Assembly (NCBI GenBank): GCA_001438205.1
Contig: LICG01000008.1
Location: 1 to 57,504 of the forward strand
Direction: 5' to 3'
DNA from: Cryomorphaceae bacterium BACL7 MAG-120322-bin74
GTDB lineage: Bacteria > Bacteroidota > Bacteroidia > Flavobacteriales > Schleiferiaceae
Length of the DNA: 57,504 bases
Numbering within the stretch: the first letter of the stretch is position 1; each line of letters starts with the position of its first letter. The translations under genes and the position numbers were made by a program. Positions 1 to 57,504 of the stretch are shown here, in pieces. The notes beneath the pieces are model-generated. The model had not been told where the DNA came from, searched no databases, and worked only from the letters and a program-made list of their open reading frames with translations.

Positions 1-43
1 ATCGGGGTCGCGCTTCTGCTTTTAGGAAGTCTGCGCTGCGCGC

Positions 44-1933
44 TTACTTCACTTCTTCAAATTCCACGTCCGTGACGTCATCTGCCGCATCTGCATTGGC
101 AGAGCCAGCGTCGCCAGCGTCGCCGCCCGCTTCTTGCTGCGCATTGTACATCTCTTCGGAAGCATTTTTCCATGCTTCATTGATTTGCTCCATAGCGGCA
201 TCAATCGCGCTGATCTCTTGGGAGGCATGTGCCTTCTTCAAATTCTCTAAAGACGCTTCAATTGACTCCTTCTTTTCACCAAGCTTGTCGCCAAACTCGC
301 TCAACTGTTTTTCCGTTTGGAAAATCATTTGGTCCGCCGCATTCAGCTTATCGACGCGCTCTTTTGAAGCCTTGTCCGAGTCGGCATTGGCTTCAGCCTC
401 CTTTTTCATCTTCTCGATTTCTTCTTGACTGAGACCAGAAGAAGCTTCGATACGGATCTTTTGTTCCTTTCCTGTTGCCTTGTCTTTGGCGCTCACATTC
501 AGGATGCCATTTGCGTCAATATCAAAAGTGACCTCAATTTGAGGAACCCCGCGTGATGAAGGTGGAATGCCGTCCAAGTGAAAGCGCCCAATCGTCTTGT
601 TGTCTTTGGCCATGGAGCGTTCACCTTGCAAAATGTGGATTTCCACACTTGGCTGGTTGTCACTTGCCGTAGAAAAGACTTCTGATTTCTTGGTCGGGAT
701 GGTCGTATTGGACTCAATGAGTTTCGTCATCACGCTGCCCATGGTTTCAATACCCAATGACAAAGGTGTGACATCCAGAAGCAAAACATCCTTGACATCA
801 CCGGACAAGACTCCGCCCTGAATGGCTGCACCAATGGCGACCACCTCATCTGGGTTTACACCTTTGTTCGGCTCCTTACCAAAGAATTTCTTGACCGCAT
901 CCTGAATAGCCGGGATACGGGTTGAACCTCCGACCAAAATAACATCATCGATATCCCCAATAGAAAGACCTGCATTTTTTAATGCAGACTTACAAGGGGC
1001 AATCGTGCGCTCAATAAGGTCCGACACGAGTCGCTCAAAGTCCGCCCGGCTCATCGTCTTCACAATGTGCTTAGGACCGCTTGCGGTGGCTGTGATGTAG
1101 GGCAAGTTGATTTCGGTGCTTGTCGTGCTCGAAAGCTCAATTTTAGCCTTCTCTGCGGCTTCTTTCAAACGCTGAAGGGCCATCGCATCCTTGCGGAGGT
1201 CAATGCCTTCTTCTTTTTCAAATCCATCGGCCAACCAATTGATGATACGGTCATCAAAATCGTCACCACCCAAATGGGTGTCGCCATCGGTAGACTTGAC
1301 TTCAAAAACGCCATCCCCTAATTCAAGGATAGAGACGTCATGGGTGCCGCCACCACAGTCAAACACAACCAACTTCATGTCCCTATTCATCTTGTCGATG
1401 CCATAGGCCAATGCTGCTGCAGTAGGTTCGTTGATGATGCGGCGAACTGTGAGTCCGGCAATTTCACCCGCCTCTTTGGTTGCTTGGCGCTGTGCGTCGT
1501 TAAAGTAAGCGGGAACCGTAATAACGGCTTCGGTTACGTCCGTACCCAAATAATCTTCGGCGGTCTTCTTCATTTTTTGAAGAATCATCGCAGAAAGCTC
1601 TTGAGGGGTGTATTGACGATCGTCAATCGCTACACGAGGCGTATCGTTGTCACCCTTCACAACTTCATAAGGTACACGCCCTACTTCCGAAGATATGTTA
1701 CTGTAGGACTCGCCCATGAAGCGCTTGACCGAGAAAATGGTCTTTTTGGGGTTGGTGATTGCCTGACGCTTGGCAGGATCACCCACTTTGCGCTCACCGC
1801 CTTCGACAAAGCCAATGACGGATGGCGTGGTGCGTTTTCCTTCAGCGTTGGGGATGACAACAGCTTCGTTGCCCTCCATGACAGAAACACATGAATTTGT
1901 GGTTCCTAAGTCAATGCCTATGATTTTACCCAT
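44..1933 (-). CDS. dnaK: Molecular chaperone DnaK (Hsp70)
   Basis: ATP-dependent cytoplasmic Hsp70 chaperone that binds unfolded polypeptides with DnaJ and GrpE. The 629-residue product has the usual family length. It opens with [11 protein letters not shown] and has the phosphate-binding [19 protein letters not shown] and the [12 protein letters not shown] adenosine-site motif. The substrate-binding and helical lid regions follow, and the protein ends in the typical DVEFEEVK tail after an Ala/Gly/Asp-rich linker. The His in GGGTHDVS, where Proteobacteria have Phe, is as I remember it from other Bacteroidota DnaK proteins. No dnaJ or grpE lies beside it, so it is probably monocistronic or follows the upstream lipoprotein gene, which ends 77 bases away. 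That gap holds an inverted repeat but no clear TAnnTTTG box and no CIRCE. Confidence 0.98.
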
Positions 1934-1957
1934 TTTGAATGCTTGAGTTATTCGTGA

Positions 1958-1979
1958 ATTTGACCGGGTAAGGTCAAAT
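1958..1979. promoter_or_regulatory. Inverted repeat upstream of dnaK
   Basis: Perfect 8-base arms ATTTGACC and GGTCAAAT are separated by GGGTAA, and the element ends 24 bases before the dnaK start codon. It is not the CIRCE sequence (TTAGCACTC-N9-GAGTGCTAA), and there is no T-run to make it a terminator. It could be an operator or a hairpin in the dnaK leader. The structure is seen; the function is inference. Confidence 0.5.
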
Positions 1980-2010
1980 GGCGTACCAAACGCCCAAGCG
2001 AGACAAAATG

Positions 2011-3057
2011 TCAGTTACATGTCAGCGTATCCAAGAAACTCGCCTTGGCAAAGCGCAATTCACATGTCAATTTGCCAAAAACTAAGCTGTCCAAGGATCG
2101 ATCTGCCAGTCCAAGGTTGGGACGGACAAGGGATGCTTGACTAGCGAAAATACCTGCGCCCCCCATAATATTGGTGAAGAAAGGTGGATCCTGAAGGATG
2201 GTATTACTCGGTTGCGTCACAGAAATATAGGTCGCTAAATCATCCGTTCCGGCATTCAAGTGCAAGGTGAATCCACGAAAGAAACGAATATAGCCTGGCC
2301 TTGGGTCCAAGGACTCGGCTAGGTATTGGTAGTATCCCTGGTAGGTTAAAGTCGTTTTTGAGGTGGCTCCTCCATTTAAGGTGCTTCCCAATTGATAGGG
2401 CAGATAATACCGAACAATGTGACGCGTAGAATCCGATTGATGGTGTTCCGGCATTTCCATGTAGAGGAAATCAATATATCCCTGATATCCACGTGCATTA
2501 ACGGCTTGATTCCATTCAATTTCTTGTCCCTTGGTTGAGGTGAGATTAAGGCGCTGAATCCCAATGGGGGTAGGCTTTTTAAGAGAAAAATATTTTACCA
2601 AAGGCGTAATAGATGAGGCAAACACAGGACTCGTAGAATCCTTTTGAAGAACCAGTTTATACGTCCAATCCAAACGGCTTGCATTGGCCGTGAAGCCGGG
2701 AACAAGCAAGCGATAAAGGCGGTGCCCCTGCGTGGTAAACAGACCTGAATCCTTGGGTATATCATAGGTCTCCTCTAGGGTCTTTTCCCATGCCAACTGT
2801 CCATTTTCTCTAAAGGCTTGAATACGTGCTACTAGGGCTGGATAGTATACACTATCGGGGTGTGTTAGACCGCCATTAGGTCCGTCTTGACCCAGGTAAG
2901 CGCGCCCTATGCGTACATATTGCGTATCTGAATTGGGATCTAATGTGGCATACACAATCGGCACATTTTCAAAGGGTGCTGTGACATCGAGCGTATTGTC
3001 ACAAGAGGCCAATGTCAACAGGGCCATGGCCCCAAATGCGAAGTGTTTCCCTATCAT
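2011..3057 (-). CDS. DUF4249-like outer-membrane lipoprotein
   Basis: A predicted lipoprotein of 348 residues. The chosen ATG gives [19 protein letters not shown], a short signal peptide with lipobox LASC, so it is probably anchored in an envelope membrane. The mature part begins with a beta-rich domain and ends near [14 protein letters not shown], which resembles the ending of the Bacteroidota DUF4249 family, often found near TonB-dependent receptors. No receptor gene is adjacent here, and the DUF4249 assignment is by general resemblance only. An upstream in-frame start at 3075 would place six residues before the signal peptide and lie inside the promoter spacer, so 3057 is preferred. A TATCTTTG box sits six bases upstream of this ATG. 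Confidence 0.8.
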
Positions 3058-3063
3058 AGCCGT

Positions 3064-3071
3064 CAAAGATA
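3064..3071 (-). promoter_or_regulatory. TAnnTTTG -7 box, DUF4249-like gene
   Basis: TATCTTTG on the minus strand, six bases before the ATG at 3057. This matches the Bacteroidota housekeeping -7 consensus and implies a transcript starting at or within a few bases of the start codon. Confidence 0.65.
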
Positions 3072-3087
3072 CCACGGAACTGCGTTG

Positions 3088-3095
3088 TACTTTTG
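3088..3095 (+). promoter_or_regulatory. TAnnTTTG -7 box, panB
   Basis: TACTTTTG lies 18 bases before the chosen panB start at 3114. It is divergent from the box at 3064-3071, so the 56-base gap serves both genes. Because transcription should begin a few bases after the box, the ATG at 3096, directly abutting the box, is unlikely to be the start. Confidence 0.6.
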
Positions 3096-3113
3096 ATGCA
3101 AAATCCAGGAATT

Positions 3114-3932
3114 ATGTCCACGGCAAAGAAGGAATACAAAAAGGTCACCACAAACTCCCTGATTGAAATGAAACAACGGGGTGAGCGAATTGCCATGCTC
3201 ACCGCGTATGATTTCAGTTTGGCCCGTTTGGTGGATCAAGCAGGCGTGGATGTCATTTTAGTTGGTGACTCTGCTTCCAATGTCATGGCGGGACATGAAA
3301 CCACCCTTCCCATTACGCTCGACCACATGATTTACCATGCTTCTAGCGTAATCCGTGGTGTTGATCGCGCTTTGGTGGTGGTGGACCTTCCCTTTGGCTC
3401 TTATCAAGGCAATGCAAAAGAAGCTTTGTCTTCGGCCATTCGCATTATGAAGGAATCTGGCGGGCATGCCGTTAAACTGGAAGGCGGCCTAGCCGTAGCC
3501 GCCACCATTGGGCGCATTGTAGGCTCCGGCATCCCTGTCATGGGGCATTTGGGTTTAACCCCACAAAGCATTTATAAATTTGGCACGTATGCCGTGCGGG
3601 CAAAGGAAGAAGCCGAGGCTGCACAATTGCTTTCCGATGCAAAAGCCTTGGAGGCGGCGGGATGCTTTGCCATTGTATTAGAAAAGATTCCTGCGGCTCT
3701 AGCAAAAAAAGTCAGCGAATCAGTACAGATACCCACCATCGGAATTGGGGCAGGGAATGATGTAGATGGCCAAGTCCTTGTTTTGCATGATATGCTGGGT
3801 ATGAACACCGAATTCAGTCCCCGTTTTTTGCGCCGCTACCTCAATTTAGCGGAGCAGATCCCAACCGCTATTGAACAATATGTGTCGGATGTCAAAGCCC
3901 GCAACTTCCCCAATGATCAAGAAAGTTATTAA
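3114..3932 (+). CDS. panB: 3-methyl-2-oxobutanoate hydroxymethyltransferase
   Basis: Catalyses the first committed step of pantothenate and coenzyme A synthesis: methylene-tetrahydrofolate plus 2-oxoisovalerate gives ketopantoate. The 272-residue product matches the family length. It has the conserved [19 protein letters not shown], the metal-binding [27 protein letters not shown] and GLTPQS segments. The start at [10 protein letters not shown] is chosen because upstream in-frame TTG and ATG codons at 3093 and 3096 overlap or abut the -7 box. The coding end overlaps the next gene by 20 bases. No panC or panD lies in this window. Confidence 0.95.
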
Positions 3933-4632
3933 GTTGAAAGAGCCCCTGATCCTTTGGGAAGATAATCACCTTTTGGCCGTAAGTAAGCCAGCAGGCATGC
4001 TGGTGCAAGGGGACATCACAGGAGACCGCTGCCTGAAAGATTGGGCCGAAGAAGATGTCGCGAAGCGATTCAAAAAGCCAGGCAAAGCCTTTATTGGATT
4101 ACCCCATCGACTTGATCGACCTACCTCAGGCTTAGTTGTTTTGGCCAAAACATCCAAAGCATTAACCCGTATGAATGCCCTTTTTGCGGGCCGAGAGCTA
4201 CAAAAAACCTATTGGGCCATTGTAGAAGGAACGGTGGCCGAACCCCATCAAAGGTTAGTGCACCGCCTAATCAGGGATGGCAAAACCAAAAAGAGCTTTG
4301 TTTCTCAAAAAGCAGAGGCACAAGAAGCCATTCTCTCTTATCGAGTTATGGCCATTGGGGACCGCTATACATTGCTTGAAGTGGATTTGGAAACCGGTCG
4401 TCATCACCAAATTAGAGTGCAACTGCAAGCGATCGGCCATCCCATTAAAGGGGACCTTAAATACGGAGCAAAACGCTCAAATCCTGACGGTGGCATCTGT
4501 CTGCATGCGCGTGGTATGGAATTGATTCATCCCGTGAGCCAAGAAGCATTGCGTCTTGAAGCGCCCGCACCAAAAGATCCTTTGTGGGACGCCTTGATTC
4601 ACTCGGCAGGGCAACATGGATCCTTTTTTTGA
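3913..4632 (+). CDS. RluA-family pseudouridine synthase
   Basis: RNA pseudouridine synthase of about 239 residues. The catalytic motif [19 protein letters not shown] is present, with the conserved Asp of HRLDxxTSG, followed by the [20 protein letters not shown] segment typical of RluA/RluC/RluD. It lacks an N-terminal S4 domain, which suggests an RluA- or TruC-like enzyme; the exact uridine in rRNA or tRNA cannot be read from the sequence. The start at [11 protein letters not shown] overlaps panB by 20 bases, which points to co-transcription with panB. Confidence 0.9.
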
Positions 4633-4649
4633 AGGTGTATATTACACCT

Positions 4650-5672
4650 ATGAAACGTCTTATTCTCCCCGCTTTTTTTTGCAGCCTCGCCGTTGTGTTC
4701 CTTTTCACCTCTGCCGCCCGTCAAATCAAGTCACCCATAGCGCCAGATTTTCATTTTGAAGGGCCCTCCATTGTGATTCACGGAGGCGCAGGGACCATCA
4801 CCCGGGCAAATATGCGTCCCGAAATGGAAGCGCTTGTGCGTGCTTCGTTGACCCGAGTATTAGATAGCGGCTACGCAGCGCTTGCCCGAGGTGAAGACCG
4901 CATGGATGTAGTTGTTCGCGTTCTCAGCATGCTAGAAGATGACAGCCTATTTAATGCGGGCATTGGGGCGGTGGTAAATGCGGAAGGCGTAGCAGAACTG
5001 GATGCCTCCGTCATGGACGGAATGACACGAAAGGCCGGGGCTGTGGCAGGCTTACAGCATGTCGCCCACCCCGCAGCACTTGCACGTGCCGTCATGGACC
5101 ATACTTCCCATGTCTTTTTAATTGGTGAGGGTGCGGAGCAATTTGCTTGGGAAGAAGGCATGGATCCTGTGCAGAATGCGTATTTCTTAACAAAACGCCG
5201 AGGAAAGCAATACCAAAATTGGATCGAACAACACAAGAAAGGCACCGTGGGCGTCGTCGTAAAAGATGCGCAAGGCCATCTAGCGGCAGGAACCTCCACT
5301 GGGGGAATGATGGGGAAACAATGGGGGCGTGTAGGTGATGTCCCGGTCCTAGGCGCAGGAACCTACGCAGATGACCGAGGTGCCGCCATTTCCTGCACTG
5401 GGCATGGAGAATATTTTATCCGCGAGGCCGTGGCTTATCAAGTGAATGCCCGCATGCAATTTGGGCATGAGAGCCTCGCACAAGCAGCGCACACAGTGCT
5501 CTTTGATGTACTCAATGCCCAACAAGGGCAAGGGGGACTGATTGGTATTGATGCCCAAGGTCATGCCATCATGACTTTTAATTCCGAGGGAATGTACCGG
5601 GGTGCTAAGGGCGTTTTGACAGGCACACAGGGTCCCGCCCTTCGGTTTGTAGGAATTTATGCTGACCAATGA
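4650..5672 (+). CDS. Isoaspartyl peptidase / L-asparaginase, exported
   Basis: Ntn-hydrolase of the plant-type asparaginase (IaaA) family, which cleaves isoaspartyl dipeptides and asparagine after autoproteolysis into two subunits. The 340-residue product begins with a signal peptide (KRLILPAFFCSLAVVFLF...), so it is probably periplasmic. The family motif SIVIHGGAG starts the mature region. GTVGVVVKD carries the nucleophile, Thr at about residue 199, and is preceded by the usual linker. The downstream GTYADDRGAAISCTGHGE is also typical. It starts 17 bases after the pseudouridine synthase stop and is probably in the same transcript. Confidence 0.93.
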   Translation: MKRLILPAFFCSLAVVFLFTSAARQIKSPIAPDFHFEGPSIVIHGGAGTITRANMRPEMEALVRASLTRVLDSGYAALARGEDRMDVVVRVLSMLEDDSLFNAGIGAVVNAEGVAELDASVMDGMTRKAGAVAGLQHVAHPAALARAVMDHTSHVFLIGEGAEQFAWEEGMDPVQNAYFLTKRRGKQYQNWIEQHKKGTVGVVVKDAQGHLAAGTSTGGMMGKQWGRVGDVPVLGAGTYADDRGAAISCTGHGEYFIREAVAYQVNARMQFGHESLAQAAHTVLFDVLNAQQGQGGLIGIDAQGHAIMTFNSEGMYRGAKGVLTGTQGPALRFVGIYADQ

Positions 5673-5690
5673 TGTATCACTTTTAAAGTT

Positions 5691-5698
5691 TACATTCG
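5691..5698 (+). promoter_or_regulatory. TAnnTTYG -7 box, small membrane protein
   Basis: TACATTCG lies five bases before the ATG at 5704. It differs from the consensus at one base (T to C), the same change seen upstream of miaA. It supports the small reading frame being a real gene. Confidence 0.45.
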
Positions 5699-5703
5699 CC
5701 TCC

Positions 5704-5898
5704 ATGCAAAAGAACTGGATACGATTTCATAGTTGGACAGGTTTTACAACGGGATTAGGCTCTCTGGCATTGCCGAGCCTCAGTTCATGGGCGATGCTTG
5801 CACGGGGTCTTTTTGCCGATTGGGTGGTTCTCTTTGGAGTGCATACAATAAGTCTTTTGATTTTTCCGAAGATTTTCAAAAAAGAGGCGCAGTCCTAG
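5704..5898 (+). CDS. Small membrane protein of unknown function
   Basis: A 64-residue product that I do not recognise. It begins with a short polar stretch (MQKNWIRFHSW), continues with a hydrophobic region that could form two transmembrane helices (roughly residues 14-34 and 36-54), and ends with lysines (FPKIFKKEAQS), fitting a cytoplasmic tail. A TACATTCG promoter-like box five bases upstream of the ATG gives the same geometry as several real genes in the window. It fills the 250-base gap between the isoaspartyl peptidase and the convergent priA. No homologue is claimed. Confidence 0.5.
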   Translation: MQKNWIRFHSWTGFTTGLGSLALPSLSSWAMLARGLFADWVVLFGVHTISLLIFPKIFKKEAQS

Positions 5899-5922
5899 GC
5901 GATTATCATAGGTGCAACGCGC

Positions 5923-8190
5923 CTACATAGGATCCACATCCAAGACCACTTTCACGGACGTAAAGTCAGGGTGAAAACTGAGTTGATCCACCGTTTGACG
6001 CACTTTTTTCTTTGTCACAGGCAAACCTCTATCTGCGGGGAGCTTCAACCAAATATGCTGCAGATAAACGTTTTTAATACGCGCCACAGAAGGCGTATCA
6101 GGACCTAATACCCCACCCCCTAGCGCCTGGTTTAATTGACCCGCCAAATATCGTGCGGCTTCTTGCGACACAAACTCACGTCGATGACGAACCTCCACCC
6201 TGAGCATTCGGACAAAAGGGGGATAATGATGTGCCTTGCGGTCTGCCAGCAAGGTTTCCATCATCTCTACGTAGTTGCCCGCCTGAACCGCCAATAAAAC
6301 GGGATGTTCAGGCGTTGCCGTCTGAATAAACACTTGGCCCGGTGTTTCTCGACGTCCAGTTCGACCCGCTACTTGGGTAAAAAGTTGAAAAGCGCGCTCA
6401 TGTGCGCGAAAATCTGGCAGTTGTAAGGCATTATCAGCATTCAGCACAATGGCCAAATCCAAACCGCTCACATCAAGCCCCTTGCCTATCATTTGAGTGC
6501 CCACAACAATATCGACGTCACCATGCTCAAGCCAGTCGACAAATTGGGTCATGGCCGCCTTTTTCCTTGTGGTATCAGAATCAATGCGCAAGACACGCGC
6601 CGCAGGAAAAAGTTCCTCCAACTGTTCTTCAACTCGTTCTGTTCCCAAACCACGCCATTGCCATGCAGATTTTCCGCAGGATGGACAATGTGGACTTGGT
6701 TGACGCGACTGACCACAATAGTGGCAGCGCAAAGCTGCAGAGGCCTTATGATAGGTGACGGCCACATCACAATCTGTGCATGGCTCGGTCCATCCACAGG
6801 ACATACAGGTCAAAAAGGGCGAGTATCCACGGCGATTTTGAAAAACCAAGGCTTGCTTTTTTTGCCCCATAGCGGCAGAAATTGCTTCCACAACAGGCCG
6901 ACAAAATGCCCCTTCCATCTGCTGTAGTGCTTGATATTTCACTAACGACAACATTTCCACCTGCGGTGCCTGCGCGCTACCATAGCGTTCTGAAAGCAAG
7001 ACGGAATGATATTTTCCCTGTTGCGCATTATGAAAGGACTCCAAACTCGGGGTTGCTGAGCCCAAAATCAGCGCCGCCCCAATCTGGTGCGCTAGCCAAA
7101 CGGCTACATCCCTCCCGTGATAACGAGGGGCAGGATCTTGCTGCTTATAACTGGTTTCATGCTCTTCATCCACAATGATGCATCCCATCCGTTCAAGTGG
7201 CAAAAACAGACCCGAGCGTGCCGCTAAAATAAACCGAGGTGCACTATCAGGGCGCACCAAAGATTCCCACACATCTCTGCGTTGACCTTCTGATACTTGA
7301 CTATGATATACAGCGAGTCTCCCCACTCCGAGAGCTCGCTCTAAGCGTCGATAGAGCTGGGCAGTAAGCGCAATTTCGGGCACCAATAGCAACGTATGTT
7401 GCCCTAAGGCCATAGCCTGTGCTGCGAGGTGAACGTAAATTTCGGTTTTACCGCTTCCCGTCATACCGCGAAGAAGAATAGGCTTACCCTCTTCCATCCC
7501 TTCTTGAATGGACGACAGGGCTTGCTCCTGGGCAGGAGACAATGCGGCCAACTCCACATCCACATTGGGTAAGTGGCCTTCCTCTTCCCAACGCTGTGCG
7601 CTTTCTAGAATACCCTTTTGCTGTAATGCACGCAATTGCGCACTGTCCACCCCGGCTTCTTGCAAGGCTGCTTGCGGCACCCAGGTAAAGTGATCATCTT
7701 GGGATTCGGGCAAAGTAAGCGCCACTTGGAAGTACTGCAAAAACGCCTCGGATTGTTTCGGTGCTCGGTTTAGCGCAGCAAAAGCTGCCGAGATTTGTCC
7801 TTCGTCACTGCGTCTACCCACCCAGCGCCAATGCGTTAAAGCACCATCTGAAATAGTAAAAGGCCCTTCGTCTTCTTCTTCTAATTTAAAAAAGGCGGGT
7901 AAGGCGGCTTGCATGACTTCTCCTATGCTACACGCGTAGTATTCAGCCATCCAATCCCATAAACTTAATTGCTGTGTTTGAATTCTGGGGGACAGATCCA
8001 ACACACGAAGAATGGGCTTTACCTCCATTTGGGGAGAAGCATAGTAGACAGATCGAACAACGCCCATCAAGCAACGCTGCCGTCCAAAAGGAACATGTAC
8101 CCTTAACCCCGGCACGGGAGGCACCTCGCCAACCCACGCATAGGTAAAGGTGCTATGGACCGGGACTGGAAGTATAACCTCAACCCACAT
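5923..8190 (-). CDS. priA: Primosomal protein N' (PriA helicase)
   Basis: Superfamily 2 DNA helicase that restarts stalled replication forks by loading the primosome. The 755-residue product has the N-terminal 3'-DNA-binding domain (VEVILPVPVHSTFTYAWV), Walker A LLRGMTGSGKTEIY near residue 240, the DEEH box, and LILGSATPS. An eight-cysteine zinc region (CMSCGWTEPCTDC, then CHYCG and CPSCG) spans about residues 460-505. The helicase C part has GTQMIGKGLDVSG and QVAGRTGR. It is the last gene of a lipoprotein-methyltransferase-pfkA-priA series, starting six bases after the pfkA stop. It is slightly shorter than some PriA proteins, but no motif is missing. Confidence 0.97.
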   Translation of the reverse strand: MWVEVILPVPVHSTFTYAWVGEVPPVPGLRVHVPFGRQRCLMGVVRSVYYASPQMEVKPILRVLDLSPRIQTQQLSLWDWMAEYYACSIGEVMQAALPAFFKLEEEDEGPFTISDGALTHWRWVGRRSDEGQISAAFAALNRAPKQSEAFLQYFQVALTLPESQDDHFTWVPQAALQEAGVDSAQLRALQQKGILESAQRWEEEGHLPNVDVELAALSPAQEQALSSIQEGMEEGKPILLRGMTGSGKTEIYVHLAAQAMALGQHTLLLVPEIALTAQLYRRLERALGVGRLAVYHSQVSEGQRRDVWESLVRPDSAPRFILAARSGLFLPLERMGCIIVDEEHETSYKQQDPAPRYHGRDVAVWLAHQIGAALILGSATPSLESFHNAQQGKYHSVLLSERYGSAQAPQVEMLSLVKYQALQQMEGAFCRPVVEAISAAMGQKKQALVFQNRRGYSPFLTCMSCGWTEPCTDCDVAVTYHKASAALRCHYCGQSRQPSPHCPSCGKSAWQWRGLGTERVEEQLEELFPAARVLRIDSDTTRKKAAMTQFVDWLEHGDVDIVVGTQMIGKGLDVSGLDLAIVLNADNALQLPDFRAHERAFQLFTQVAGRTGRRETPGQVFIQTATPEHPVLLAVQAGNYVEMMETLLADRKAHHYPPFVRMLRVEVRHRREFVSQEAARYLAGQLNQALGGGVLGPDTPSVARIKNVYLQHIWLKLPADRGLPVTKKKVRQTVDQLSFHPDFTSVKVVLDVDPM

Positions 8191-8196
8191 GTAATA

Positions 8197-9165
8197 TTAT
8201 GAAAGGGCGTCGACTAACTCCAATAAATAAGGTGAAATCGTTGCATGGTGTTTGATCGCTTGCTCTAGCGGAACATAGACAACTTCACTGCCTTGCACAC
8301 CGACCATTTCAAGGTTTCTACCCGATTGCAGCGCAAGGACCGCTGCATGCCCTAGGCGACTAGCCAAGATGCGGTCAAAGGCATTAGGTTTGCCCCCACG
8401 CTGTATATGACCCAGCACCGTTACTTTGGTCTCCCAATCAGGAAACTCAGCTTGCACTTTCCGGGCTATATCATAGGCGCCGCCACCATCGTCTCCCTCG
8501 GCCACGATGATGATGCCGCTACGTCGCTTCTTTTGAAAATCTGTTTTGAGGTAACGTACCAAGCGATGGATATCGGTCGGTGTTTCTGGGATCAGTACCC
8601 CTTCAGCACCTGCGGCAATGCCCGTACGTAAGGCAATGAAACCTGCGTCCCGGCCCATCACTTCTACAAAAAACAAGCGATTATGTGATGCAGCGGTGTC
8701 GCGAATTTTATCAACGGCTTCCACGGCTGTGTCCACAGCTGTTTGATACCCGATGGTATAATCTGTGCCAAAAAGATCATTGTCAATAGTGCCTGGACAG
8801 CCCATGACTTTGATATTGTGTTCCTCAGAGAGCAATTTTGCGCCCGTAAAGGAACCATCCCCCCCAATAACCACGAGTCCTTCAATTCCTCTTTTTCGAA
8901 GGTTTTCCGCTGCGATGGCACGGCCCTCTGGGGTTCGGAAGGCAGCACACCGGGCGGTTTGTAAAAAGGTTCCCCCACGGTGGATGATGTTGCGCACGTC
9001 ATAGCGTGTCAAAGGAATGCCATCATCTTCCATAAGTCCTTCGTACCCACGGTGAAAACCGGTCACCTCCATGTCTTGCAACGTGGCAGTTCTAACGACT
9101 GCACGAACCGCTGCATTCATTCCAGGTGAATCTCCCCCTGAGGTTACGACGGCAATATGTTTCAT
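8197..9165 (-). CDS. pfkA: ATP-dependent 6-phosphofructokinase
   Basis: Glycolytic enzyme converting fructose 6-phosphate to fructose 1,6-bisphosphate. The 322-residue protein matches the bacterial PfkA length. It has TSGGDSPGMNAAVRAVVR at the N-terminus, GGDGS at 101-105 and CPGTIDND with the catalytic Asp at 128. MGRDAGFIAL and VLGHIQRGG follow. Gly at position 104 of GGDGS indicates ATP rather than pyrophosphate as phosphoryl donor. The start at MKHIAVVTSGG overlaps the stop of the upstream methyltransferase gene as ATGA, suggesting translational coupling. Confidence 0.97.
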   Translation of the reverse strand: MKHIAVVTSGGDSPGMNAAVRAVVRTATLQDMEVTGFHRGYEGLMEDDGIPLTRYDVRNIIHRGGTFLQTARCAAFRTPEGRAIAAENLRKRGIEGLVVIGGDGSFTGAKLLSEEHNIKVMGCPGTIDNDLFGTDYTIGYQTAVDTAVEAVDKIRDTAASHNRLFFVEVMGRDAGFIALRTGIAAGAEGVLIPETPTDIHRLVRYLKTDFQKKRRSGIIIVAEGDDGGGAYDIARKVQAEFPDWETKVTVLGHIQRGGKPNAFDRILASRLGHAAVLALQSGRNLEMVGVQGSEVVYVPLEQAIKHHATISPYLLELVDALS

Positions 9166-10304
9166 GAACTGTAAATATCGAACTGCTGCCACATACAGTC
9201 CAAATCGCCATTTTGAAATGCAATGCGCTGGGTGGCCTTCATCTGGAGGGCTTTGCTAGCCGCTGCGCTAGGAACAATAACCCAAGCGGTCCAACCCGTA
9301 TAGTATTCGCGTAAGTGTGCGCCTATTCTTCCATAGGTCTCTTCCACATCCGTCTCCAAACGACGACCATAAGGTGGATTTAGCACCATCATGCCGCGCT
9401 CTGCAGGAGGTCGACTGTCTTCAAATGCCTCGATTGAAAACGCAATGCGTTCATCCACTAGGGCTGCTGTCGCATTGGTCTTTGCCACATCCACGGCATA
9501 GCGGTCAAAGTCAGAAGCAATGATGGGCATGGATGATTCCGAAATACGCTTCAACGCAGAAGCCTCGATAGTGGCATGCAATTCTTGGTCATAATCAAGC
9601 CAATGCATAAAACCGAAGGACTTTCGATAGATACCCGCCGGTAAACGATCCGCTATAATGGCGGCTTCAATGGCAAACGTCCCAGAACCACACATGGGCA
9701 CATACATGGGGCGATCCCCGCGATAGCCCGTCAAACGGATCAAACCATTGGCCAAAACCTCTGACAAAGGCGCTAAGGTCATTTCTTGGCGGTACCCGCG
9801 CTTATGCAATGAATCGCCAGAAGCGTCCAAGCTCACAGTACAATGACGTTTATTCAAGTGAAGTTCAATACGCACCATGGCGTTTTCCCGATCGACCGTC
9901 GGGCGTTTACCCGTCTTGATACGAAAACGATCTACAATACCATCCTTTACGACTAAAGCCGCATATCCTGTGTGGCTAAAAGCGGGATGACTTCCCGAAG
10001 CGTACACGGCAAACGTCTTATCCGGGTGGAACCATTTCTCCCAAGGGATTTTTTGCACCCCCAATAACAAGTCATCTGGGTTATGAACTTCAATGTATTT
10101 GATGGGCCGCAAGATGCGCGCAGCTGTTCCAAGGCAGAGGTTCGCCTTGTACAGGAAGCCAAGGTCACCCTTAAACTTCACCGCGCGGGTCATGGGTTCT
10201 AAGTCGCGTGCCCCAAGTTTAAGGAGTTCATCACGTAAGACGTCTTCCAAGCCCATGAGCGTCTTGGCGATGAAAACCTCATCGGGTGGGTGGTTATTGG
10301 CCAT
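9162..10304 (-). CDS. THUMP-domain RNA methyltransferase (RlmL/Trm-like)
   Basis: Class I S-adenosylmethionine-dependent RNA methyltransferase of 380 residues. The N-terminal half (MANNHPPDEVFIAKTLMGLE...) is a THUMP-type RNA-binding region. The C-terminal half has MCGSGTFAIEAA (SAM motif I) and the catalytic NPPYGRRL motif IV of N-methyltransferases acting on bases. It resembles the N-terminal half of E. coli RlmL, which methylates a 23S rRNA guanine, but this shorter Bacteroidota form could use another target. The start overlaps the upstream lipoprotein gene by 11 bases and the stop overlaps pfkA by four. Confidence 0.9.
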   Translation of the reverse strand: MANNHPPDEVFIAKTLMGLEDVLRDELLKLGARDLEPMTRAVKFKGDLGFLYKANLCLGTAARILRPIKYIEVHNPDDLLLGVQKIPWEKWFHPDKTFAVYASGSHPAFSHTGYAALVVKDGIVDRFRIKTGKRPTVDRENAMVRIELHLNKRHCTVSLDASGDSLHKRGYRQEMTLAPLSEVLANGLIRLTGYRGDRPMYVPMCGSGTFAIEAAIIADRLPAGIYRKSFGFMHWLDYDQELHATIEASALKRISESSMPIIASDFDRYAVDVAKTNATAALVDERIAFSIEAFEDSRPPAERGMMVLNPPYGRRLETDVEETYGRIGAHLREYYTGWTAWVIVPSAAASKALQMKATQRIAFQNGDLDCMWQQFDIYSS

Positions 10305-10665
10305 TCGGGGGGATTGTTTCAAGGTGGCTGCTAAATGCGGCTTTTCCGGAAGATACGGGAACCTCAACAAAGAGATAGTCTCCAACTAAGGTGTCACCCG
10401 TTTTCAGGAATTCGATCAGGGTATCGTGCGCTTTTACTTTTCCTGCAATCAGCTGAAGTGTGTAGCGGACGGTAGTATCCCGCAATCCACCCACAAGGGT
10501 GTAGTGTACTCTGTAGACACGCTCCGCCCCCAGCTCAACCGTATCCAATTGGGCTGCATATTCAAAGGGCAATAGAGATTGTGTTGCTAAATCCTCCGAA
10601 GTGTTTTCTGGTGCAGTACACGCCAAGACGGATAAGACCATCAGAGAAGAAAGAAATCGACGCAT
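10294..10665 (-). CDS. Hypothetical lipoprotein
   Basis: A 123-residue predicted lipoprotein of unknown function. The signal peptide MRRFLSSLMVLSVLAC ends in an LAC lipobox. The mature part is beta-rich and polar (YRVHYTLVGGLRDTTVRYTLQL...) with no motif I recognise. It is the first gene of a lipoprotein-methyltransferase-pfkA-priA series and overlaps the methyltransferase start. A TACCTTTG promoter box lies 35 bases upstream, and a perfect 16-bp palindrome sits between the box and the start codon. Confidence 0.7.
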   Translation of the reverse strand: MRRFLSSLMVLSVLACTAPENTSEDLATQSLLPFEYAAQLDTVELGAERVYRVHYTLVGGLRDTTVRYTLQLIAGKVKAHDTLIEFLKTGDTLVGDYLFVEVPVSSGKAAFSSHLETIPPNGQ

Positions 10666-10680
10666 TTTATCAAAAAATTA

Positions 10681-10696
10681 GAGGGAACGTTCCCTC
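10681..10696. promoter_or_regulatory. Perfect 16-bp palindrome
   Basis: GAGGGAACGTTCCCTC is its own reverse complement over all 16 bases. It lies in the predicted 5' leader of the minus-strand lipoprotein gene and just behind the divergent tauE promoter. On the minus strand it is followed by TAATTTTTT, so it could act as a repressor operator or as a leader terminator. The palindrome is seen; either role is inference. Confidence 0.55.
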
Positions 10697-10700
10697 CGTC

Positions 10701-10708
10701 CAAAGGTA
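10701..10708 (-). promoter_or_regulatory. TAnnTTTG -7 box, lipoprotein-pfkA-priA group
   Basis: TACCTTTG on the minus strand, 35 bases before the lipoprotein start at 10665. It leaves a leader of about 30 bases that contains the 16-bp palindrome. Confidence 0.6.
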
Positions 10709-10719
10709 CAACCCTCCCC

Positions 10720-10727
10720 TATCTTTG
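10720..10727 (+). promoter_or_regulatory. TAnnTTTG -7 box, TauE/SafE gene
   Basis: TATCTTTG lies six bases before the ATG at 10734 and is divergent from the box at 10701-10708. A transcript starting here would be leaderless or nearly so. Confidence 0.65.
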
Positions 10728-10733
10728 GGGGGC

Positions 10734-11501
10734 ATGAGCACAGAGATGGAGGTACTTTTTTTTGTTGGTGGCCTTGTGGCCGGCATCATCAATACGTTGG
10801 CCGGCAATGGCTCGGCCCTCACCGTGAGTCTGCTGATGTTTGGCGGTATGGATGGGGCTGTAGCCAATGCGACCAACCGCATCGGGGTCATGACACAAAC
10901 GCTGACCAGCGTGCTCAGTCTTCGGCCTTCTCTGCGCAAGCGCTACTTGATGCGCGCAAGTCGTGGCCTTGCCATCCCAACGCTCTTAGGCTCTCTAGCG
11001 GGGGCCTTTTTGGGCATCTCCTTACCGGTCAATGTAATCGAATGGACCCTGGCGTTTGTCATGATGGGCATGGGCGTTACCCTCTTTCTCAAACCTGAAC
11101 GCTGGGGTGGCCCATCGGATGCCAAACGCAGACTTACCCCATGGCAAGCCGGGCTTTGGTTCTTTTTAATCGGGTTTTATGGAGGCTTTGTCCAAATGGG
11201 CATTGGTGTTTTAATGCTCATTGCCCTCGTTTTAGGGGACCGATGGTCGCTGCGCGACGCCAATGTCATCAAGCTCCTCATGGCCTTAATATTGGCTATT
11301 CCAGCTGGATTGCTCTATGTAGTTAGCGATAGGGTAGAGTGGCGGCCCGGGCTCATTATGGCGTTTGGCGCCACCTTAGGCGCCTGGTTTGGTGCCCGCT
11401 ACATTGTTCGCATTCCAAAAGCACAGCCGTATGTGCGCTATCTTTTAATGGCCGTAGTTCTTTTTGGCGCAATCCAAGCCGTCTACAAAGCCATGACCTA
11501 A
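10734..11501 (+). CDS. TauE/SafE-family membrane permease
   Basis: Integral membrane protein of 255 residues in the sulfite exporter TauE/SafE family, whose members move sulfite, organosulfonates or other small anions. The sequence opens with FFVGGLVAGIINTLAGNGSA, the first half of the family's internal repeat. The second half contains FFLIGFYGGFVQMGIGVLML. About eight hydrophobic segments can be counted. The ATG is chosen because a TATCTTTG box precedes it by six bases; longer in-frame versions would run through the promoter. The substrate cannot be inferred. Its stop TAA forms the first bases of the next gene's promoter box. Confidence 0.88.
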   Translation: MSTEMEVLFFVGGLVAGIINTLAGNGSALTVSLLMFGGMDGAVANATNRIGVMTQTLTSVLSLRPSLRKRYLMRASRGLAIPTLLGSLAGAFLGISLPVNVIEWTLAFVMMGMGVTLFLKPERWGGPSDAKRRLTPWQAGLWFFLIGFYGGFVQMGIGVLMLIALVLGDRWSLRDANVIKLLMALILAIPAGLLYVVSDRVEWRPGLIMAFGATLGAWFGARYIVRIPKAQPYVRYLLMAVVLFGAIQAVYKAMT

Positions 11502-11506
11502 CTTTG
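11499..11506 (+). promoter_or_regulatory. TAnnTTTG -7 box, ZIP-like gene
   Basis: TAACTTTG lies four bases before the ATG at 11511. Its TAA is also the stop codon of the upstream transporter gene, so coding and promoter signals share bases. Confidence 0.6.
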
Positions 11507-11510
11507 CGGC

Positions 11511-12224
11511 ATGTCCACAACACTTCTGGCACTTTTCCTTTTAATGCTTCCTATTGGCCTAGGAGGCCTTGCGGGTTTTCGCTCTATTCCAACCGGGTGG
11601 TTAGCCCGCAGTAATGCTTTTTCTGGCGCATTCCTCTTCGCGGTCACCGTATTCCTATGGATACCAGAGTTAGCACATGTTGAGCATGACCGAGGTTTAC
11701 CCTGGGGTATTTGGATTGTATTGGGGTACTTCTTGCAATTTGCGTTAGACAGTCGATCTAAAGGATTGGAACATGGACATATCCATCACCATGACCCCAA
11801 TCCTTGGCCTGCCTACCTCGGACTTCTTATCCACTCTGTTGTGGAAGGGATCCCCATGCTGCGCTTACGCGAATCAGAGCAACTTGCTTTTGCCTTATCG
11901 CTGGGGGTACACAATTTACCTATTGCGGCACTTTTGGCATTTTGGCTACGTCAGTGTGGTATTTCCTTTCGTCATACTATTTTAGCCCTGCTCGGCATGA
12001 GCCTTGCTGCGCCTCTTGGTGCCGGCGTCGGTGTTTTATTGCCCCTTGATATGCCAGGGATGGAAGGATTTATTGGCGGATTGGTCGTCGGCATCTTTTT
12101 ACATGTCTCTAGTACCATTTTGTTTGAACTTCAAAAAGACCACCGAATCCCCTCTACCCTGTGGTTCATCGTTATTTTGGGCCTCTTGTCCGGGTACGGC
12201 TTGTCACACTTCATTCATCATTAA
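11511..12224 (+). CDS. ZIP-family metal transporter, divergent
   Basis: Predicted eight-helix divalent metal transporter of the ZIP family, 237 residues. The signature in the fourth helix region is HSVVEGIP. The fifth helix region has HNLPIAALLA, keeping the His but lacking the Glu of the usual HxxPEG. A histidine-rich loop (EHGHIHHHDP) precedes the first signature, as in many ZIP proteins. Zinc, iron or manganese uptake is plausible, but the lost Glu makes the metal and even transport activity uncertain. It sits between a TauE/SafE permease and a thiol peroxidase in the same direction. Confidence 0.78.
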   Translation: MSTTLLALFLLMLPIGLGGLAGFRSIPTGWLARSNAFSGAFLFAVTVFLWIPELAHVEHDRGLPWGIWIVLGYFLQFALDSRSKGLEHGHIHHHDPNPWPAYLGLLIHSVVEGIPMLRLRESEQLAFALSLGVHNLPIAALLAFWLRQCGISFRHTILALLGMSLAAPLGAGVGVLLPLDMPGMEGFIGGLVVGIFLHVSSTILFELQKDHRIPSTLWFIVILGLLSGYGLSHFIHH

Positions 12225-12234
12225 ATCACTTCAT

Positions 12235-12732
12235 ATGGCACAGATCACCCTAGGAGGCACTCCTTGCTCAACCATTGGCAACCTCCCTGTCGTAGACAGC
12301 ACCGCTCCTGCTTTTACTTTATCTAAGCAAGACTTGAGCACCGCTTCCTTGCATGATTTTGCAGGAAAAAAGGTTGTTTTAAACATCTTCCCCTCTATCG
12401 AAACAGGGGTTTGTCAAAAAAGTGTCCGGGCATTCCATGAAAAACTCAATGGGATGGACGGCGTTCAGTTGCTCAACATCAGCATGGACCTACCCTTTGC
12501 CGGTGCACGTTTCTGTGGCGCTGAAGGGTTAGAAAATGTAACCTTTCTATCCGCTTTCCGCGCACCCTCGTTTGGGGCGGATTATGGTGTCACGTTTGCC
12601 GACAGCAAATTTGCGGGTCTATTTAGCAGAAGCGTGGTGGTCATCAATGAAGTTGGTCAGATCATCCACACGGAGCAAGTAGTTGAAACGGGACATGAGC
12701 CCAATTATGAAGTGGTTCTTGGGCTGCTATAG
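12235..12732 (+). CDS. tpx: Thiol peroxidase (atypical 2-Cys peroxiredoxin)
   Basis: Thioredoxin-dependent lipid and hydrogen peroxide reductase of 165 residues. The peroxidatic Cys60 lies in PSIETGVCQKSVR and the resolving Cys94 in DLPFAGARFCGAEG, almost the spacing of E. coli Tpx. The start MAQITLGGTPCSTIGNLP is the typical family N-terminus and lies 10 bases after the ZIP-like gene stop. No separate -7 box is visible, so it is probably read from the upstream promoter. A strong hairpin terminator follows. Confidence 0.96.
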   Translation: MAQITLGGTPCSTIGNLPVVDSTAPAFTLSKQDLSTASLHDFAGKKVVLNIFPSIETGVCQKSVRAFHEKLNGMDGVQLLNISMDLPFAGARFCGAEGLENVTFLSAFRAPSFGADYGVTFADSKFAGLFSRSVVVINEVGQIIHTEQVVETGHEPNYEVVLGLL

Positions 12733-12750
12733 TCTTGCATAAAAGCCCTG

Positions 12751-12782
12751 AAAAAAGCCCGCATGCTGCGGGCTTTTTTTTG
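12751..12782. terminator. Bidirectional intrinsic terminator
   Basis: Stem GCCCGCA / TGCGGGC with a TGC loop is flanked by six A on the left and eight T on the right. It can therefore stop transcription from tpx on the plus strand and from the esterase gene on the minus strand, which converge here. Confidence 0.85.
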
Positions 12783-12791
12783 GGGTTTTGT

Positions 12792-13976
12792 TTACGGCTG
12801 ACTAGATAGCCATTCAAAGGCGGAAGGAAAGCGTTTTTTCCATGCCACCTCGCTGTGGTCCGCCTTGCTGTCTAACACCCATTTGAAGGCGTGTTCAGTA
12901 CCTGGATACCCAAGGTCGCTCAAGGTGTTTTTTAAGCGATCTATCCCGGGCTGCAGCTGGGCATCTAAGCCAATGCCCCCATTGTCCATATAAAAATGGC
13001 CATCTGGAAACGGAGCGCCACGCTCTTTCCACGGAGTGATGGCATCTACTACCAGTCCGTTGCCCGTTTCTACGAACACCGCAGGGGAAAAAGACAGGGC
13101 TCCATCAAAAACCCTAGGATATTCTGTCAATAGCCGAAAAGCCAAGACTCCGCCCATACTAGAACCAGCAAAAAACACCCTACTCTTCTCGGATATATTT
13201 CCTTCCGCCTCAATGTAGGGTAAGACCGTATGGACCAGGTAGTCTGTATATGCCTCTCCCAATGTGCCGGGTCCATATTCTAGACGTCTCCGGTTGCCAC
13301 TTTCGGTAGCACAGTCCAATGCAACCACTATGGTGGGGGGGATTTTGCCTTGTTTCATCAAAGTCAAAATGGCCTCATCTACCGCCCAGTCGACCCCAAA
13401 GGTGCTCGTGGACGGATCAATGCAATTTTGGCCATCCGACATGAGCAAGAGGTCCATAGGACCATCCAACTTTACCCGTGCCAAATCAACCGGGGTCCAT
13501 ACCCACATTCGACGAGAAGGGATGATACCCTTGGGATCCGCGGGCGACATAGTCAAGGTGAGGTGGCCACTGACTTGGCCAATATTGACCCGTTTTGCGG
13601 GGCCAAAGGACACCGCATGCACGGTCGTATCCATGTCTTGCCATCCGCCCAAATCACGGAAGGCCAACCCTTCTTGAAGTTTCGCTTCAAAATCCCAAGT
13701 GCCTAGGGTGAATTTATAGGCAAAAGCTGAGTCCTTAGGTGCAAATTGAAGGGCCCATGTATTTGGGTCGGTGGCATCGCGTTGCATAGCCAAACCGCGA
13801 CCGTTCCAACCTCCCAATTCAGAAGAACTGCCTGTCACAAAAACGGTATCCGTTAGAGGTAAAGGTTCTTCCGTCATCAGGGCAATGCGTGTTTGCCCCT
13901 GGGTATCCGAGGAATTGCATGCGACCACCAGCACCATAGACAGGCCCCCTACTAGCCAAATGAACCTGGACATCAT
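12792..13976 (-). CDS. Lipoprotein esterase with N-terminal CBM20-like domain
   Basis: A 394-residue predicted lipoprotein (MMSRFIWLVGGLSMVLVVAC). The N-terminal part (VFVTGSSSELGGWNG, then YKFTLGTWDFE) resembles a starch-binding CBM20 domain. The C-terminal part is an alpha/beta hydrolase of the esterase D / enterochelin-esterase type, with nucleophile motif GSSMGG and a final histidine in the segment KADHSEVAWKKRF. The substrate is unknown; sugar esters or siderophore-like esters are possible. It is the last gene of sixA-ppk1-ppx-esterase and its ATG overlaps the ppx stop as ATGA, so it is probably made together with polyphosphate enzymes although it acts outside the cytoplasm. Confidence 0.82.
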   Translation of the reverse strand: MMSRFIWLVGGLSMVLVVACNSSDTQGQTRIALMTEEPLPLTDTVFVTGSSSELGGWNGRGLAMQRDATDPNTWALQFAPKDSAFAYKFTLGTWDFEAKLQEGLAFRDLGGWQDMDTTVHAVSFGPAKRVNIGQVSGHLTLTMSPADPKGIIPSRRMWVWTPVDLARVKLDGPMDLLLMSDGQNCIDPSTSTFGVDWAVDEAILTLMKQGKIPPTIVVALDCATESGNRRRLEYGPGTLGEAYTDYLVHTVLPYIEAEGNISEKSRVFFAGSSMGGVLAFRLLTEYPRVFDGALSFSPAVFVETGNGLVVDAITPWKERGAPFPDGHFYMDNGGIGLDAQLQPGIDRLKNTLSDLGYPGTEHAFKWVLDSKADHSEVAWKKRFPSAFEWLSSQP

Positions 13977-14878
13977 AGGATTTTCTCTTTATAAAGTTGA
14001 TGGTACAGATCCCGAACTACGCCATCGGCCAGACCAATCTTTGGCACATAAATCCAGGTGGCCCCTGCCCATTTCATGGCTTGTCGATATACCTGTAATG
14101 CGGGCACAATGACATCGGCTCGGTCAAGATTCAAGCCTATTTCGGTGATGCGTTCATCAGGCGTAAGGGCTTCAATCTGCTTGCTTAATCGATCTAAGAA
14201 TTGGCGCGAAAGTGGCTCACTAATAGGTCGTTCACTTAATTTGTGGGCCTTATTGATATTACCTCCTGAACCTACCAAGGCAATTTTTCCTCTACGCAGT
14301 CCTGCACACTCCTCCACCCAGGCCTGCATGGTCGCCCACTCGCGCTGGCTATCCACATGGCTCAAACTACGGACTGTTCCGATGGGGAATGAACGGGCCT
14401 CTCCCGCCTGCCCAGCATGAAAAAAGGTCAATTCCGTCGAGCCACCTCCCACATCCATAAAGAGCAAATTCTCCTCTTTAGGCTGGATTTTATCAAATAA
14501 TTTTGCATTGAAGATCAGCCGTGCTTCCTCTTCCCCCTCAATGATGTCAATCTGAATACCCGTTGCACGGCGAATCTTCCGAACCCAACGGGCAGCATTC
14601 TTTGCTTCGCGCATGGCGCTCGTAGCACAAGCGCGATGTGCCTCTACCCCATTGACCTTCATGATGGCGGCAAAGGCCCGAAAGGACTCCACAAGTCTTT
14701 CACCGGTCTCTTTGCTAATCTTCCCTGTTTTAAAAACATCTTCACCCAAGCGCACAGGCAATCGGGTCATGGAGACCTTTTTATAGTGCGTAAGTTCTGG
14801 AGTGGGAATAACGTTGCTAATAAGCAAGCGCAAAGAGTTTGACCCAATATCTATCGCAGCAATTTTAATGAGTTTCAT
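13973..14878 (-). CDS. ppx: Exopolyphosphatase / GppA-type phosphatase
   Basis: Actin-fold phosphatase of the Ppx/GppA family, 301 residues, which trims inorganic polyphosphate or pppGpp. The ATPase-like motifs AAIDIGSNSLRLLI and FMDVGGGSTEL and the catalytic-site EGEEEARLIF are present. It lacks the C-terminal HD-like extension of longer Ppx proteins, as in other short family members. The gene overlaps ppk1 upstream by four bases and the esterase downstream by four (both ATGA), indicating a translationally coupled unit for polyphosphate turnover. The choice between polyP and pppGpp cannot be settled from sequence, but the neighbour favours polyP. Confidence 0.92.
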   Translation of the reverse strand: MKLIKIAAIDIGSNSLRLLISNVIPTPELTHYKKVSMTRLPVRLGEDVFKTGKISKETGERLVESFRAFAAIMKVNGVEAHRACATSAMREAKNAARWVRKIRRATGIQIDIIEGEEEARLIFNAKLFDKIQPKEENLLFMDVGGGSTELTFFHAGQAGEARSFPIGTVRSLSHVDSQREWATMQAWVEECAGLRRGKIALVGSGGNINKAHKLSERPISEPLSRQFLDRLSKQIEALTPDERITEIGLNLDRADVIVPALQVYRQAMKWAGATWIYVPKIGLADGVVRDLYHQLYKEKIL

Positions 14879-16956
14879 ATACGTCCACCGAATTTGAGTT
14901 GCTGCTGAACATATTGATAAAGTTCTACTTGACTGCGCACCTTTCTGCCGGGAATCTTTCGGTATGCATTGGGGTCTTCCCCTTGCAGGACACGGGCTTT
15001 TACATTATCCTTCCAAATGCAGTCCAAATGGTCCAATATCTGTCGTTGAACCTGTGTGCAATAGATAGGCGTACCCACTTCGACCCGTAGATCAAGATTT
15101 CGAGACATGAGGTCAAAAGAAGCGACATACATGTGCCAGTTTCCATCATTAGAAAAGGCATAGACACGGTTGTGCTCTAAGAATCGATCCACGACGGAAA
15201 TGATGTGTATGTTTTCACTTAAGCCTTTTACGCCCGGTTTAACACAGCATACCCCACGGACAATCAGTTTAATCATTACCCCAGCTTGGCTTGCTTCATA
15301 GAGTTTCTGTCCCATGTCGTAACTGGACAGGCTGTTGAATTTCATCCAAATCTCCGCCTTCTTGCCCGCTTTTGCATGCGCAATCTCTTGGTCAATGCAT
15401 CGGAGCAGTCCTTTTCGGGTAAAATGTGGACTCACAAGTAAGTGCTTGTATTTCTGCACGCGATAGGGTTCTGCCAAGAATTGGAAGACCTTTTGCACCT
15501 CTTTGTTGATGCGTTTATCCGCGGTAAAGAGAAAATAATCAGTGTACACCTTTGCAGTCTCTTCATGAAAATTACCGGTACCGATAACGGAAAATAGTTC
15601 GCGGCCTTTGCCATTTTGACGGACCACGCTAATGATTTTACTGTGGACTTTCAGCCCTTCCACACCCGTTTGCACTTCGATGCCCTCTTTGCGCATTTTT
15701 TCGAGGTAGTGAATGTTGTTTTGCTCATCAAAACGGGCCTGCAGTTCAATCACCACTTGCACCTTTTTTCCATTCTTTGCGGCATTGATTAAGGCAGAAA
15801 TAATTCGGGACTGAGATGCCAACCGATAGAGCGTAATCGAGATAGACTCCACATGAGGATCCATCGCAGATTCACGCAAAAAGCGAATCACATAAGAAAA
15901 GGTATGATAAGGGGTATAGATCAGAATGTCTTTTTGACGAATAACCTGTAGCAGCGAGCGCTCCAAATCCAGTTCAGGGTGCATGATAGGAGGCAGCTGC
16001 GGATGTTCCAAATGGGGGCCGCCAACATTGGGGAAACGCATGAGGTCTCGCTTATTGTGATAGCGACCTCCTGGATTCAAGGCATCGGTGTCCTCAAACC
16101 CAATCCGCTGGACCAACTCCGTCAAAAAAGATGCGGGCATATCCGCATCATAGGCCATGCGCACCGGATCCCCGGCCAATCGGTCTTCGAGCCCGCGCCG
16201 AATGCGATCCAGCATTGTTTTGGACACATCATGGTGGTCCATGTCCAACTCTGCATCCCGCGATATTTTAAAGGCATGGGCCTCAATCTTGTCCGCGGGA
16301 AAAATGAAATAAGCATAGCGCAAATTGTAGCGCAATACATCATCCAAATACATCAAGTAGTTCTTGCCATATTTGGGCAAGGCAACAAAGCGCCCATGCA
16401 AATCGGTGGGGACTTCAATCAAGGACTGCACCATTTTGGTTTTTCCCTCTGAGTGCAGCTGGATGGCCAGATAAATCGAACCGTCATTCAGTTCCGGAAA
16501 AGCTGCGTTATCCCGTAAGATCATTGTGAATACGGAGGGACTGATTTTTTCGATATAGTACTTCCGAACAAATTCCTCTTGACCTTTGGTTAACTGCTCT
16601 TCTGTGATTAAAGCAATTCCCTCAGCCTCAAGCGCCACCATAAGGTCTTCATAAATTTTTTCGACTTGGCTATTCTGCAAATGCACCGCATCCTGAATGG
16701 CCTGCATCAGGTCTTGTGGCGTCCAACCGCCAAGTTGTTCTATGACCTTCTTCTGATTGGACAATTTATCTAGTCGCTGAATACTTGCATAGCGGACACG
16801 GAAAAACTCATCCAGATTATTGGAGAATATGCCTAAAAACCTAACCCTTTCTATGAGCGGATTGCGCTTATCCTGTGCTTCTTGGAGCACACGGGCATTG
16901 AAGTGCAACCAACTTAAATCGCGATTGACAAAACGTTCACGTGCTCCGCGCATCAT
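14875..16956 (-). CDS. ppk1: Polyphosphate kinase 1
   Basis: Reversibly transfers the gamma phosphate of ATP to growing polyphosphate. The 693-residue product has the N-terminal FVNRDLSWLHFNARVL, then the two phospholipase-D-like halves. The autophosphorylated histidine is expected at His438 in LKVHSKII, close to E. coli His435. GTGNFHEETAKVYTDY follows, and the second active-site histidine is His595 in RFLEHNRVYAF. It lies between sixA and ppx with four-base ATGA overlaps on both sides. Synthesis and degradation genes in one coupled unit suggest that the balance is set after translation. Confidence 0.97.
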   Translation of the reverse strand: MMRGARERFVNRDLSWLHFNARVLQEAQDKRNPLIERVRFLGIFSNNLDEFFRVRYASIQRLDKLSNQKKVIEQLGGWTPQDLMQAIQDAVHLQNSQVEKIYEDLMVALEAEGIALITEEQLTKGQEEFVRKYYIEKISPSVFTMILRDNAAFPELNDGSIYLAIQLHSEGKTKMVQSLIEVPTDLHGRFVALPKYGKNYLMYLDDVLRYNLRYAYFIFPADKIEAHAFKISRDAELDMDHHDVSKTMLDRIRRGLEDRLAGDPVRMAYDADMPASFLTELVQRIGFEDTDALNPGGRYHNKRDLMRFPNVGGPHLEHPQLPPIMHPELDLERSLLQVIRQKDILIYTPYHTFSYVIRFLRESAMDPHVESISITLYRLASQSRIISALINAAKNGKKVQVVIELQARFDEQNNIHYLEKMRKEGIEVQTGVEGLKVHSKIISVVRQNGKGRELFSVIGTGNFHEETAKVYTDYFLFTADKRINKEVQKVFQFLAEPYRVQKYKHLLVSPHFTRKGLLRCIDQEIAHAKAGKKAEIWMKFNSLSSYDMGQKLYEASQAGVMIKLIVRGVCCVKPGVKGLSENIHIISVVDRFLEHNRVYAFSNDGNWHMYVASFDLMSRNLDLRVEVGTPIYCTQVQRQILDHLDCIWKDNVKARVLQGEDPNAYRKIPGRKVRSQVELYQYVQQQLKFGGRI

Positions 16957-17462
16957 GGTGATTCGGTTTTATTCTTAAGGTTCTTGGGGAAGTCAAAGAA
17001 GCGCAATTCCGCTTCAAATTCCAAGTTGGCCCACTCATTCATCTTAAAATCCAGGCCCACCATTCCTGTTGTGGGAATATTTGCCACCTGGTGAGAAATA
17101 CAACGGTTCAAAAAATCCGTGTGACATGGATTGTGGCCAAAGACCATCACTTGATCTACCGATGCTGGAAGCCCTCTCAATTCATGCAAGAGCTCCTCTT
17201 TAGAAATACCATACAAAGACGGGCGCACTTGGATGGCTTCTAAGGACAACGCCATATTACGCGCAAAAATGATCGCGGTATGGTACGCACGTGTGGCAGG
17301 GCTGCTCAGGATTAATGGCTCGCTTTGATTCGTGGAAGCAAACCAAGTAGACATGACATGCGCATCACGGATACCACGTCCTTTGAGTGGCCTGTCCTTG
17401 TCTGTGAGATGTGGATGATCCCACGATGATTTGGCGTGACGGACCAGGTAAACCGTTTTCAT
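16953..17462 (-). CDS. sixA: SixA-like histidine phosphatase
   Basis: Histidine phosphatase superfamily protein of 169 residues, closest in form to SixA, which removes phosphate from phosphohistidine in signalling proteins. The catalytic RHG-type motif is VYLVRHAKSSWDHP near the N-terminus, and the second active-site His lies in MVFGHNPCHTDFL. It is the first gene of the sixA-ppk1-ppx-esterase unit and its stop overlaps the ppk1 start as ATGA. As PPK1 works through a phosphohistidine intermediate, the pairing may be functional, but that is inference. A 54-base gap separates it from mazG, without a clear promoter box. Confidence 0.88.
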   Translation of the reverse strand: MKTVYLVRHAKSSWDHPHLTDKDRPLKGRGIRDAHVMSTWFASTNQSEPLILSSPATRAYHTAIIFARNMALSLEAIQVRPSLYGISKEELLHELRGLPASVDQVMVFGHNPCHTDFLNRCISHQVANIPTTGMVGLDFKMNEWANLEFEAELRFFDFPKNLKNKTESP

Positions 17463-17516
17463 AGAGCAGGAATAAAAGGCATAATCGATATGCTTCGGAT
17501 GAATGTAACGTTTAAT

Positions 17517-18308
17517 CTAGCGGCCATCTTCACGTTCAGTTGCCTTTACGCGTTGCCATAAAACTTCCCACGCCACCAGATCCACCCCCACGGGCGTTCT
17601 TCCTTCGGCAGACAACATCTCTTCCATTGCCTGAAAGCGCCGCACAAATTTGGCATTACTCATGGCCAGCGAATGTTCGGGATCCAATCCGCGGTGCTTC
17701 GCATAATTCACTAGGGCAAATAGGACATCGCCTAGCTCCATACTTTCTGAGGCCGCATCTGGCGCGGTGCGCATCTCATGTAACTCCTCTTCTACTTTTG
17801 CCCAAACACCTTCGGCATTGGGCCAATCAAAGCCTACGCCTTGCACTTTTTCTTGCATCCGGTAGGCTTTCACCAAGGCGGGAAGTGCTTTCGGCACTCC
17901 TTCCAAAACGGACGAACGCCCCGTGCCTTTTTCTTTGAGTTTAATGGCTTCCCAATTTGCCTTTACTGCTTGGCTGTCTTTTGCCTCTATGTCGCCATAA
18001 ATATGCGGGTGACGTCGGATTAACTTTTCACACACGCCATGCAGAACATCTGCTACATCAAAAGCGCCACGTTCTGCCCCCAATTTGCTATAAAAAACAA
18101 GGTGTAGAAAAAGATCTCCAAGCTCTTTTTTTAGCTCATTCCAGTCCCCTTGGTCGATCGCATCGGCCAACTCATAGGTTTCTTCAATGGTTAACTTTCG
18201 TAGCGTTTCGGCCGTCTGTTCGCGATCCCACGGGCATTTCTCCCGCAGTTCGTCCATAATGGTCAGCAGACGTTGAAACGCCGCTTGTGCCTCATTCGGA
18301 TGGGGCAT
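17517..18308 (-). CDS. mazG: Nucleoside triphosphate pyrophosphohydrolase
   Basis: MazG hydrolyses (d)NTPs to monophosphates and pyrophosphate, cleaning the nucleotide pool. The 263-residue length is that of two-domain MazG. The N-terminal domain has DELREKCPWDREQT and the metal site EETYELADAID...KKELGDLFLHLVF. The C-terminal repeat has KVEEELHEM and ELGDVLFALVN. The start overlaps the DUF5606 gene by 17 bases, so it belongs to the def-lipoprotein-DUF5606-mazG series. Some family members also lower ppGpp, but the sequence does not show this. Confidence 0.95.
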   Translation of the reverse strand: MPHPNEAQAAFQRLLTIMDELREKCPWDREQTAETLRKLTIEETYELADAIDQGDWNELKKELGDLFLHLVFYSKLGAERGAFDVADVLHGVCEKLIRRHPHIYGDIEAKDSQAVKANWEAIKLKEKGTGRSSVLEGVPKALPALVKAYRMQEKVQGVGFDWPNAEGVWAKVEEELHEMRTAPDAASESMELGDVLFALVNYAKHRGLDPEHSLAMSNAKFVRRFQAMEEMLSAEGRTPVGVDLVAWEVLWQRVKATEREDGR

Positions 18309-18777
18309 CGGCTGAATCCGTTTCTATTGCCGGGGTAGCTTGGTCCTTCTTTTTTGCCTTGGGCTTTTTGACCGGTGCAGATGTACCTACTTCTTCTTCA
18401 AAGAAACCATACTGTACCAAAAGATTATACCAGTTGGCAAACTTCTTCATGTCACTGATATAGACGCGCGTCTCATCATAGTCCGGCACATAGGATTGAA
18501 ACGCAGCCAAAATTTCTGAGGCGTCCGCTTTATGCGAAACGGTCTTTTCACCCTTTAAGGCCTTCCCCGTTGCTTCATACAACTCGCGCAAGGGCTTCTC
18601 CCCTTCTAGCGTATACATGGCAATTTCATCAAGCGCATGAACTTGCTGCTGTGCCGAAACGGTTATACGTTTTTGGTCATCGAGGGATTCCACTAAAATG
18701 CCATTGCGTGTCTGTGCAACAAGATGATAGAGTCCTGGGCGGCCCGATATGGCCAAGATAGTTTTGATGGATTTCAT
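18292..18777 (-). CDS. DUF5606 domain protein
   Basis: A 161-residue protein of the Bacteroidota-specific DUF5606 family; its biochemical role is not known to me. The family N-terminus is seen as ILAISGRPGLYHLVAQTRNGILVESLDDQKR. It is followed by the conserved VPDYDETRVYISDMKKFANWYN. The C-terminus is a Lys/Ala/Asp-rich, probably disordered tail. The family is often next to the peptide deformylase and mazG genes in flavobacteria, as here. It starts five bases after the upstream lipoprotein stop and overlaps mazG by 17 bases. Confidence 0.88.
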   Translation of the reverse strand: MKSIKTILAISGRPGLYHLVAQTRNGILVESLDDQKRITVSAQQQVHALDEIAMYTLEGEKPLRELYEATGKALKGEKTVSHKADASEILAAFQSYVPDYDETRVYISDMKKFANWYNLLVQYGFFEEEVGTSAPVKKPKAKKKDQATPAIETDSADAPSE

Positions 18778-18782
18778 AGGAT

Positions 18783-19313
18783 TTATTGCGGAGGGTTATT
18801 TTCCCATTGGTGGATTTTTTCCAGCAAGGACGAATCATTTTCAAAAGTTAATACATCGCGGTAAGCCAAAGCTGTTTGCGCAATGGAAGTATTGGGGTAC
18901 GCATCCCATAACATGGTAAGGGTTTGGATGGCACGCGGGCGATCATGCAGTTTTTCTTCCCATACTTGCGCAGCAGCAAAAAGGGCCAGCGCACCTTCCC
19001 ATTGACCCTGGAGAGAATCATGCACGGACATATAGGTCCGAATGGCATACAACGCCCCACCGGGCACCTGTGCCTGAACATCACCTGAGATGAGGGTATA
19101 ACGTGCCCACAAGGAATCATTCGGTGCCACTTCCGCGGCTCCTTCAAATGTGCGCAACAGGTCCTTCCAACCTGCCGTATCGGCAACCAAAACTCCTTGC
19201 GCCTCATTAGAAACAAAAAGGTCATCTATCGCCTCCTCGGCACGTGCTATAGGGTCTTGACATGACGTAAGGCCCATAAGACCTATCAAGAGGTAGAGAT
19301 GGAACGCTTTCAT
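18783..19313 (-). CDS. Hypothetical lipoprotein with TPR-like helices
   Basis: A 176-residue predicted lipoprotein. The signal peptide MKAFHLYLLIGLMGLTSC has a LTSC lipobox. The mature part is alpha-helical and Ala/Leu-rich, with segments such as LALFAAAQVWEEKLHDRPRAIQTL that read like tetratricopeptide repeats. The function is unknown. The gene is coupled to def (its ATG overlaps the def stop as ATGA) and lies five bases upstream of DUF5606. Confidence 0.75.
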   Translation of the reverse strand: MKAFHLYLLIGLMGLTSCQDPIARAEEAIDDLFVSNEAQGVLVADTAGWKDLLRTFEGAAEVAPNDSLWARYTLISGDVQAQVPGGALYAIRTYMSVHDSLQGQWEGALALFAAAQVWEEKLHDRPRAIQTLTMLWDAYPNTSIAQTALAYRDVLTFENDSSLLEKIHQWENNPPQ

Positions 19314-19885
19314 TTCACGTCAAATTTTAGCCGATAAAAGGGATTCACCTTGCCTGAAGCTATATCCTTCAGTCGGCCTTGAAGCATTCTGCGCTTTAAA
19401 GGCGTCAAACGATCTAAGAATAACATGCCTTCAATATGATCATATTCATGCTGAAAGATTCTCGCAGGCAATCCGGTAAATGATTCTTCTACCCACGTGC
19501 CATCAGGCAGTTGAGATTCTATCACGATAGAAGGTTTTCGTTTTACAGTTTCATGAATATCTGGAATACTCAAGCAGCCCTCTTCAAAGCCCCAAAGCTC
19601 ACCAGATTCTTCCAAAATGGTCGGGTTTACAAACACCCGTTTAAAATTCTTGAGCACTTCCGCTTCTTGATCATTCTCTGCATCTTCTGCAAACGGAGAA
19701 CCGTCCACCACAAAAATGCGCCAAGAAACCCCTACTTGGGGAGCGGCTAAACCCACGCCTTTAGAAGCATACATCGTTTCAAAAAGATCTTCAATAAACT
19801 GCTTCGTTTCTTCCGCAGTTGCATCCACTTCTTGGGCAACGCGTTTAAGGACTGGGGAACCGTATGCAACGATGGGGTATACCAT
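19310..19885 (-). CDS. def: Peptide deformylase
   Basis: Metalloprotease that removes the formyl group from the initiator methionine of new proteins. The 191-residue product has all three motifs: GVGLAAPQVG, EEGCLSIP with the metal-ligand cysteine, and QHEYDHIEGMLF with the HExxH pair. The start at MVYPIVAYGSPVLKRVAQ is chosen because the longer frame would begin at a TTG inside the TATCTTTG promoter box. It heads a four-gene series ending in mazG. The two residues between EEG and the family's usual spacing look normal. Confidence 0.97.
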   Translation of the reverse strand: MVYPIVAYGSPVLKRVAQEVDATAEETKQFIEDLFETMYASKGVGLAAPQVGVSWRIFVVDGSPFAEDAENDQEAEVLKNFKRVFVNPTILEESGELWGFEEGCLSIPDIHETVKRKPSIVIESQLPDGTWVEESFTGLPARIFQHEYDHIEGMLFLDRLTPLKRRMLQGRLKDIASGKVNPFYRLKFDVK

Positions 19886-19900
19886 GAGTAAACTTTGAGG

Positions 19901-19908
19901 CAAAGATA
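19901..19908 (-). promoter_or_regulatory. TAnnTTTG -7 box, def group
   Basis: TATCTTTG on the minus strand, 15 bases before the def ATG at 19885. It predicts a leader of roughly ten bases. Confidence 0.6.
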
Positions 19909-19919
19909 CAGCCCTGACC

Positions 19920-19927
19920 TACCTTTG
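19920..19927 (+). promoter_or_regulatory. TAnnTTTG -7 box, ruvX group
   Basis: TACCTTTG lies four bases before the ATG at 19932 and is divergent from the def box at 19901-19908. The geometry predicts a leaderless transcript. Confidence 0.65.
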
Positions 19928-19931
19928 CATC

Positions 19932-20351
19932 ATGGGAATTTGGCTCGGACTCGACGTTGGTGCTGTGCGAACAGGCATAGCGGAATCAGATCTAGGCCAT
20001 ACCATGGCCTTCCCCGTGCACACCGAAAAGACCGAAACCCTCCTCGCCTACTTGCAAAAAACCTATCCTTTAGAAGGTCTGAGCGGTGTAGCCATTGGGC
20101 TTCCGGTGAATTTTCAAGGTGATGCGACAGAAGGAAGTGCCCATGCCCTTGCCATTGGACAGAAAATTGAGGCTTTGTGGCCGCATATTGCATTGCATTG
20201 GGTAGATGAGCGATTCACCTCCAAGTTGGCTGCCCAAGCAGCCCATGCCGCAGGAGCCAAAGCCCGAGTAAAAAAAGACAAAGGCATGTTGGATGCTGCA
20301 TCTGCTTGCCTCATTCTAGATAATTTTTTGACGCAAAAAAAACGAACATGA
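19932..20351 (+). CDS. ruvX: Pre-16S rRNA nuclease / RuvX-like resolvase (YqgF)
   Basis: RNase H-fold protein of 139 residues in the YqgF/RuvX family, known to trim the 5' end of pre-16S rRNA and proposed to act on Holliday junctions. The first catalytic Asp is in GLDVGAVRTGIA. GLPVNFQGD and WVDERFTS follow, and the last Asp is in LDAASACLILDNF. Its stop overlaps the dapD start as ATGA, and the group continues to the CCA nucleotidyltransferase. Confidence 0.92.
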   Translation: MGIWLGLDVGAVRTGIAESDLGHTMAFPVHTEKTETLLAYLQKTYPLEGLSGVAIGLPVNFQGDATEGSAHALAIGQKIEALWPHIALHWVDERFTSKLAAQAAHAAGAKARVKKDKGMLDAASACLILDNFLTQKKRT

Positions 20352-21172
20352 CAAGCAACGCTGAATTACGTTCCATCATAGAAAAAGCATGGGAAGACCG
20401 GACCTTACTCCAAGATGCGGCTACCCTTAAGGCGATCGATGCGGTTATTGCCTCCCTTGACTTGGGTGTACTGCGGGTAGCAGAACCTACTCCTTCCGGC
20501 TGGAAGGTGAATGAATGGGTTAAGAAAGCGGTGGTGCTCTACTTCCCCATTCGTAAGATGGAAACCTTCGAGGTCGGCCCTTTGGAGTTTCATGATAAGA
20601 TGGCGTTAAAAACAGGCTATGCAGAAAAAGGTATCCGAGTAGTTCCGCATGCCGTTGCCCGTTATGGTGCCTTTATCGACCGCGATGTGATCCTGATGCC
20701 TTCCTACGTGAATATTGGTGCCTATATCGGTGCGCGCACGATGGTTGACACCTGGGCTACCGTAGGAAGTTGTGCCCAAATTGGTTCCGACGTCCATCTT
20801 TCTGGCGGTGTCGGGATTGGAGGCGTTCTTGAGCCGCTACAGGCTGCGCCTGTCATTATTGAAGATGGCGCCTTTATTGGCTCTCGCTGTATTGTGGTTG
20901 AGGGGGTTCACGTGGAGCGAGAAGCTGTTTTAGGTGCCAACGTTGTCTTGACAGCCAGCACCAAAATCATCGATGTTACCGGAGATCAGCCGATGGAATA
21001 TAAAGGCCGCATCCCAGCGCGCAGTGTGGTTATTCCAGGCAGCCAGCCCAAGATTTTTGCCGCAGGCATCTACCATGTTCCTTGCGCCTTGATTATTGGC
21101 ACCCGCAAAGAAAGTACAGACCGTAAAACCTCGCTCAACGAGGCGTTGCGAACCTTCAATGTAGCGGTTTAA
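20348..21172 (+). CDS. dapD: Tetrahydrodipicolinate N-succinyltransferase
   Basis: Succinylates tetrahydrodipicolinate with succinyl-CoA in the succinylase branch of lysine and diaminopimelate synthesis. The 274-residue length matches E. coli DapD. The N-terminal helical domain is followed by a left-handed beta-helix of hexapeptide repeats from about residue 95 (PSYVNIGAYIGARTMVDTWATVGS, SGGVGIGGVLEPLQAAPVIIEDGAFIGS in successive strands). The conserved GSQPKIFAAGIYHVPCALI closes the fold. It is coupled to ruvX and lies three bases from the next gene. Confidence 0.96.
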   Translation: MTSNAELRSIIEKAWEDRTLLQDAATLKAIDAVIASLDLGVLRVAEPTPSGWKVNEWVKKAVVLYFPIRKMETFEVGPLEFHDKMALKTGYAEKGIRVVPHAVARYGAFIDRDVILMPSYVNIGAYIGARTMVDTWATVGSCAQIGSDVHLSGGVGIGGVLEPLQAAPVIIEDGAFIGSRCIVVEGVHVEREAVLGANVVLTASTKIIDVTGDQPMEYKGRIPARSVVIPGSQPKIFAAGIYHVPCALIIGTRKESTDRKTSLNEALRTFNVAV

Positions 21173-21175
21173 ACC

Positions 21176-22594
21176 ATGGGGCATCCAGCGCTTCAACATC
21201 TTGTTTTTACCACCATTGGCAAAGTAGCCGATGAGGCAGGCCTTCGATGTTTTGTCGTAGGAGGATGGGTACGTGACCGCCTGATGGAACGTGGAGATTC
21301 CAAAGATGTTGATTTTGTCGTTGTAGGGGACGCTTTGTCCATCGCTCAAGAAGCTGCCCGCAGACTAAAAGCGGGTAAGGTGACGGTTTTCAAAAATTTT
21401 GGCACTGCCCAATTTCGTTGGAAAGATTGGGACATTGAATTTGTTCAAGCCCGTTCCGAAAGTTATACGGCAAATTCCCGCAACCCCACGGTAGCGCCGG
21501 GAAGTCTTGAAGAAGATCAATTACGACGAGACTTCACCATCAATGCAATGGCCTATTCGGTTAATGCGGGTGATTTTGGCACTTTACTGGATCCTTTTAA
21601 TGGCAAAGTTGACCTTATAGAGAGGCGCATCCGCACGCCCATTGACCCTATCAAAACCTTCACGGATGATCCATTGCGCATGCTCCGCGCAGTGCGATTT
21701 GCCAGTCAACTGGACTTCAGCATTGATCCAGAAACCCTGAAGGGAATGCAAGCATGCGCAGAACGCGTCAGTATCCTTTCCCCTGAGCGAATCGCGACGG
21801 AAGTAAACAAGACAATGGAGAGCCCCGTGCCGAGCGTTGGTCTTTCTTGGATGTACAAAGGAGGCCTCATGCCCTATATCCTACCCGAAGTGGATGCACT
21901 TGCTGGGGTAGATGAAGTGGAGGGGCATTTGCACAAAGACAACTTTTGGCACACCCTTGAGGTGGTTGATAATTTAAGCCGCGTCACCCCCCATATATGG
22001 GACCGGTGGGCTGCTTTATTGCACGACATTGGCAAACCCCCGACGAAACGATTTATCAAAGGCACAGGTTGGACGTTTCACGGACATGAGTTCTTGGGCG
22101 GGAAAATGGCCAAGAAAATATTTAAGCGCCTGGCCTTACCTCTAGACGAACGCATGCAGTATGTGGTCAAATTGGTCCAGATGTCTTCACGCCCCATTGC
22201 CGTTGCAAGTGATATGGCGACCGATTCCGCCGTGCGTAGACTCCTTTTTGACGCAGGAGATGCCATTGACGCCTTGATGGATCTTTGTGAGGCAGATATC
22301 ACCACCAAGAATCCAAAGAAAAAAGAAAAGTACCTCGGAAACTTCCAAAAGGTGCGCGAAAAACTGGTTGTGGTTGAAGCCCGTGACCATCTGCGCAATT
22401 GGCAACCGCCGGTGGACGGAAATCAACTCATGGAGTGGTTCGGCTTGGCGCCTGGCCGCGAAATTGGTCAATTAAAAGCAAGTATCCGAGAAGCAGTGCT
22501 AGATGGGGAAATCCCCAATACCTTTGAGGCAGCACGCGAACTCGCTTACACAAGTGCCATCAAAATGGGTATAACGCCAAAGATTTCAAAATGA
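21176..22594 (+). CDS. CCA tRNA nucleotidyltransferase / poly(A) polymerase family
   Basis: Class II nucleotidyltransferase with an HD domain, 472 residues. The N-terminal catalytic part has VVGGWVRDRLMERGDSKDVDFVVVG with the metal-binding DxD, then RRDFTINAMAY and the RMLRAVRFASQLDF motif. The HD domain (WAALLHDIGKPPTKR, then HGHEFLGGKMAKKI) lies in the second half. The protein most likely adds or repairs the 3' CCA of tRNA; a split A-adding activity cannot be excluded because no second copy is in view. It shares an ATGA overlap with the following gene. Confidence 0.92.
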   Translation: MGHPALQHLVFTTIGKVADEAGLRCFVVGGWVRDRLMERGDSKDVDFVVVGDALSIAQEAARRLKAGKVTVFKNFGTAQFRWKDWDIEFVQARSESYTANSRNPTVAPGSLEEDQLRRDFTINAMAYSVNAGDFGTLLDPFNGKVDLIERRIRTPIDPIKTFTDDPLRMLRAVRFASQLDFSIDPETLKGMQACAERVSILSPERIATEVNKTMESPVPSVGLSWMYKGGLMPYILPEVDALAGVDEVEGHLHKDNFWHTLEVVDNLSRVTPHIWDRWAALLHDIGKPPTKRFIKGTGWTFHGHEFLGGKMAKKIFKRLALPLDERMQYVVKLVQMSSRPIAVASDMATDSAVRRLLFDAGDAIDALMDLCEADITTKNPKKKEKYLGNFQKVREKLVVVEARDHLRNWQPPVDGNQLMEWFGLAPGREIGQLKASIREAVLDGEIPNTFEAARELAYTSAIKMGITPKISK

Positions 22595-23106
22595 ATACAC
22601 GTCTCACTTTACGCGCCATCCTTCATTGTCCTGGAGATGTTTTTCGGGATATTGCCATCTCAAGTGATGCCCATTTAGAAGACCTCCACCATGCGATCGT
22701 CTCAGCATATGCGATCGAGGAAGGGCAAATGGCCTCTTTTTATACCACAGATGATCAATGGACACAATTGGATGAAATCCCTGTGATCGCTATGGATCCT
22801 AATGGACGGGGCGCTATGAAAGACCATCCATTGTCGAGCATCCTAGGTAGTAATGGACAGCGTCTCATCTTTATTTATGACTTTCTCGCTATGTGGACCT
22901 TTATGGTCGAATTTGTCCGGAGCGATGAAGGCGCGCAAGAACAGGCCCAGGTTGTGCTATCCTATGGCGATCGTCCTGCAGAAGCCCCAGACCCTGAGTT
23001 TGCAGGTGAAGGCGGTCTTGCCTATGCGGACGAAGACGAAGAGGAAGAAGATGAATATGGTTTTGACGAGGAGGACCTAGAGGGCTATACCTCTGATGCT
23101 TGGTAG
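22591..23106 (+). CDS. pRiA4b ORF-3-like protein with acidic tail
   Basis: A 171-residue protein resembling the pRiA4b ORF-3 / IS1096 TnpR-like family of unknown function. The N-terminus carries the family beta-sheet pattern (LRAILHCPGDVFRDIAISSDAHLEDLH), and FIYDFLAMWTFMVEFV is the conserved strand-helix region. The last quarter is strongly acidic (ADEDEEEEDEYGFDEEDLEG). Despite the transposon-derived family name, nothing else mobile is nearby. The start overlaps the CCA nucleotidyltransferase stop as ATGA, suggesting it is a stable chromosomal partner. It overlaps the convergent small gene by 22 bases. Confidence 0.75.
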   Translation: MNTRLTLRAILHCPGDVFRDIAISSDAHLEDLHHAIVSAYAIEEGQMASFYTTDDQWTQLDEIPVIAMDPNGRGAMKDHPLSSILGSNGQRLIFIYDFLAMWTFMVEFVRSDEGAQEQAQVVLSYGDRPAEAPDPEFAGEGGLAYADEDEEEEDEYGFDEEDLEGYTSDAW

Positions 23107-23381
23107 GATTCTACACGCAATACAACCGTGACGGGTACGCGGACACTGTCTTTAAAAACGACCCATTCTTTTGTACACGCCCAAAGAGTCGTCTCCAATC
23201 TATAGACGGCCTCTTTTCCTTGTAAATACACCCGCACTTTTTCTTCCATCACATTCCCAAAAAAGGTAGCCTTGTGTAGGGAACGCCATCGAATTTGGAC
23301 TGCCTCTTCCCCCGCTAACTGAGCCGGAACAAGCTGTATTTGGGCCAAATCTGATCGGGTGATAGGGATATAACTTTCCAT
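23085..23381 (-). CDS. Hypothetical protein, convergent
   Basis: A 98-residue protein with no motif I recognise. It is predicted to be beta-rich, with alternating hydrophobic stretches (WRSLHKATFFGNVMEEKVRVYL, then VPVTVVLRV). It has no signal peptide or membrane segment. A weak promoter-like box TAACTTAG lies nine bases before the ATG, and the gene ends inside the last 22 bases of the ORF-3-like gene on the other strand. The steady coding look and promoter geometry support it, but homology is untested. Confidence 0.5.
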   Translation of the reverse strand: MESYIPITRSDLAQIQLVPAQLAGEEAVQIRWRSLHKATFFGNVMEEKVRVYLQGKEAVYRLETTLWACTKEWVVFKDSVRVPVTVVLRVESYQASEV

Positions 23382-23390
23382 GGTGGTTAT

Positions 23391-23398
23391 CTAAGTTA
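23391..23398 (-). promoter_or_regulatory. Weak -7 box, 98-residue gene
   Basis: TAACTTAG on the minus strand differs by one base from TAnnTTTG and lies nine bases before the ATG at 23381. It is divergent from the miaA box. Confidence 0.35.
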
Positions 23399-23418
23399 CG
23401 AAGAACTCCTAGAGGATT

Positions 23419-23426
23419 TACCTTCG
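23419..23426 (+). promoter_or_regulatory. TAnnTTYG -7 box, miaA group
   Basis: TACCTTCG lies four bases before the miaA ATG at 23431. One base differs from the consensus, but the spacing equals that of the perfect examples. Confidence 0.5.
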
Positions 23427-23430
23427 CAGT

Positions 23431-24318
23431 ATGTCTCCCCCTGCTCTTTGGATGCTCCACGGTCCCACTGCCTCTGGCAAAACCCGCCTCGCTATTGACA
23501 TAGCAGAAGCAATCGGTGCATCCATTTTAAATTGTGATGCACGCCAGGTGTACAGAGAGTTGAATATTGGGGTCGCTCGGCCGAGTGCGGAAGAGCTGCA
23601 ATCAGTTCCTCACCAAGGCATTGCCACCCATAGCATACATGCACCCTTGACCGCAATGTCCTACGCCCAATGGGCAAGGCCTTGGATCCAGCAGGAACTT
23701 GACGCGGGTAGATCTATTGTGATTGTTGGCGGTTCTGGACTTTATGCCAAAGCCCTGCTTTACCATAGCGACGCACTCCCTCAAGCCGACCCAGAACTGC
23801 GTACAATATTAGAAGCACGCTGGGAGGATGATCCTGATGGTCTTATCAAGGAATTACAAAAGAAAGATCCCCTTTATGCAGACAAAGCAGACTTAAAAAA
23901 TAGTCGGCGTGTTATTCGGGCCTTGGAGGTGATACTTAGCACGGGGATGCCCTATTCATCCCAACGCACAACCGAAGCCACATCCAAGCCCTTTTTTCGT
24001 GCAGCCCTGAAAGAATGGGCAATATGGCCTGACATGGATGCGTTAACGAAGCAGATACATCGAAGAACCAAAGAAATGATGCGCAATGGCCTTCCTGAAG
24101 AAGCGCATTCCCTTTCCCCCTTTAAAGACTTTACGGCCATGCAAACCGTGGGCTATCGAGAATTTTACCAAGCGCCATTGTCCTCTTTGGCCGTCATTGA
24201 AGCCAACATTGCCCTACATACCAGGCAATACGCAAAGCGCCAACTGACATGGCTAAAAAAACAACCCCATGTACAGCCCATCCCGCAGGCAGCCACCCTT
24301 ACCTCTTTGCTAAGATGA
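23431..24318 (+). CDS. miaA: tRNA dimethylallyltransferase
   Basis: Attaches the dimethylallyl group to A37 of tRNAs that read codons beginning with U. The 295-residue protein has the P-loop LHGPTASGKTRLAIDIA and the DMAPP/anticodon-binding NCDARQVYRELNIGVARPS. IVGGSGLYAKAL and MQTVGYREFYQ also match the family. Its TGA stop overlaps the lpxK ATG (ATGA), so the two are coupled. Confidence 0.95.
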   Translation: MSPPALWMLHGPTASGKTRLAIDIAEAIGASILNCDARQVYRELNIGVARPSAEELQSVPHQGIATHSIHAPLTAMSYAQWARPWIQQELDAGRSIVIVGGSGLYAKALLYHSDALPQADPELRTILEARWEDDPDGLIKELQKKDPLYADKADLKNSRRVIRALEVILSTGMPYSSQRTTEATSKPFFRAALKEWAIWPDMDALTKQIHRRTKEMMRNGLPEEAHSLSPFKDFTAMQTVGYREFYQAPLSSLAVIEANIALHTRQYAKRQLTWLKKQPHVQPIPQAATLTSLLR

Positions 24319-25400
24319 ACCGATTGACTTCCATGCGACCCAAAAAGCGCCTTGGATTCTTGTCGCCCCTCTATCTTTTTGGGGTAGCCCTGCATCGAAG
24401 TTTGTATGAATGGAAAATCATTGTTCCCTTCACCCCCAATCAACCCACGTTGGCCATTGGGAATCTCCATGCAGGAGGCACAGGGAAAACACCCGTAGCC
24501 CTTTGGGTCGTCGAAAAACTTCAACCCCATTTGCCCCATATCGCCTATGTAAGCAGGGGATATGGACGAAAAACCAAGGAAGCACTTTGTGTCCAACTGC
24601 AAGACCCCGTGAGCCAAGTAGGCGATGAAGCTCGCATGGTTCGACAACACTTTGGCCATAGCCCCGATGTTTCTGTGGTCGTTGCCCATCAACGCAAAGA
24701 TGCTTTTGCCTTATTGCCAAAAGATTGTCCCGTGATTTTAGACGATGCACTCCAGCACTGGGCCCTGTGCAGCCAAGTGACCTTGTTAGTCTGTCCGCAT
24801 GGTAAATGGTACACGGACGAGCAGGTTTTGCCTGCTGGGCCTCTCCGCGAACACCCGCAAGCCGCCTCACGTTTTTCTGCCGTTTTGATTAGCAAATGCC
24901 CCTATCCTATGGATGCCCACGAACGCCTCGCAATGGTGCAAAAACTAGGGCTTCATAAGGAACAAAAACTCTTCTGTGCGCAAGAAAAGATGGGCGAGCC
25001 ACAAGCACAATGGAATGCCCCTACCTGGAAAGGGGATGAAACTTCTTTGGTTTTTTCTGGGATAGGGGCTGCACAGGATTTTGAGGCCTTTGCGGAGCAC
25101 CCAGATCGATATCCGCAAGGAGGCGTTGCGGCGATGACCTTGCGCTTTCCTGACCATAGCCCTATGGATGCCTCTCGTTACCAGAAAATTGCAGAAGATG
25201 CTTTTCAGGCGGGTTGCAATACCCTTTTAACAACACGTAAAGATCTTGCCCGTTTGACCAAAAAACCAGAAGCCTGGGCGGACTTACAGGTCTATGTGAT
25301 TCCCCATGAAGCAGACTTTGGGGAAGATGAAAAACCCTTCTTAAGATGGCTTGAAAGTCAATGGAAGGCCCACGGATACCGCGTACCTTTGCCTCTATGA
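24315..25400 (+). CDS. lpxK: Tetraacyldisaccharide 4'-kinase
   Basis: Phosphorylates the 4' position of the lipid A disaccharide precursor at the inner membrane. The 361-residue protein starts at MNRLTSMRPKKRLGFLSP, chosen because this ATG overlaps the miaA stop. The N-terminal membrane-associating helix (LSPLYLFGVALHRSLYEWK) precedes the Walker A GNLHAGGTGKTPVALWV. SRGYGRKTKEA and ILDDALQH are also family motifs. The gene implies a lipid A-bearing outer membrane. The promoter of gatB lies within its last codons. Confidence 0.94.
   Translation: MNRLTSMRPKKRLGFLSPLYLFGVALHRSLYEWKIIVPFTPNQPTLAIGNLHAGGTGKTPVALWVVEKLQPHLPHIAYVSRGYGRKTKEALCVQLQDPVSQVGDEARMVRQHFGHSPDVSVVVAHQRKDAFALLPKDCPVILDDALQHWALCSQVTLLVCPHGKWYTDEQVLPAGPLREHPQAASRFSAVLISKCPYPMDAHERLAMVQKLGLHKEQKLFCAQEKMGEPQAQWNAPTWKGDETSLVFSGIGAAQDFEAFAEHPDRYPQGGVAAMTLRFPDHSPMDASRYQKIAEDAFQAGCNTLLTTRKDLARLTKKPEAWADLQVYVIPHEADFGEDEKPFLRWLESQWKAHGYRVPLPL
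25384..25391 (+). promoter_or_regulatory. Intragenic TAnnTTTG -7 box, gatB
   Basis: TACCTTTG sits inside the last codons of lpxK, five bases before the gatB ATG at 25397. It would give gatB its own leaderless transcript in addition to read-through from miaA-lpxK. Confidence 0.55.
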
Positions 25401-26854
25401 GTACTGGAACGGCAACTGCCTATGAAGCAGTTATAGGACTGGAAGTGCACGTGCAAATGAACACGCGCTCCAAGGCATATTCATCGGACGGTTACGACTA
25501 CGGTGCCTCTCCGAATACGCAAGTTTCTCCGATCACTTTAGGCCATCCGGGAACCTTGCCAAAGGCCAATGTAGGCGTGGTACGCAGTGCCGTGCGTTTA
25601 GGCCTTGCCTGCGGCTGTGACATCCGAGAGTTCAATGCCTACGCAAGAAAAAATTACTTCTACCCCGACTTGCCCAAAGGGTATCAGATTACCCAAGATC
25701 AAACACCCATTTGCACAGGCGGAGGTATTGTCATTTCATCGGAAACATTCTCTCCAAAAAGGATCGGCCTCACACGGATCCACATGGAGGAAGATACCGG
25801 CAAATCTATCCATGACCTGGACCCTTTTCACACCTTATTGGACCTAAACAGAGCGGGCGTTCCTTTGCTTGAAATCGTATCCGAACCCGATTTTCGCAGT
25901 GGCGAGGAAGCCTACCTCTACCTACAAGAAATCCGCAAACTCGTCCGCTATCTTGACATATCCGATGGCAATATGGAAGAGGGATCTTTACGTTGCGACG
26001 TAAATATTTCCATTCGTCCTGTGGGCCGCGAAGCGTTCGGAACCAAAGTAGAAGTCAAAAATTTAAATTCCTTTCGCAACGTTCAGCGCGCCATTGATTT
26101 TGAATATGACCGTCAATGTGACGTTTTGCACGCAGGAGGCAGCTTATCGCAAGAGACTAGGACCTTTGATGCCGCTAAAGGATGCACGATCGCGATGCGC
26201 TCCAAGGAAGATGCCAATGATTACCGCTACTTCATAGAACCGGACCTTGCCCCTGTGCGTGTGTCCGAAGCATTCAAGACAGAGATCCAGGACGGCATGC
26301 CTCCCCTACCGCAAGCACTCGTAGCTCGGTATCAGGAAGAATTGGGTCTTAGCCGTTATGATGCCCAATTATTGACGGAATCCAAAGAGACTGCACTGTA
26401 CTTTGAAGCACTTTTAGCCGCCCAATGCCCCGCAAAATCAGGGACAAACTGGCTCATGGGGCCGGTGCAAGGCTGGCTCAATGAAAGAGCGATGGACTGG
26501 TCCAAATGGACCCTGCCTGCCGCCAAATTAGCCGAGTTGATTGACCTAGTCGAAAAGCGTACGGTTAGTTTTAGTGCAGCCGCACAGCAGATTTTCCCTG
26601 TGCTGATAGAACAACCCGAAGCTGACCCTCAAGCTTTAGCAGAAACATTAGGATTAGTTCAAGAATCCAATGAAGATGCCTTAATGGCCCATGTAGATGC
26701 AGCTTTGTCTGCTTTTCCGGACAAAGTAGAAGAGTACCGCGCTGGAAAAAAAGGCCTTATGGGACTCTTTATGGGCGAAGTGATGAAGCGTAGCCGAGGT
26801 GCCGCCGACCCCCAAGTGGCCACTCAGTTGATTCAGAAAAGACTGGAGGCGTAA
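25397..26854 (+). CDS. gatB: Asp-tRNA(Asn)/Glu-tRNA(Gln) amidotransferase subunit B
   Basis: GatB carries the kinase and tRNA-binding functions of the GatCAB complex, which converts Glu-tRNA(Gln), and in some species Asp-tRNA(Asn), to the cognate amide form. The 485-residue product has AVIGLEVHVQMNTRSKAYS, the zinc-like region of the cradle (GTLPKANVGVV...), ARKNYFYPDLPKGYQITQ and GSLRCDVNISIRP. The C-terminal YqeY-like helical domain ends in GLMGLFMGEVMKRSRGAADP. The ATG overlaps the lpxK TGA. gatA and gatC are not in the window. Confidence 0.97.
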   Translation: MSTGTATAYEAVIGLEVHVQMNTRSKAYSSDGYDYGASPNTQVSPITLGHPGTLPKANVGVVRSAVRLGLACGCDIREFNAYARKNYFYPDLPKGYQITQDQTPICTGGGIVISSETFSPKRIGLTRIHMEEDTGKSIHDLDPFHTLLDLNRAGVPLLEIVSEPDFRSGEEAYLYLQEIRKLVRYLDISDGNMEEGSLRCDVNISIRPVGREAFGTKVEVKNLNSFRNVQRAIDFEYDRQCDVLHAGGSLSQETRTFDAAKGCTIAMRSKEDANDYRYFIEPDLAPVRVSEAFKTEIQDGMPPLPQALVARYQEELGLSRYDAQLLTESKETALYFEALLAAQCPAKSGTNWLMGPVQGWLNERAMDWSKWTLPAAKLAELIDLVEKRTVSFSAAAQQIFPVLIEQPEADPQALAETLGLVQESNEDALMAHVDAALSAFPDKVEEYRAGKKGLMGLFMGEVMKRSRGAADPQVATQLIQKRLEA

Positions 26855-26886
26855 AGCTTCCTCCCTAAACATAGAGTCGCCTCACG

Positions 26887-27621
26887 ATGAAAAAACCCTT
26901 CTTACGCACAGCTTTATGGGCTGCCATCATTCTAGGTGCGGCGACTGCATGCACAAAAGATCATGCAACGGTCCATTTAAACATAGAAGGCGCTACAGAG
27001 GCTATTGTCGTGCGCATTGAAGGCGATCACAGCATTCCATGGGACACTATCGCGATTACAGACGGGACACTCAACCTGTCTCTACCTGTTGACAGCACTT
27101 TACAAACATTTTATTACCTCGTTTTTAACTCAGGCGGAACCATGCGCTTGGGAATTCAGCCGGGTGATGAACTGAATGGACACGTGGATGCGCGGACAGC
27201 CTTGACAGCCTATACGTTGACCGGATCACCGTTAAGCGAGCAACTTCTGACCTTGTATACCCCCGTGCTGCGTTCTAGCACCTTTTTAGATTCCTTAGAC
27301 GCAGACCGTCAGATGCACCTGAGAGACAGTACCGAGGCGGGCATCACGCGTGAAAAGCGAAACTATTCCGCTTTAGAAGTTCGCTACCTGGCACATCGCC
27401 GTGAGATCATGGAAGCCATGCAAAAGGATTCCAGCAATCTTGCGAACGTATTTGGTTTTTTCCAACAGGTTGGACAAGTCTCCCTCTTTACACCAGGCAA
27501 GGACCTGCCAATGTTAGAATCCTATGCAGCAGTGCTCAGCCATGCGCATCCAAATCATCCTTTAGCGCAGATCTTTGCCCAGGAAGTGACTGCAATGCGT
27601 CAGCTTCTACAACTTCCCTAA
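26887..27621 (+). CDS. DUF4369-like lipoprotein without thioredoxin domain
   Basis: A 244-residue predicted lipoprotein. The signal peptide MKKPFLRTALWAAIILGAATAC ends with lipobox ATAC. The mature N-terminal part (VHLNIEGATEAIVVRIEGD..., DTIAITDGTLNLSLPVDS) resembles the beta-rich DUF4369 domain. That domain usually precedes a TlpA/ResA-type thioredoxin domain in Bacteroidota, but here the second half is helical (DRQMHLRDSTEAGITREKRNY...) and has no CxxC. Its role is unknown. It follows gatB by 32 bases and is followed by a strong terminator. Confidence 0.72.
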   Translation: MKKPFLRTALWAAIILGAATACTKDHATVHLNIEGATEAIVVRIEGDHSIPWDTIAITDGTLNLSLPVDSTLQTFYYLVFNSGGTMRLGIQPGDELNGHVDARTALTAYTLTGSPLSEQLLTLYTPVLRSSTFLDSLDADRQMHLRDSTEAGITREKRNYSALEVRYLAHRREIMEAMQKDSSNLANVFGFFQQVGQVSLFTPGKDLPMLESYAAVLSHAHPNHPLAQIFAQEVTAMRQLLQLP

Positions 27622-27644
27622 GCCGCAAGTCTAGATTTTAAATT

Positions 27645-27680
27645 AAAAAAGCCCTGGTCAGATTGACCAGGGCTTTTTTA
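27645..27680. terminator. Bidirectional intrinsic terminator
   Basis: Stem GCCCTGGTCA / TGACCAGGGC with a GAT loop is flanked by six A and six T. It separates the convergent lipoprotein gene and the T9SS cargo gene. Confidence 0.88.
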
Positions 27681-27697
27681 CTTTGTTCTCTTGCGGA

Positions 27698-30600
27698 TTA
27701 GCGTACCACCATGATTTCACTCTTGGCATCGCCATTCTGTGTGCGGGTCACTACATAGCTACCTTTCGATAGGCCGGTCAAATCTATCGCGACATGTTCC
27801 AGACCCAAAGGAATTCGCTTCAAATCCAAGCGGCGAACAATACGGCCTTCAAGTGTCCGTACGGACACATGCACTTCACCTTGCGCTTCAACCGGAACTT
27901 GAATGCGGTCTACAGCCGGGTTAGGGTACACGCCAAGGGCCAACCCTTTTGTTGCATTGGGTCGCTCATTCAAACTGACAGGAAGGCTTGTAGAGGTAGA
28001 GGCTGTGTGAAACAAACCACGACCATGGGTTGCAATAAAGAAGTCGCCTTCTGTTTCGCTGCTCCCTGCCGCCATAGGATCAAAGTTTTCGTTGGTACGG
28101 TATTGCTCAATCTCAAAGACAGGGATACGCGCCATTCCATCATTCTCTTCCGCATACGTTGGCGCACCGCTGCTCACGTTATCGGTCATGAAAATACCCC
28201 ATTCAGTTCCTACTACGAGGCGATTCGCATTCCCTTTGTCAAAGGATACAGAATAAGCCGGAACATTGGGCAAGTTTCCTTGCTTAGGAGAGAAAGTGGG
28301 CGCCCCGGCAAGGGCATTCGTAGAAACATATACAAAGTTTGTATTGCCGTAGTTCCCTAATGAAACGGCCACACGGTTCGCATCATTCGGATCTACGTCA
28401 ATTCCCGTGATGACACGGTTAGGGAAAGTACCAATCTGCGTAACAGTCAAAACGTAGTCATTCACACTGTCAATACTTGCTTCACTCTTGCTGCGTGCTG
28501 CTTGCAAGTTTGAGATACGGTAGACGCGGCCATTGGTCGTGCCCACAAACAAGTGATCTCCATCATTTGAAGCCTTCATGTATTGCGGAGTAGTACCAGC
28601 ACCCAAGTGGGCAATTTGCCACCACTCTGTACTGCCAAAACTGTGCACTTCACGGGTCATCCAGATACCGCCAATCTTTGGGAATGCAGCATCACTCCAT
28701 GAACTCAAACCGGCAAAGAACATGGCTTGAACAGGATCTTGTGTTTTATACGAATCTCCTACATTCATCAAAGTTCCCGTTGTCACCTCAATGGGCAATC
28801 CGCCAATCGCCGAAGGCAAGGTCAAATCCGAACCTGTTGGCAAATACACATCACACGACATGATCACCTCCGATAACGGGGCCGATGTAAAGGTGATTTC
28901 AAAATAGCCTGAGTCAGCAACAAATATTCCCGAACCGTCAGCACTATTAATATTTCCTTGCGCGTCCGCCGTTAAAGTGACAGGTCCAGCATCGACATTA
29001 AATGTTCCTACCATATAGATGGCGGCATCTTGGCTATGACGCATCTTTCCTTTAAATACTTTCTTAATGCCATCGCCGTAACCCATGGAACGAATAGCAG
29101 GCAATAGTTCAAAGTTGACAGAATCTTCAGAATTCACATCATTGCTCGTCTCCCAAAGCTCAAAAGGCATCATCCAGTTAGATAAGGGAAATCCACGCTG
29201 GCTGGCTAGATTCATCAAGGGAGAGGCAAAGCTTGACCAAGATTGTCCCTCATTGTCAGAACGATAGAAGTTCCCGCTCTGCGTTTCTGCAAACATGACC
29301 TTAGGACGCAACCAAGAAATGTCCGAATGTCCACCATCACCGCCTAAAACGTCTTTGGCTGAGTTTGGAGATAATAAAGTTTGGTCAAAGTACGAGGTGC
29401 CATTGTCTTGGCAACCTCCAATCAATTTGCGGTCTTTACCAACACCGAAACCGAAATACTGGAATGTAGTGTAGCCAAGGTTGCGCTCGGTCCAAGTTTG
29501 GCCATGATCTGTTGATTTGAATACACCGCCATCATTGGAAGCATACACGATATTGCTGTTATTTGGATCAAACACCATTTCATGGCTGTCCGCATGCAGG
29601 TAGTAGGGGTTTCCGCCGCCGAAATTATTCAACGTGCTCACCTGACCCCAACCTTGATTGAGGTCCCACTGCCAAACGGTAATGCCCCCTAGCCAAATGT
29701 GGTCCTTGTTAGATGAGGATACCGCAAAAAGAAGGTCATAGATTCCCTGGCAATATTGACCGGTCCCAGAACCATTACACAAAGGATCAAAATTGTTTCC
29801 ACGCTGACCAATCTTGGTCCAGTTTGTACCACCATCTGTTGAGCGATAAACAGCAGCGAGCTTACTTCCGTTGGTCTGAACCACATAGACATAGTTTTCA
29901 TCTTGCGGGCTTATGGCATAACGCATGCGGCTACCCGTGCGACGTGGAAGGCTCGTTGCCGTCACGACAGGGGAAGAAATTTCATTAAATGTATTTCCGT
30001 CAGCAGAGTACATCGTTTGGCCTGATCGATTCAAGAAAATCTTGCCAGAAGTTGAAATGGCAAAATCTGTGATGCCGCCTGATAAGACGGTAGCCCATGT
30101 GGCACCGCCATCTGTAGATTTTTTGAAACCCGTGTTGGTCGCGGCATATAGGGTGTTCGCCACCGTTGGATGTGCTGCTAGATCCGCAACAGCAGACCAT
30201 TCACCACTTCCAGAAACACTAGATGGAGTGGTTGAAGACAAATGCGTGAAGGTCATTCCACCATCGGTTGACTTGTAGATACCGCCACCGGCAAAGTTGG
30301 GGGTGGTGTTCTGGCCCGTTCCTCCATAGCCTAAGAAAATCTCACCTGTTCCGTAGTAAATATCACCATTGGATGCTTGTGTAATCGAGGCAACGGATTG
30401 GTTGGCTCCAGGATCACTGATGACATTCCAAGTGGCGCCTCCATTGGTTGACTTGAAGAGACCTCCACCCACTGATCCTGCAAACACAACGGCAGAATTG
30501 TTTTTATCGACTAACAATGCACGGGTACGACCGCCAAAGTTATCAGGACCCTTGTTGTCCCACATAAGTGACGTAGTCTTTGCAGAAGGCATAGAAGAAA

Positions 30601-30823
30601 GATCTTGCCATTCCTGCGCGACAATGGCGGGATCAATCTCGCCGGTTACGCCGTTTGCGCGCAACATGTTGAGGTATTCTTCCATTCCAGCATATTCCTC
30701 CTGCACTCCAGCAGGACGCGGCGAATATTTTGCCGTAGTAGATTGAGCGGGTAAAAAAGACCAGAGAGCTATAGCAGCAGCGCCTATGGAACTCAAAATA
30801 AAAACTTTCGTAGGTGTATGCAT
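27698..30823 (-). CDS. T9SS-secreted protein with sortilin/BNR-type repeats
   Basis: A large exported protein of 1041 residues. A signal segment (KVFILSSIGAAAIALWSFLPAQS) is followed by many Asp-box repeats of the VPS10/sortilin or BNR beta-propeller type: GGLFKSTNGGATWN, GGIYKSTDGGMTFT, VYRSTDGGTNWT and GGVFKSTDHGQTW. A beta-rich insertion of about 150 residues lies near the middle. The C-terminus (GVYPNPAVDRIQV, then LSKGSYVVTRTQNG) is a type A T9SS sorting domain, so the protein should cross the outer membrane and be surface-attached or released. The ligand or enzymatic activity is unknown. A TATTTTTA sequence 24 bases upstream may be its promoter. Confidence 0.9.
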   Translation of the reverse strand: MHTPTKVFILSSIGAAAIALWSFLPAQSTTAKYSPRPAGVQEEYAGMEEYLNMLRANGVTGEIDPAIVAQEWQDLSSMPSAKTTSLMWDNKGPDNFGGRTRALLVDKNNSAVVFAGSVGGGLFKSTNGGATWNVISDPGANQSVASITQASNGDIYYGTGEIFLGYGGTGQNTTPNFAGGGIYKSTDGGMTFTHLSSTTPSSVSGSGEWSAVADLAAHPTVANTLYAATNTGFKKSTDGGATWATVLSGGITDFAISTSGKIFLNRSGQTMYSADGNTFNEISSPVVTATSLPRRTGSRMRYAISPQDENYVYVVQTNGSKLAAVYRSTDGGTNWTKIGQRGNNFDPLCNGSGTGQYCQGIYDLLFAVSSSNKDHIWLGGITVWQWDLNQGWGQVSTLNNFGGGNPYYLHADSHEMVFDPNNSNIVYASNDGGVFKSTDHGQTWTERNLGYTTFQYFGFGVGKDRKLIGGCQDNGTSYFDQTLLSPNSAKDVLGGDGGHSDISWLRPKVMFAETQSGNFYRSDNEGQSWSSFASPLMNLASQRGFPLSNWMMPFELWETSNDVNSEDSVNFELLPAIRSMGYGDGIKKVFKGKMRHSQDAAIYMVGTFNVDAGPVTLTADAQGNINSADGSGIFVADSGYFEITFTSAPLSEVIMSCDVYLPTGSDLTLPSAIGGLPIEVTTGTLMNVGDSYKTQDPVQAMFFAGLSSWSDAAFPKIGGIWMTREVHSFGSTEWWQIAHLGAGTTPQYMKASNDGDHLFVGTTNGRVYRISNLQAARSKSEASIDSVNDYVLTVTQIGTFPNRVITGIDVDPNDANRVAVSLGNYGNTNFVYVSTNALAGAPTFSPKQGNLPNVPAYSVSFDKGNANRLVVGTEWGIFMTDNVSSGAPTYAEENDGMARIPVFEIEQYRTNENFDPMAAGSSETEGDFFIATHGRGLFHTASTSTSLPVSLNERPNATKGLALGVYPNPAVDRIQVPVEAQGEVHVSVRTLEGRIVRRLDLKRIPLGLEHVAIDLTGLSKGSYVVTRTQNGDAKSEIMVVR

Positions 30824-30868
30824 CGTTCGGGGGAATTTTCAATTCGTTAAAAATACAGCGTAAACTGC

Positions 30869-31735
30869 TTATAAAATGTGTTTTTCTGCATGATATGACG
30901 AACGAACCAAAGGTCCGGACTCAACGTGGATAAATCCAAGACTTTTGGCTTCCTCTTCTAGTAAGGCAAAAATCTCAGGATCCACGAAGGAATGCACAGG
31001 TAAATGCTTTGGTGTAGGCTGCAAATATTGACCTAACGTTACAACATCCACTTTGGCTTCACGAAGTTCATACAGGGACGTCCGAACCTCGTCTAAGGTT
31101 TCTCCTAGGCCCAGCATGATGCCGGTTTTGGTTCTATGCGCCCCTTGGTCCTTTAAATATTTCAACACTTGAAGGCTTCGGTCATATTGGGCCTGAATAC
31201 GCACTTGACGTGTCAACCTCCGAACCGTTTCTATATTATGCGATATGACTTCTGGAGCCGCTTCTAACACGCGGTTGAGTTGTGCCTCTTGACCTCGGAA
31301 ATCAGGAATAAGGGTCTCCATTGTGGTGCCAGGACTGATTCGACGCACGGCTTTAATCGTTTCAGCCCAAAGGATAGACCCACCATCCGGCAGATCATCA
31401 CGGTCTACAGAAGTAATAACAGCATGCTTGACCTTCATCAACTTGATGGAGCGTCCTACGCGGTCTGGCTCATCCCAGTCAACGGGCAATGGGCGTCCAG
31501 TGGCCACATTGCAAAAGCCGCATGATCGCGTACAAATGTTGCCAAGAATCATAAAAGTAGCTGTCCCTTCACCCCAGCATTCACCCATATTAGGGCAATG
31601 GCCTGATTCGCAAATGGTATGGAGCTTATACTGGTCCACCAGTGAACGCACACGCTTATAATTCTCCCCTGTTGGGAGTTTTACACGCAGCCATTTTGGT
31701 TTACGGGTGGGAGTGGGTTTGGTTGCCTCTGTCAT
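30869..31735 (-). CDS. lipA: Lipoyl synthase
   Basis: Radical SAM enzyme that inserts two sulfurs into octanoyl groups to form lipoate on 2-oxoacid dehydrogenases. The 288-residue product has the auxiliary cluster ligands in [13 protein letters not shown] and the radical SAM cluster motif [10 protein letters not shown]. The C-terminal [10 protein letters not shown] supplies the serine ligand of the auxiliary cluster. It is transcribed toward the T9SS gene with a 45-base gap. lipB is not in the window. Confidence 0.97.
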
Positions 31736-31768
31736 GGATTCTTATAACTGATAAACGTTTCAATTAGT

Positions 31769-32101
31769 TCAATCTAACCAAGCCGAAATGGTTTCACCAC
31801 GCACATCAAAGTGACTTGTGTGTTGGGTAACCGTACCCTGGACCCACCACAGAAGTTGGGGACTCTCATGGTGTACATTCCAACGTGCTGCCATGTCAAG
31901 CGAAAGCATCCGGTCTTCTACCACATGCACCAAAAAACAGGGGGGACAGTGTAGAGGCGCCTGATAACGTTCTAAAAGGCGCATTGCCTGGGTACTGACG
32001 GGACAGCGGGTGCTATGCTTGAAAACCAAGAAGCCCCGGTCTCCCGAAGCCGCCTCCAAGGCCTGCAAGTCCGCCTCTTTAGAGAGAACGGTCCATTCCA
32101 T
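31769..32101 (-). CDS. ytxJ: YtxJ-type bacillithiol-system redox protein
   Basis: A 110-residue thioredoxin-fold protein of the YtxJ (BrxC) family, which removes bacillithiol from oxidised protein thiols in species using that low-molecular-weight thiol. The active site is FKHSTRCPVSTQAM with a single cysteine at residue 33 in a CPVS motif. The start at MEWTVLSKEAD is preferred, since longer versions run into the adjacent small lipoprotein gene. Its presence suggests that this organism uses bacillithiol rather than glutathione, which is known for several Bacteroidota. It lies one base after the small lipoprotein stop. Confidence 0.85.
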   Translation of the reverse strand: MEWTVLSKEADLQALEAASGDRGFLVFKHSTRCPVSTQAMRLLERYQAPLHCPPCFLVHVVEDRMLSLDMAARWNVHHESPQLLWWVQGTVTQHTSHFDVRGETISAWLD

Positions 32102-32102
32102 A

Positions 32103-32231
32103 CTACGCTGTATGCGCAGAAGTGGCCACATAGGCTGAGCCAATGAATGCGGGGCATTTTTCAGCCGAGCCACAAGACGTCAAACCTGATGCAAACAACA
32201 GCACGAGCGCAAGAGCAAATACACGTTTCAT
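32103..32231 (-). CDS. 42-residue lipoprotein
   Basis: A very short gene. Its product MKRVFALALVLLFASGLTSC has a signal peptide with lipobox LTSC, leaving a mature peptide of only 23 residues (CGSAEKCPAFIGSAYVATSA plus three). It contains a second cysteine in KCPAF. A TACTTTTG promoter box lies 15 bases upstream, and ytxJ begins one base after the stop, so the two are probably co-transcribed. The function is unknown; a small Cys protein beside a thiol-redox gene is suggestive only. Confidence 0.6.
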   Translation of the reverse strand: MKRVFALALVLLFASGLTSCGSAEKCPAFIGSAYVATSAHTA

Positions 32232-32246
32232 TTCGAGCAATTTGTT

Positions 32247-32254
32247 CAAAAGTA
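32247..32254 (-). promoter_or_regulatory. TAnnTTTG -7 box, small lipoprotein-ytxJ
   Basis: TACTTTTG on the minus strand, 15 bases before the 42-residue lipoprotein start at 32231. It supports that small gene being real. Confidence 0.55.
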
Positions 32255-32267
32255 CGACTTTCGCACT

Positions 32268-32960
32268 ATGCAGCTCCCACCCCCTCCCCTTGCGTGGAAA
32301 AAATTCCTCCATCCTACCTTCCCCAACGCAGCCTGGGATGCGCTTACCGCAAGGATGCAAACGGCGTATGAACACAGCCAAGTATACCCTGATTCCAAGG
32401 ATGTTTGGAATGCTCTTGAAGCGGTTCCACCCGAGAAAGTCCGGGTCATTCTTCTCGGACAAGACCCGTATCACGGGGCTGGCCAAGCACATGGTTTTGC
32501 CTTTTCTGTCCCTGTAGGACAACCCACCCCACCCTCGTTGCGCAATATTTTGAAAGAATATTGCGCTGACACCGGCTATTCTATGCCCTATTCGGGGGAT
32601 TTACGCCTTTGGGCAGAAGAAGGCGTACTACTTTTAAACACCGCATTCACGGTCAATGCGGGCATGCCCGGAAGTCACAGTACGTTGGGCTATGGCCCCT
32701 TGGTTCAGGCGATGTTATATTCTTTGGCCGCAGATAAGCCACCTAAAGCCTTTTGGTTTTGGGGTCGGCATGCGCAAAAGGCAGCCTACGGACTGCCAGC
32801 GAATCAGCATCTCATCCTTGAAAGTGCACACCCTTCACCACTGGGTGCCTATCGCGGATTTTGGGGATCCAAACCCTTTTCAAAAACGAATCAATTTTTT
32901 GCGCAAACGGGTGAAAAATCCATCAATTGGTGCCTTGAGGGCTTACCTTTACCGGTATGA
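32268..32960 (+). CDS. ung: Uracil-DNA glycosylase
   Basis: Family 1 glycosylase that removes uracil from DNA at the first step of base excision repair. The 230-residue product has the water-activating motif LLGQDPYHGAGQAHGFAFSV with Asp66 and Tyr68. LLLNTAFTVNAGMPGSH follows, and the DNA-intercalating loop is ESAHPSPLGAYRGF. It is coupled to rmuC by a four-base overlap. No good -7 box is visible at the expected position (only a poor GACTTTCG). Confidence 0.97.
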   Translation: MQLPPPPLAWKKFLHPTFPNAAWDALTARMQTAYEHSQVYPDSKDVWNALEAVPPEKVRVILLGQDPYHGAGQAHGFAFSVPVGQPTPPSLRNILKEYCADTGYSMPYSGDLRLWAEEGVLLLNTAFTVNAGMPGSHSTLGYGPLVQAMLYSLAADKPPKAFWFWGRHAQKAAYGLPANQHLILESAHPSPLGAYRGFWGSKPFSKTNQFFAQTGEKSINWCLEGLPLPV

Positions 32961-34255
32961 TGCAGACAGTACTTTTTGGCTTGATTTTACTGCTGGCAAT
33001 CGGCATGTCTGCCTATGCACTCTATCGCCAGCCGTCCTCCAAGCAACGTGAGGGTTCCTATGATGTGCAAGCCCAGCGCAACCAAGAATTGGAAGGGAAA
33101 TTGCGGGAAGCAGAATTAGAAGTTGCCCGATTACAAGAACGATTGCGCCAATTAGAGAGCCAAAAAGAAAAGATGAGCCAGGAATTCAAACTCCTCGCAC
33201 ACGAAGCCTTGCAAGCGCAGACGGATGCATTACAAAAACAAATGAAGGAGGCCAATTCGGTCCAGCTATCGCTTGTTTTAGCCCCTTTTAAAGAGAAACT
33301 TGAAAGCTTTGGCAAGCGTGTCCAAGACACCCATGAAAGTGGCCAAAGAGAACGGATTGAACTGAAAACAGAAGTCATCAAACTTGTCGAGCAAAACGAA
33401 AAACTCAAGAATGAGGCCAACCAACTCACCAAAGCCTTGCGTGGAGACGTGAAAATGCAAGGAAATTGGGGAGAAATGGTACTAGAAAAACTACTTGAAC
33501 GCACCGGCCTCACCAAAGGGCAAGAATACAGTGTGCAAGAAAGTGTCACCAATGAAGAGGGAAAGCGCTTCCAACCTGATGTGGTCTTGCACCTTCCCGA
33601 GGATAAAAATATTATCATTGACTCTAAGGTTTCATTGGTCGCCTATGAGCGTTTTGTTAATGCGGACACCCCAGAAGAACAAGCCATTGCACTGAAAGAG
33701 CACCTCACCTCCATGCGTTCGCACATCCGAGGTTTGAGCGAAAAGAATTATCAAAATCTCTATGGTGTTTCGTTAGATTTTGTCATCCTATTTGTCCCTA
33801 TTGAAGGCGCTTATTCTGTTGCACTTCAAGCAGAACCTGGGCTCTACCAAGAAGCCTTTGATAAAAATATTGCGCTTGTCAGTGCAACGAGCTTGTGGTC
33901 TACATTGCGCACGGTCGGAACCCTGTGGCGCCAAGAAAGGCAGAATGCCAATGTTCAAGAAATTATTCGCCAAGCCTCTGACCTCTATGACAAATTCGCA
34001 GGCTTTTCGGAGGAATTGGTCAAGGTGGGCAATCAAATGGATACCGCCAAGCGCACCTACGAAAACAGTATGAAAATGCTGATTGATGGCAAGGGAAATT
34101 TGGTGCGTAGAACAGAAAACCTACGCCTCCTGGGGCTAAAAAACAGCAAATCGGTCAGCCCAAGTCTTGTTGATCGCGCAATGGACGGTGCCACCCACCA
34201 AGAAAACACCCTACCGAGCCCTGAAAAAGATCTTGGAGCGGACCAAGCCAATTGA
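32957..34255 (+). CDS. rmuC: DNA recombination protein RmuC homologue
   Basis: A 432-residue protein of the RmuC family, which limits recombination at inverted repeats and has a nuclease-like core. A single N-terminal membrane helix (VLFGLILLLAIGMSAYALY) precedes a long coiled coil of Glu/Gln/Leu-rich heptads (about residues 40-160). The conserved core has GNWGEMVLEKLLERTGL, YSVQESVTNEEGKRFQPDVVLHLPEDKNIIIDSKVSLVAYERFV in consecutive segments, and LRTVGTLWRQERQNANVQEI. It lies between ung and rlmB with one base to the latter. Confidence 0.93.
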   Translation: MMQTVLFGLILLLAIGMSAYALYRQPSSKQREGSYDVQAQRNQELEGKLREAELEVARLQERLRQLESQKEKMSQEFKLLAHEALQAQTDALQKQMKEANSVQLSLVLAPFKEKLESFGKRVQDTHESGQRERIELKTEVIKLVEQNEKLKNEANQLTKALRGDVKMQGNWGEMVLEKLLERTGLTKGQEYSVQESVTNEEGKRFQPDVVLHLPEDKNIIIDSKVSLVAYERFVNADTPEEQAIALKEHLTSMRSHIRGLSEKNYQNLYGVSLDFVILFVPIEGAYSVALQAEPGLYQEAFDKNIALVSATSLWSTLRTVGTLWRQERQNANVQEIIRQASDLYDKFAGFSEELVKVGNQMDTAKRTYENSMKMLIDGKGNLVRRTENLRLLGLKNSKSVSPSLVDRAMDGATHQENTLPSPEKDLGADQAN

Positions 34256-34256
34256 T

Positions 34257-34991
34257 ATGGAAGGAATGATCTATGGGGTACATCCCGTATTGGAAGCGCT
34301 GGAGTCTGGGCAAGAGGTTGACAGAATCTTTGTCGTTCGCGGCAGAAGTGAAGCGGTAGACCCCATTTTGGAGGCTGCCAAAGCACGGAATGTACACGTC
34401 AAGTTTGTCCCCGTTGAAAAACTAGAACGACTCACCCGAAAGAACCACCAAGGTGTAGTGGCCTTTATTAGTGCCGTCGGTTTTGCTTCTTTGGAACATG
34501 TGGTCAGTATGGCCTACGAGCGTGGAGAAACGCCGTTAATTGTAGTGCTAGATCGCGTGACGGATGTGCGCAACGTAGGCGCGATTGCGCGGAGTGCAGA
34601 ATGCTGTGGCGCCCATGCACTGGTTATTCCTGAACAGAATGCAGCTCCGATGAATGCAGATGCGGTAAAATCTTCGGCAGGAGCGCTTTTGCGCCTACCT
34701 GTTTGCCGAGAGAAAAACCTTTCTCACGCTTTGTCTTTTTTGGAGCAGTCTGGGCTCTCTATTGTGGGCTGTACCGAAAAAGGAGATAGCCTACTTGCCG
34801 ATGCCGACCTTAGCTTACCGGTTGCCATCGTGCTGGGCTCAGAAGAGGACGGCATCTCTCCCCCTGTATGGAAAGGATGTCGTACCCACGCCAAAATCCC
34901 AACGGTGGGTGAACTGGGCTCCCTCAACGTATCCGTCGCTGCGGGTATGGCACTCTACGAGGCATTGCGTCAACGCACCAGCTTGGGCTGA
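34257..34991 (+). CDS. rlmB: 23S rRNA 2'-O-ribose methyltransferase (RlmB/TrmH family)
   Basis: SPOUT-class methyltransferase of 244 residues. The N-terminal substrate-binding domain opens with MEGMIYGVHPVLEALESGQEVDRIFV. The knotted catalytic domain has VLDRVTDVRNVGAIARSAECCG, VIPEQNAAPMNADAVKSSAGAL, LGSEEDGIS and GSLNVSVAAGMALYEALRQR. These fit RlmB, which methylates G2251 of 23S rRNA, although a tRNA TrmH activity cannot be ruled out by eye. The start follows the rmuC stop after one base. Confidence 0.92.
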   Translation: MEGMIYGVHPVLEALESGQEVDRIFVVRGRSEAVDPILEAAKARNVHVKFVPVEKLERLTRKNHQGVVAFISAVGFASLEHVVSMAYERGETPLIVVLDRVTDVRNVGAIARSAECCGAHALVIPEQNAAPMNADAVKSSAGALLRLPVCREKNLSHALSFLEQSGLSIVGCTEKGDSLLADADLSLPVAIVLGSEEDGISPPVWKGCRTHAKIPTVGELGSLNVSVAAGMALYEALRQRTSLG

Positions 34992-35016
34992 CCTAGAGCC
35001 ATTAAGGGTATACAGA

Positions 35017-37629
35017 TTATTCGCTAATGCGGGCCTTTAATGCGGCCACCTTGGCCAGGGCATCTGCCCCTTTTTTGCGTTCATTTTCAATCACCGCGGC
35101 GGGGGCATTGTTCACAAACCCTGGATTAGATAATTTCTTCTCAATCGAAGCGGCAAACCCTTCAAAATAAGCCACATCTTTTAGGAGGCTTGCGCGCTCC
35201 TCTTCAGATATTTCTTGCGTCCCCTCATCAAAATGAAGAAAATACTCCCGTGTCCCTGCCAAGAAGGCCATCGCTCCTTCCGGCACGGATGACTGAGATG
35301 AAGCATGAACCAATTTCTCAACCACCGCTAGGCCTATTGGGGCCTCCCCTTGGTAGCGAACATCAAGTGGCGTTTTGAAAGGGATGTTTCGGTCCTTCCG
35401 GATCGTGCGCAATACTGCGACCAATGCCTCAATATGACCAAAATCTTTCAGAGCCTGGCGGTCTTGGGTAGATGCCGTTGGCCATGTCTGTAGATTCAAG
35501 AAGGTGTCTTCAGAAACAGGGCGCAATGCATGCCATACTTCTTCGGTGATAAAGGGCATAAAAGGATGAAGCACTTTCATCAAGTCCTCAAAAAATCCCA
35601 TGGTGCGCTCCAGTACCTCTGCCGATGCGGGCGAACCATAAGCAGGCTTGACCATTTCCAAGTACCATGAACAGAAGTCGTCCCAAATCAATTTGTAAAT
35701 TTTGAGCAAAGCTTCAGATAAACGGTATTTTTTGAAATCATCTTCTAGCTCCAGCAATGTCTGAGCGAGCACTTGATCAAACCACGTCATAGCCCATTGC
35801 GCAGCTGCATCAGGTGCCTCGGGAGAAGATTCCCAACCCTTCACCAGGCGAAGCGCATTCCACACTTTATTGGAGAAATTTCGGCCTTGAATACACAAAT
35901 CCTCATCAAAGGGGAGGTCATTTCCTGCAGGGGAACTCATGAGCATGCCCATCCGCACCCCATCCGCACCATATTGTTCTATCAGCGTCAAAGGGTCTGG
36001 CGAATTGCCCAAAGATTTTGACATCTTTCTGCCCTGTTTGTCGCGCACAATACCCGTGAGGTATACATTTTCGAAGGGCTTTTTGCCCGTGTATTCAAAT
36101 CCAGCCATGGCCATACGGGCCACCCAGAAGAACAAAATCTCAGGTGCCGTGACCAAATCTTGCGTTGGGTAGTAATAGGCCATCTCCGCATTGTCTGGAT
36201 GGTTGATTCCATCAAAAACGGAGATCGGCCACAGCCAACTGGAGAACCAAGTGTCTAAGCAGTCTTCATCTTGCCGTAAATCGGACAGCGATAGGCCTGT
36301 TTGGCCCGATTGTATCCGAGCTTTTTTGAGCGCCTCTTCCGCTGTTTTTGCCACAACAAAGTCCGATTCCCCTTCGCCGTAAAAGAAGGCTGGGATCTGG
36401 TGTCCCCACCAAAGTTGGCGAGAGATACACCAGTCCTTGACATTTTCCATCCAATGACGGTAGGTGTTCTTGAATTTTTCTGGGATTAACTGGATGTCAT
36501 CTGACATCACTGCGTCCAAGGCAGGCTTTGCCAGCTCGGGCATACGAATCCACCATTGCAAAGAGAGTCGCGGTTCGACGACAGCCCCTGTTCGCTCTGA
36601 TGTACCCACCGTAGAAGCATAACTTTCTACTTTGACCAAATCACCGGTGGCCTCCATGTGCGCCACGGTGGCCTTTCGTGCTTCAAAGCGGTCCATTCCC
36701 GCCCAGGTTAAGCCAAAATCATTCAGGGTGCCGTCTTCATTCAGGACGTCGATTACTTCTAAGCCGTGCTTTTGCCCAATGGCATAGTCATTCCAATCAT
36801 GGGCTGGGGTCACTTTCAAGCAACCTGTACCAAAATCTGGGGTGACATATTCGTCCGTAATAATGGGTATTTCCAATCCACCCAGAGGAACACGCACGTG
36901 CATCCCATGCAATGGGATATAACGTTCATCTTTGGGATGGATCGCAATAGCCCGGTCTGCCATAATGGTCTCAGGACGCGAGGTGGCCACCGTTAAATAG
37001 GTGCCAGGCTGCTCGATGACTTCATACCGGACATAATAGAGCTTGGCTTGAATCTCCTTATGAAGGACTTCCTCGTCACTTAAAGAGGTCTTCGCCTCTG
37101 GGTCCCAGTGAACCATGCGTTGACCACGGTAGATGTGGCCCTTCTCATAGAGATCAAGGAAGACGTTGATGACACTTTCGCTGCGTTTTTCATCCAGCGT
37201 AAATGCAGTACGATCCCAGTCGCAAGAGGCGCCAAGTGTTTTGAGCTGCTCTAAAATGATTCCGCCGTGCTTGTCTGTCCAATCCCAGGCGTGTTGCAAA
37301 AAGGCCTCTCGGCTTAAATCTGATTTCTTTATGCCCTCTGTGCGCAACTTCTGCACCACTTTGGCTTCGGTGGCGATAGAGGCGTGGTCTGTACCTGGCA
37401 CCCAACAAGCATTAAACCCGCGCATTCGCGCGCGCCTGACCAAGACATCTTGGATGGTATTATTGAGCATATGCCCCATATGAAGGACCCCCGTCACATT
37501 GGGCGGAGGAATAACAATCGTATACGCGGGGCGCTCATCAGGCACAGAAGCAAATGCCTTGTGCTCCATCCAACGAGTGTACCATTGTCGCTCAACCTGA
37601 CCGGGAGCATATTTAGAAGGGATTTCCAT
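35017..37629 (-). CDS. valS: Valyl-tRNA synthetase
   Basis: Class I aminoacyl-tRNA synthetase of 870 residues. The HIGH-type motif is [18 protein letters not shown], and the KMSKS motif is [13 protein letters not shown]. The CP1 editing domain lies between them. The C-terminal anticodon-binding domain is followed by a coiled-coil arm ([27 protein letters not shown]) typical of ValS. The start at [17 protein letters not shown] has a TACCTTTG box six bases upstream; the longer frame would read through that box. Confidence 0.97.
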
Positions 37630-37635
37630 AGAACG

Positions 37636-37643
37636 CAAAGGTA
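37636..37643 (-). promoter_or_regulatory. TAnnTTTG -7 box, valS
   Basis: TACCTTTG on the minus strand lies six bases before the valS ATG at 37629, predicting a leaderless or nearly leaderless mRNA. Confidence 0.65.
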
Positions 37644-37659
37644 AGAAGTGGCACTTTTT

Positions 37660-37689
37660 TTGCAGTAACCAATCTGGCGATTACATTTG
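37660..37689 (+). promoter_or_regulatory. Promoter of the DUF1573 gene (-33 and -7)
   Basis: TTG at 37660-37662 and TACATTTG at 37682-37689 are separated by 19 bases, fitting the Bacteroidota -33/-7 layout. The start codon is 35 bases after the -7 box, so this gene has a normal leader, unlike its divergent neighbour valS. Confidence 0.6.
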
Positions 37690-37724
37690 CCGTCTTGGAT
37701 ATTTACATAACAAGCTAAAAAGTC

Positions 37725-38171
37725 ATGAAACATTTCTTCGCCACTGCCACACTAGTATTCGTTTCCAGCCTCGCCATGAACGCCCAGGAAGCAAATCCCA
37801 ATGCCGCAAATATTGCCTTCGAAAACAAGACAATCGACTATGGCAAGTTAAACAAAGACGCTGAAGGAGAGCGTGAATTCACCTTTACCAACAACGGAAA
37901 AGAGCCCTTGATTATTTCTAATTGCGTGGGTTCATGTGGTTGCACTGTGCCTAACTGGCCGCGTACACCTATTGCCCCAGGTGCCACTGCTGCAATCAAA
38001 GTAAAGTATGACACACGCCGCGTTGGCCGTTTTCAAAAGACCGTAACGGTACAAAGCAACGCGAGCAATGCCACAGAAGTATTAACGATTAAAGGTGAGA
38101 TCATTGCCCCTGAAGCAACCAACACGGCACCCGTGAATACAACGACAGGCACCTCCAAGGTTTCTAAATAA
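37725..38171 (+). CDS. DUF1573 exported protein
   Basis: A 148-residue exported protein. The signal peptide is KHFFATATLVFVSSLAMNAQ. The DUF1573 domain is an immunoglobulin-like fold: IDYGKLNKDAEGEREFTFTN, then NCVGSCGCTVPNWPRTPIAPG with the typical CxxxCGC cysteine cluster, and VTVQSNASNATEVLTIKGEI. The family is very common in Bacteroidota envelopes; its function is unclear. A Thr-rich tail ends the protein. It has its own promoter and is followed by a terminator, so it is probably a single-gene transcript. Confidence 0.88.
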   Translation: MKHFFATATLVFVSSLAMNAQEANPNAANIAFENKTIDYGKLNKDAEGEREFTFTNNGKEPLIISNCVGSCGCTVPNWPRTPIAPGATAAIKVKYDTRRVGRFQKTVTVQSNASNATEVLTIKGEIIAPEATNTAPVNTTTGTSKVSK

Positions 38172-38200
38172 GTTTTACCGTTTCAACGGAAATTGATGAA

Positions 38201-38227
38201 CCCGCTGCGAAAGCAGCGGGTTTTTTC
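38201..38227 (+). terminator. Intrinsic terminator after DUF1573 gene
   Basis: Stem CCCGCTGC / GCAGCGGG with loop GAAA is followed by six T. It ends the DUF1573 transcript and stands immediately before the aminotransferase promoter-like box. Confidence 0.88.
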
Positions 38228-38229
38228 GT

Positions 38230-38237
38230 GAAATTTG
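38230..38237 (+). promoter_or_regulatory. Weak -7 box, aminotransferase
   Basis: GAAATTTG differs from TAnnTTTG at the first base only and lies four bases before the ATG at 38242, directly after a terminator. Since the terminator blocks read-through, some promoter is needed here. Confidence 0.4.
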
Positions 38238-38241
38238 CCCC

Positions 38242-39441
38242 ATGCCCAATATATCACAGCGCGGCCAAGCCATGCCAGCTTCCCCTATCCGTAAACTGGT
38301 TCCATTTGCTGAAATTGCAGAGCAGAACGGTCACAAAGTATATTATCTCAATATTGGTCAACCCGATATACCAAGCCCTTTAGCGGCGATGGATGTCTTG
38401 CGTCACCATGAGATTAAAATCCTTGCCTACTCACATTCTGCTGGATTCCTTAGCTATCGTAAAAAGCTAGTGGATTACTATGCAAAGCATGCGATTCATA
38501 TTACCCCGCAAGAGATGATTGTGACGACGGGGGGATCAGAAGCCCTCGCCATTGCCATGGGGGCTATTTTGGACCCGGGTGATGAAATCATCATTCCAGA
38601 ACCCTACTACGCAAATTATTTAGGCTTTGCCACTGGCTCCGGCGCTGTCGTTGTGCCTGTCGTAAGCAGCATTGAAAGTGGATTCCAGCTGCCTTCAATG
38701 TTAGAGATTGAAGCCTTGATTACGCCTAAAACAAAAGCCCTTCTGTTGTGCAATCCCGGAAATCCCACCGGTAAATTGTATTCTAAAAAAGAACTTTTGC
38801 AGGTGCGGAAAATCGCTTTAAAGCATGACATCTTCATTATAGCCGATGAAGTCTACCGCGAATTTACCTACGACCGCCATAAACACACCTCCGTGATGAG
38901 CCTTGAAGGCATGGAGGAGCACGCAGTCCTCATTGATTCCGTATCAAAGCGCTATAGCATGTGTGGAGCACGGATTGGATTGCTCGCGTCAAAGAACATC
39001 CATTTTATGGCTTCTGCGATGCGATTTGCGCAAGCGCGTCTCTCGCCCCCCACTTTTGAACAGATTGCCGCAGAGACGGCCCTAGATACGCCTGATAGCT
39101 ACTTTAAGGAGGTGAATGTAGAATACACCAAGCGCCGTGACTATTTGATTGCCCGCCTGAATGACATGGACGGCGTGTTCTGTCCAAAACCTGCGGGTGC
39201 TTTTTATTGCATGGCGCAGCTCCCAGTTGAAAACTCGGACCACTTCTGCCAATGGATGCTTGAATCTTTTGACCACGAAGGCAATACTGTAATGATGGCG
39301 CCCGCGGGAGGGTTTTATACCGACTCTTCGATGGGCGCTCAGCAAGTTCGCTTGGCCTACGTGCTTGATGTGGAGGATCTCACAATAGCGATGGACGCCC
39401 TTGAAGTTGGACTAAAAGTCTACCCGTACCGTACATCATGA
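38242..39441 (+). CDS. Class I/II pyridoxal-phosphate aminotransferase
   Basis: Fold type I aminotransferase of 399 residues, in the aspartate/aromatic aminotransferase group (AspC-like). The N-terminal LNIGQPDIPSP is followed by VTTGGSEALAIAM. LLCNPGNPTGKLYSKKEL and IIADEVYREFTYD also match. The Schiff-base lysine is Lys236 in DSVSKRYSMCGARIG, and the substrate-carboxylate Arg lies near QVRLAYVLD. Aspartate is the likely amino donor, but the sequence does not decide the exact pair. Its last four bases overlap murB. Confidence 0.92.
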   Translation: MPNISQRGQAMPASPIRKLVPFAEIAEQNGHKVYYLNIGQPDIPSPLAAMDVLRHHEIKILAYSHSAGFLSYRKKLVDYYAKHAIHITPQEMIVTTGGSEALAIAMGAILDPGDEIIIPEPYYANYLGFATGSGAVVVPVVSSIESGFQLPSMLEIEALITPKTKALLLCNPGNPTGKLYSKKELLQVRKIALKHDIFIIADEVYREFTYDRHKHTSVMSLEGMEEHAVLIDSVSKRYSMCGARIGLLASKNIHFMASAMRFAQARLSPPTFEQIAAETALDTPDSYFKEVNVEYTKRRDYLIARLNDMDGVFCPKPAGAFYCMAQLPVENSDHFCQWMLESFDHEGNTVMMAPAGGFYTDSSMGAQQVRLAYVLDVEDLTIAMDALEVGLKVYPYRTS

Positions 39442-40457
39442 TTTGGGAGGAGCATGCTTCACTTGCCCCGTATAACACCTTTGGTATTGATGCCAAGGCT
39501 GAGCGTTTGGTGCATTTAACGCATGAATCCTCCGTCCAGGCCTACTACCAGCATCCCAATGGGTATGCAAAACAGACCCTTCTACTCAGTGGCGGAAGCA
39601 ATCTTTTGCTCTGTAATGATGTCCCGGGCACCACCGCGCGTATTGCATGGAAGGGCATGGCGATTACCGAAGAAACCGATGACCATGTTTGGTTGAAGGT
39701 TAGCGCCGGTGAGTCTTGGCATGAAACCGTTCTCTATACGGTACAGCAAGGCTGGGGAGGATTGCAAAATCTATCCTTAATCCCCGGCTTGGTGGGCGCC
39801 GCACCCGTTCAAAACATTGGTGCCTATGGCGTTGAAGTGGCCGACACCTTGGAGTCGCTTTCCTACTTCCATTGGGAGAAAGGCGAAGCGCATACCTTGA
39901 CCGCAGCAGAGTGTGCCTTTGGCTACCGGGATAGCCTCTTTAAGCGCAGCTGGAAAGGCAAAGGCGTGATCCTCTCCGTTACCTTTAAATTGACCAAGCA
40001 TAGCCACGTTTTAAAAACGACGTATGGTGCCCTTCAAGAAGAATTACACCGAATGGATTTGGCCCCTAGTGTACAGAACATTTCGGATGCTGTGATCGCC
40101 ATCAGACAAAGCAAATTACCCGATCCTAAGGTGCTCGGAAATTCAGGCAGCTTTTTCAAAAATCCTGCACTTTCAGCAGCACAAGTAAAAACATTGGCAA
40201 GCAAGCATCCAGCCATCCCTCAATATCCCCAGCCTGACGGCACCATAAAAGTGGCTGCCGGGTGGCTCATTGAACAAGCGGGCTGGAAAGGGGAACGCGT
40301 CGGAAATGTAGGAATGCATGCCCAGCAAGCGCTAGTTTTAGTGAATTATGGGGGAGCAAGCGGCCCGGAACTCTGGGCGCATGCCCAAAGGGTGCAATCC
40401 AGCGTAGCAGAACAATTTGGGGTGCGACTTGAGCCTGAAGTCAACTTGATTGGGTAA
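39438..40457 (+). CDS. murB: UDP-N-acetylenolpyruvoylglucosamine reductase
   Basis: FAD enzyme that reduces UDP-GlcNAc-enolpyruvate to UDP-MurNAc in peptidoglycan synthesis. The 339-residue length and domain order match the E. coli type I form. Motifs are LAPYNTFGIDAKA, LLSGGSNLLL, LIPGLVGAAPVQNIGAYG, the proton-donor serine in LGNSGSFFKNP, and the terminal glutamate in RLEPEVNLIG. It overlaps the aminotransferase by four bases (ATGA). Confidence 0.97.
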   Translation: MIWEEHASLAPYNTFGIDAKAERLVHLTHESSVQAYYQHPNGYAKQTLLLSGGSNLLLCNDVPGTTARIAWKGMAITEETDDHVWLKVSAGESWHETVLYTVQQGWGGLQNLSLIPGLVGAAPVQNIGAYGVEVADTLESLSYFHWEKGEAHTLTAAECAFGYRDSLFKRSWKGKGVILSVTFKLTKHSHVLKTTYGALQEELHRMDLAPSVQNISDAVIAIRQSKLPDPKVLGNSGSFFKNPALSAAQVKTLASKHPAIPQYPQPDGTIKVAAGWLIEQAGWKGERVGNVGMHAQQALVLVNYGGASGPELWAHAQRVQSSVAEQFGVRLEPEVNLIG

Positions 40458-40482
40458 TCCACGTCACACCTTCTTTGCTGCG

Positions 40483-40490
40483 TACCTTTG
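40483..40490 (+). promoter_or_regulatory. TAnnTTTG -7 box, Cys miniprotein
   Basis: TACCTTTG lies four bases before the ATG at 40495, predicting a leaderless mRNA for the miniprotein independent of murB. Confidence 0.65.
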
Positions 40491-40494
40491 TCCT

Positions 40495-40698
40495 ATGGCA
40501 ACCTTGAAATTAATTCTTGTCGCAGCCGCCCTTTTGGGTTTAGGCCTATTCGGTATGGCTGTCAAGATCTGGGCAAAGAAAGATGGCGAGTTTTCCGGTA
40601 CCTGCGCTTCAAATTCTCCCTTTCTAAACAAAGAAGGCGAAGCTTGCTCTTTCTGTGGTGCCATGCCTGAAGAGCAATGTCAAAAAGAGTCTAGCTAG
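40495..40698 (+). CDS. Four-cysteine membrane miniprotein, candidate NqrM-like factor
   Basis: A 67-residue protein with one N-terminal transmembrane helix (about residues 4-23) and a small tail with cysteines at 37, 51, 54 and 62, in GEFSGTCASNSPFLNKEG and EACSFCGAM. The layout and the KK-x(3)-F-x-G-T-C segment recall proteobacterial NqrM (DUF539), a one-helix, Cys-rich factor needed to assemble the iron centre of the Na+-NQR; there the helix is followed by K-K-x-x-I-x-G-S-C. Here the gene converges on apbE and the nqr operon with 16 bases between stops. Similar short membrane proteins occur, as I recall, in other flavobacteria as unnamed proteins. The role is inferred, not shown. Confidence 0.72.
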   Translation: MATLKLILVAAALLGLGLFGMAVKIWAKKDGEFSGTCASNSPFLNKEGEACSFCGAMPEEQCQKESS

Positions 40699-40714
40699 AA
40701 TCTACTTTTTCAGG

Positions 40715-41800
40715 CTAATTTGAAGGGAGGGTCGACCAAATCTGCAGACCCTTCTCCCTATCGCCATAGATAAGAACGGCATCCCATCCTGGATGTTTCG
40801 CGATCCATTCTTGGGTTTTGTGCAACCCCATCGCCATAGCCGCTGTTGCCATTCCATCCGCAAGCGCACATTTGGGCCCAATCATAGTAGCACTCAAGAC
40901 ATCTGTTTGAATGGGCCAGCCTGTTTTAGCATCCAGCGTGTGCCCATAATGTTGACCTGTGACAGGGTCTACTTTGAAATTTCGATAGTTTCCACTAGTG
41001 GCCAGTGCGCGCTCATTCAACGTCACTGTTTGGGCAAAATCCGCACGCTTGCCTTGCTCCGGTTGTTCAATTCCCACCTTGAAGGAAGAACCGTCTAGTT
41101 TCTTTCCGAAGGTGCGCACTTCTCCCCCAATTTCAACAAAAGCCGCAGTGGCGCCATGCGCACGCAAGGAATCGCACACAATGTCAACAGAATGACCTTG
41201 GGAAAAGCTCATAAAATTGAGCTGGGTCTTGCCGGCAGGGCATGCTTTAGCGACATGATCTAGTACTACTTTCATGGCGGAGTTCCCTGTGCAGGCACGT
41301 GCCAAATCAAACCAGCAGGTATCCCCGACATGAAGCATCAAGCGAGATAATCCGACTGTATCATCCGCCGCAAGCGTCGCCGATCCAACGCCAAATCCCC
41401 AGGCTTCAATTACAGGCGCCAAACTAGGATCTAAAGCCCCATCGGTGAGGAGGTACAGTGTACGGCCCAGTTGAAGGAGTTCGCAGAGATAGGCATCATC
41501 CGGAGCAACCATGGCCTGTTTATTTAACACGGACACCAAAGAGTTGCTGTCCCAGGGGGATGCCACACGGTTATAGTCTGCAAGCCAACGCTGAAGATCT
41601 TCGGCTGTCACAGAGGCTGGCCCGTATACCTTAATATGAAAGGTGGTGGCTTGCGCTTCCCCTTCAAAAAGAAACGATTCCTCTTGCGGCGTGCATCCCA
41701 CGGCCAATAAAAGAATAGGTACTACCACGGCGCGTAAAGCGCCAAAAAAAGCGGCTATGGCCGCTTTTTTTTTATGGGCTTTTTTACCCTCCAAAATCAT
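40715..41800 (-). CDS. apbE: FAD:protein FMN transferase, lipoprotein
   Basis: ApbE covalently attaches FMN from FAD to threonines of NqrB and NqrC in the periplasm. The 361-residue product has a lipoprotein signal ([12 protein letters not shown]) after a Lys-rich start. [22 protein letters not shown] and [13 protein letters not shown] match the family's FAD- and Mg-binding sites. It directly follows nqrF, the usual order. The start at 41800 overlaps the nqrF end by 17 bases and puts a terminator-like hairpin within the first codons; a GTG at about 41725 would avoid the hairpin but leave a poor signal peptide, and an ATG at 41839 would lie deeper in nqrF. The start is therefore uncertain. Confidence 0.93.
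41744..41773 (-). terminator. Hairpin between nqrF and apbE, inside apbE start
   Basis: On the minus strand the stem GCGGC / GCCGC with loop CATA is preceded by nine A and followed by seven T, the shape of an intrinsic terminator. It begins about ten bases after the nqrF stop and encodes the [10 protein letters not shown] part of the proposed ApbE signal peptide. A second small hairpin (GGCGC / GCGCC) follows at 41728-41742. It may reduce apbE expression relative to nqrA-F. Confidence 0.6.
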
Positions 41801-43091
41801 CAAAGGATACGTTCTCTTCGGGCACACCAAAATCATCAACCATTTTAAGGACAGCTGCGTTCATCATAGGGGGTCCACAGAAATAATATTCAATATCCTC
41901 TGGCGCATCATGCTTGGATAGATAATTGTCCATCAAGGCTTGGTGAACAAATCCGACAAAGCCGTCTCCGTCATCCTCCATGCTTGACTTTGCTTTCCAA
42001 TTGTCTTCAGGCATTGGTTCAGAAAGCACCATGTTAAAGCTGAAATTAGGGAACTCCTTCTCGATGTTCTGAAAATCATCGATATAGAACAATTCACGAC
42101 GCGAGCGTCCGCCATACCAATAACTCACTTTTCGACCTGTTTTCAAGGTATGGAAGAGATGGAAAAGGTGTGAACGCATCGGCGCCATCCCTGCACCACC
42201 CCCGATATAGATCATTTCCGACTCCGTTTCCTTGATGTGGAATTCACCATAAGGACCCGAAATAGTCACTTTATCACCGGGCTTCAAGTCAAATACATAC
42301 GAAGAACACACGCCTGGATTGACCTCCATCCAACCATTCTTAGAACGATCCCATGGTGGCGTGGCAATACGAATGTTCAACATAATAATGTTGCCTTCCG
42401 CTGGGTGATTGGCCATCGAATAGGCACGGAAAAGTGGCTCAGGGTTGCTCATCTTGAGATCCCACAAACCAAACTTATCCCACTCAGATTGAAACTCATC
42501 AGGCTTTTTACCCAATCGTGGATGCGCGGTGATATCCAAATTCTTGAAATCTACATTGAGGGATGGGACATCCACTTGGATATAGCCACCGGCCAAGAAA
42601 TCCAAGTGCTCACCTTCGGGCAACCTGACCACAAACTCTTTAATGAAGGAGGCCACATTGTAATTGGACACAACTTCACACTCCCATTTTTTGATGCCAA
42701 AAATTTCATCAGGAACCTTCACGACCATGTCGTTTTTCACTTTCACCTGGCAGCCTAGGCGCCAGTCGTCCGCGATTTGCTTGCGGTTAAAGAAGCCCGT
42801 TTCAGTTGGAAGAATTTCGCCACCGCCTTCTAGGATTTGACACTTGCACATTCCACACGTACCGCCACCGCCACAGGCAGAGGGAAGGAAAATCTTTTGG
42901 CTACTCAAAGTGCCCAAAAGGGTACTACCGGACTCAACTTCAACGGTATTGCCATTGATTTCGAGCTTAACAGGTCCAGAGGGGCTCAAGCGTGCCTTGG
43001 CTTGTAATAGGATGGTCACCAAGGCTAAAATGACCAAAGTGAATACCCCAATGCTGACCATAAGGGTGAGAGAAGAGGCTGCTAAAAACAT
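41784..43091 (-). CDS. nqrF: Na+-NQR subunit F
   Basis: NADH-oxidising entry subunit of the sodium-pumping NADH:quinone reductase. The 435-residue product has one N-terminal membrane helix ([18 protein letters not shown]). A plant-type [2Fe-2S] domain follows, with ligands in [16 protein letters not shown] and a later Cys in DDWRLGCQV. The FAD domain has the RAYSMANHP motif, and the NADH domain has [16 protein letters not shown]. The C-terminal DDFGG is typical. It is the last subunit gene of nqrABCDEF. Confidence 0.98.
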
Positions 43092-43105
43092 GATTTATCG
43101 GCAGA

Positions 43106-43723
43106 TTAAAGTTTGATTCCCATGAAGCTCATGAAGGCCATGCCCATTAAGCCTGTGATAATAAAGGTGATACCCAAACCACGCAAAGGCGCAGGAACAT
43201 GCGAATACTTAAGTCGTTCACGAATAGCGGCAATAGCTACGATGGCAAGGAGCCAGCCAATCCCGGATCCGAATCCAAAGACAGTTGCTTGCCCAATGTT
43301 TTCATAGGCGCGTTCCTGCATGAACAATGAACCACCCAGAATGGAACAATTTACCGCAATCAAAGGCAAGAAAATACCTAAGGCAGAATACAAAGCAGGG
43401 GCGAATTTTTCGACGACCATTTCAACCAATTGTACCATGGCTGCAATCACCGCAATGAACATAATGAAGCTCAAAAAGCTCAAATCTAATTCGGCAAAAG
43501 ACGGGTCTAACCACGCAAGTGCGCCTTGCTTGAGCACCTTCGTTTCCAAAAGGTAGTTGACAGGTAACGTGATGGTCAAGACAAAAGTGACCGCTAAGCC
43601 AAGGCCCATGGCCGTTTTTACTGTCTTAGATACCGCTAGGTATGAACACATGCCTAAGAAATAGGCAAAAATCATATTGTCAATGAAGATGCTCTTGACA
43701 AAGATGTTGAGGATGTCTTGCAT
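43106..43723 (-). CDS. nqrE: Na+-NQR subunit E
   Basis: Membrane subunit of 205 residues with about six helices; with NqrD it holds the membrane [2Fe-2S] centre. The conserved cysteines are seen in [12 protein letters not shown] and [14 protein letters not shown]. The gene lies 12 bases after nqrD and 14 bases before nqrF. Confidence 0.98.
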
Positions 43724-43735
43724 AATTCCTAAAGC

Positions 43736-44398
43736 TTAGTCTTTTTCAATCAAAGAAGGGGTCTTGGCGCGCTGTACCCAAATGATCAGCGCCACGACAA
43801 TCAAGGCCATAGGAGGCAGTAACATCATCCCATTGTTTTTGTACCCTAGATCATATAGCCCCATCCATTCTACAACGGGATAGTCATAAAGCGTTCCATT
43901 CCCTAACAATTCGCGAAAGAAGGCGACAATGATCAAGATGCCCCCATATGCTGCGCCATTGCCTAGTCCATCTAAGAATGATTTCCAAGGTGTATTGCCC
44001 AATGAAAAGGCTTCAATGCGGCCCATGATAATACAGTTGGTAATGATCAAGCCTACAAAAACTGAAAGCTGTTTGGAGACATCATATACATAGGCCTTTA
44101 AAACTTGGTCAACTAAGATGACCAACGAGGCTACCACCACCAATTGCACAATGATTCGGATACGATTGGGTATCATATTGCGCATCAAGGAAGTGATCAC
44201 GTTCGCCAAAGCTGTAACCACTATGACGGAAAGGCCCATCACGATGGCAGGTTTTAACTTGACCGTTATGGCCAAGGCACTACAAATACCCAATACTTGA
44301 ACCGTAATAGGATTGTTCGCGTTCATAGGGTCAATCAAAAGGCTGCGATTCTTTTTTGAGAACAAGCCTTCCTTCTTAGGTTTCATTTCCGCGCTCAT
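43736..44398 (-). CDS. nqrD: Na+-NQR subunit D
   Basis: Membrane subunit of 220 residues, homologous to NqrE in inverted topology. The iron-ligand cysteines lie in VLGICSALAITV and IITNCIIMGRIEAFS. The start at MSAEMKPKKEGLFSKKN overlaps the nqrC stop as ATGA; a longer frame upstream would overlap nqrC without similarity to the family. A cytoplasmic Lys-rich N-terminus is longer than in Vibrio. Confidence 0.97.
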   Translation of the reverse strand: MSAEMKPKKEGLFSKKNRSLLIDPMNANNPITVQVLGICSALAITVKLKPAIVMGLSVIVVTALANVITSLMRNMIPNRIRIIVQLVVVASLVILVDQVLKAYVYDVSKQLSVFVGLIITNCIIMGRIEAFSLGNTPWKSFLDGLGNGAAYGGILIIVAFFRELLGNGTLYDYPVVEWMGLYDLGYKNNGMMLLPPMALIVVALIIWVQRAKTPSLIEKD

Positions 44399-45138
44399 AT
44401 TGAAGCAGTAATTAACGTTGAGTCCAAAGTTTCGGTCATCTCGGGACGTGCACTTTCTGAAGAAATAGATTTGAGATACGCCTTGTAAGGGGCAAGGCAA
44501 TCCGAAATCATGCTCTGGACACCTACTGAGGTAATTGTGCCTCCAGATATTCCATCAACCTGTTGGTCACCTGAAGCATTCCCTTTGCGCACTTCAATCC
44601 CCATATACTGGTCAGTGAACAACACTTTGCCAGGAAATTGGTCTTGGAAAATAGGCGTGGCAATTTCTGCTCCGAGACCTGGGGTTTCTTTTGAGTGTCC
44701 AAATGTGGCGCCAAGGATGGTATTGCCATCTCCTTTCAGGGCAAAAAAGCCCCAGATTGGACCCCAAAGACCTTTACCACGCAAAGGAATCACGTAGAAG
44801 GTTTCATCGCCCACTTCCGCTTTGTACAATGGCACCTCACGGGTAGCAGCTGACATTGCGACGGCTTTTGCCATGTCAATATCAAAGGGAGAAATAGCCG
44901 ATTCAACCACTTGACCATCTTGAATGACCAACTGCTCTTTGATATACAAAGCAAACAATGAATCAGAATTTTCACCCTTAATCCCAATCGACGCCAGGAT
45001 ATCGGATTTCTTTTCTAATTCGACGTTTTTGTCCTGTAAAGGCTTCAATGAGGTAGCTGCTATAGAGAGCAGGGCTGCCACAAGAACAACCATCACCACC
45101 GCGAAGATGTAGGTATACTTATTTGAATTGATATTCAT
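44395..45138 (-). CDS. nqrC: Na+-NQR subunit C
   Basis: Subunit with one N-terminal membrane helix (YIFAVVMVVLVAALLSIAATSL) and a periplasmic domain carrying covalent FMN. The flavinylation motif is DGISGGTITS, where Thr201 should receive FMN from ApbE. The 247-residue length is typical. It is separated from nqrB by four bases. Confidence 0.97.
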   Translation of the reverse strand: MNINSNKYTYIFAVVMVVLVAALLSIAATSLKPLQDKNVELEKKSDILASIGIKGENSDSLFALYIKEQLVIQDGQVVESAISPFDIDMAKAVAMSAATREVPLYKAEVGDETFYVIPLRGKGLWGPIWGFFALKGDGNTILGATFGHSKETPGLGAEIATPIFQDQFPGKVLFTDQYMGIEVRKGNASGDQQVDGISGGTITSVGVQSMISDCLAPYKAYLKSISSESARPEMTETLDSTLITASI

Positions 45139-45142
45139 GATA

Positions 45143-46339
45143 CTAGGCTTTAGCGCGCTTTAAACGCTTTTGAATATTTGCATTTACCACATAATGGTCA
45201 ATTAATGGCGCCATGACATTCATGAAGAGGATGGCCAACATCATTCCTTCTGGGTATGCGGGGTTAAAGACGCGAATCATGATCCCCAAGAATCCTACCA
45301 AGAATCCGTATATCCACTTTCCTCTTTCCGTATGCGCTGCAGAAACAGGATCTGTCGCCATAAAAACGGTAGCAAAAGCCCAACTTCCAAAGACCAAATG
45401 GTAATAGAAGGGGATGCTCATAAACTGCTCTTGAGATTCGGTCAACATATAAGGCGCGGCCCAATTAAAGAGCAAGCCCATCGAAATGGCACCCAAGGTG
45501 GAACCCAGCATAATTTTCCATGAACCAATCCCCGTGGCAATCAAATAGATACCGCCCAGAACAATCAAAAGCGTGCTTGTTTCGCCAATAGAACCGGGTA
45601 TCAAACCCACAAAGGCATCCCAAGCGCTAAAGGAAGTTGTCCCCGTGGTGGCGTATTGCCCTAGAGCAGTTGCCCCAGAGAATCCATCCACCACTTTCTG
45701 ACCGGCTTCAACAGACGTGTTGATCCAAACCTTGTCACCTGACATAAAGGAAGGATAGGCAAAGAAAGCAAAAGCTCGAGCCGTTAAGGCGGGGTTTAGC
45801 AAGTTCATCCCAGTACCACCAAAAACTTCCTTGCCAATTAAGACGGCAAAAATGGTGGAGATAGCCACCATCCATAAAGGCATGTCAATCGGCATGGTCA
45901 TCGGAATCAGCAAACCTGAGACCAAGAAGCCTTCGTTAACCGGATGGCGATTGCGGCCAGCAAAGTAGATCTCTACTCCTAGTCCTGCCATATACGTCAC
46001 GGCAATCATCGGTACAATCTTCCAAGCGCCGAACAGGAAGTTGTCCATGGTAAAGAACTGAGCCCAGCCTGAAGCATTGGCCAATTCATCAATGGCTTTA
46101 AAATGCTGATAACCCCCGTTAAAGATGCCAAAGATCAAGGCAGGCACTAAGGCAAAGATGACCGTCACCATGGTGCGCTTAAGGTCAATAGCATCGCGCA
46201 CATGGGCACCGCTGTGGGCGTTGTGGTCAGGGACAAACATCATCGTCTCCAATGCATTGTGCAAGGGATACAGAGGCTTGAGCTTGCCCGTCGTTACCGC
46301 TGGGCGCGTGGCGTCAAATATATTTTGAAGGAATTTCAT
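45143..46339 (-). CDS. nqrB: Na+-NQR subunit B
   Basis: Ten-helix membrane subunit of 398 residues that carries covalent FMN and riboflavin and forms part of the sodium path. The FMN acceptor is Thr224 in GFSGATALGQ, recognised by ApbE. GRNRHPVNEGFLVSGLLIPMTMP and FMATDPVSAAHTERGKWIYG are conserved family segments. It lies between nqrA and nqrC. Confidence 0.98.
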   Translation of the reverse strand: MKFLQNIFDATRPAVTTGKLKPLYPLHNALETMMFVPDHNAHSGAHVRDAIDLKRTMVTVIFALVPALIFGIFNGGYQHFKAIDELANASGWAQFFTMDNFLFGAWKIVPMIAVTYMAGLGVEIYFAGRNRHPVNEGFLVSGLLIPMTMPIDMPLWMVAISTIFAVLIGKEVFGGTGMNLLNPALTARAFAFFAYPSFMSGDKVWINTSVEAGQKVVDGFSGATALGQYATTGTTSFSAWDAFVGLIPGSIGETSTLLIVLGGIYLIATGIGSWKIMLGSTLGAISMGLLFNWAAPYMLTESQEQFMSIPFYYHLVFGSWAFATVFMATDPVSAAHTERGKWIYGFLVGFLGIMIRVFNPAYPEGMMLAILFMNVMAPLIDHYVVNANIQKRLKRAKA

Positions 46340-46353
46340 CGTCTACGTTCCTA

Positions 46354-47694
46354 TTAATTCATTTCGGTATGGAGAATATCCAAAGCTTCGCGCACCATTT
46401 GTTGCAAAGGCTGCTTGGAGGTACAAATAACCTCACACAGCGCAAAGTCTTCCGGAACTACCTCATAGATCCCAAGGGCTTCCATTTTCTCAAGATCCTT
46501 TGCCCAAACTGATTTGAGTAACTGATTTGGATAGATGTCAAAAGGAAATACCCCGTCATATTGACCCGTTACCACGAAAGCCCGCTCCTCGCCATGCAAT
46601 TTGGTGCTGAGGTCGTAGGTTTTGCCAGGGGTCAACCAACTCATAAAAGTGCGACTGATCGAATATTTCCCGATACCCGGTAATACCCAACCCATAAAGT
46701 CCGTACCGCGACCTTCAGGAATCACACTAATCTGTGAGGCTGATGCGCTGAGGTACCCTTCTGCATCTATGGCCTTACCGGTTAGAACAGAACCTGCAAT
46801 GCATCGATAAACCCCTGCCTTCACTTCCTCTTTGAAGAAGTTGGTAAGGTTCATGCCACCGCGCAGTGTAAAATGACGTGGAGACTTCATGCCGCTACCC
46901 GCTACAGAGACCACGCGGTCAAGGCGATACTCACCTGTGAGAAATAGTTGACCCAGAATGGCCACGTCCTGGGCTTGGATCGCCCATACAACCTCCCCTT
47001 TATTCAAAGGTGATACGGCTGCAATGTGCACTGAAGTATTGCCAGCAGGGTGTTTTCCTTCAAAACGATGAAGGTCGACACCTTGCGCTTGGGTGAGAAC
47101 ATCTGATTTCTCCTCTTTATCCAGACTTAAGACCGTCTTGGGCGCAAGTAGATTAAGCACCTTTAAGCCGGCAGCAAAAGCTTCCTCTCTTCCGGCTAGT
47201 GCCAGTGCAGCAGAGGTTGCAAAGGGGGCTGTCGCCATGGCATTGACAAAAATGGCTTTGGGCGCATCGCTCGGATTAGCCACGCGTCCATAAGGACGCA
47301 TCTCTAATAGATTCCATGCACCTGAGTCCAAAAGGGTTGCTTTCGCTGCTTCCGCATCCTTAGGCAGCCCTGCGCCAAAATTCTTGTACCTGATCACCGC
47401 ATCCGCTTCAATTAATATTTGAAGTAGACGACGCTTTTCTCCACGAACAATAGCCTTCACCTTTCCACTAACGGGAGAAGTGACACGAATGCGGTTTTCT
47501 GCTTTGTCATAAAAGATGGCATCACCGGCTTGCACCGCGTCACCTTCTTTTACCGCAAGCTTAGGCGCTATGCCGATATATTCATCAGGAGAGAGGGCAA
47601 AGGAGGTTCCCAGCGGGAAATCCTCGACCTGAGCAGAGGGTGCGCCTACCATGGGTAGGTTCAAGCCTTTGCGTATGGTATGTGTTTTCGACAT
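46354..47694 (-). CDS. nqrA: Na+-NQR subunit A
   Basis: Peripheral cytoplasmic subunit of 446 residues, linked to ubiquinone binding. It opens with MSKTHTIRKGLNLPMVGAPS and has VKEGDAVQAGDAIFYDK (biotinyl-lipoyl-like region). VTSPVSGKVKAIVRGEKR and RPYGRVANPSDAPKAIFVNAM follow. It is the first gene of the operon. The start is the ATG 36 bases after a TACCTTTG box; the longer frame would extend over the promoter. Confidence 0.97.
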   Translation of the reverse strand: MSKTHTIRKGLNLPMVGAPSAQVEDFPLGTSFALSPDEYIGIAPKLAVKEGDAVQAGDAIFYDKAENRIRVTSPVSGKVKAIVRGEKRRLLQILIEADAVIRYKNFGAGLPKDAEAAKATLLDSGAWNLLEMRPYGRVANPSDAPKAIFVNAMATAPFATSAALALAGREEAFAAGLKVLNLLAPKTVLSLDKEEKSDVLTQAQGVDLHRFEGKHPAGNTSVHIAAVSPLNKGEVVWAIQAQDVAILGQLFLTGEYRLDRVVSVAGSGMKSPRHFTLRGGMNLTNFFKEEVKAGVYRCIAGSVLTGKAIDAEGYLSASASQISVIPEGRGTDFMGWVLPGIGKYSISRTFMSWLTPGKTYDLSTKLHGEERAFVVTGQYDGVFPFDIYPNQLLKSVWAKDLEKMEALGIYEVVPEDFALCEVICTSKQPLQQMVREALDILHTEMN

Positions 47695-47730
47695 GTCCAA
47701 GGATAAAATGGTCTCGAAAAAAATTTGGTG

Positions 47731-47738
47731 CAAAGGTA
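47731..47738 (-). promoter_or_regulatory. TAnnTTTG -7 box, nqr operon
   Basis: TACCTTTG on the minus strand, 36 bases before the nqrA ATG at 47694. It would drive nqrABCDEF and possibly apbE from a conventional leader of about 30 bases. Confidence 0.62.
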
Positions 47739-47782
47739 CAATGCATGACCTCGGCTAAAAAGTTTTTCCGCAACTTTAACGG

Positions 47783-49069
47783 GTGTTAAAACAAATATTT
47801 TCTTGGTTCATGCTATTGGGACTTTCTTACTGTGCGTTTGCGCAAAAGGGAACCCCCGAAATAGCGCTCCACCAAGACTTCCGTTCATTTCAACTTTACC
47901 CGACAGGGGAGCCCCAAAGGCTGGCGGCAATTCCTTTGGGCGAAGCCCATGTCCTGCAATTGGCATTTGACGACCTCAGCGCCAACACACAAGCTTTAAA
48001 CTATACTTGGGTGCATTGCGACCGCAATTGGGCTGCTTCGCCCCTACTGTCTGCCGAATACCTGAATGGATTCATGGAAGGCCAATTAAACCAAGGTAAT
48101 CTCTCTTTTAATACCTACCAAGCCTATAGCCATTTTAGCATGGCCTTGCCTCAAAGCAATTGCATGCCGCGCATTTCCGGGAATTACTACCTGATACTAT
48201 TTGAAAATGATCCCGCCGAGTATCTTGTTAAGTATCCTGTGGTGATCTATGAGAATGCCGCTGGAATTCAGTCCTCCATTCATCAAACCGCACCGATTGA
48301 ATTAAGCCGCACACATCAGGAAGTGGATGCCTTGGCTGATCTCAGTAATTTTTCGGTCCAAAATCCTTTTGAAGATGTCCAATTGAGCATTGTACAAAAC
48401 AGAGATTGGCAGAGCGTTCGGGCATTTCAACCGCGTTATTTGCGCAATGGGCATTATGACTTTGATTACAACAATGGCGAAAATGCCTTTCCAGGAAATA
48501 ACATCTTTCGGTTTGTTGACGCTAAAAATATCCCCGTCCCAACGCTGCGCATACCCCGTTATGACCTTCAAGCATTATGGCATGCCTATGTGGTAAAAGA
48601 AAAGCCCAGAGGGATCGACCCATTTGTCAACCAAGACGATGCACGTGGCGCCTTTGTTCCAAGAAAGCAAAATGCCAATAGCCCCACAGAGGCTGATTAT
48701 GTCGTGCTCGATCTTTTTGTTGAAGACATCGAAAAATCAGGACATCGTCATCTGTACCTCGTCGGAGACTTCAATCAGTATCAACGCAAGGAGGAATACC
48801 AACTCATATTTGACCCTGAAAAAGGGGGTTACACCGCTAATATTCTTGTAAAACAGGGCTATCTCGAGTATCACTTGGCCGAATGGACGGGAGAGGAAGC
48901 GCAATGGGATTACACCTTCACCGAAGGCAATCATTGGAATTGTCCCAATGAATACACGCTTTTTTTATACCTGCGCCAGTGGGGGCAGCGTTATGATCGT
49001 GTGATTGGACACAGCCAGAACATTAGTGATGGGATTTTAGGGTTGAATATCCAAATCACCACTCCATAG
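47783..49069 (+). CDS. T9SS plug-domain protein (DUF5103)
   Basis: Exported protein of 428 residues in the family annotated as type IX secretion system plug protein (DUF5103). It is thought to close the SprA translocon channel on the periplasmic side. The start is GTG, giving MLKQIFSWFMLLGLSYCAFAQ, a clear signal peptide; an ATG at residue 10 is the alternative. Typical segments are YTWVHCDRNW, LSAEYLNGF, SGNYYLILFENDP and VYLVGDFNQY in the C-terminal immunoglobulin-like part (written here as RHLYLVGDFNQ). It is consistent with the T9SS cargo at 27.7-30.8 kb. Only a poor -7-like sequence (CAACTTTA) precedes it. Confidence 0.9.
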   Translation: MLKQIFSWFMLLGLSYCAFAQKGTPEIALHQDFRSFQLYPTGEPQRLAAIPLGEAHVLQLAFDDLSANTQALNYTWVHCDRNWAASPLLSAEYLNGFMEGQLNQGNLSFNTYQAYSHFSMALPQSNCMPRISGNYYLILFENDPAEYLVKYPVVIYENAAGIQSSIHQTAPIELSRTHQEVDALADLSNFSVQNPFEDVQLSIVQNRDWQSVRAFQPRYLRNGHYDFDYNNGENAFPGNNIFRFVDAKNIPVPTLRIPRYDLQALWHAYVVKEKPRGIDPFVNQDDARGAFVPRKQNANSPTEADYVVLDLFVEDIEKSGHRHLYLVGDFNQYQRKEEYQLIFDPEKGGYTANILVKQGYLEYHLAEWTGEEAQWDYTFTEGNHWNCPNEYTLFLYLRQWGQRYDRVIGHSQNISDGILGLNIQITTP

Positions 49070-49074
49070 ACCCC

Positions 49075-49082
49075 TAACTTTG
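49075..49082 (+). promoter_or_regulatory. TAnnTTTG -7 box, tsaC
   Basis: TAACTTTG lies four bases before the GTG start at 49087. The spacing supports both the leaderless transcript and the choice of a GTG start codon. Confidence 0.65.
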
Positions 49083-49086
49083 TGGG

Positions 49087-50028
49087 GTGATTATTCAGGA
49101 TGTAGCTGTTGCACAAGAAGCACTGGAAAAAGGGCAATTAGTCGGACTACCTACGGAGACCGTCTATGGCCTTGCGGCGAACGCATTTGACCCGCTCGCC
49201 GTTGCCCGCATCTTTGAAGCCAAACAAAGGCCTTCGTTTGATCCCTTAATTGTCCACATTGGCCACCTGTCTCAATTGGATGAATTAGCAACAGACCTGC
49301 CTCTTGGGGCCCAACTGTTGGCCAAAACATTCTGGCCTGGTCCCTTAACGCTTGTTTTGCCTCGAACCCAAAAAGTCCCAGATATCGTGACGGCAGGACT
49401 TCCTACGGTAGCTATCCGAATGCCTGCACATCCCTTGGCGCTAAAATTGCTCCAATCCTTGCCTTTTCCTCTTGCGGCGCCAAGTGCCAATCCTTTTGGA
49501 TATGTGTCGCCCACCACCGCGCAACATGTACATGATCAATTAGCAGAGCAAGTTGCGTGTATTCTAGACGGAGGAGCCTGTTCTGTCGGGGTAGAGTCCA
49601 CCATTGTAGGCTTTCCAGATGGACAACCGACTATATTGCGTCTTGGAGGCGTTCCGGTTGAAGCCATAGAATTCACTCTGGGCATACCCAACATCCCAGC
49701 GCAACTCTCCTCTAGTCAGCCACATGCCCCTGGGCAGTTGGTAAGCCATTACGCGCCCAAAAGGAGAATCGGTATCCTCGCGCATGGCTCAAAGCCAGCA
49801 CATATAGCATCTTCTGAATGGATCCCATTTTTTTCAGATGCTGCATATTCAATGCAAAGCTTAAGCCTTGATGGCAGCATTGAATCAGCTGCTGCACGCT
49901 TATTTTCGGTGCTCCGCAGATTAGATGATGATCCGAAGGGGCCCATCATGTGGATAGAAGCCGCGCCTGATAAAGGCTTAGGGCGGGCGATTAATGACCG
50001 CCTTCAGCGGGCCGCACACCGCGCCTAA
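49087..50028 (+). CDS. tsaC: L-threonylcarbamoyladenylate synthase (Sua5/TsaC)
   Basis: Makes threonylcarbamoyl-AMP for the universal t6A37 modification of tRNAs reading ANN codons. The 313-residue length indicates the two-domain Sua5 form with a C-terminal Rossmann-like domain. The YrdC domain has [30 protein letters not shown] and [19 protein letters not shown]. The start is GTG at 49087, four bases after a TAACTTTG box. The last 38 bases overlap lptB on the opposite strand. Confidence 0.95.
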
Positions 50029-50743
50029 GTTCAAAATTCTGACCGAGGTATACACGGCGAACGACAGGATCTGCAGCCAATTCTTCTGCGGTGCCACTTT
50101 TTAAGATTTTACCCTCAAACATCAAATACGTACGATCCGTAATGGCCAATGTTTCTTGCACATTATGGTCTGTGATCAACACCCCAATATTGCGGTGCAC
50201 CAGTTTGGCCACGATGGACTGAATATCCTCCACGGCAATAGGGTCGACCCCTGCAAAAGGTTCATCCAAGAGAATAAAATGTGGATCAGAGGCCAACGCT
50301 CGTGCGATTTCGGTTCGTCGGCGTTCACCCCCTGAAAGTAAATCCCCGCGATTGCTTCGGATTTTCTCTAATCCGAACTCCTCTAGAAGGGATTGCGTCT
50401 GCAACTGGATGTCTTTTTTTGAAAACCCACGCCACTCCAAAACAGCGGCAATGTTGTCCTCCACCGTCATCTTTCGGAAGACAGAAGCCTCTTGCGCCAA
50501 GTAGCCGATGCCTTTTTGGGCACGCTTATACATGGGCATTCGGGTAATGTCCTCCCCATCTAATAAAACCTGGCCGGCATCGGGCTTGACCATGCCGACA
50601 ACCGTATAGAATGACGTTGTTTTTCCCGCGCCATTGGGACCTAGAAGACCCACAATTTCACCTTGCTCCACATGGAAGCTAACATGGTCCACCACTTTAC
50701 GGCGGCGATACTCTTTTACGATGCCTTGGACTTCTAACCTCAT
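49991..50743 (-). CDS. lptB: LPS export ABC transporter ATPase
   Basis: Cytoplasmic ATPase of the LptBFG complex, which extracts lipopolysaccharide from the inner membrane. The 250-residue product has Walker [21 protein letters not shown]-loop in [17 protein letters not shown], signature [16 protein letters not shown], Walker [17 protein letters not shown] and the switch histidine in [10 protein letters not shown]. Its ATG overlaps the tatC stop as ATGA. It converges with tsaC and overlaps it by 38 bases. Confidence 0.95.
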
Positions 50744-51534
50744 GCGGTTTGGGGTTGTGCCGCCTTACTTACCCATATACTCGCCTCATACAAGAAGGCT
50801 ACGGGTACCGTGACAATGATTTGAGAAAAAACGTCGGGCGGGGTAATGATAGCGGCCAAGGCGAGAATCCCAATCCACGAATGGCGGCGGTACATACGCA
50901 TGCCTTGCGGCGTCACAATACCCAAACGACTGAGAAAGTATACCACGACGGGAAGTTGAAAAAGCACACCACAAGCCAAGATAATACTAGCGACTGTAGA
51001 GAGATACGAACCCATTTCTATCAAATTGATGATCTCCTCTGAAACGACATAATTTGCTAAAAATTGTATGCTCAATGGCGTGATAATGTAGTAGCCAAAA
51101 GTAGCCCCCATAAAAAACAACATGGATGAAATACCAATAAAGGCGACCGATTTTTTTCGCTCAGCCTCAGTAAGACCTGGGGCGATGAAAAGCCACACTT
51201 CACGCAAAACAAAAGGAATCGCGATCACAAGGCCCGCCATTAAGGATAATCCTATGTGCATAGAGAATTGTCCCGCCATGTTGCTGTTCAGCAAGTCTAG
51301 ACGGAGTTCGTGTACACACAAGCCCTCATTTCCTATCCAATTCCCAAGATCGCAAAGCCAACGATACGTAATGAAGTCCAAGGACTTAGGAGCTAAAAGG
51401 ATCTGATCAAAGAGCACCTCCCGAAAAGCAAAGGCAATACTTGCCCCAAGCAAGACAGCCAGACTTGCCCGCATCAAATGCTTGCGCAATGCACCCAGGT
51501 GCTCAAGAAAAGTCATAGAATCCGTTGCCGACAT
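50740..51534 (-). CDS. tatC: Twin-arginine translocase subunit TatC
   Basis: Six-helix inner-membrane receptor of the Tat pathway, 264 residues. The N-terminal [23 protein letters not shown] contains the conserved FLEHLxxLRxHL element. The periplasmic loop and helix [22 protein letters not shown], with the conserved F-x-x-P-G-L, follow. The start at [13 protein letters not shown] is supported by a TACTTTTG box six bases upstream. tatA and tatB are not in the window. It is coupled to lptB, which may simply be an envelope-biogenesis pairing. Confidence 0.95.
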
Positions 51535-51540
51535 GATGCG

Positions 51541-51548
51541 CAAAAGTA
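51541..51548 (-). promoter_or_regulatory. TAnnTTTG -7 box, tatC-lptB
   Basis: TACTTTTG on the minus strand lies six bases before the tatC ATG at 51534. It decides the start against a longer upstream frame. Confidence 0.62.
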
Positions 51549-51592
51549 CTTTATTCCTTAACTTCAAGACTTGTACCTCCAAATTGTTTCCT

Positions 51593-53764
51593 GTGCTATC
51601 CCCTTCTAAGAGTAAGGAGCTTCTCAAATCATTCTTCGGCTTTGATGACTTCAAAGGCAATCAAGCAGATGCGGTCGCTTCCATCCTTGGTGGAATTGAC
51701 ACGTTTGTCATGATGCCTACTGGCGGCGGAAAATCGCTCTGCTATCAATTGCCTGCATTGCAGATGGAGGGTTTGGCCATTATCGTCTCGCCCCTGATTG
51801 CCTTAATGAAGAATCAGGTAGATGCCATCCGAAGTTTTGCAGAACAGGACGGGATAGCCCATGTATGGAACTCCTCGCTCACCAAACGAGAGATGGTCCA
51901 AGTAAGGCAGGATTTGAGCTCAGGACATACCAAACTGCTTTACATGGCGCCTGAGTCACTAAACAAGGCGGACAATATTGCCTTTTTAAAGGAGCTTCCA
52001 GTGTCTTTTTACGCTATTGACGAAGCGCATTGTATTTCAGAGTGGGGGCACGACTTTAGACCTGAGTACCGTCAACTCAGAAATGCCATCAACGCTATCC
52101 AGCGCAAACCTATTTTAGCCCTTACGGCCACCGCTACGCCCAAAGTGATGTTCGACATCATGAAAAATTTGGACATGCAGGAGGCCGCTATCTATACAGC
52201 ATCCTTCAATCGTCCCAATCTATTCTATTCTGTTCAGCCAAAAAACAACGTAGAAAAGGATATGATTCGCTTGCTCAGAGAACATGAAGGCAAGTCCGCC
52301 ATTGTGTATTGCCTAAGCCGTCAAAAGGTAGAAGAGACATCTCAATTGCTCCAGTTAAATGGTATTTCTTCTTTACCCTATCATGCCGGTTTAGATTCGG
52401 GGACCCGCGCACGTCATCAGGACGCTTTTCTGAATGAAGAGGTAGATGTCATTGTTGCCACCATTGCTTTTGGGATGGGGATTGACAAACCTAATGTTCG
52501 ACTTGTTATCCACCACGATATTCCTAAATCCCTTGAAAGCTATTATCAAGAAACAGGGAGAGCAGGACGTGATGGCGGTGAAGGAATCTGCGTCACATAC
52601 TACAGCGAAAAGGATATAGACAAGCTGGACAAGTTCTTAGCACGCAAACCTGTTGCGGAACAAGAAATTGGCAGACAGCTTTTGCAGGAGGCACGAGGGT
52701 ATGCCCTCACCCCTACCTGCCGCCGACAATACCTGTTGCACTATTTCGGAGAAGAATATCCTGAGAAATCATGCGGCGCCTGCGACAATTGCCAAGGCAA
52801 TCCTACAGATTATGAAGCAACAGAACAGGCAAGACTCATCCTTGAGACGGTTTTGGCAGGCAAGGACAACTTCCGAAGCCAACAAGTCGTCAATACGCTC
52901 ATTGGCCATGAAACAGCTGTTCTAAAAACGTTCGGTGCAAGTAATCTTACCCAATGGGGTGAAGGAAAGGAGAAATCAAATGGGTACTGGACCGATTTAT
53001 TGCGGCAAATGATTCTTAAGAATCTCATCACCAGGGATATTGAACGCTATGGCATTTTAAAAGTGACCGACGCAGGGCTGACCATGCGCACAAGTGGCCA
53101 ATTTTATGCCCGGACGTACCGTCTAATGCAAGATGATGAAATAGATCTTGGTGCAGCAAAGAGAGGTGCGGTCTTAGATCCAGCCTTATTTGCGCAATTA
53201 AAAGGGTTGAATCGTCAACTTGCAAAGCAGCGCAACATTCCGCCTTATGCGCTCTTTTCAGAAGCGGCACTGCAAGAAATGGCGACGAGCTACCCTATCC
53301 ATGTGGATGAATTGAAATTAATTCCAGGGGTAGGCGAAGCAAAAGCGAGCCGCTTTGGCGCAGATATGATTAAGCTCATTTCATCCCATGTCAAAGCCCA
53401 TAATATTGAGCGACTAGATGATTTTACCATTCGCTCTGCTGGTCAAAAAGGTTCTCTAAAGGTTTTTGTTATCCAGTCGACCGACCGTCGAATGACGTTA
53501 GAGGAAACTGCAAAGGCAAAAAATATTTCTGAAGAGGATCTTTTACATGAAATGGAACTCATCGTGCAAAGTGGAACGCGTATTTCTATTGACTACATTC
53601 TTGAAGACCAATTAGATGAAGACTCCATTGAGGAAATAATGGATTATTTCAGTGAAGAGTCTGAATCCGGCAGTATTGAAGAGGCTGCCAAAGATTTTGA
53701 TGGCGCTTATTCAGAAGAAGAACTAAGACTGGTGCGCCTCAAATTCTTGTGCAGCATAGTATGA
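51593..53764 (+). CDS. recQ: ATP-dependent DNA helicase RecQ
   Basis: 3'-5' superfamily 2 DNA helicase for recombination repair, about 723 residues. The helicase core has VMMPTGGGKSLCYQLPAL, the Walker B YAIDEAHCISEWGHDFRPEY, TATATPKV and QETGRAGRDG. The zinc-binding element is CRRQYLLHYFGEEYPEKSCG with CDNC. A winged-helix RQC domain and an HRDC domain (LFAQLKGLNRQLAKQRNIPPYALFS) follow, then a C-terminal helical extension common in Bacteroidota. The start is uncertain: GTG at 51593 gives the usual short lead-in to FFGFDDF, while in-frame ATG codons at 51533 and 51536 would overlap the divergent tatC start. Confidence 0.95.
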   Translation: MLSPSKSKELLKSFFGFDDFKGNQADAVASILGGIDTFVMMPTGGGKSLCYQLPALQMEGLAIIVSPLIALMKNQVDAIRSFAEQDGIAHVWNSSLTKREMVQVRQDLSSGHTKLLYMAPESLNKADNIAFLKELPVSFYAIDEAHCISEWGHDFRPEYRQLRNAINAIQRKPILALTATATPKVMFDIMKNLDMQEAAIYTASFNRPNLFYSVQPKNNVEKDMIRLLREHEGKSAIVYCLSRQKVEETSQLLQLNGISSLPYHAGLDSGTRARHQDAFLNEEVDVIVATIAFGMGIDKPNVRLVIHHDIPKSLESYYQETGRAGRDGGEGICVTYYSEKDIDKLDKFLARKPVAEQEIGRQLLQEARGYALTPTCRRQYLLHYFGEEYPEKSCGACDNCQGNPTDYEATEQARLILETVLAGKDNFRSQQVVNTLIGHETAVLKTFGASNLTQWGEGKEKSNGYWTDLLRQMILKNLITRDIERYGILKVTDAGLTMRTSGQFYARTYRLMQDDEIDLGAAKRGAVLDPALFAQLKGLNRQLAKQRNIPPYALFSEAALQEMATSYPIHVDELKLIPGVGEAKASRFGADMIKLISSHVKAHNIERLDDFTIRSAGQKGSLKVFVIQSTDRRMTLEETAKAKNISEEDLLHEMELIVQSGTRISIDYILEDQLDEDSIEEIMDYFSEESESGSIEEAAKDFDGAYSEEELRLVRLKFLCSIV

Positions 53765-53972
53765 GCCCCGCGCCAGGCGGATAAGTCAATTTTGAATAAA
53801 ATAGACATTCTCTTCTACCAACCCTGAGGGTTTTAACACGGTCATCGTGAGCGAATAGGCGAGAATTTCTTGTAATTTTTCTGGGCGGATAGTGGGGCTG
53901 AGCGATGAGTCTGGTGTACAATGCGACATAGGCAATAAATAGAATTAACCCTATAACGCCAGAAAAAGTCAC
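53739..53972 (-). CDS. Possible small membrane protein downstream of sigma factor
   Basis: A doubtful 77-residue frame starting with GTG 13 bases after the ECF sigma factor stop. The first 25 residues (MTFSGVIGLILFIAYVALYTR) would form one transmembrane helix, and the rest is basic and without a recognisable pattern. It overlaps the recQ end on the other strand by 26 bases. If real it could be a membrane-bound partner of the sigma factor, but the tail does not look like an anti-sigma factor. The 221-base gap between recQ and the sigma factor otherwise holds nothing I can name. Confidence 0.22.
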   Translation of the reverse strand: MTFSGVIGLILFIAYVALYTRLIAQPHYPPRKITRNSRLFAHDDRVKTLRVGRRECLFYSKLTYPPGAGLILCCTRI

Positions 53973-53985
53973 AAAGTATGGATCC

Positions 53986-54555
53986 CTAAATCTCTACCCC
54001 CAGAAGCTTTCTAAGGTTGACTAAGGCATACCGCATTCTACCCAGTGCAGTGTTGATTCCCACACCTGTTTCTTCGGCTATTTCTTTAAAGCTCAAACCC
54101 GCATAAATGCGCAAAAAAACTACTTCTCTTTGTTCATCAGGGAGGTGTTTTATGGCCAATTTCACATCCGCATGCCATTGCTGACGTAGTGCATTCTCCT
54201 CCGCATTTAGATGTTCGTCGCACATACCTAGGACAGCATCGCCACAGCGCTCCATTGAAATCTCTTTAGACCGTTTTTCCCGGCGAAAATGATCAAAGCA
54301 AAGATTGCTCGCCACCCGATGAATAAAGGCAGCAAATTTGCCCTCTTCCTTATACTCGCCCGCTTTTACCACGTTAATGAACTTGATCCACACCATTTGG
54401 TGCACATCTTGCGCAACATCTTCATCTTGCACTTTGGCTTGAATTTTACCTAAAAGCTGTGGGGAATGCCGCAGCACGAGGCGCTGCAATGCATTTTCGT
54501 TTCCTTTTGCATAGAGAGATACCAATTCGGCATCCGAAATCCTTACGGTCGTCAT
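53986..54555 (-). CDS. ECF-type RNA polymerase sigma factor
   Basis: Sigma-70 family ECF factor of 189 residues. Region 2 is seen in DVAQDVHQMVWIKF and FAAFIHRVASNLCFDHFRREKR. Region 4 is LPDEQREVVFLRIYAGLSFKEIAEETGVGINTALGRMRYAL, read as consecutive segments of the DNA-binding helix-turn-helix. No clear anti-sigma gene is adjacent, only a doubtful small frame downstream. It is divergent from uvrA, 120 bases away. The upstream region lacks a TAnnTTTG box, so control may be separate or autogenous. Confidence 0.93.
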   Translation of the reverse strand: MTTVRISDAELVSLYAKGNENALQRLVLRHSPQLLGKIQAKVQDEDVAQDVHQMVWIKFINVVKAGEYKEEGKFAAFIHRVASNLCFDHFRREKRSKEISMERCGDAVLGMCDEHLNAEENALRQQWHADVKLAIKHLPDEQREVVFLRIYAGLSFKEIAEETGVGINTALGRMRYALVNLRKLLGVEI

Positions 54556-54654
54556 TGTCCAATAATTTTAGAAATGGAGTAAGGATTATGGCAATAGGCG
54601 CTAAATTTTTAGAATTATTCACGAATCTAACATTTTTCCCTCAACTACAAAGGG

Positions 54655-54662
54655 TATTTTTG
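54655..54662 (+). promoter_or_regulatory. TAnnTTTG -7 box, uvrA
   Basis: TATTTTTG lies 13 bases before the uvrA ATG at 54676, implying a leader of about ten bases. Confidence 0.55.
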
Positions 54663-54675
54663 CGTTTTCCCTATC

Positions 54676-57429
54676 ATGGCACATTCAGAAATCCGCATTG
54701 AAGGCGCGCGCGTCAACAACCTCAAGAACCTATCCGTGGCCTTTCCTCATGGCCATTTGGTCGTCATTACAGGGGTGAGTGGCAGTGGAAAGTCTTCCCT
54801 TGCCTTTGACACCCTCTATGCAGAAGGGCAGCGGCGCTATGTAGAATCCCTGTCTTCTTATGCGCGCCAGTTCTTGGGGAAATTAAATAAGCCCGAAGTG
54901 GATGACATCAAGGGGCTCGCGCCAGCGATTGCCATCCAGCAGAAGGTCATATCGAGAAACCCTAGGTCTACCGTTGGCACGGTCACGGAAATACATGACT
55001 ACATCAAAGTACTTTTTGCACGTGTTGGCAAAACGTACTCCCCTACTACCGGCAATGAAGTAAAACGCCATCAGGTGATCGATGCTTTGAATGCACTCAA
55101 TACAAAAAAAGACAGTAGCAGAGCGCTGATCCTATGCCCTGTGGACTTCAAAGACCGCACCGCACCGGAGATGGTCAAATTGCTCTCCCAACAAGGGTAT
55201 GCGCGCATTCTACTGAACCAAGAGGAGCTACTTCGGCTTGAAGACTGCCCACCCAAGACGATAGCATTTGAATTGGTCGTCGACAGAGTGGCTGGTGGAA
55301 CAAGGGGCGAAGATGACACTGCACGTGCCACGGACTCTATCCAAACTGCCTTTTTTGAAGGTCGTGGCACCTGTATTTTACAGTGGGAAGATGGCCGACG
55401 TGAGGTGTTTTCCAATCGTTTTTCTGACGGCACTGTAGAGTTTGAAGAACCCAGCCCTGCGTTATTCTCTTTTAATACGCCACAAGGCGCTTGCCCTACG
55501 TGCGAAGGTTTTGGTTCTGTGTTAGGCATTGACCCGGACCTGGTTATACCCAATCCAAAGCTGAGTATTTATGAAGATGCCATCGCACCATGGAAAAGTG
55601 AACGCCTAAGTGAATGGAAAGATCAACTCGTTTTAGGCGCTGAAGCAGCAGGACTGCCCATTCACGCCCCTGTTGCAAAACTAACACTAGAACAAAGCAA
55701 AATGCTCTGGGAGGGCTGTCCCCACTTTGAAGGAATAGACACCTTCTTTAAGTATGTAGAAAGTAAAGCCTACAAAATCCAATACCGTGTCTTACAGGCT
55801 CGGTACCGTGGAAAGACCCTGTGCCACGATTGCCATGGCAGCCGATTACGGAAAGAAACGGACTATGTCAAAATTGCCGGAATTTCTTTGGGTGAAATGG
55901 CCCGTTGGTCGATACGCGATGCAAGACAATGGTTTGATCAACTCGTATTACCCGGTCAAGATGCACAGATAGGTGAACGATTGCTTACGGAAATCCGAAG
56001 GCGCCTTGAGGTCTTGGAGCGTGTAGGCCTGCACTACCTTACATTAGACAGGTCAGCTGCAACATTGAGTGGAGGTGAATCACAACGCATTCATCTCGCG
56101 ACGAGCTTAGGCGCCAGCTTAGTAGGCTCGGTGTATATTCTCGATGAGCCTAGTATTGGCCTCCATGCAAAAGATGCAGATGATCTGCTTTCTGTCTTGA
56201 TTGCGTTAAGAGACCAAGGCAATACGGTTGTGGTTGTGGAACACGATGCTTTGTTTATGCGCGCTGCCGACACCTTAATAGACATTGGCCCCGGCGCTGG
56301 CCGACACGGCGGAGAAGTTGTCTATGTTGGGCCCGGTAAGGATATCGCAAAAACTTCCTCCCTCACTGCTGACTATCTTACAGGGAAGCGCTTTATCTCT
56401 AGGGACATAGAAGACCTTCAAGGTGCTAAATGGATCCATTTGAAAGGGGGGCGACTCAATAATTTGCAGTCCGTAGACATTTCTATCCCCCTACAGCGTT
56501 TCACTACCGTCTGCGGGGTGAGTGGCAGTGGTAAAACATCTTTAATTCGCAACATCTTAGTCCCAGCATTGCAGAAGAACCTGGGGGAATACAGCCTAAA
56601 GGGGGGCTATTACGACAGCCTAGAGGGGGACCTTCGGCAGATCCGAGCTGTTGAAGTAGTCGATCAAAATCCCATTGGAAAATCATCGAGGTCTAATCCT
56701 GTTACATACCTGAAGGCCTACGATGATATTCGCGCATTATTTGCCCATCAGAAGAACGCACAATTGCGCGGTTTTCAAGCCAAACATTTTTCGTTTAACA
56801 CGGATGGTGGTCGATGTGATGTTTGTAAAGGGGATGGATATGTTACGGTTGAAATGCAATTCATGGCAGACGTCCATTTGGTCTGCGAGCAATGCAACGG
56901 GAAGCGATTCCAAGAGGACGTGCTAGAAGTAGAAGTTCACGGCAAGAATATTTCAGACATTCTCACCATGACCATTGAAGAAGCGATCCAATTTTTTACC
57001 GATATAAACCAAGTGAAAATTGCAAAAAAAATCCAACCTCTGATGGATGTCGGACTAGGCTATGTTCATTTAGGTCAATCGAGTAGTTCACTTTCGGGAG
57101 GAGAAGGTCAACGGGTTAAGTTGGCTTCATTCCTTGCAAAAGGGCAAGCAGCGGATCCTGTTTTCTTTGTATTCGATGAACCTACTACGGGCTTACACTT
57201 TGATGACGTTCAAAAGCTTCTAAATGCATTTAATGCACTCATTGCATTAGGTCATACTGTGCTAGTGATTGAGCACCAGACAGATGTCATTTCTTGTGCA
57301 GATTGGGTAATTGAATTAGGTCCTGGAGGGGGATCTGAGGGAGGGCATATCGTCTACCAAGGCATATCAAATGAAATTTTTTCCGCCGATCAATCAGAAA
57401 CAGCGCATTATTTAACTAAATGGACGTAG
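54676..57429 (+). CDS. uvrA: Excinuclease ABC subunit A
   Basis: Damage-recognition ATPase of nucleotide excision repair, 917 residues. The first ATPase domain has VITGVSGSGKSSLAFDTLYA and YVESLSSYARQFLG. Zinc modules follow in GACPTCEGFGSV with CHDCHGSRL, and in CDVCKGDGYVTVEMQF with CEQCNGKRF. ABC signatures are LSGGESQRIHLATSL and LSGGEGQRVKLASFL, and the second Walker A is VCGVSGSGKTSLIRN. It is somewhat shorter than the usual 940 residues, but no module is missing. The stop at 57429 is inside the window. uvrB and uvrC are elsewhere. Confidence 0.97.
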   Translation: MAHSEIRIEGARVNNLKNLSVAFPHGHLVVITGVSGSGKSSLAFDTLYAEGQRRYVESLSSYARQFLGKLNKPEVDDIKGLAPAIAIQQKVISRNPRSTVGTVTEIHDYIKVLFARVGKTYSPTTGNEVKRHQVIDALNALNTKKDSSRALILCPVDFKDRTAPEMVKLLSQQGYARILLNQEELLRLEDCPPKTIAFELVVDRVAGGTRGEDDTARATDSIQTAFFEGRGTCILQWEDGRREVFSNRFSDGTVEFEEPSPALFSFNTPQGACPTCEGFGSVLGIDPDLVIPNPKLSIYEDAIAPWKSERLSEWKDQLVLGAEAAGLPIHAPVAKLTLEQSKMLWEGCPHFEGIDTFFKYVESKAYKIQYRVLQARYRGKTLCHDCHGSRLRKETDYVKIAGISLGEMARWSIRDARQWFDQLVLPGQDAQIGERLLTEIRRRLEVLERVGLHYLTLDRSAATLSGGESQRIHLATSLGASLVGSVYILDEPSIGLHAKDADDLLSVLIALRDQGNTVVVVEHDALFMRAADTLIDIGPGAGRHGGEVVYVGPGKDIAKTSSLTADYLTGKRFISRDIEDLQGAKWIHLKGGRLNNLQSVDISIPLQRFTTVCGVSGSGKTSLIRNILVPALQKNLGEYSLKGGYYDSLEGDLRQIRAVEVVDQNPIGKSSRSNPVTYLKAYDDIRALFAHQKNAQLRGFQAKHFSFNTDGGRCDVCKGDGYVTVEMQFMADVHLVCEQCNGKRFQEDVLEVEVHGKNISDILTMTIEEAIQFFTDINQVKIAKKIQPLMDVGLGYVHLGQSSSSLSGGEGQRVKLASFLAKGQAADPVFFVFDEPTTGLHFDDVQKLLNAFNALIALGHTVLVIEHQTDVISCADWVIELGPGGGSEGGHIVYQGISNEIFSADQSETAHYLTKWT

Positions 57430-57452
57430 GCCTAAACCTTTTCGTAAAAATA

Positions 57453-57486
57453 TTTGTTAAAAAAAACACACTTGTTTATACATTTG
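57453..57486 (+). promoter_or_regulatory. Probable promoter of the next gene off the right edge
   Basis: TTTG at 57453-57456 and TACATTTG at 57479-57486 resemble -33 and -7 elements with a 22-base spacer, slightly long. They point rightward into sequence beyond the window. The remaining 75 bases after uvrA hold no coding frame I can support. Confidence 0.4.
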
Positions 57487-57504
57487 AAGTAATCTAAGTC
57501 ACAA

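Follow-up and report, generated by a model that had tools for sequence, protein, structure and literature searches.

A one-helix cysteine miniprotein that accompanies Na+-NQR is a candidate maturation factor of the enzyme in Bacteroidota

The miniprotein family described here is real and widespread, and it is tied to Na+-NQR more tightly than the single stretch of DNA in which it was noticed could show. Since the miniprotein occurs in Bacteroidota almost exactly where NQR does, it is very probably a helper that finishes the iron centre of the enzyme. Most likely it is an NqrM-like protein that lies outside the NqrM profile and acts as the NQR maturation factor of the phylum. From the genome comparisons presented below we infer, with a probability of roughly three in four, that this NqrM-like protein is an NQR-specific maturation factor of Bacteroidota that helps to form the iron centre of NqrD and NqrE.

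Results

The miniprotein gene and its neighbours

The window is the whole stretch of 57,504 nucleotides analysed, from contig LICG01000008.1 of Cryomorphaceae bacterium BACL7 MAG-120322-bin74. On its plus strand, at 40495..40698, lies an ORF encoding 67 residues from an ATG start. The initial annotation, made from the sequence letters, had credited its product with one N-terminal helix, cysteines at positions 37, 51, 54 and 62, two lysines just past the helix and a G-[ST]-C motif. All of these features are present. The protein begins with MATLKLILVAAALLGLGLFGMAVKIWAKKDGEFSGTC, carries KK at 28-29 and G-T-C at 35-37, and has its cysteines at the four positions named. The codon of Cys37, within the motif F-x-G-[TS]-C, occupies 40603..40605, those of the Cys51-x2-Cys54 pair 40645..40656, and that of Cys62, the fourth cysteine, 40678..40680 (all on the plus strand). 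An AlphaFold model predicts a helix from residue 2 to residue 27 (codons 40498..40575, plus strand), with a mean pLDDT of 91-92 for the first 20 residues; for the tail, confidence is low (57-69 in block means past residue 30; pTM 0.35). This single predicted transmembrane helix is rich in K and R on its C-terminal side: averaged over 147 family members, the 15 residues following it contain 2.89 K+R, as against 0.49 before it. Under the positive-inside rule, the flank of a membrane helix that is richer in basic residues faces the cytoplasm, and the charge bias thus suggests that the tail of the miniprotein is cytoplasmic.

The gene appears to have its own promoter of the leaderless type, as had been claimed. 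The sequence TACCTTTG, a -7-like element at 40483..40490 of the plus strand, ends 4 nt before the ATG. It conforms to TAnnTTTG, which we take to be the Bacteroidota -7 motif. With start codons picked by a rule of our own, 101 of 146 family members have this motif ending at most 20 nt before the ATG, whereas 200 shuffles gave 2.9 on average and never more than 9; in 23 of the 146 the spacing is exactly 4 nt.

As the initial annotation had it, the miniprotein gene ends 16 bases from apbE (stop codon to stop codon), which is on the minus strand next to nqrA-F. The convergent apbE gene (40715..41839, minus strand) encodes an FAD:protein FMN transferase (PF02424, 195.9 bits); the ORF is listed from a TTG and its true start is probably further in. 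Beyond it, all on the minus strand, come nqrF (43091 down to 41784; TIGR01941, 595.6 bits), nqrE (43106..43723), nqrD (43736..44401), nqrC (44395..45138), nqrB (45143..46339) and nqrA (46354..47733, with the ORF listed from a TTG), every subunit scoring above the cut-off of its own NCBIfam equivalog. NqrE has Cys26 in LGMCS and Cys126 in AVNCS, and NqrD has its cysteines in LGICS and ITNCI. Both cysteines of each protein are kept in the window, in Parabacteroides, in Prevotella, in Providencia and in one genome of family f16 (see below). On the other side, profile matches identified two conserved upstream neighbours of the miniprotein gene on the plus strand, murB (39438..40457) and a gene for a PLP-dependent aminotransferase (38242..39441). 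At the far end of the nqr cluster, a gene encoding a type 9 secretion plug domain (47783-49069) is divergent from nqrA; in Parabacteroides a gene annotated DUF5103 (L050:1887-3155) occupies the same place beside nqrA.

A widespread family with variant cysteine patterns

Searches with the single miniprotein sequence returned matches in other genomes down to E = 2e-29, placing the ORF far beyond chance, and detected the family in 36 of the 198 genomes of a phylum sample. Nine columns are invariant among these 36 sequences (F33, G35, C37, P42, L44, C51, C54, G55 and C62), and the general core reads F-x-G-[TS]-C-x4-P-x-L-x6-C-x2-C-G-x(n)-C. The pattern GTCAS...SPFLNKEG...CSFCG, proposed earlier as a family signature, is common in its first element and not general in the other two: among 147 members GTCAS is found in 120, SPFLNKEG in 39 and CSFCG in 36, counts that lean high because the members were taken from loci by a script requiring such motifs. 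The four-Cys pattern occurs in 136 of these 147 motif-selected members; at least nine divergent family members lack it. In a class sample, a profile search found the miniprotein in 143 of 395 genomes. A scan of a named genome collection matched at least 591 stretches, at least 589 of which encode a relative of the miniprotein. Among the matches listed, the 80 loci that were kept bear titles of Flavobacteriales and other Bacteroidota, Balneolaceae such as Gracilimonas included. One of these 80, from Schleiferiaceae, is very close to the window (87% for the miniprotein, 99% for NqrE).

Some members depart from the core in a way that the initial annotation had not foreseen. In divergent sequences of families f69, f89, f98 and f99 (L169-L172, L174-L178 and L197), FPN/D-x-x-H or a similar sequence replaces FxGTC; Cys51 is kept, Cys54 and Cys62 are lost, and a histidine stands in the place of Cys37. 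Cys51 is the sole invariant column across 24 aligned variants. We take these His/Cys forms to be from Bacteroidales, an assignment backed for f89 only, by the NqrF of G479, which is 68% identical to that of Parabacteroides and 59% to that of the window; in f69, the NqrF of G262 is no closer to that of Prevotella (59%) than to that of the window (62%). Since three of the four cysteines are missing from some divergent members, iron binding by four cysteines is not universal in the family. Judging from its residues, the His/Cys site could still bind metal. Families f94 and f103 (L179-L183) have further divergent tails, for example KSCTAKHRLMHEKGLDCEGC and RRCANVDPYTGDRSNCVCG; their genomes are nqrF-positive except G462.

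Co-occurrence with NQR

All 36 carriers of the miniprotein in the phylum sample have an nqrF above the TIGR01941 cut-off. Another 154 genomes have neither gene, and eight have nqrF only. Seven of these eight belong to family f16; the remaining one, G167, was counted as nqrF-only though doubtful, its match, inside a frame of 779 aa, covering only profile positions 129-403, the reductase half. Among the 395 genomes of the class sample, 140 have both genes, 12 have nqrF only, three the miniprotein only and 240 neither. Thus, the miniprotein is found in 140 of the 152 genomes with nqrF and in three of the 243 without it (Fisher p = 6e-88, with genomes treated as independent though related). The co-occurrence with nqr that the initial annotation had called for was therefore borne out: nqrF accompanies every one of the 36 carriers of the phylum sample and all but three of the 143 carriers of the class sample. 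The three in question are G229, which is 69% complete, G462, which is 92% complete, and G347, whose copy is a remnant interrupted by a stop codon.

A broader profile recovered the miniprotein in two of the 12 nqrF-only genomes of the class sample. Neither profile detected a copy in the other ten of the 152 nqrF genomes, seven of the ten being less than 90% complete. For nqrF genomes with a completeness of 90% or more and a contamination of no more than 5%, the two profiles together place the miniprotein in 134 of 137. The exceptions, G257, G312 and G510, show no copy though they are 92-95% complete.

Because Fisher values treat related genomes as independent, contrasts within genera provide better evidence. 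In genus g3, two genomes have both nqrF and the miniprotein and seven have neither; the corresponding figures are one and three in genus g61, and one and two in genus g76. Genus g198 includes G373, with nqrF and an intact miniprotein gene, and G347, in which no nqrF match was found and the miniprotein gene survives as the stop-interrupted remnant (L173:509-607). The miniprotein and NQR have been lost together.

The related RNF complex does not share this association. An rnfB gene (TIGR01944), taken here as the mark of RNF, is above the cut-off in 29 genomes of the phylum sample, in many cases narrowly or only once neighbouring stretches had been included. The miniprotein is present in five of the 29, all of which also have nqrF, and in none of the 18 genomes with rnfB but without nqrF. 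The miniprotein thus ignores RNF and is specific for NQR.

Genomic linkage

Physical proximity to nqr genes is optional. Among the 80 named loci, some of which lie on contigs that end sooner, nqrF is within 6 kb of the miniprotein gene in 20 and apbE in 26, and murB is upstream in 53. In all 26 of the named loci with apbE that close, the two genes converge. Since linkage to nqr is found in only 20 of 80 loci, the coupling looks functional; it is neither a matter of simple kinship nor a by-product of linkage. The order aminotransferase-murB-miniprotein (38242-40698 in the window) is kept in many Flavobacteriales loci, including loci where neither nqr nor apbE was found nearby.

Relationship to NqrM

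NqrM is reportedly a protein with a single helix and four cysteines, the first of them essential, that delivers iron. The initial annotation had warned that profile searches might miss a Bacteroidota version of it, and indeed the NqrM profile, PF04400 (22-bit cut-off), gave no listing at E <= 10 for the window protein or any of the 36 phylum members with HMMER filters on. Scans of the same sequences against Pfam and NCBIfam returned nothing over the cut-offs; matches of the family to zinc-ribbon, FixS and FeoB-associated profiles were set aside as weak. Nor was a separate, true NqrM found elsewhere: PF04400 had no match in this genome or in any of the 198 phylum genomes (0/198). It was likewise empty in two of two Bacteroidales records, which represent parts of genomes. 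As controls, the NqrMs of Providencia and Aeromonas scored 80-84 bits against the same profile, which also found NqrM in two of two gammaproteobacterial records and in three of three alphaproteobacterial plasmids. Among the controls, apbE or nqrF immediately precedes NqrM, except in the three plasmids, where it is about 1.3 kb beyond nqrA. The NqrMs of these plasmids, from Paracoccus, Qingshengfaniella and Ruegeria (L193-L195), carry CLVC and match PF04400 over positions 1-29 only, with 30-33 bits, which is little more than the cut-off requires. A tblastn search of the plasmid collection with the miniprotein gave no match. The PF04400 test having failed, we do not file the miniprotein as a member of PF04400.

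Comparison of profiles revealed a similarity that resides mostly in the helix. Aligned by hhalign, the miniprotein family and NqrM gave a probability of 95% and an E-value of 1.7e-8. The tail-only alignment scored 12.0, to be compared with a mean of 9.2 for permuted columns (sd 2.3, maximum 18.7). Against 300 decoys in which the helix was left intact and only the tail columns were permuted, the real score of 45.2 fell just under the 99th percentile (45.7); for a larger alignment, the real score was reached by 15 of 300 decoys built in this way. Since these column-permutation controls trace the similarity mainly to the helix, homology is not claimed as proven.

Searches of 13,517 ORFs with hidden Markov models were run with filters off on ORFs from fetched loci enriched in the family, some loci being represented twice, so that neither counts nor E-values are independent of sampling. 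A model of the 147 family members matched the Qingshengfaniella NqrM at E = 8e-7, the alignment running through the helix, K..GSC and C-x2-C. The E-values of the other NqrMs ranged from 7e-4 to 0.78; some of them (0.019 to 0.78) came behind one unrelated ORF, at 0.013. Conversely, at E < 1 an NqrM model retrieved 14 NqrM-like ORFs (11 canonical and three of the f16 type), 37 family members and three others, with the family members ranking directly after the NqrMs; the 11 canonical NqrMs match by construction, the model having been built from NqrMs in the set. Together, these comparisons make common descent of the miniprotein and NqrM likely but unproven. The proposal that the miniprotein is a Bacteroidota version of NqrM is accordingly supported as regards its association with NQR and left short of proof as regards ancestry.

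A different small protein beside NQR in family f16

The seven f16 genomes with nqrF (L026-L031 and L200), which account for most of the nqrF-only class in the phylum sample, all encode downstream of nqrF another one-helix cysteine protein, marked by CCGGG[HN]C...C. In six of the seven, an ORF that looks ApbE-like by eye immediately precedes it. PF04400 matches none of the six f16 proteins scanned. Two small hypothetical ORFs that follow nqrF in Parabacteroides were dismissed, as they have no cysteine cluster.

Discussion

How might the miniprotein act? NqrM has been proposed to deliver iron or an iron-sulfur unit to the NqrD/NqrE site (PMC6209661, PMC12174285, as excerpted). By analogy, the N-terminal helix of the miniprotein would anchor it in the membrane beside the NqrD/NqrE core, with the tail, to judge from the charge bias, on the cytoplasmic side. 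The metal ligands of the tail, four cysteines in most members, might there bind iron, or iron and sulfide, near the membrane surface, and the tail would pass the metal to the four cysteines of NqrD and NqrE during assembly. In Bacteroides fragilis, mouse colonisation by an nqr deletion strain was largely, not fully, restored by the nqr operon (PMC7002350, available sections). This agrees with an unlinked helper that might have been left in the chromosome; it does not show one.

Other explanations have to be weighed against a maturation factor. The miniprotein might be a small accessory subunit that stays in the finished Bacteroidota NQR. Occurrence with NQR only and coupled loss fit a structural part equally well, and the divergent forms with few cysteines suit such a role better than that of a metal carrier. 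We nonetheless regard a subunit as unlikely, since the gene mostly lies apart from nqr (20 of the 80 named loci have nqrF within 6 kb) and the conserved spacing of cysteine and histidine residues resembles metal ligation. The structures solved so far leave the choice unsettled: three profiles yielded weak matches to unrelated proteins and no convincing chain, and the solved relatives of the window NqrE consist of one NqrE sequence and three of RnfA type, with no sign of a solved Bacteroidota NQR.

There are two further possibilities. The miniprotein might serve the flavinylation partner ApbE, for instance as a membrane adaptor, rather than the iron centre; apbE is its nearest conserved partner, and is convergent with it in every named locus where the two lie within 6 kb. 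ApbE, however, flavinylates RNF as well (PMC12174285, in the part consulted), yet none of the 18 genomes that have rnfB without nqrF carries the miniprotein, and 54 of the 80 named loci (some on contigs that end sooner) showed no apbE within 6 kb. A role centred on ApbE is therefore very improbable. Least credible to us is a regulatory role, in which the miniprotein would sense redox state or iron, control NQR genes or the respiratory chain, and be lost along with NQR. The cysteine-rich tail, probably facing the cytoplasm, and the leaderless-type promoter of the gene's own would suit a sensor, but the absence of any Pfam or NCBIfam match over the cut-off leaves it with no known DNA-binding or signalling domain. 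Moreover, the presence of a second, unlike one-helix cysteine protein downstream of nqrF in f16, as of NqrM in Proteobacteria, is easier to reconcile with a part that the enzyme needs than with a regulator.

A broader scheme can be put forward tentatively, though we hold it to be less likely than not. Every NQR might need a one-helix, metal-handling escort, of which the Bacteroidota protein would be the oldest surviving branch, with NqrM and the CCGGG form of f16 as later derivatives travelling with the nqr genes. Anaerobic Bacteroidales might have cut the escort down to the His/Cys form, iron delivery being easier without oxygen. If true, the scheme would imply a common ancestor for all three tails, and metal binding through His37 and Cys51 in the reduced form.

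The present work offers a concrete candidate for a maturation factor in Bacteroidota, found in hundreds of genome contigs (at least 589 stretches), and turns the insertion of the NqrD/NqrE iron centre into a directly testable question. For heterologous expression of Bacteroidota NQR, it suggests the miniprotein as a part that may be missing; E. coli, for one, has no nqr of its own (PMC7002350). The His/Cys variants limit the ways in which the miniprotein can handle metal. A literature search returned nothing joining NqrM with flavobacteria, an assembly factor with Bacteroides NQR, or the term "membrane or secreted protein" with nqr. The available portions of papers on Prevotella and Bacteroides NQR (PMC6560451, PMC8516057, PMC7002350) contain no mention of ApbE or maturation. 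Bacteroidota is thought to be where NQR arose (PMC12174285, as excerpted), yet within the partial texts covered no maturation factor is named for Bacteroidota NQR; the primary NqrM paper (Kostyrko 2016), which might remark on Bacteroidota, lies outside that scope.

Among known systems, RseC offers a parallel. As described in the part of PMC11729352 consulted, RseC is a four-Cys membrane protein of the SoxR-reducing Rsx system, and from this description it resembles the miniprotein in its small size, its membrane location and its cytoplasmic four-Cys motif, as well as in serving a complex of the RNF/NQR type. Unlike the miniprotein, RseC has two helices and Rsx rather than NQR as its partner, and an Fe-S cluster has been reported for its isolated N-terminal domain (PMC11729352, same part). 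The miniprotein and NqrM both have one N-terminal helix with basic residues directly after it, G-[ST]-C and three more cysteines; both go with NQR, and NqrM, like the miniprotein in the window, is encoded near apbE and nqr. The alphaproteobacterial NqrMs even have C-x2-C in common with the miniprotein. The motifs differ in detail, GTCAS..P.L......C..CG in the miniprotein as against GSCGGL.....C.C..PC in NqrM, as does the genetic arrangement, the miniprotein gene having its own promoter and being convergent or unlinked whereas nqrM is in the operon. Some divergent miniproteins, unlike NqrM, have a histidine for Cys37 and a single cysteine. The f16 protein shares with the miniprotein the single helix, the lysines and a cysteine cluster, but its tail is of another kind, with CCGGG-x-C...C and, in some cases, a His-rich stretch; in hhalign it aligns weakly with the miniprotein family (63%, helix only) and at 95% with NqrM. 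Thus, three unlike small proteins, the miniprotein, NqrM and the f16 form, appear to fill one place beside NQR.
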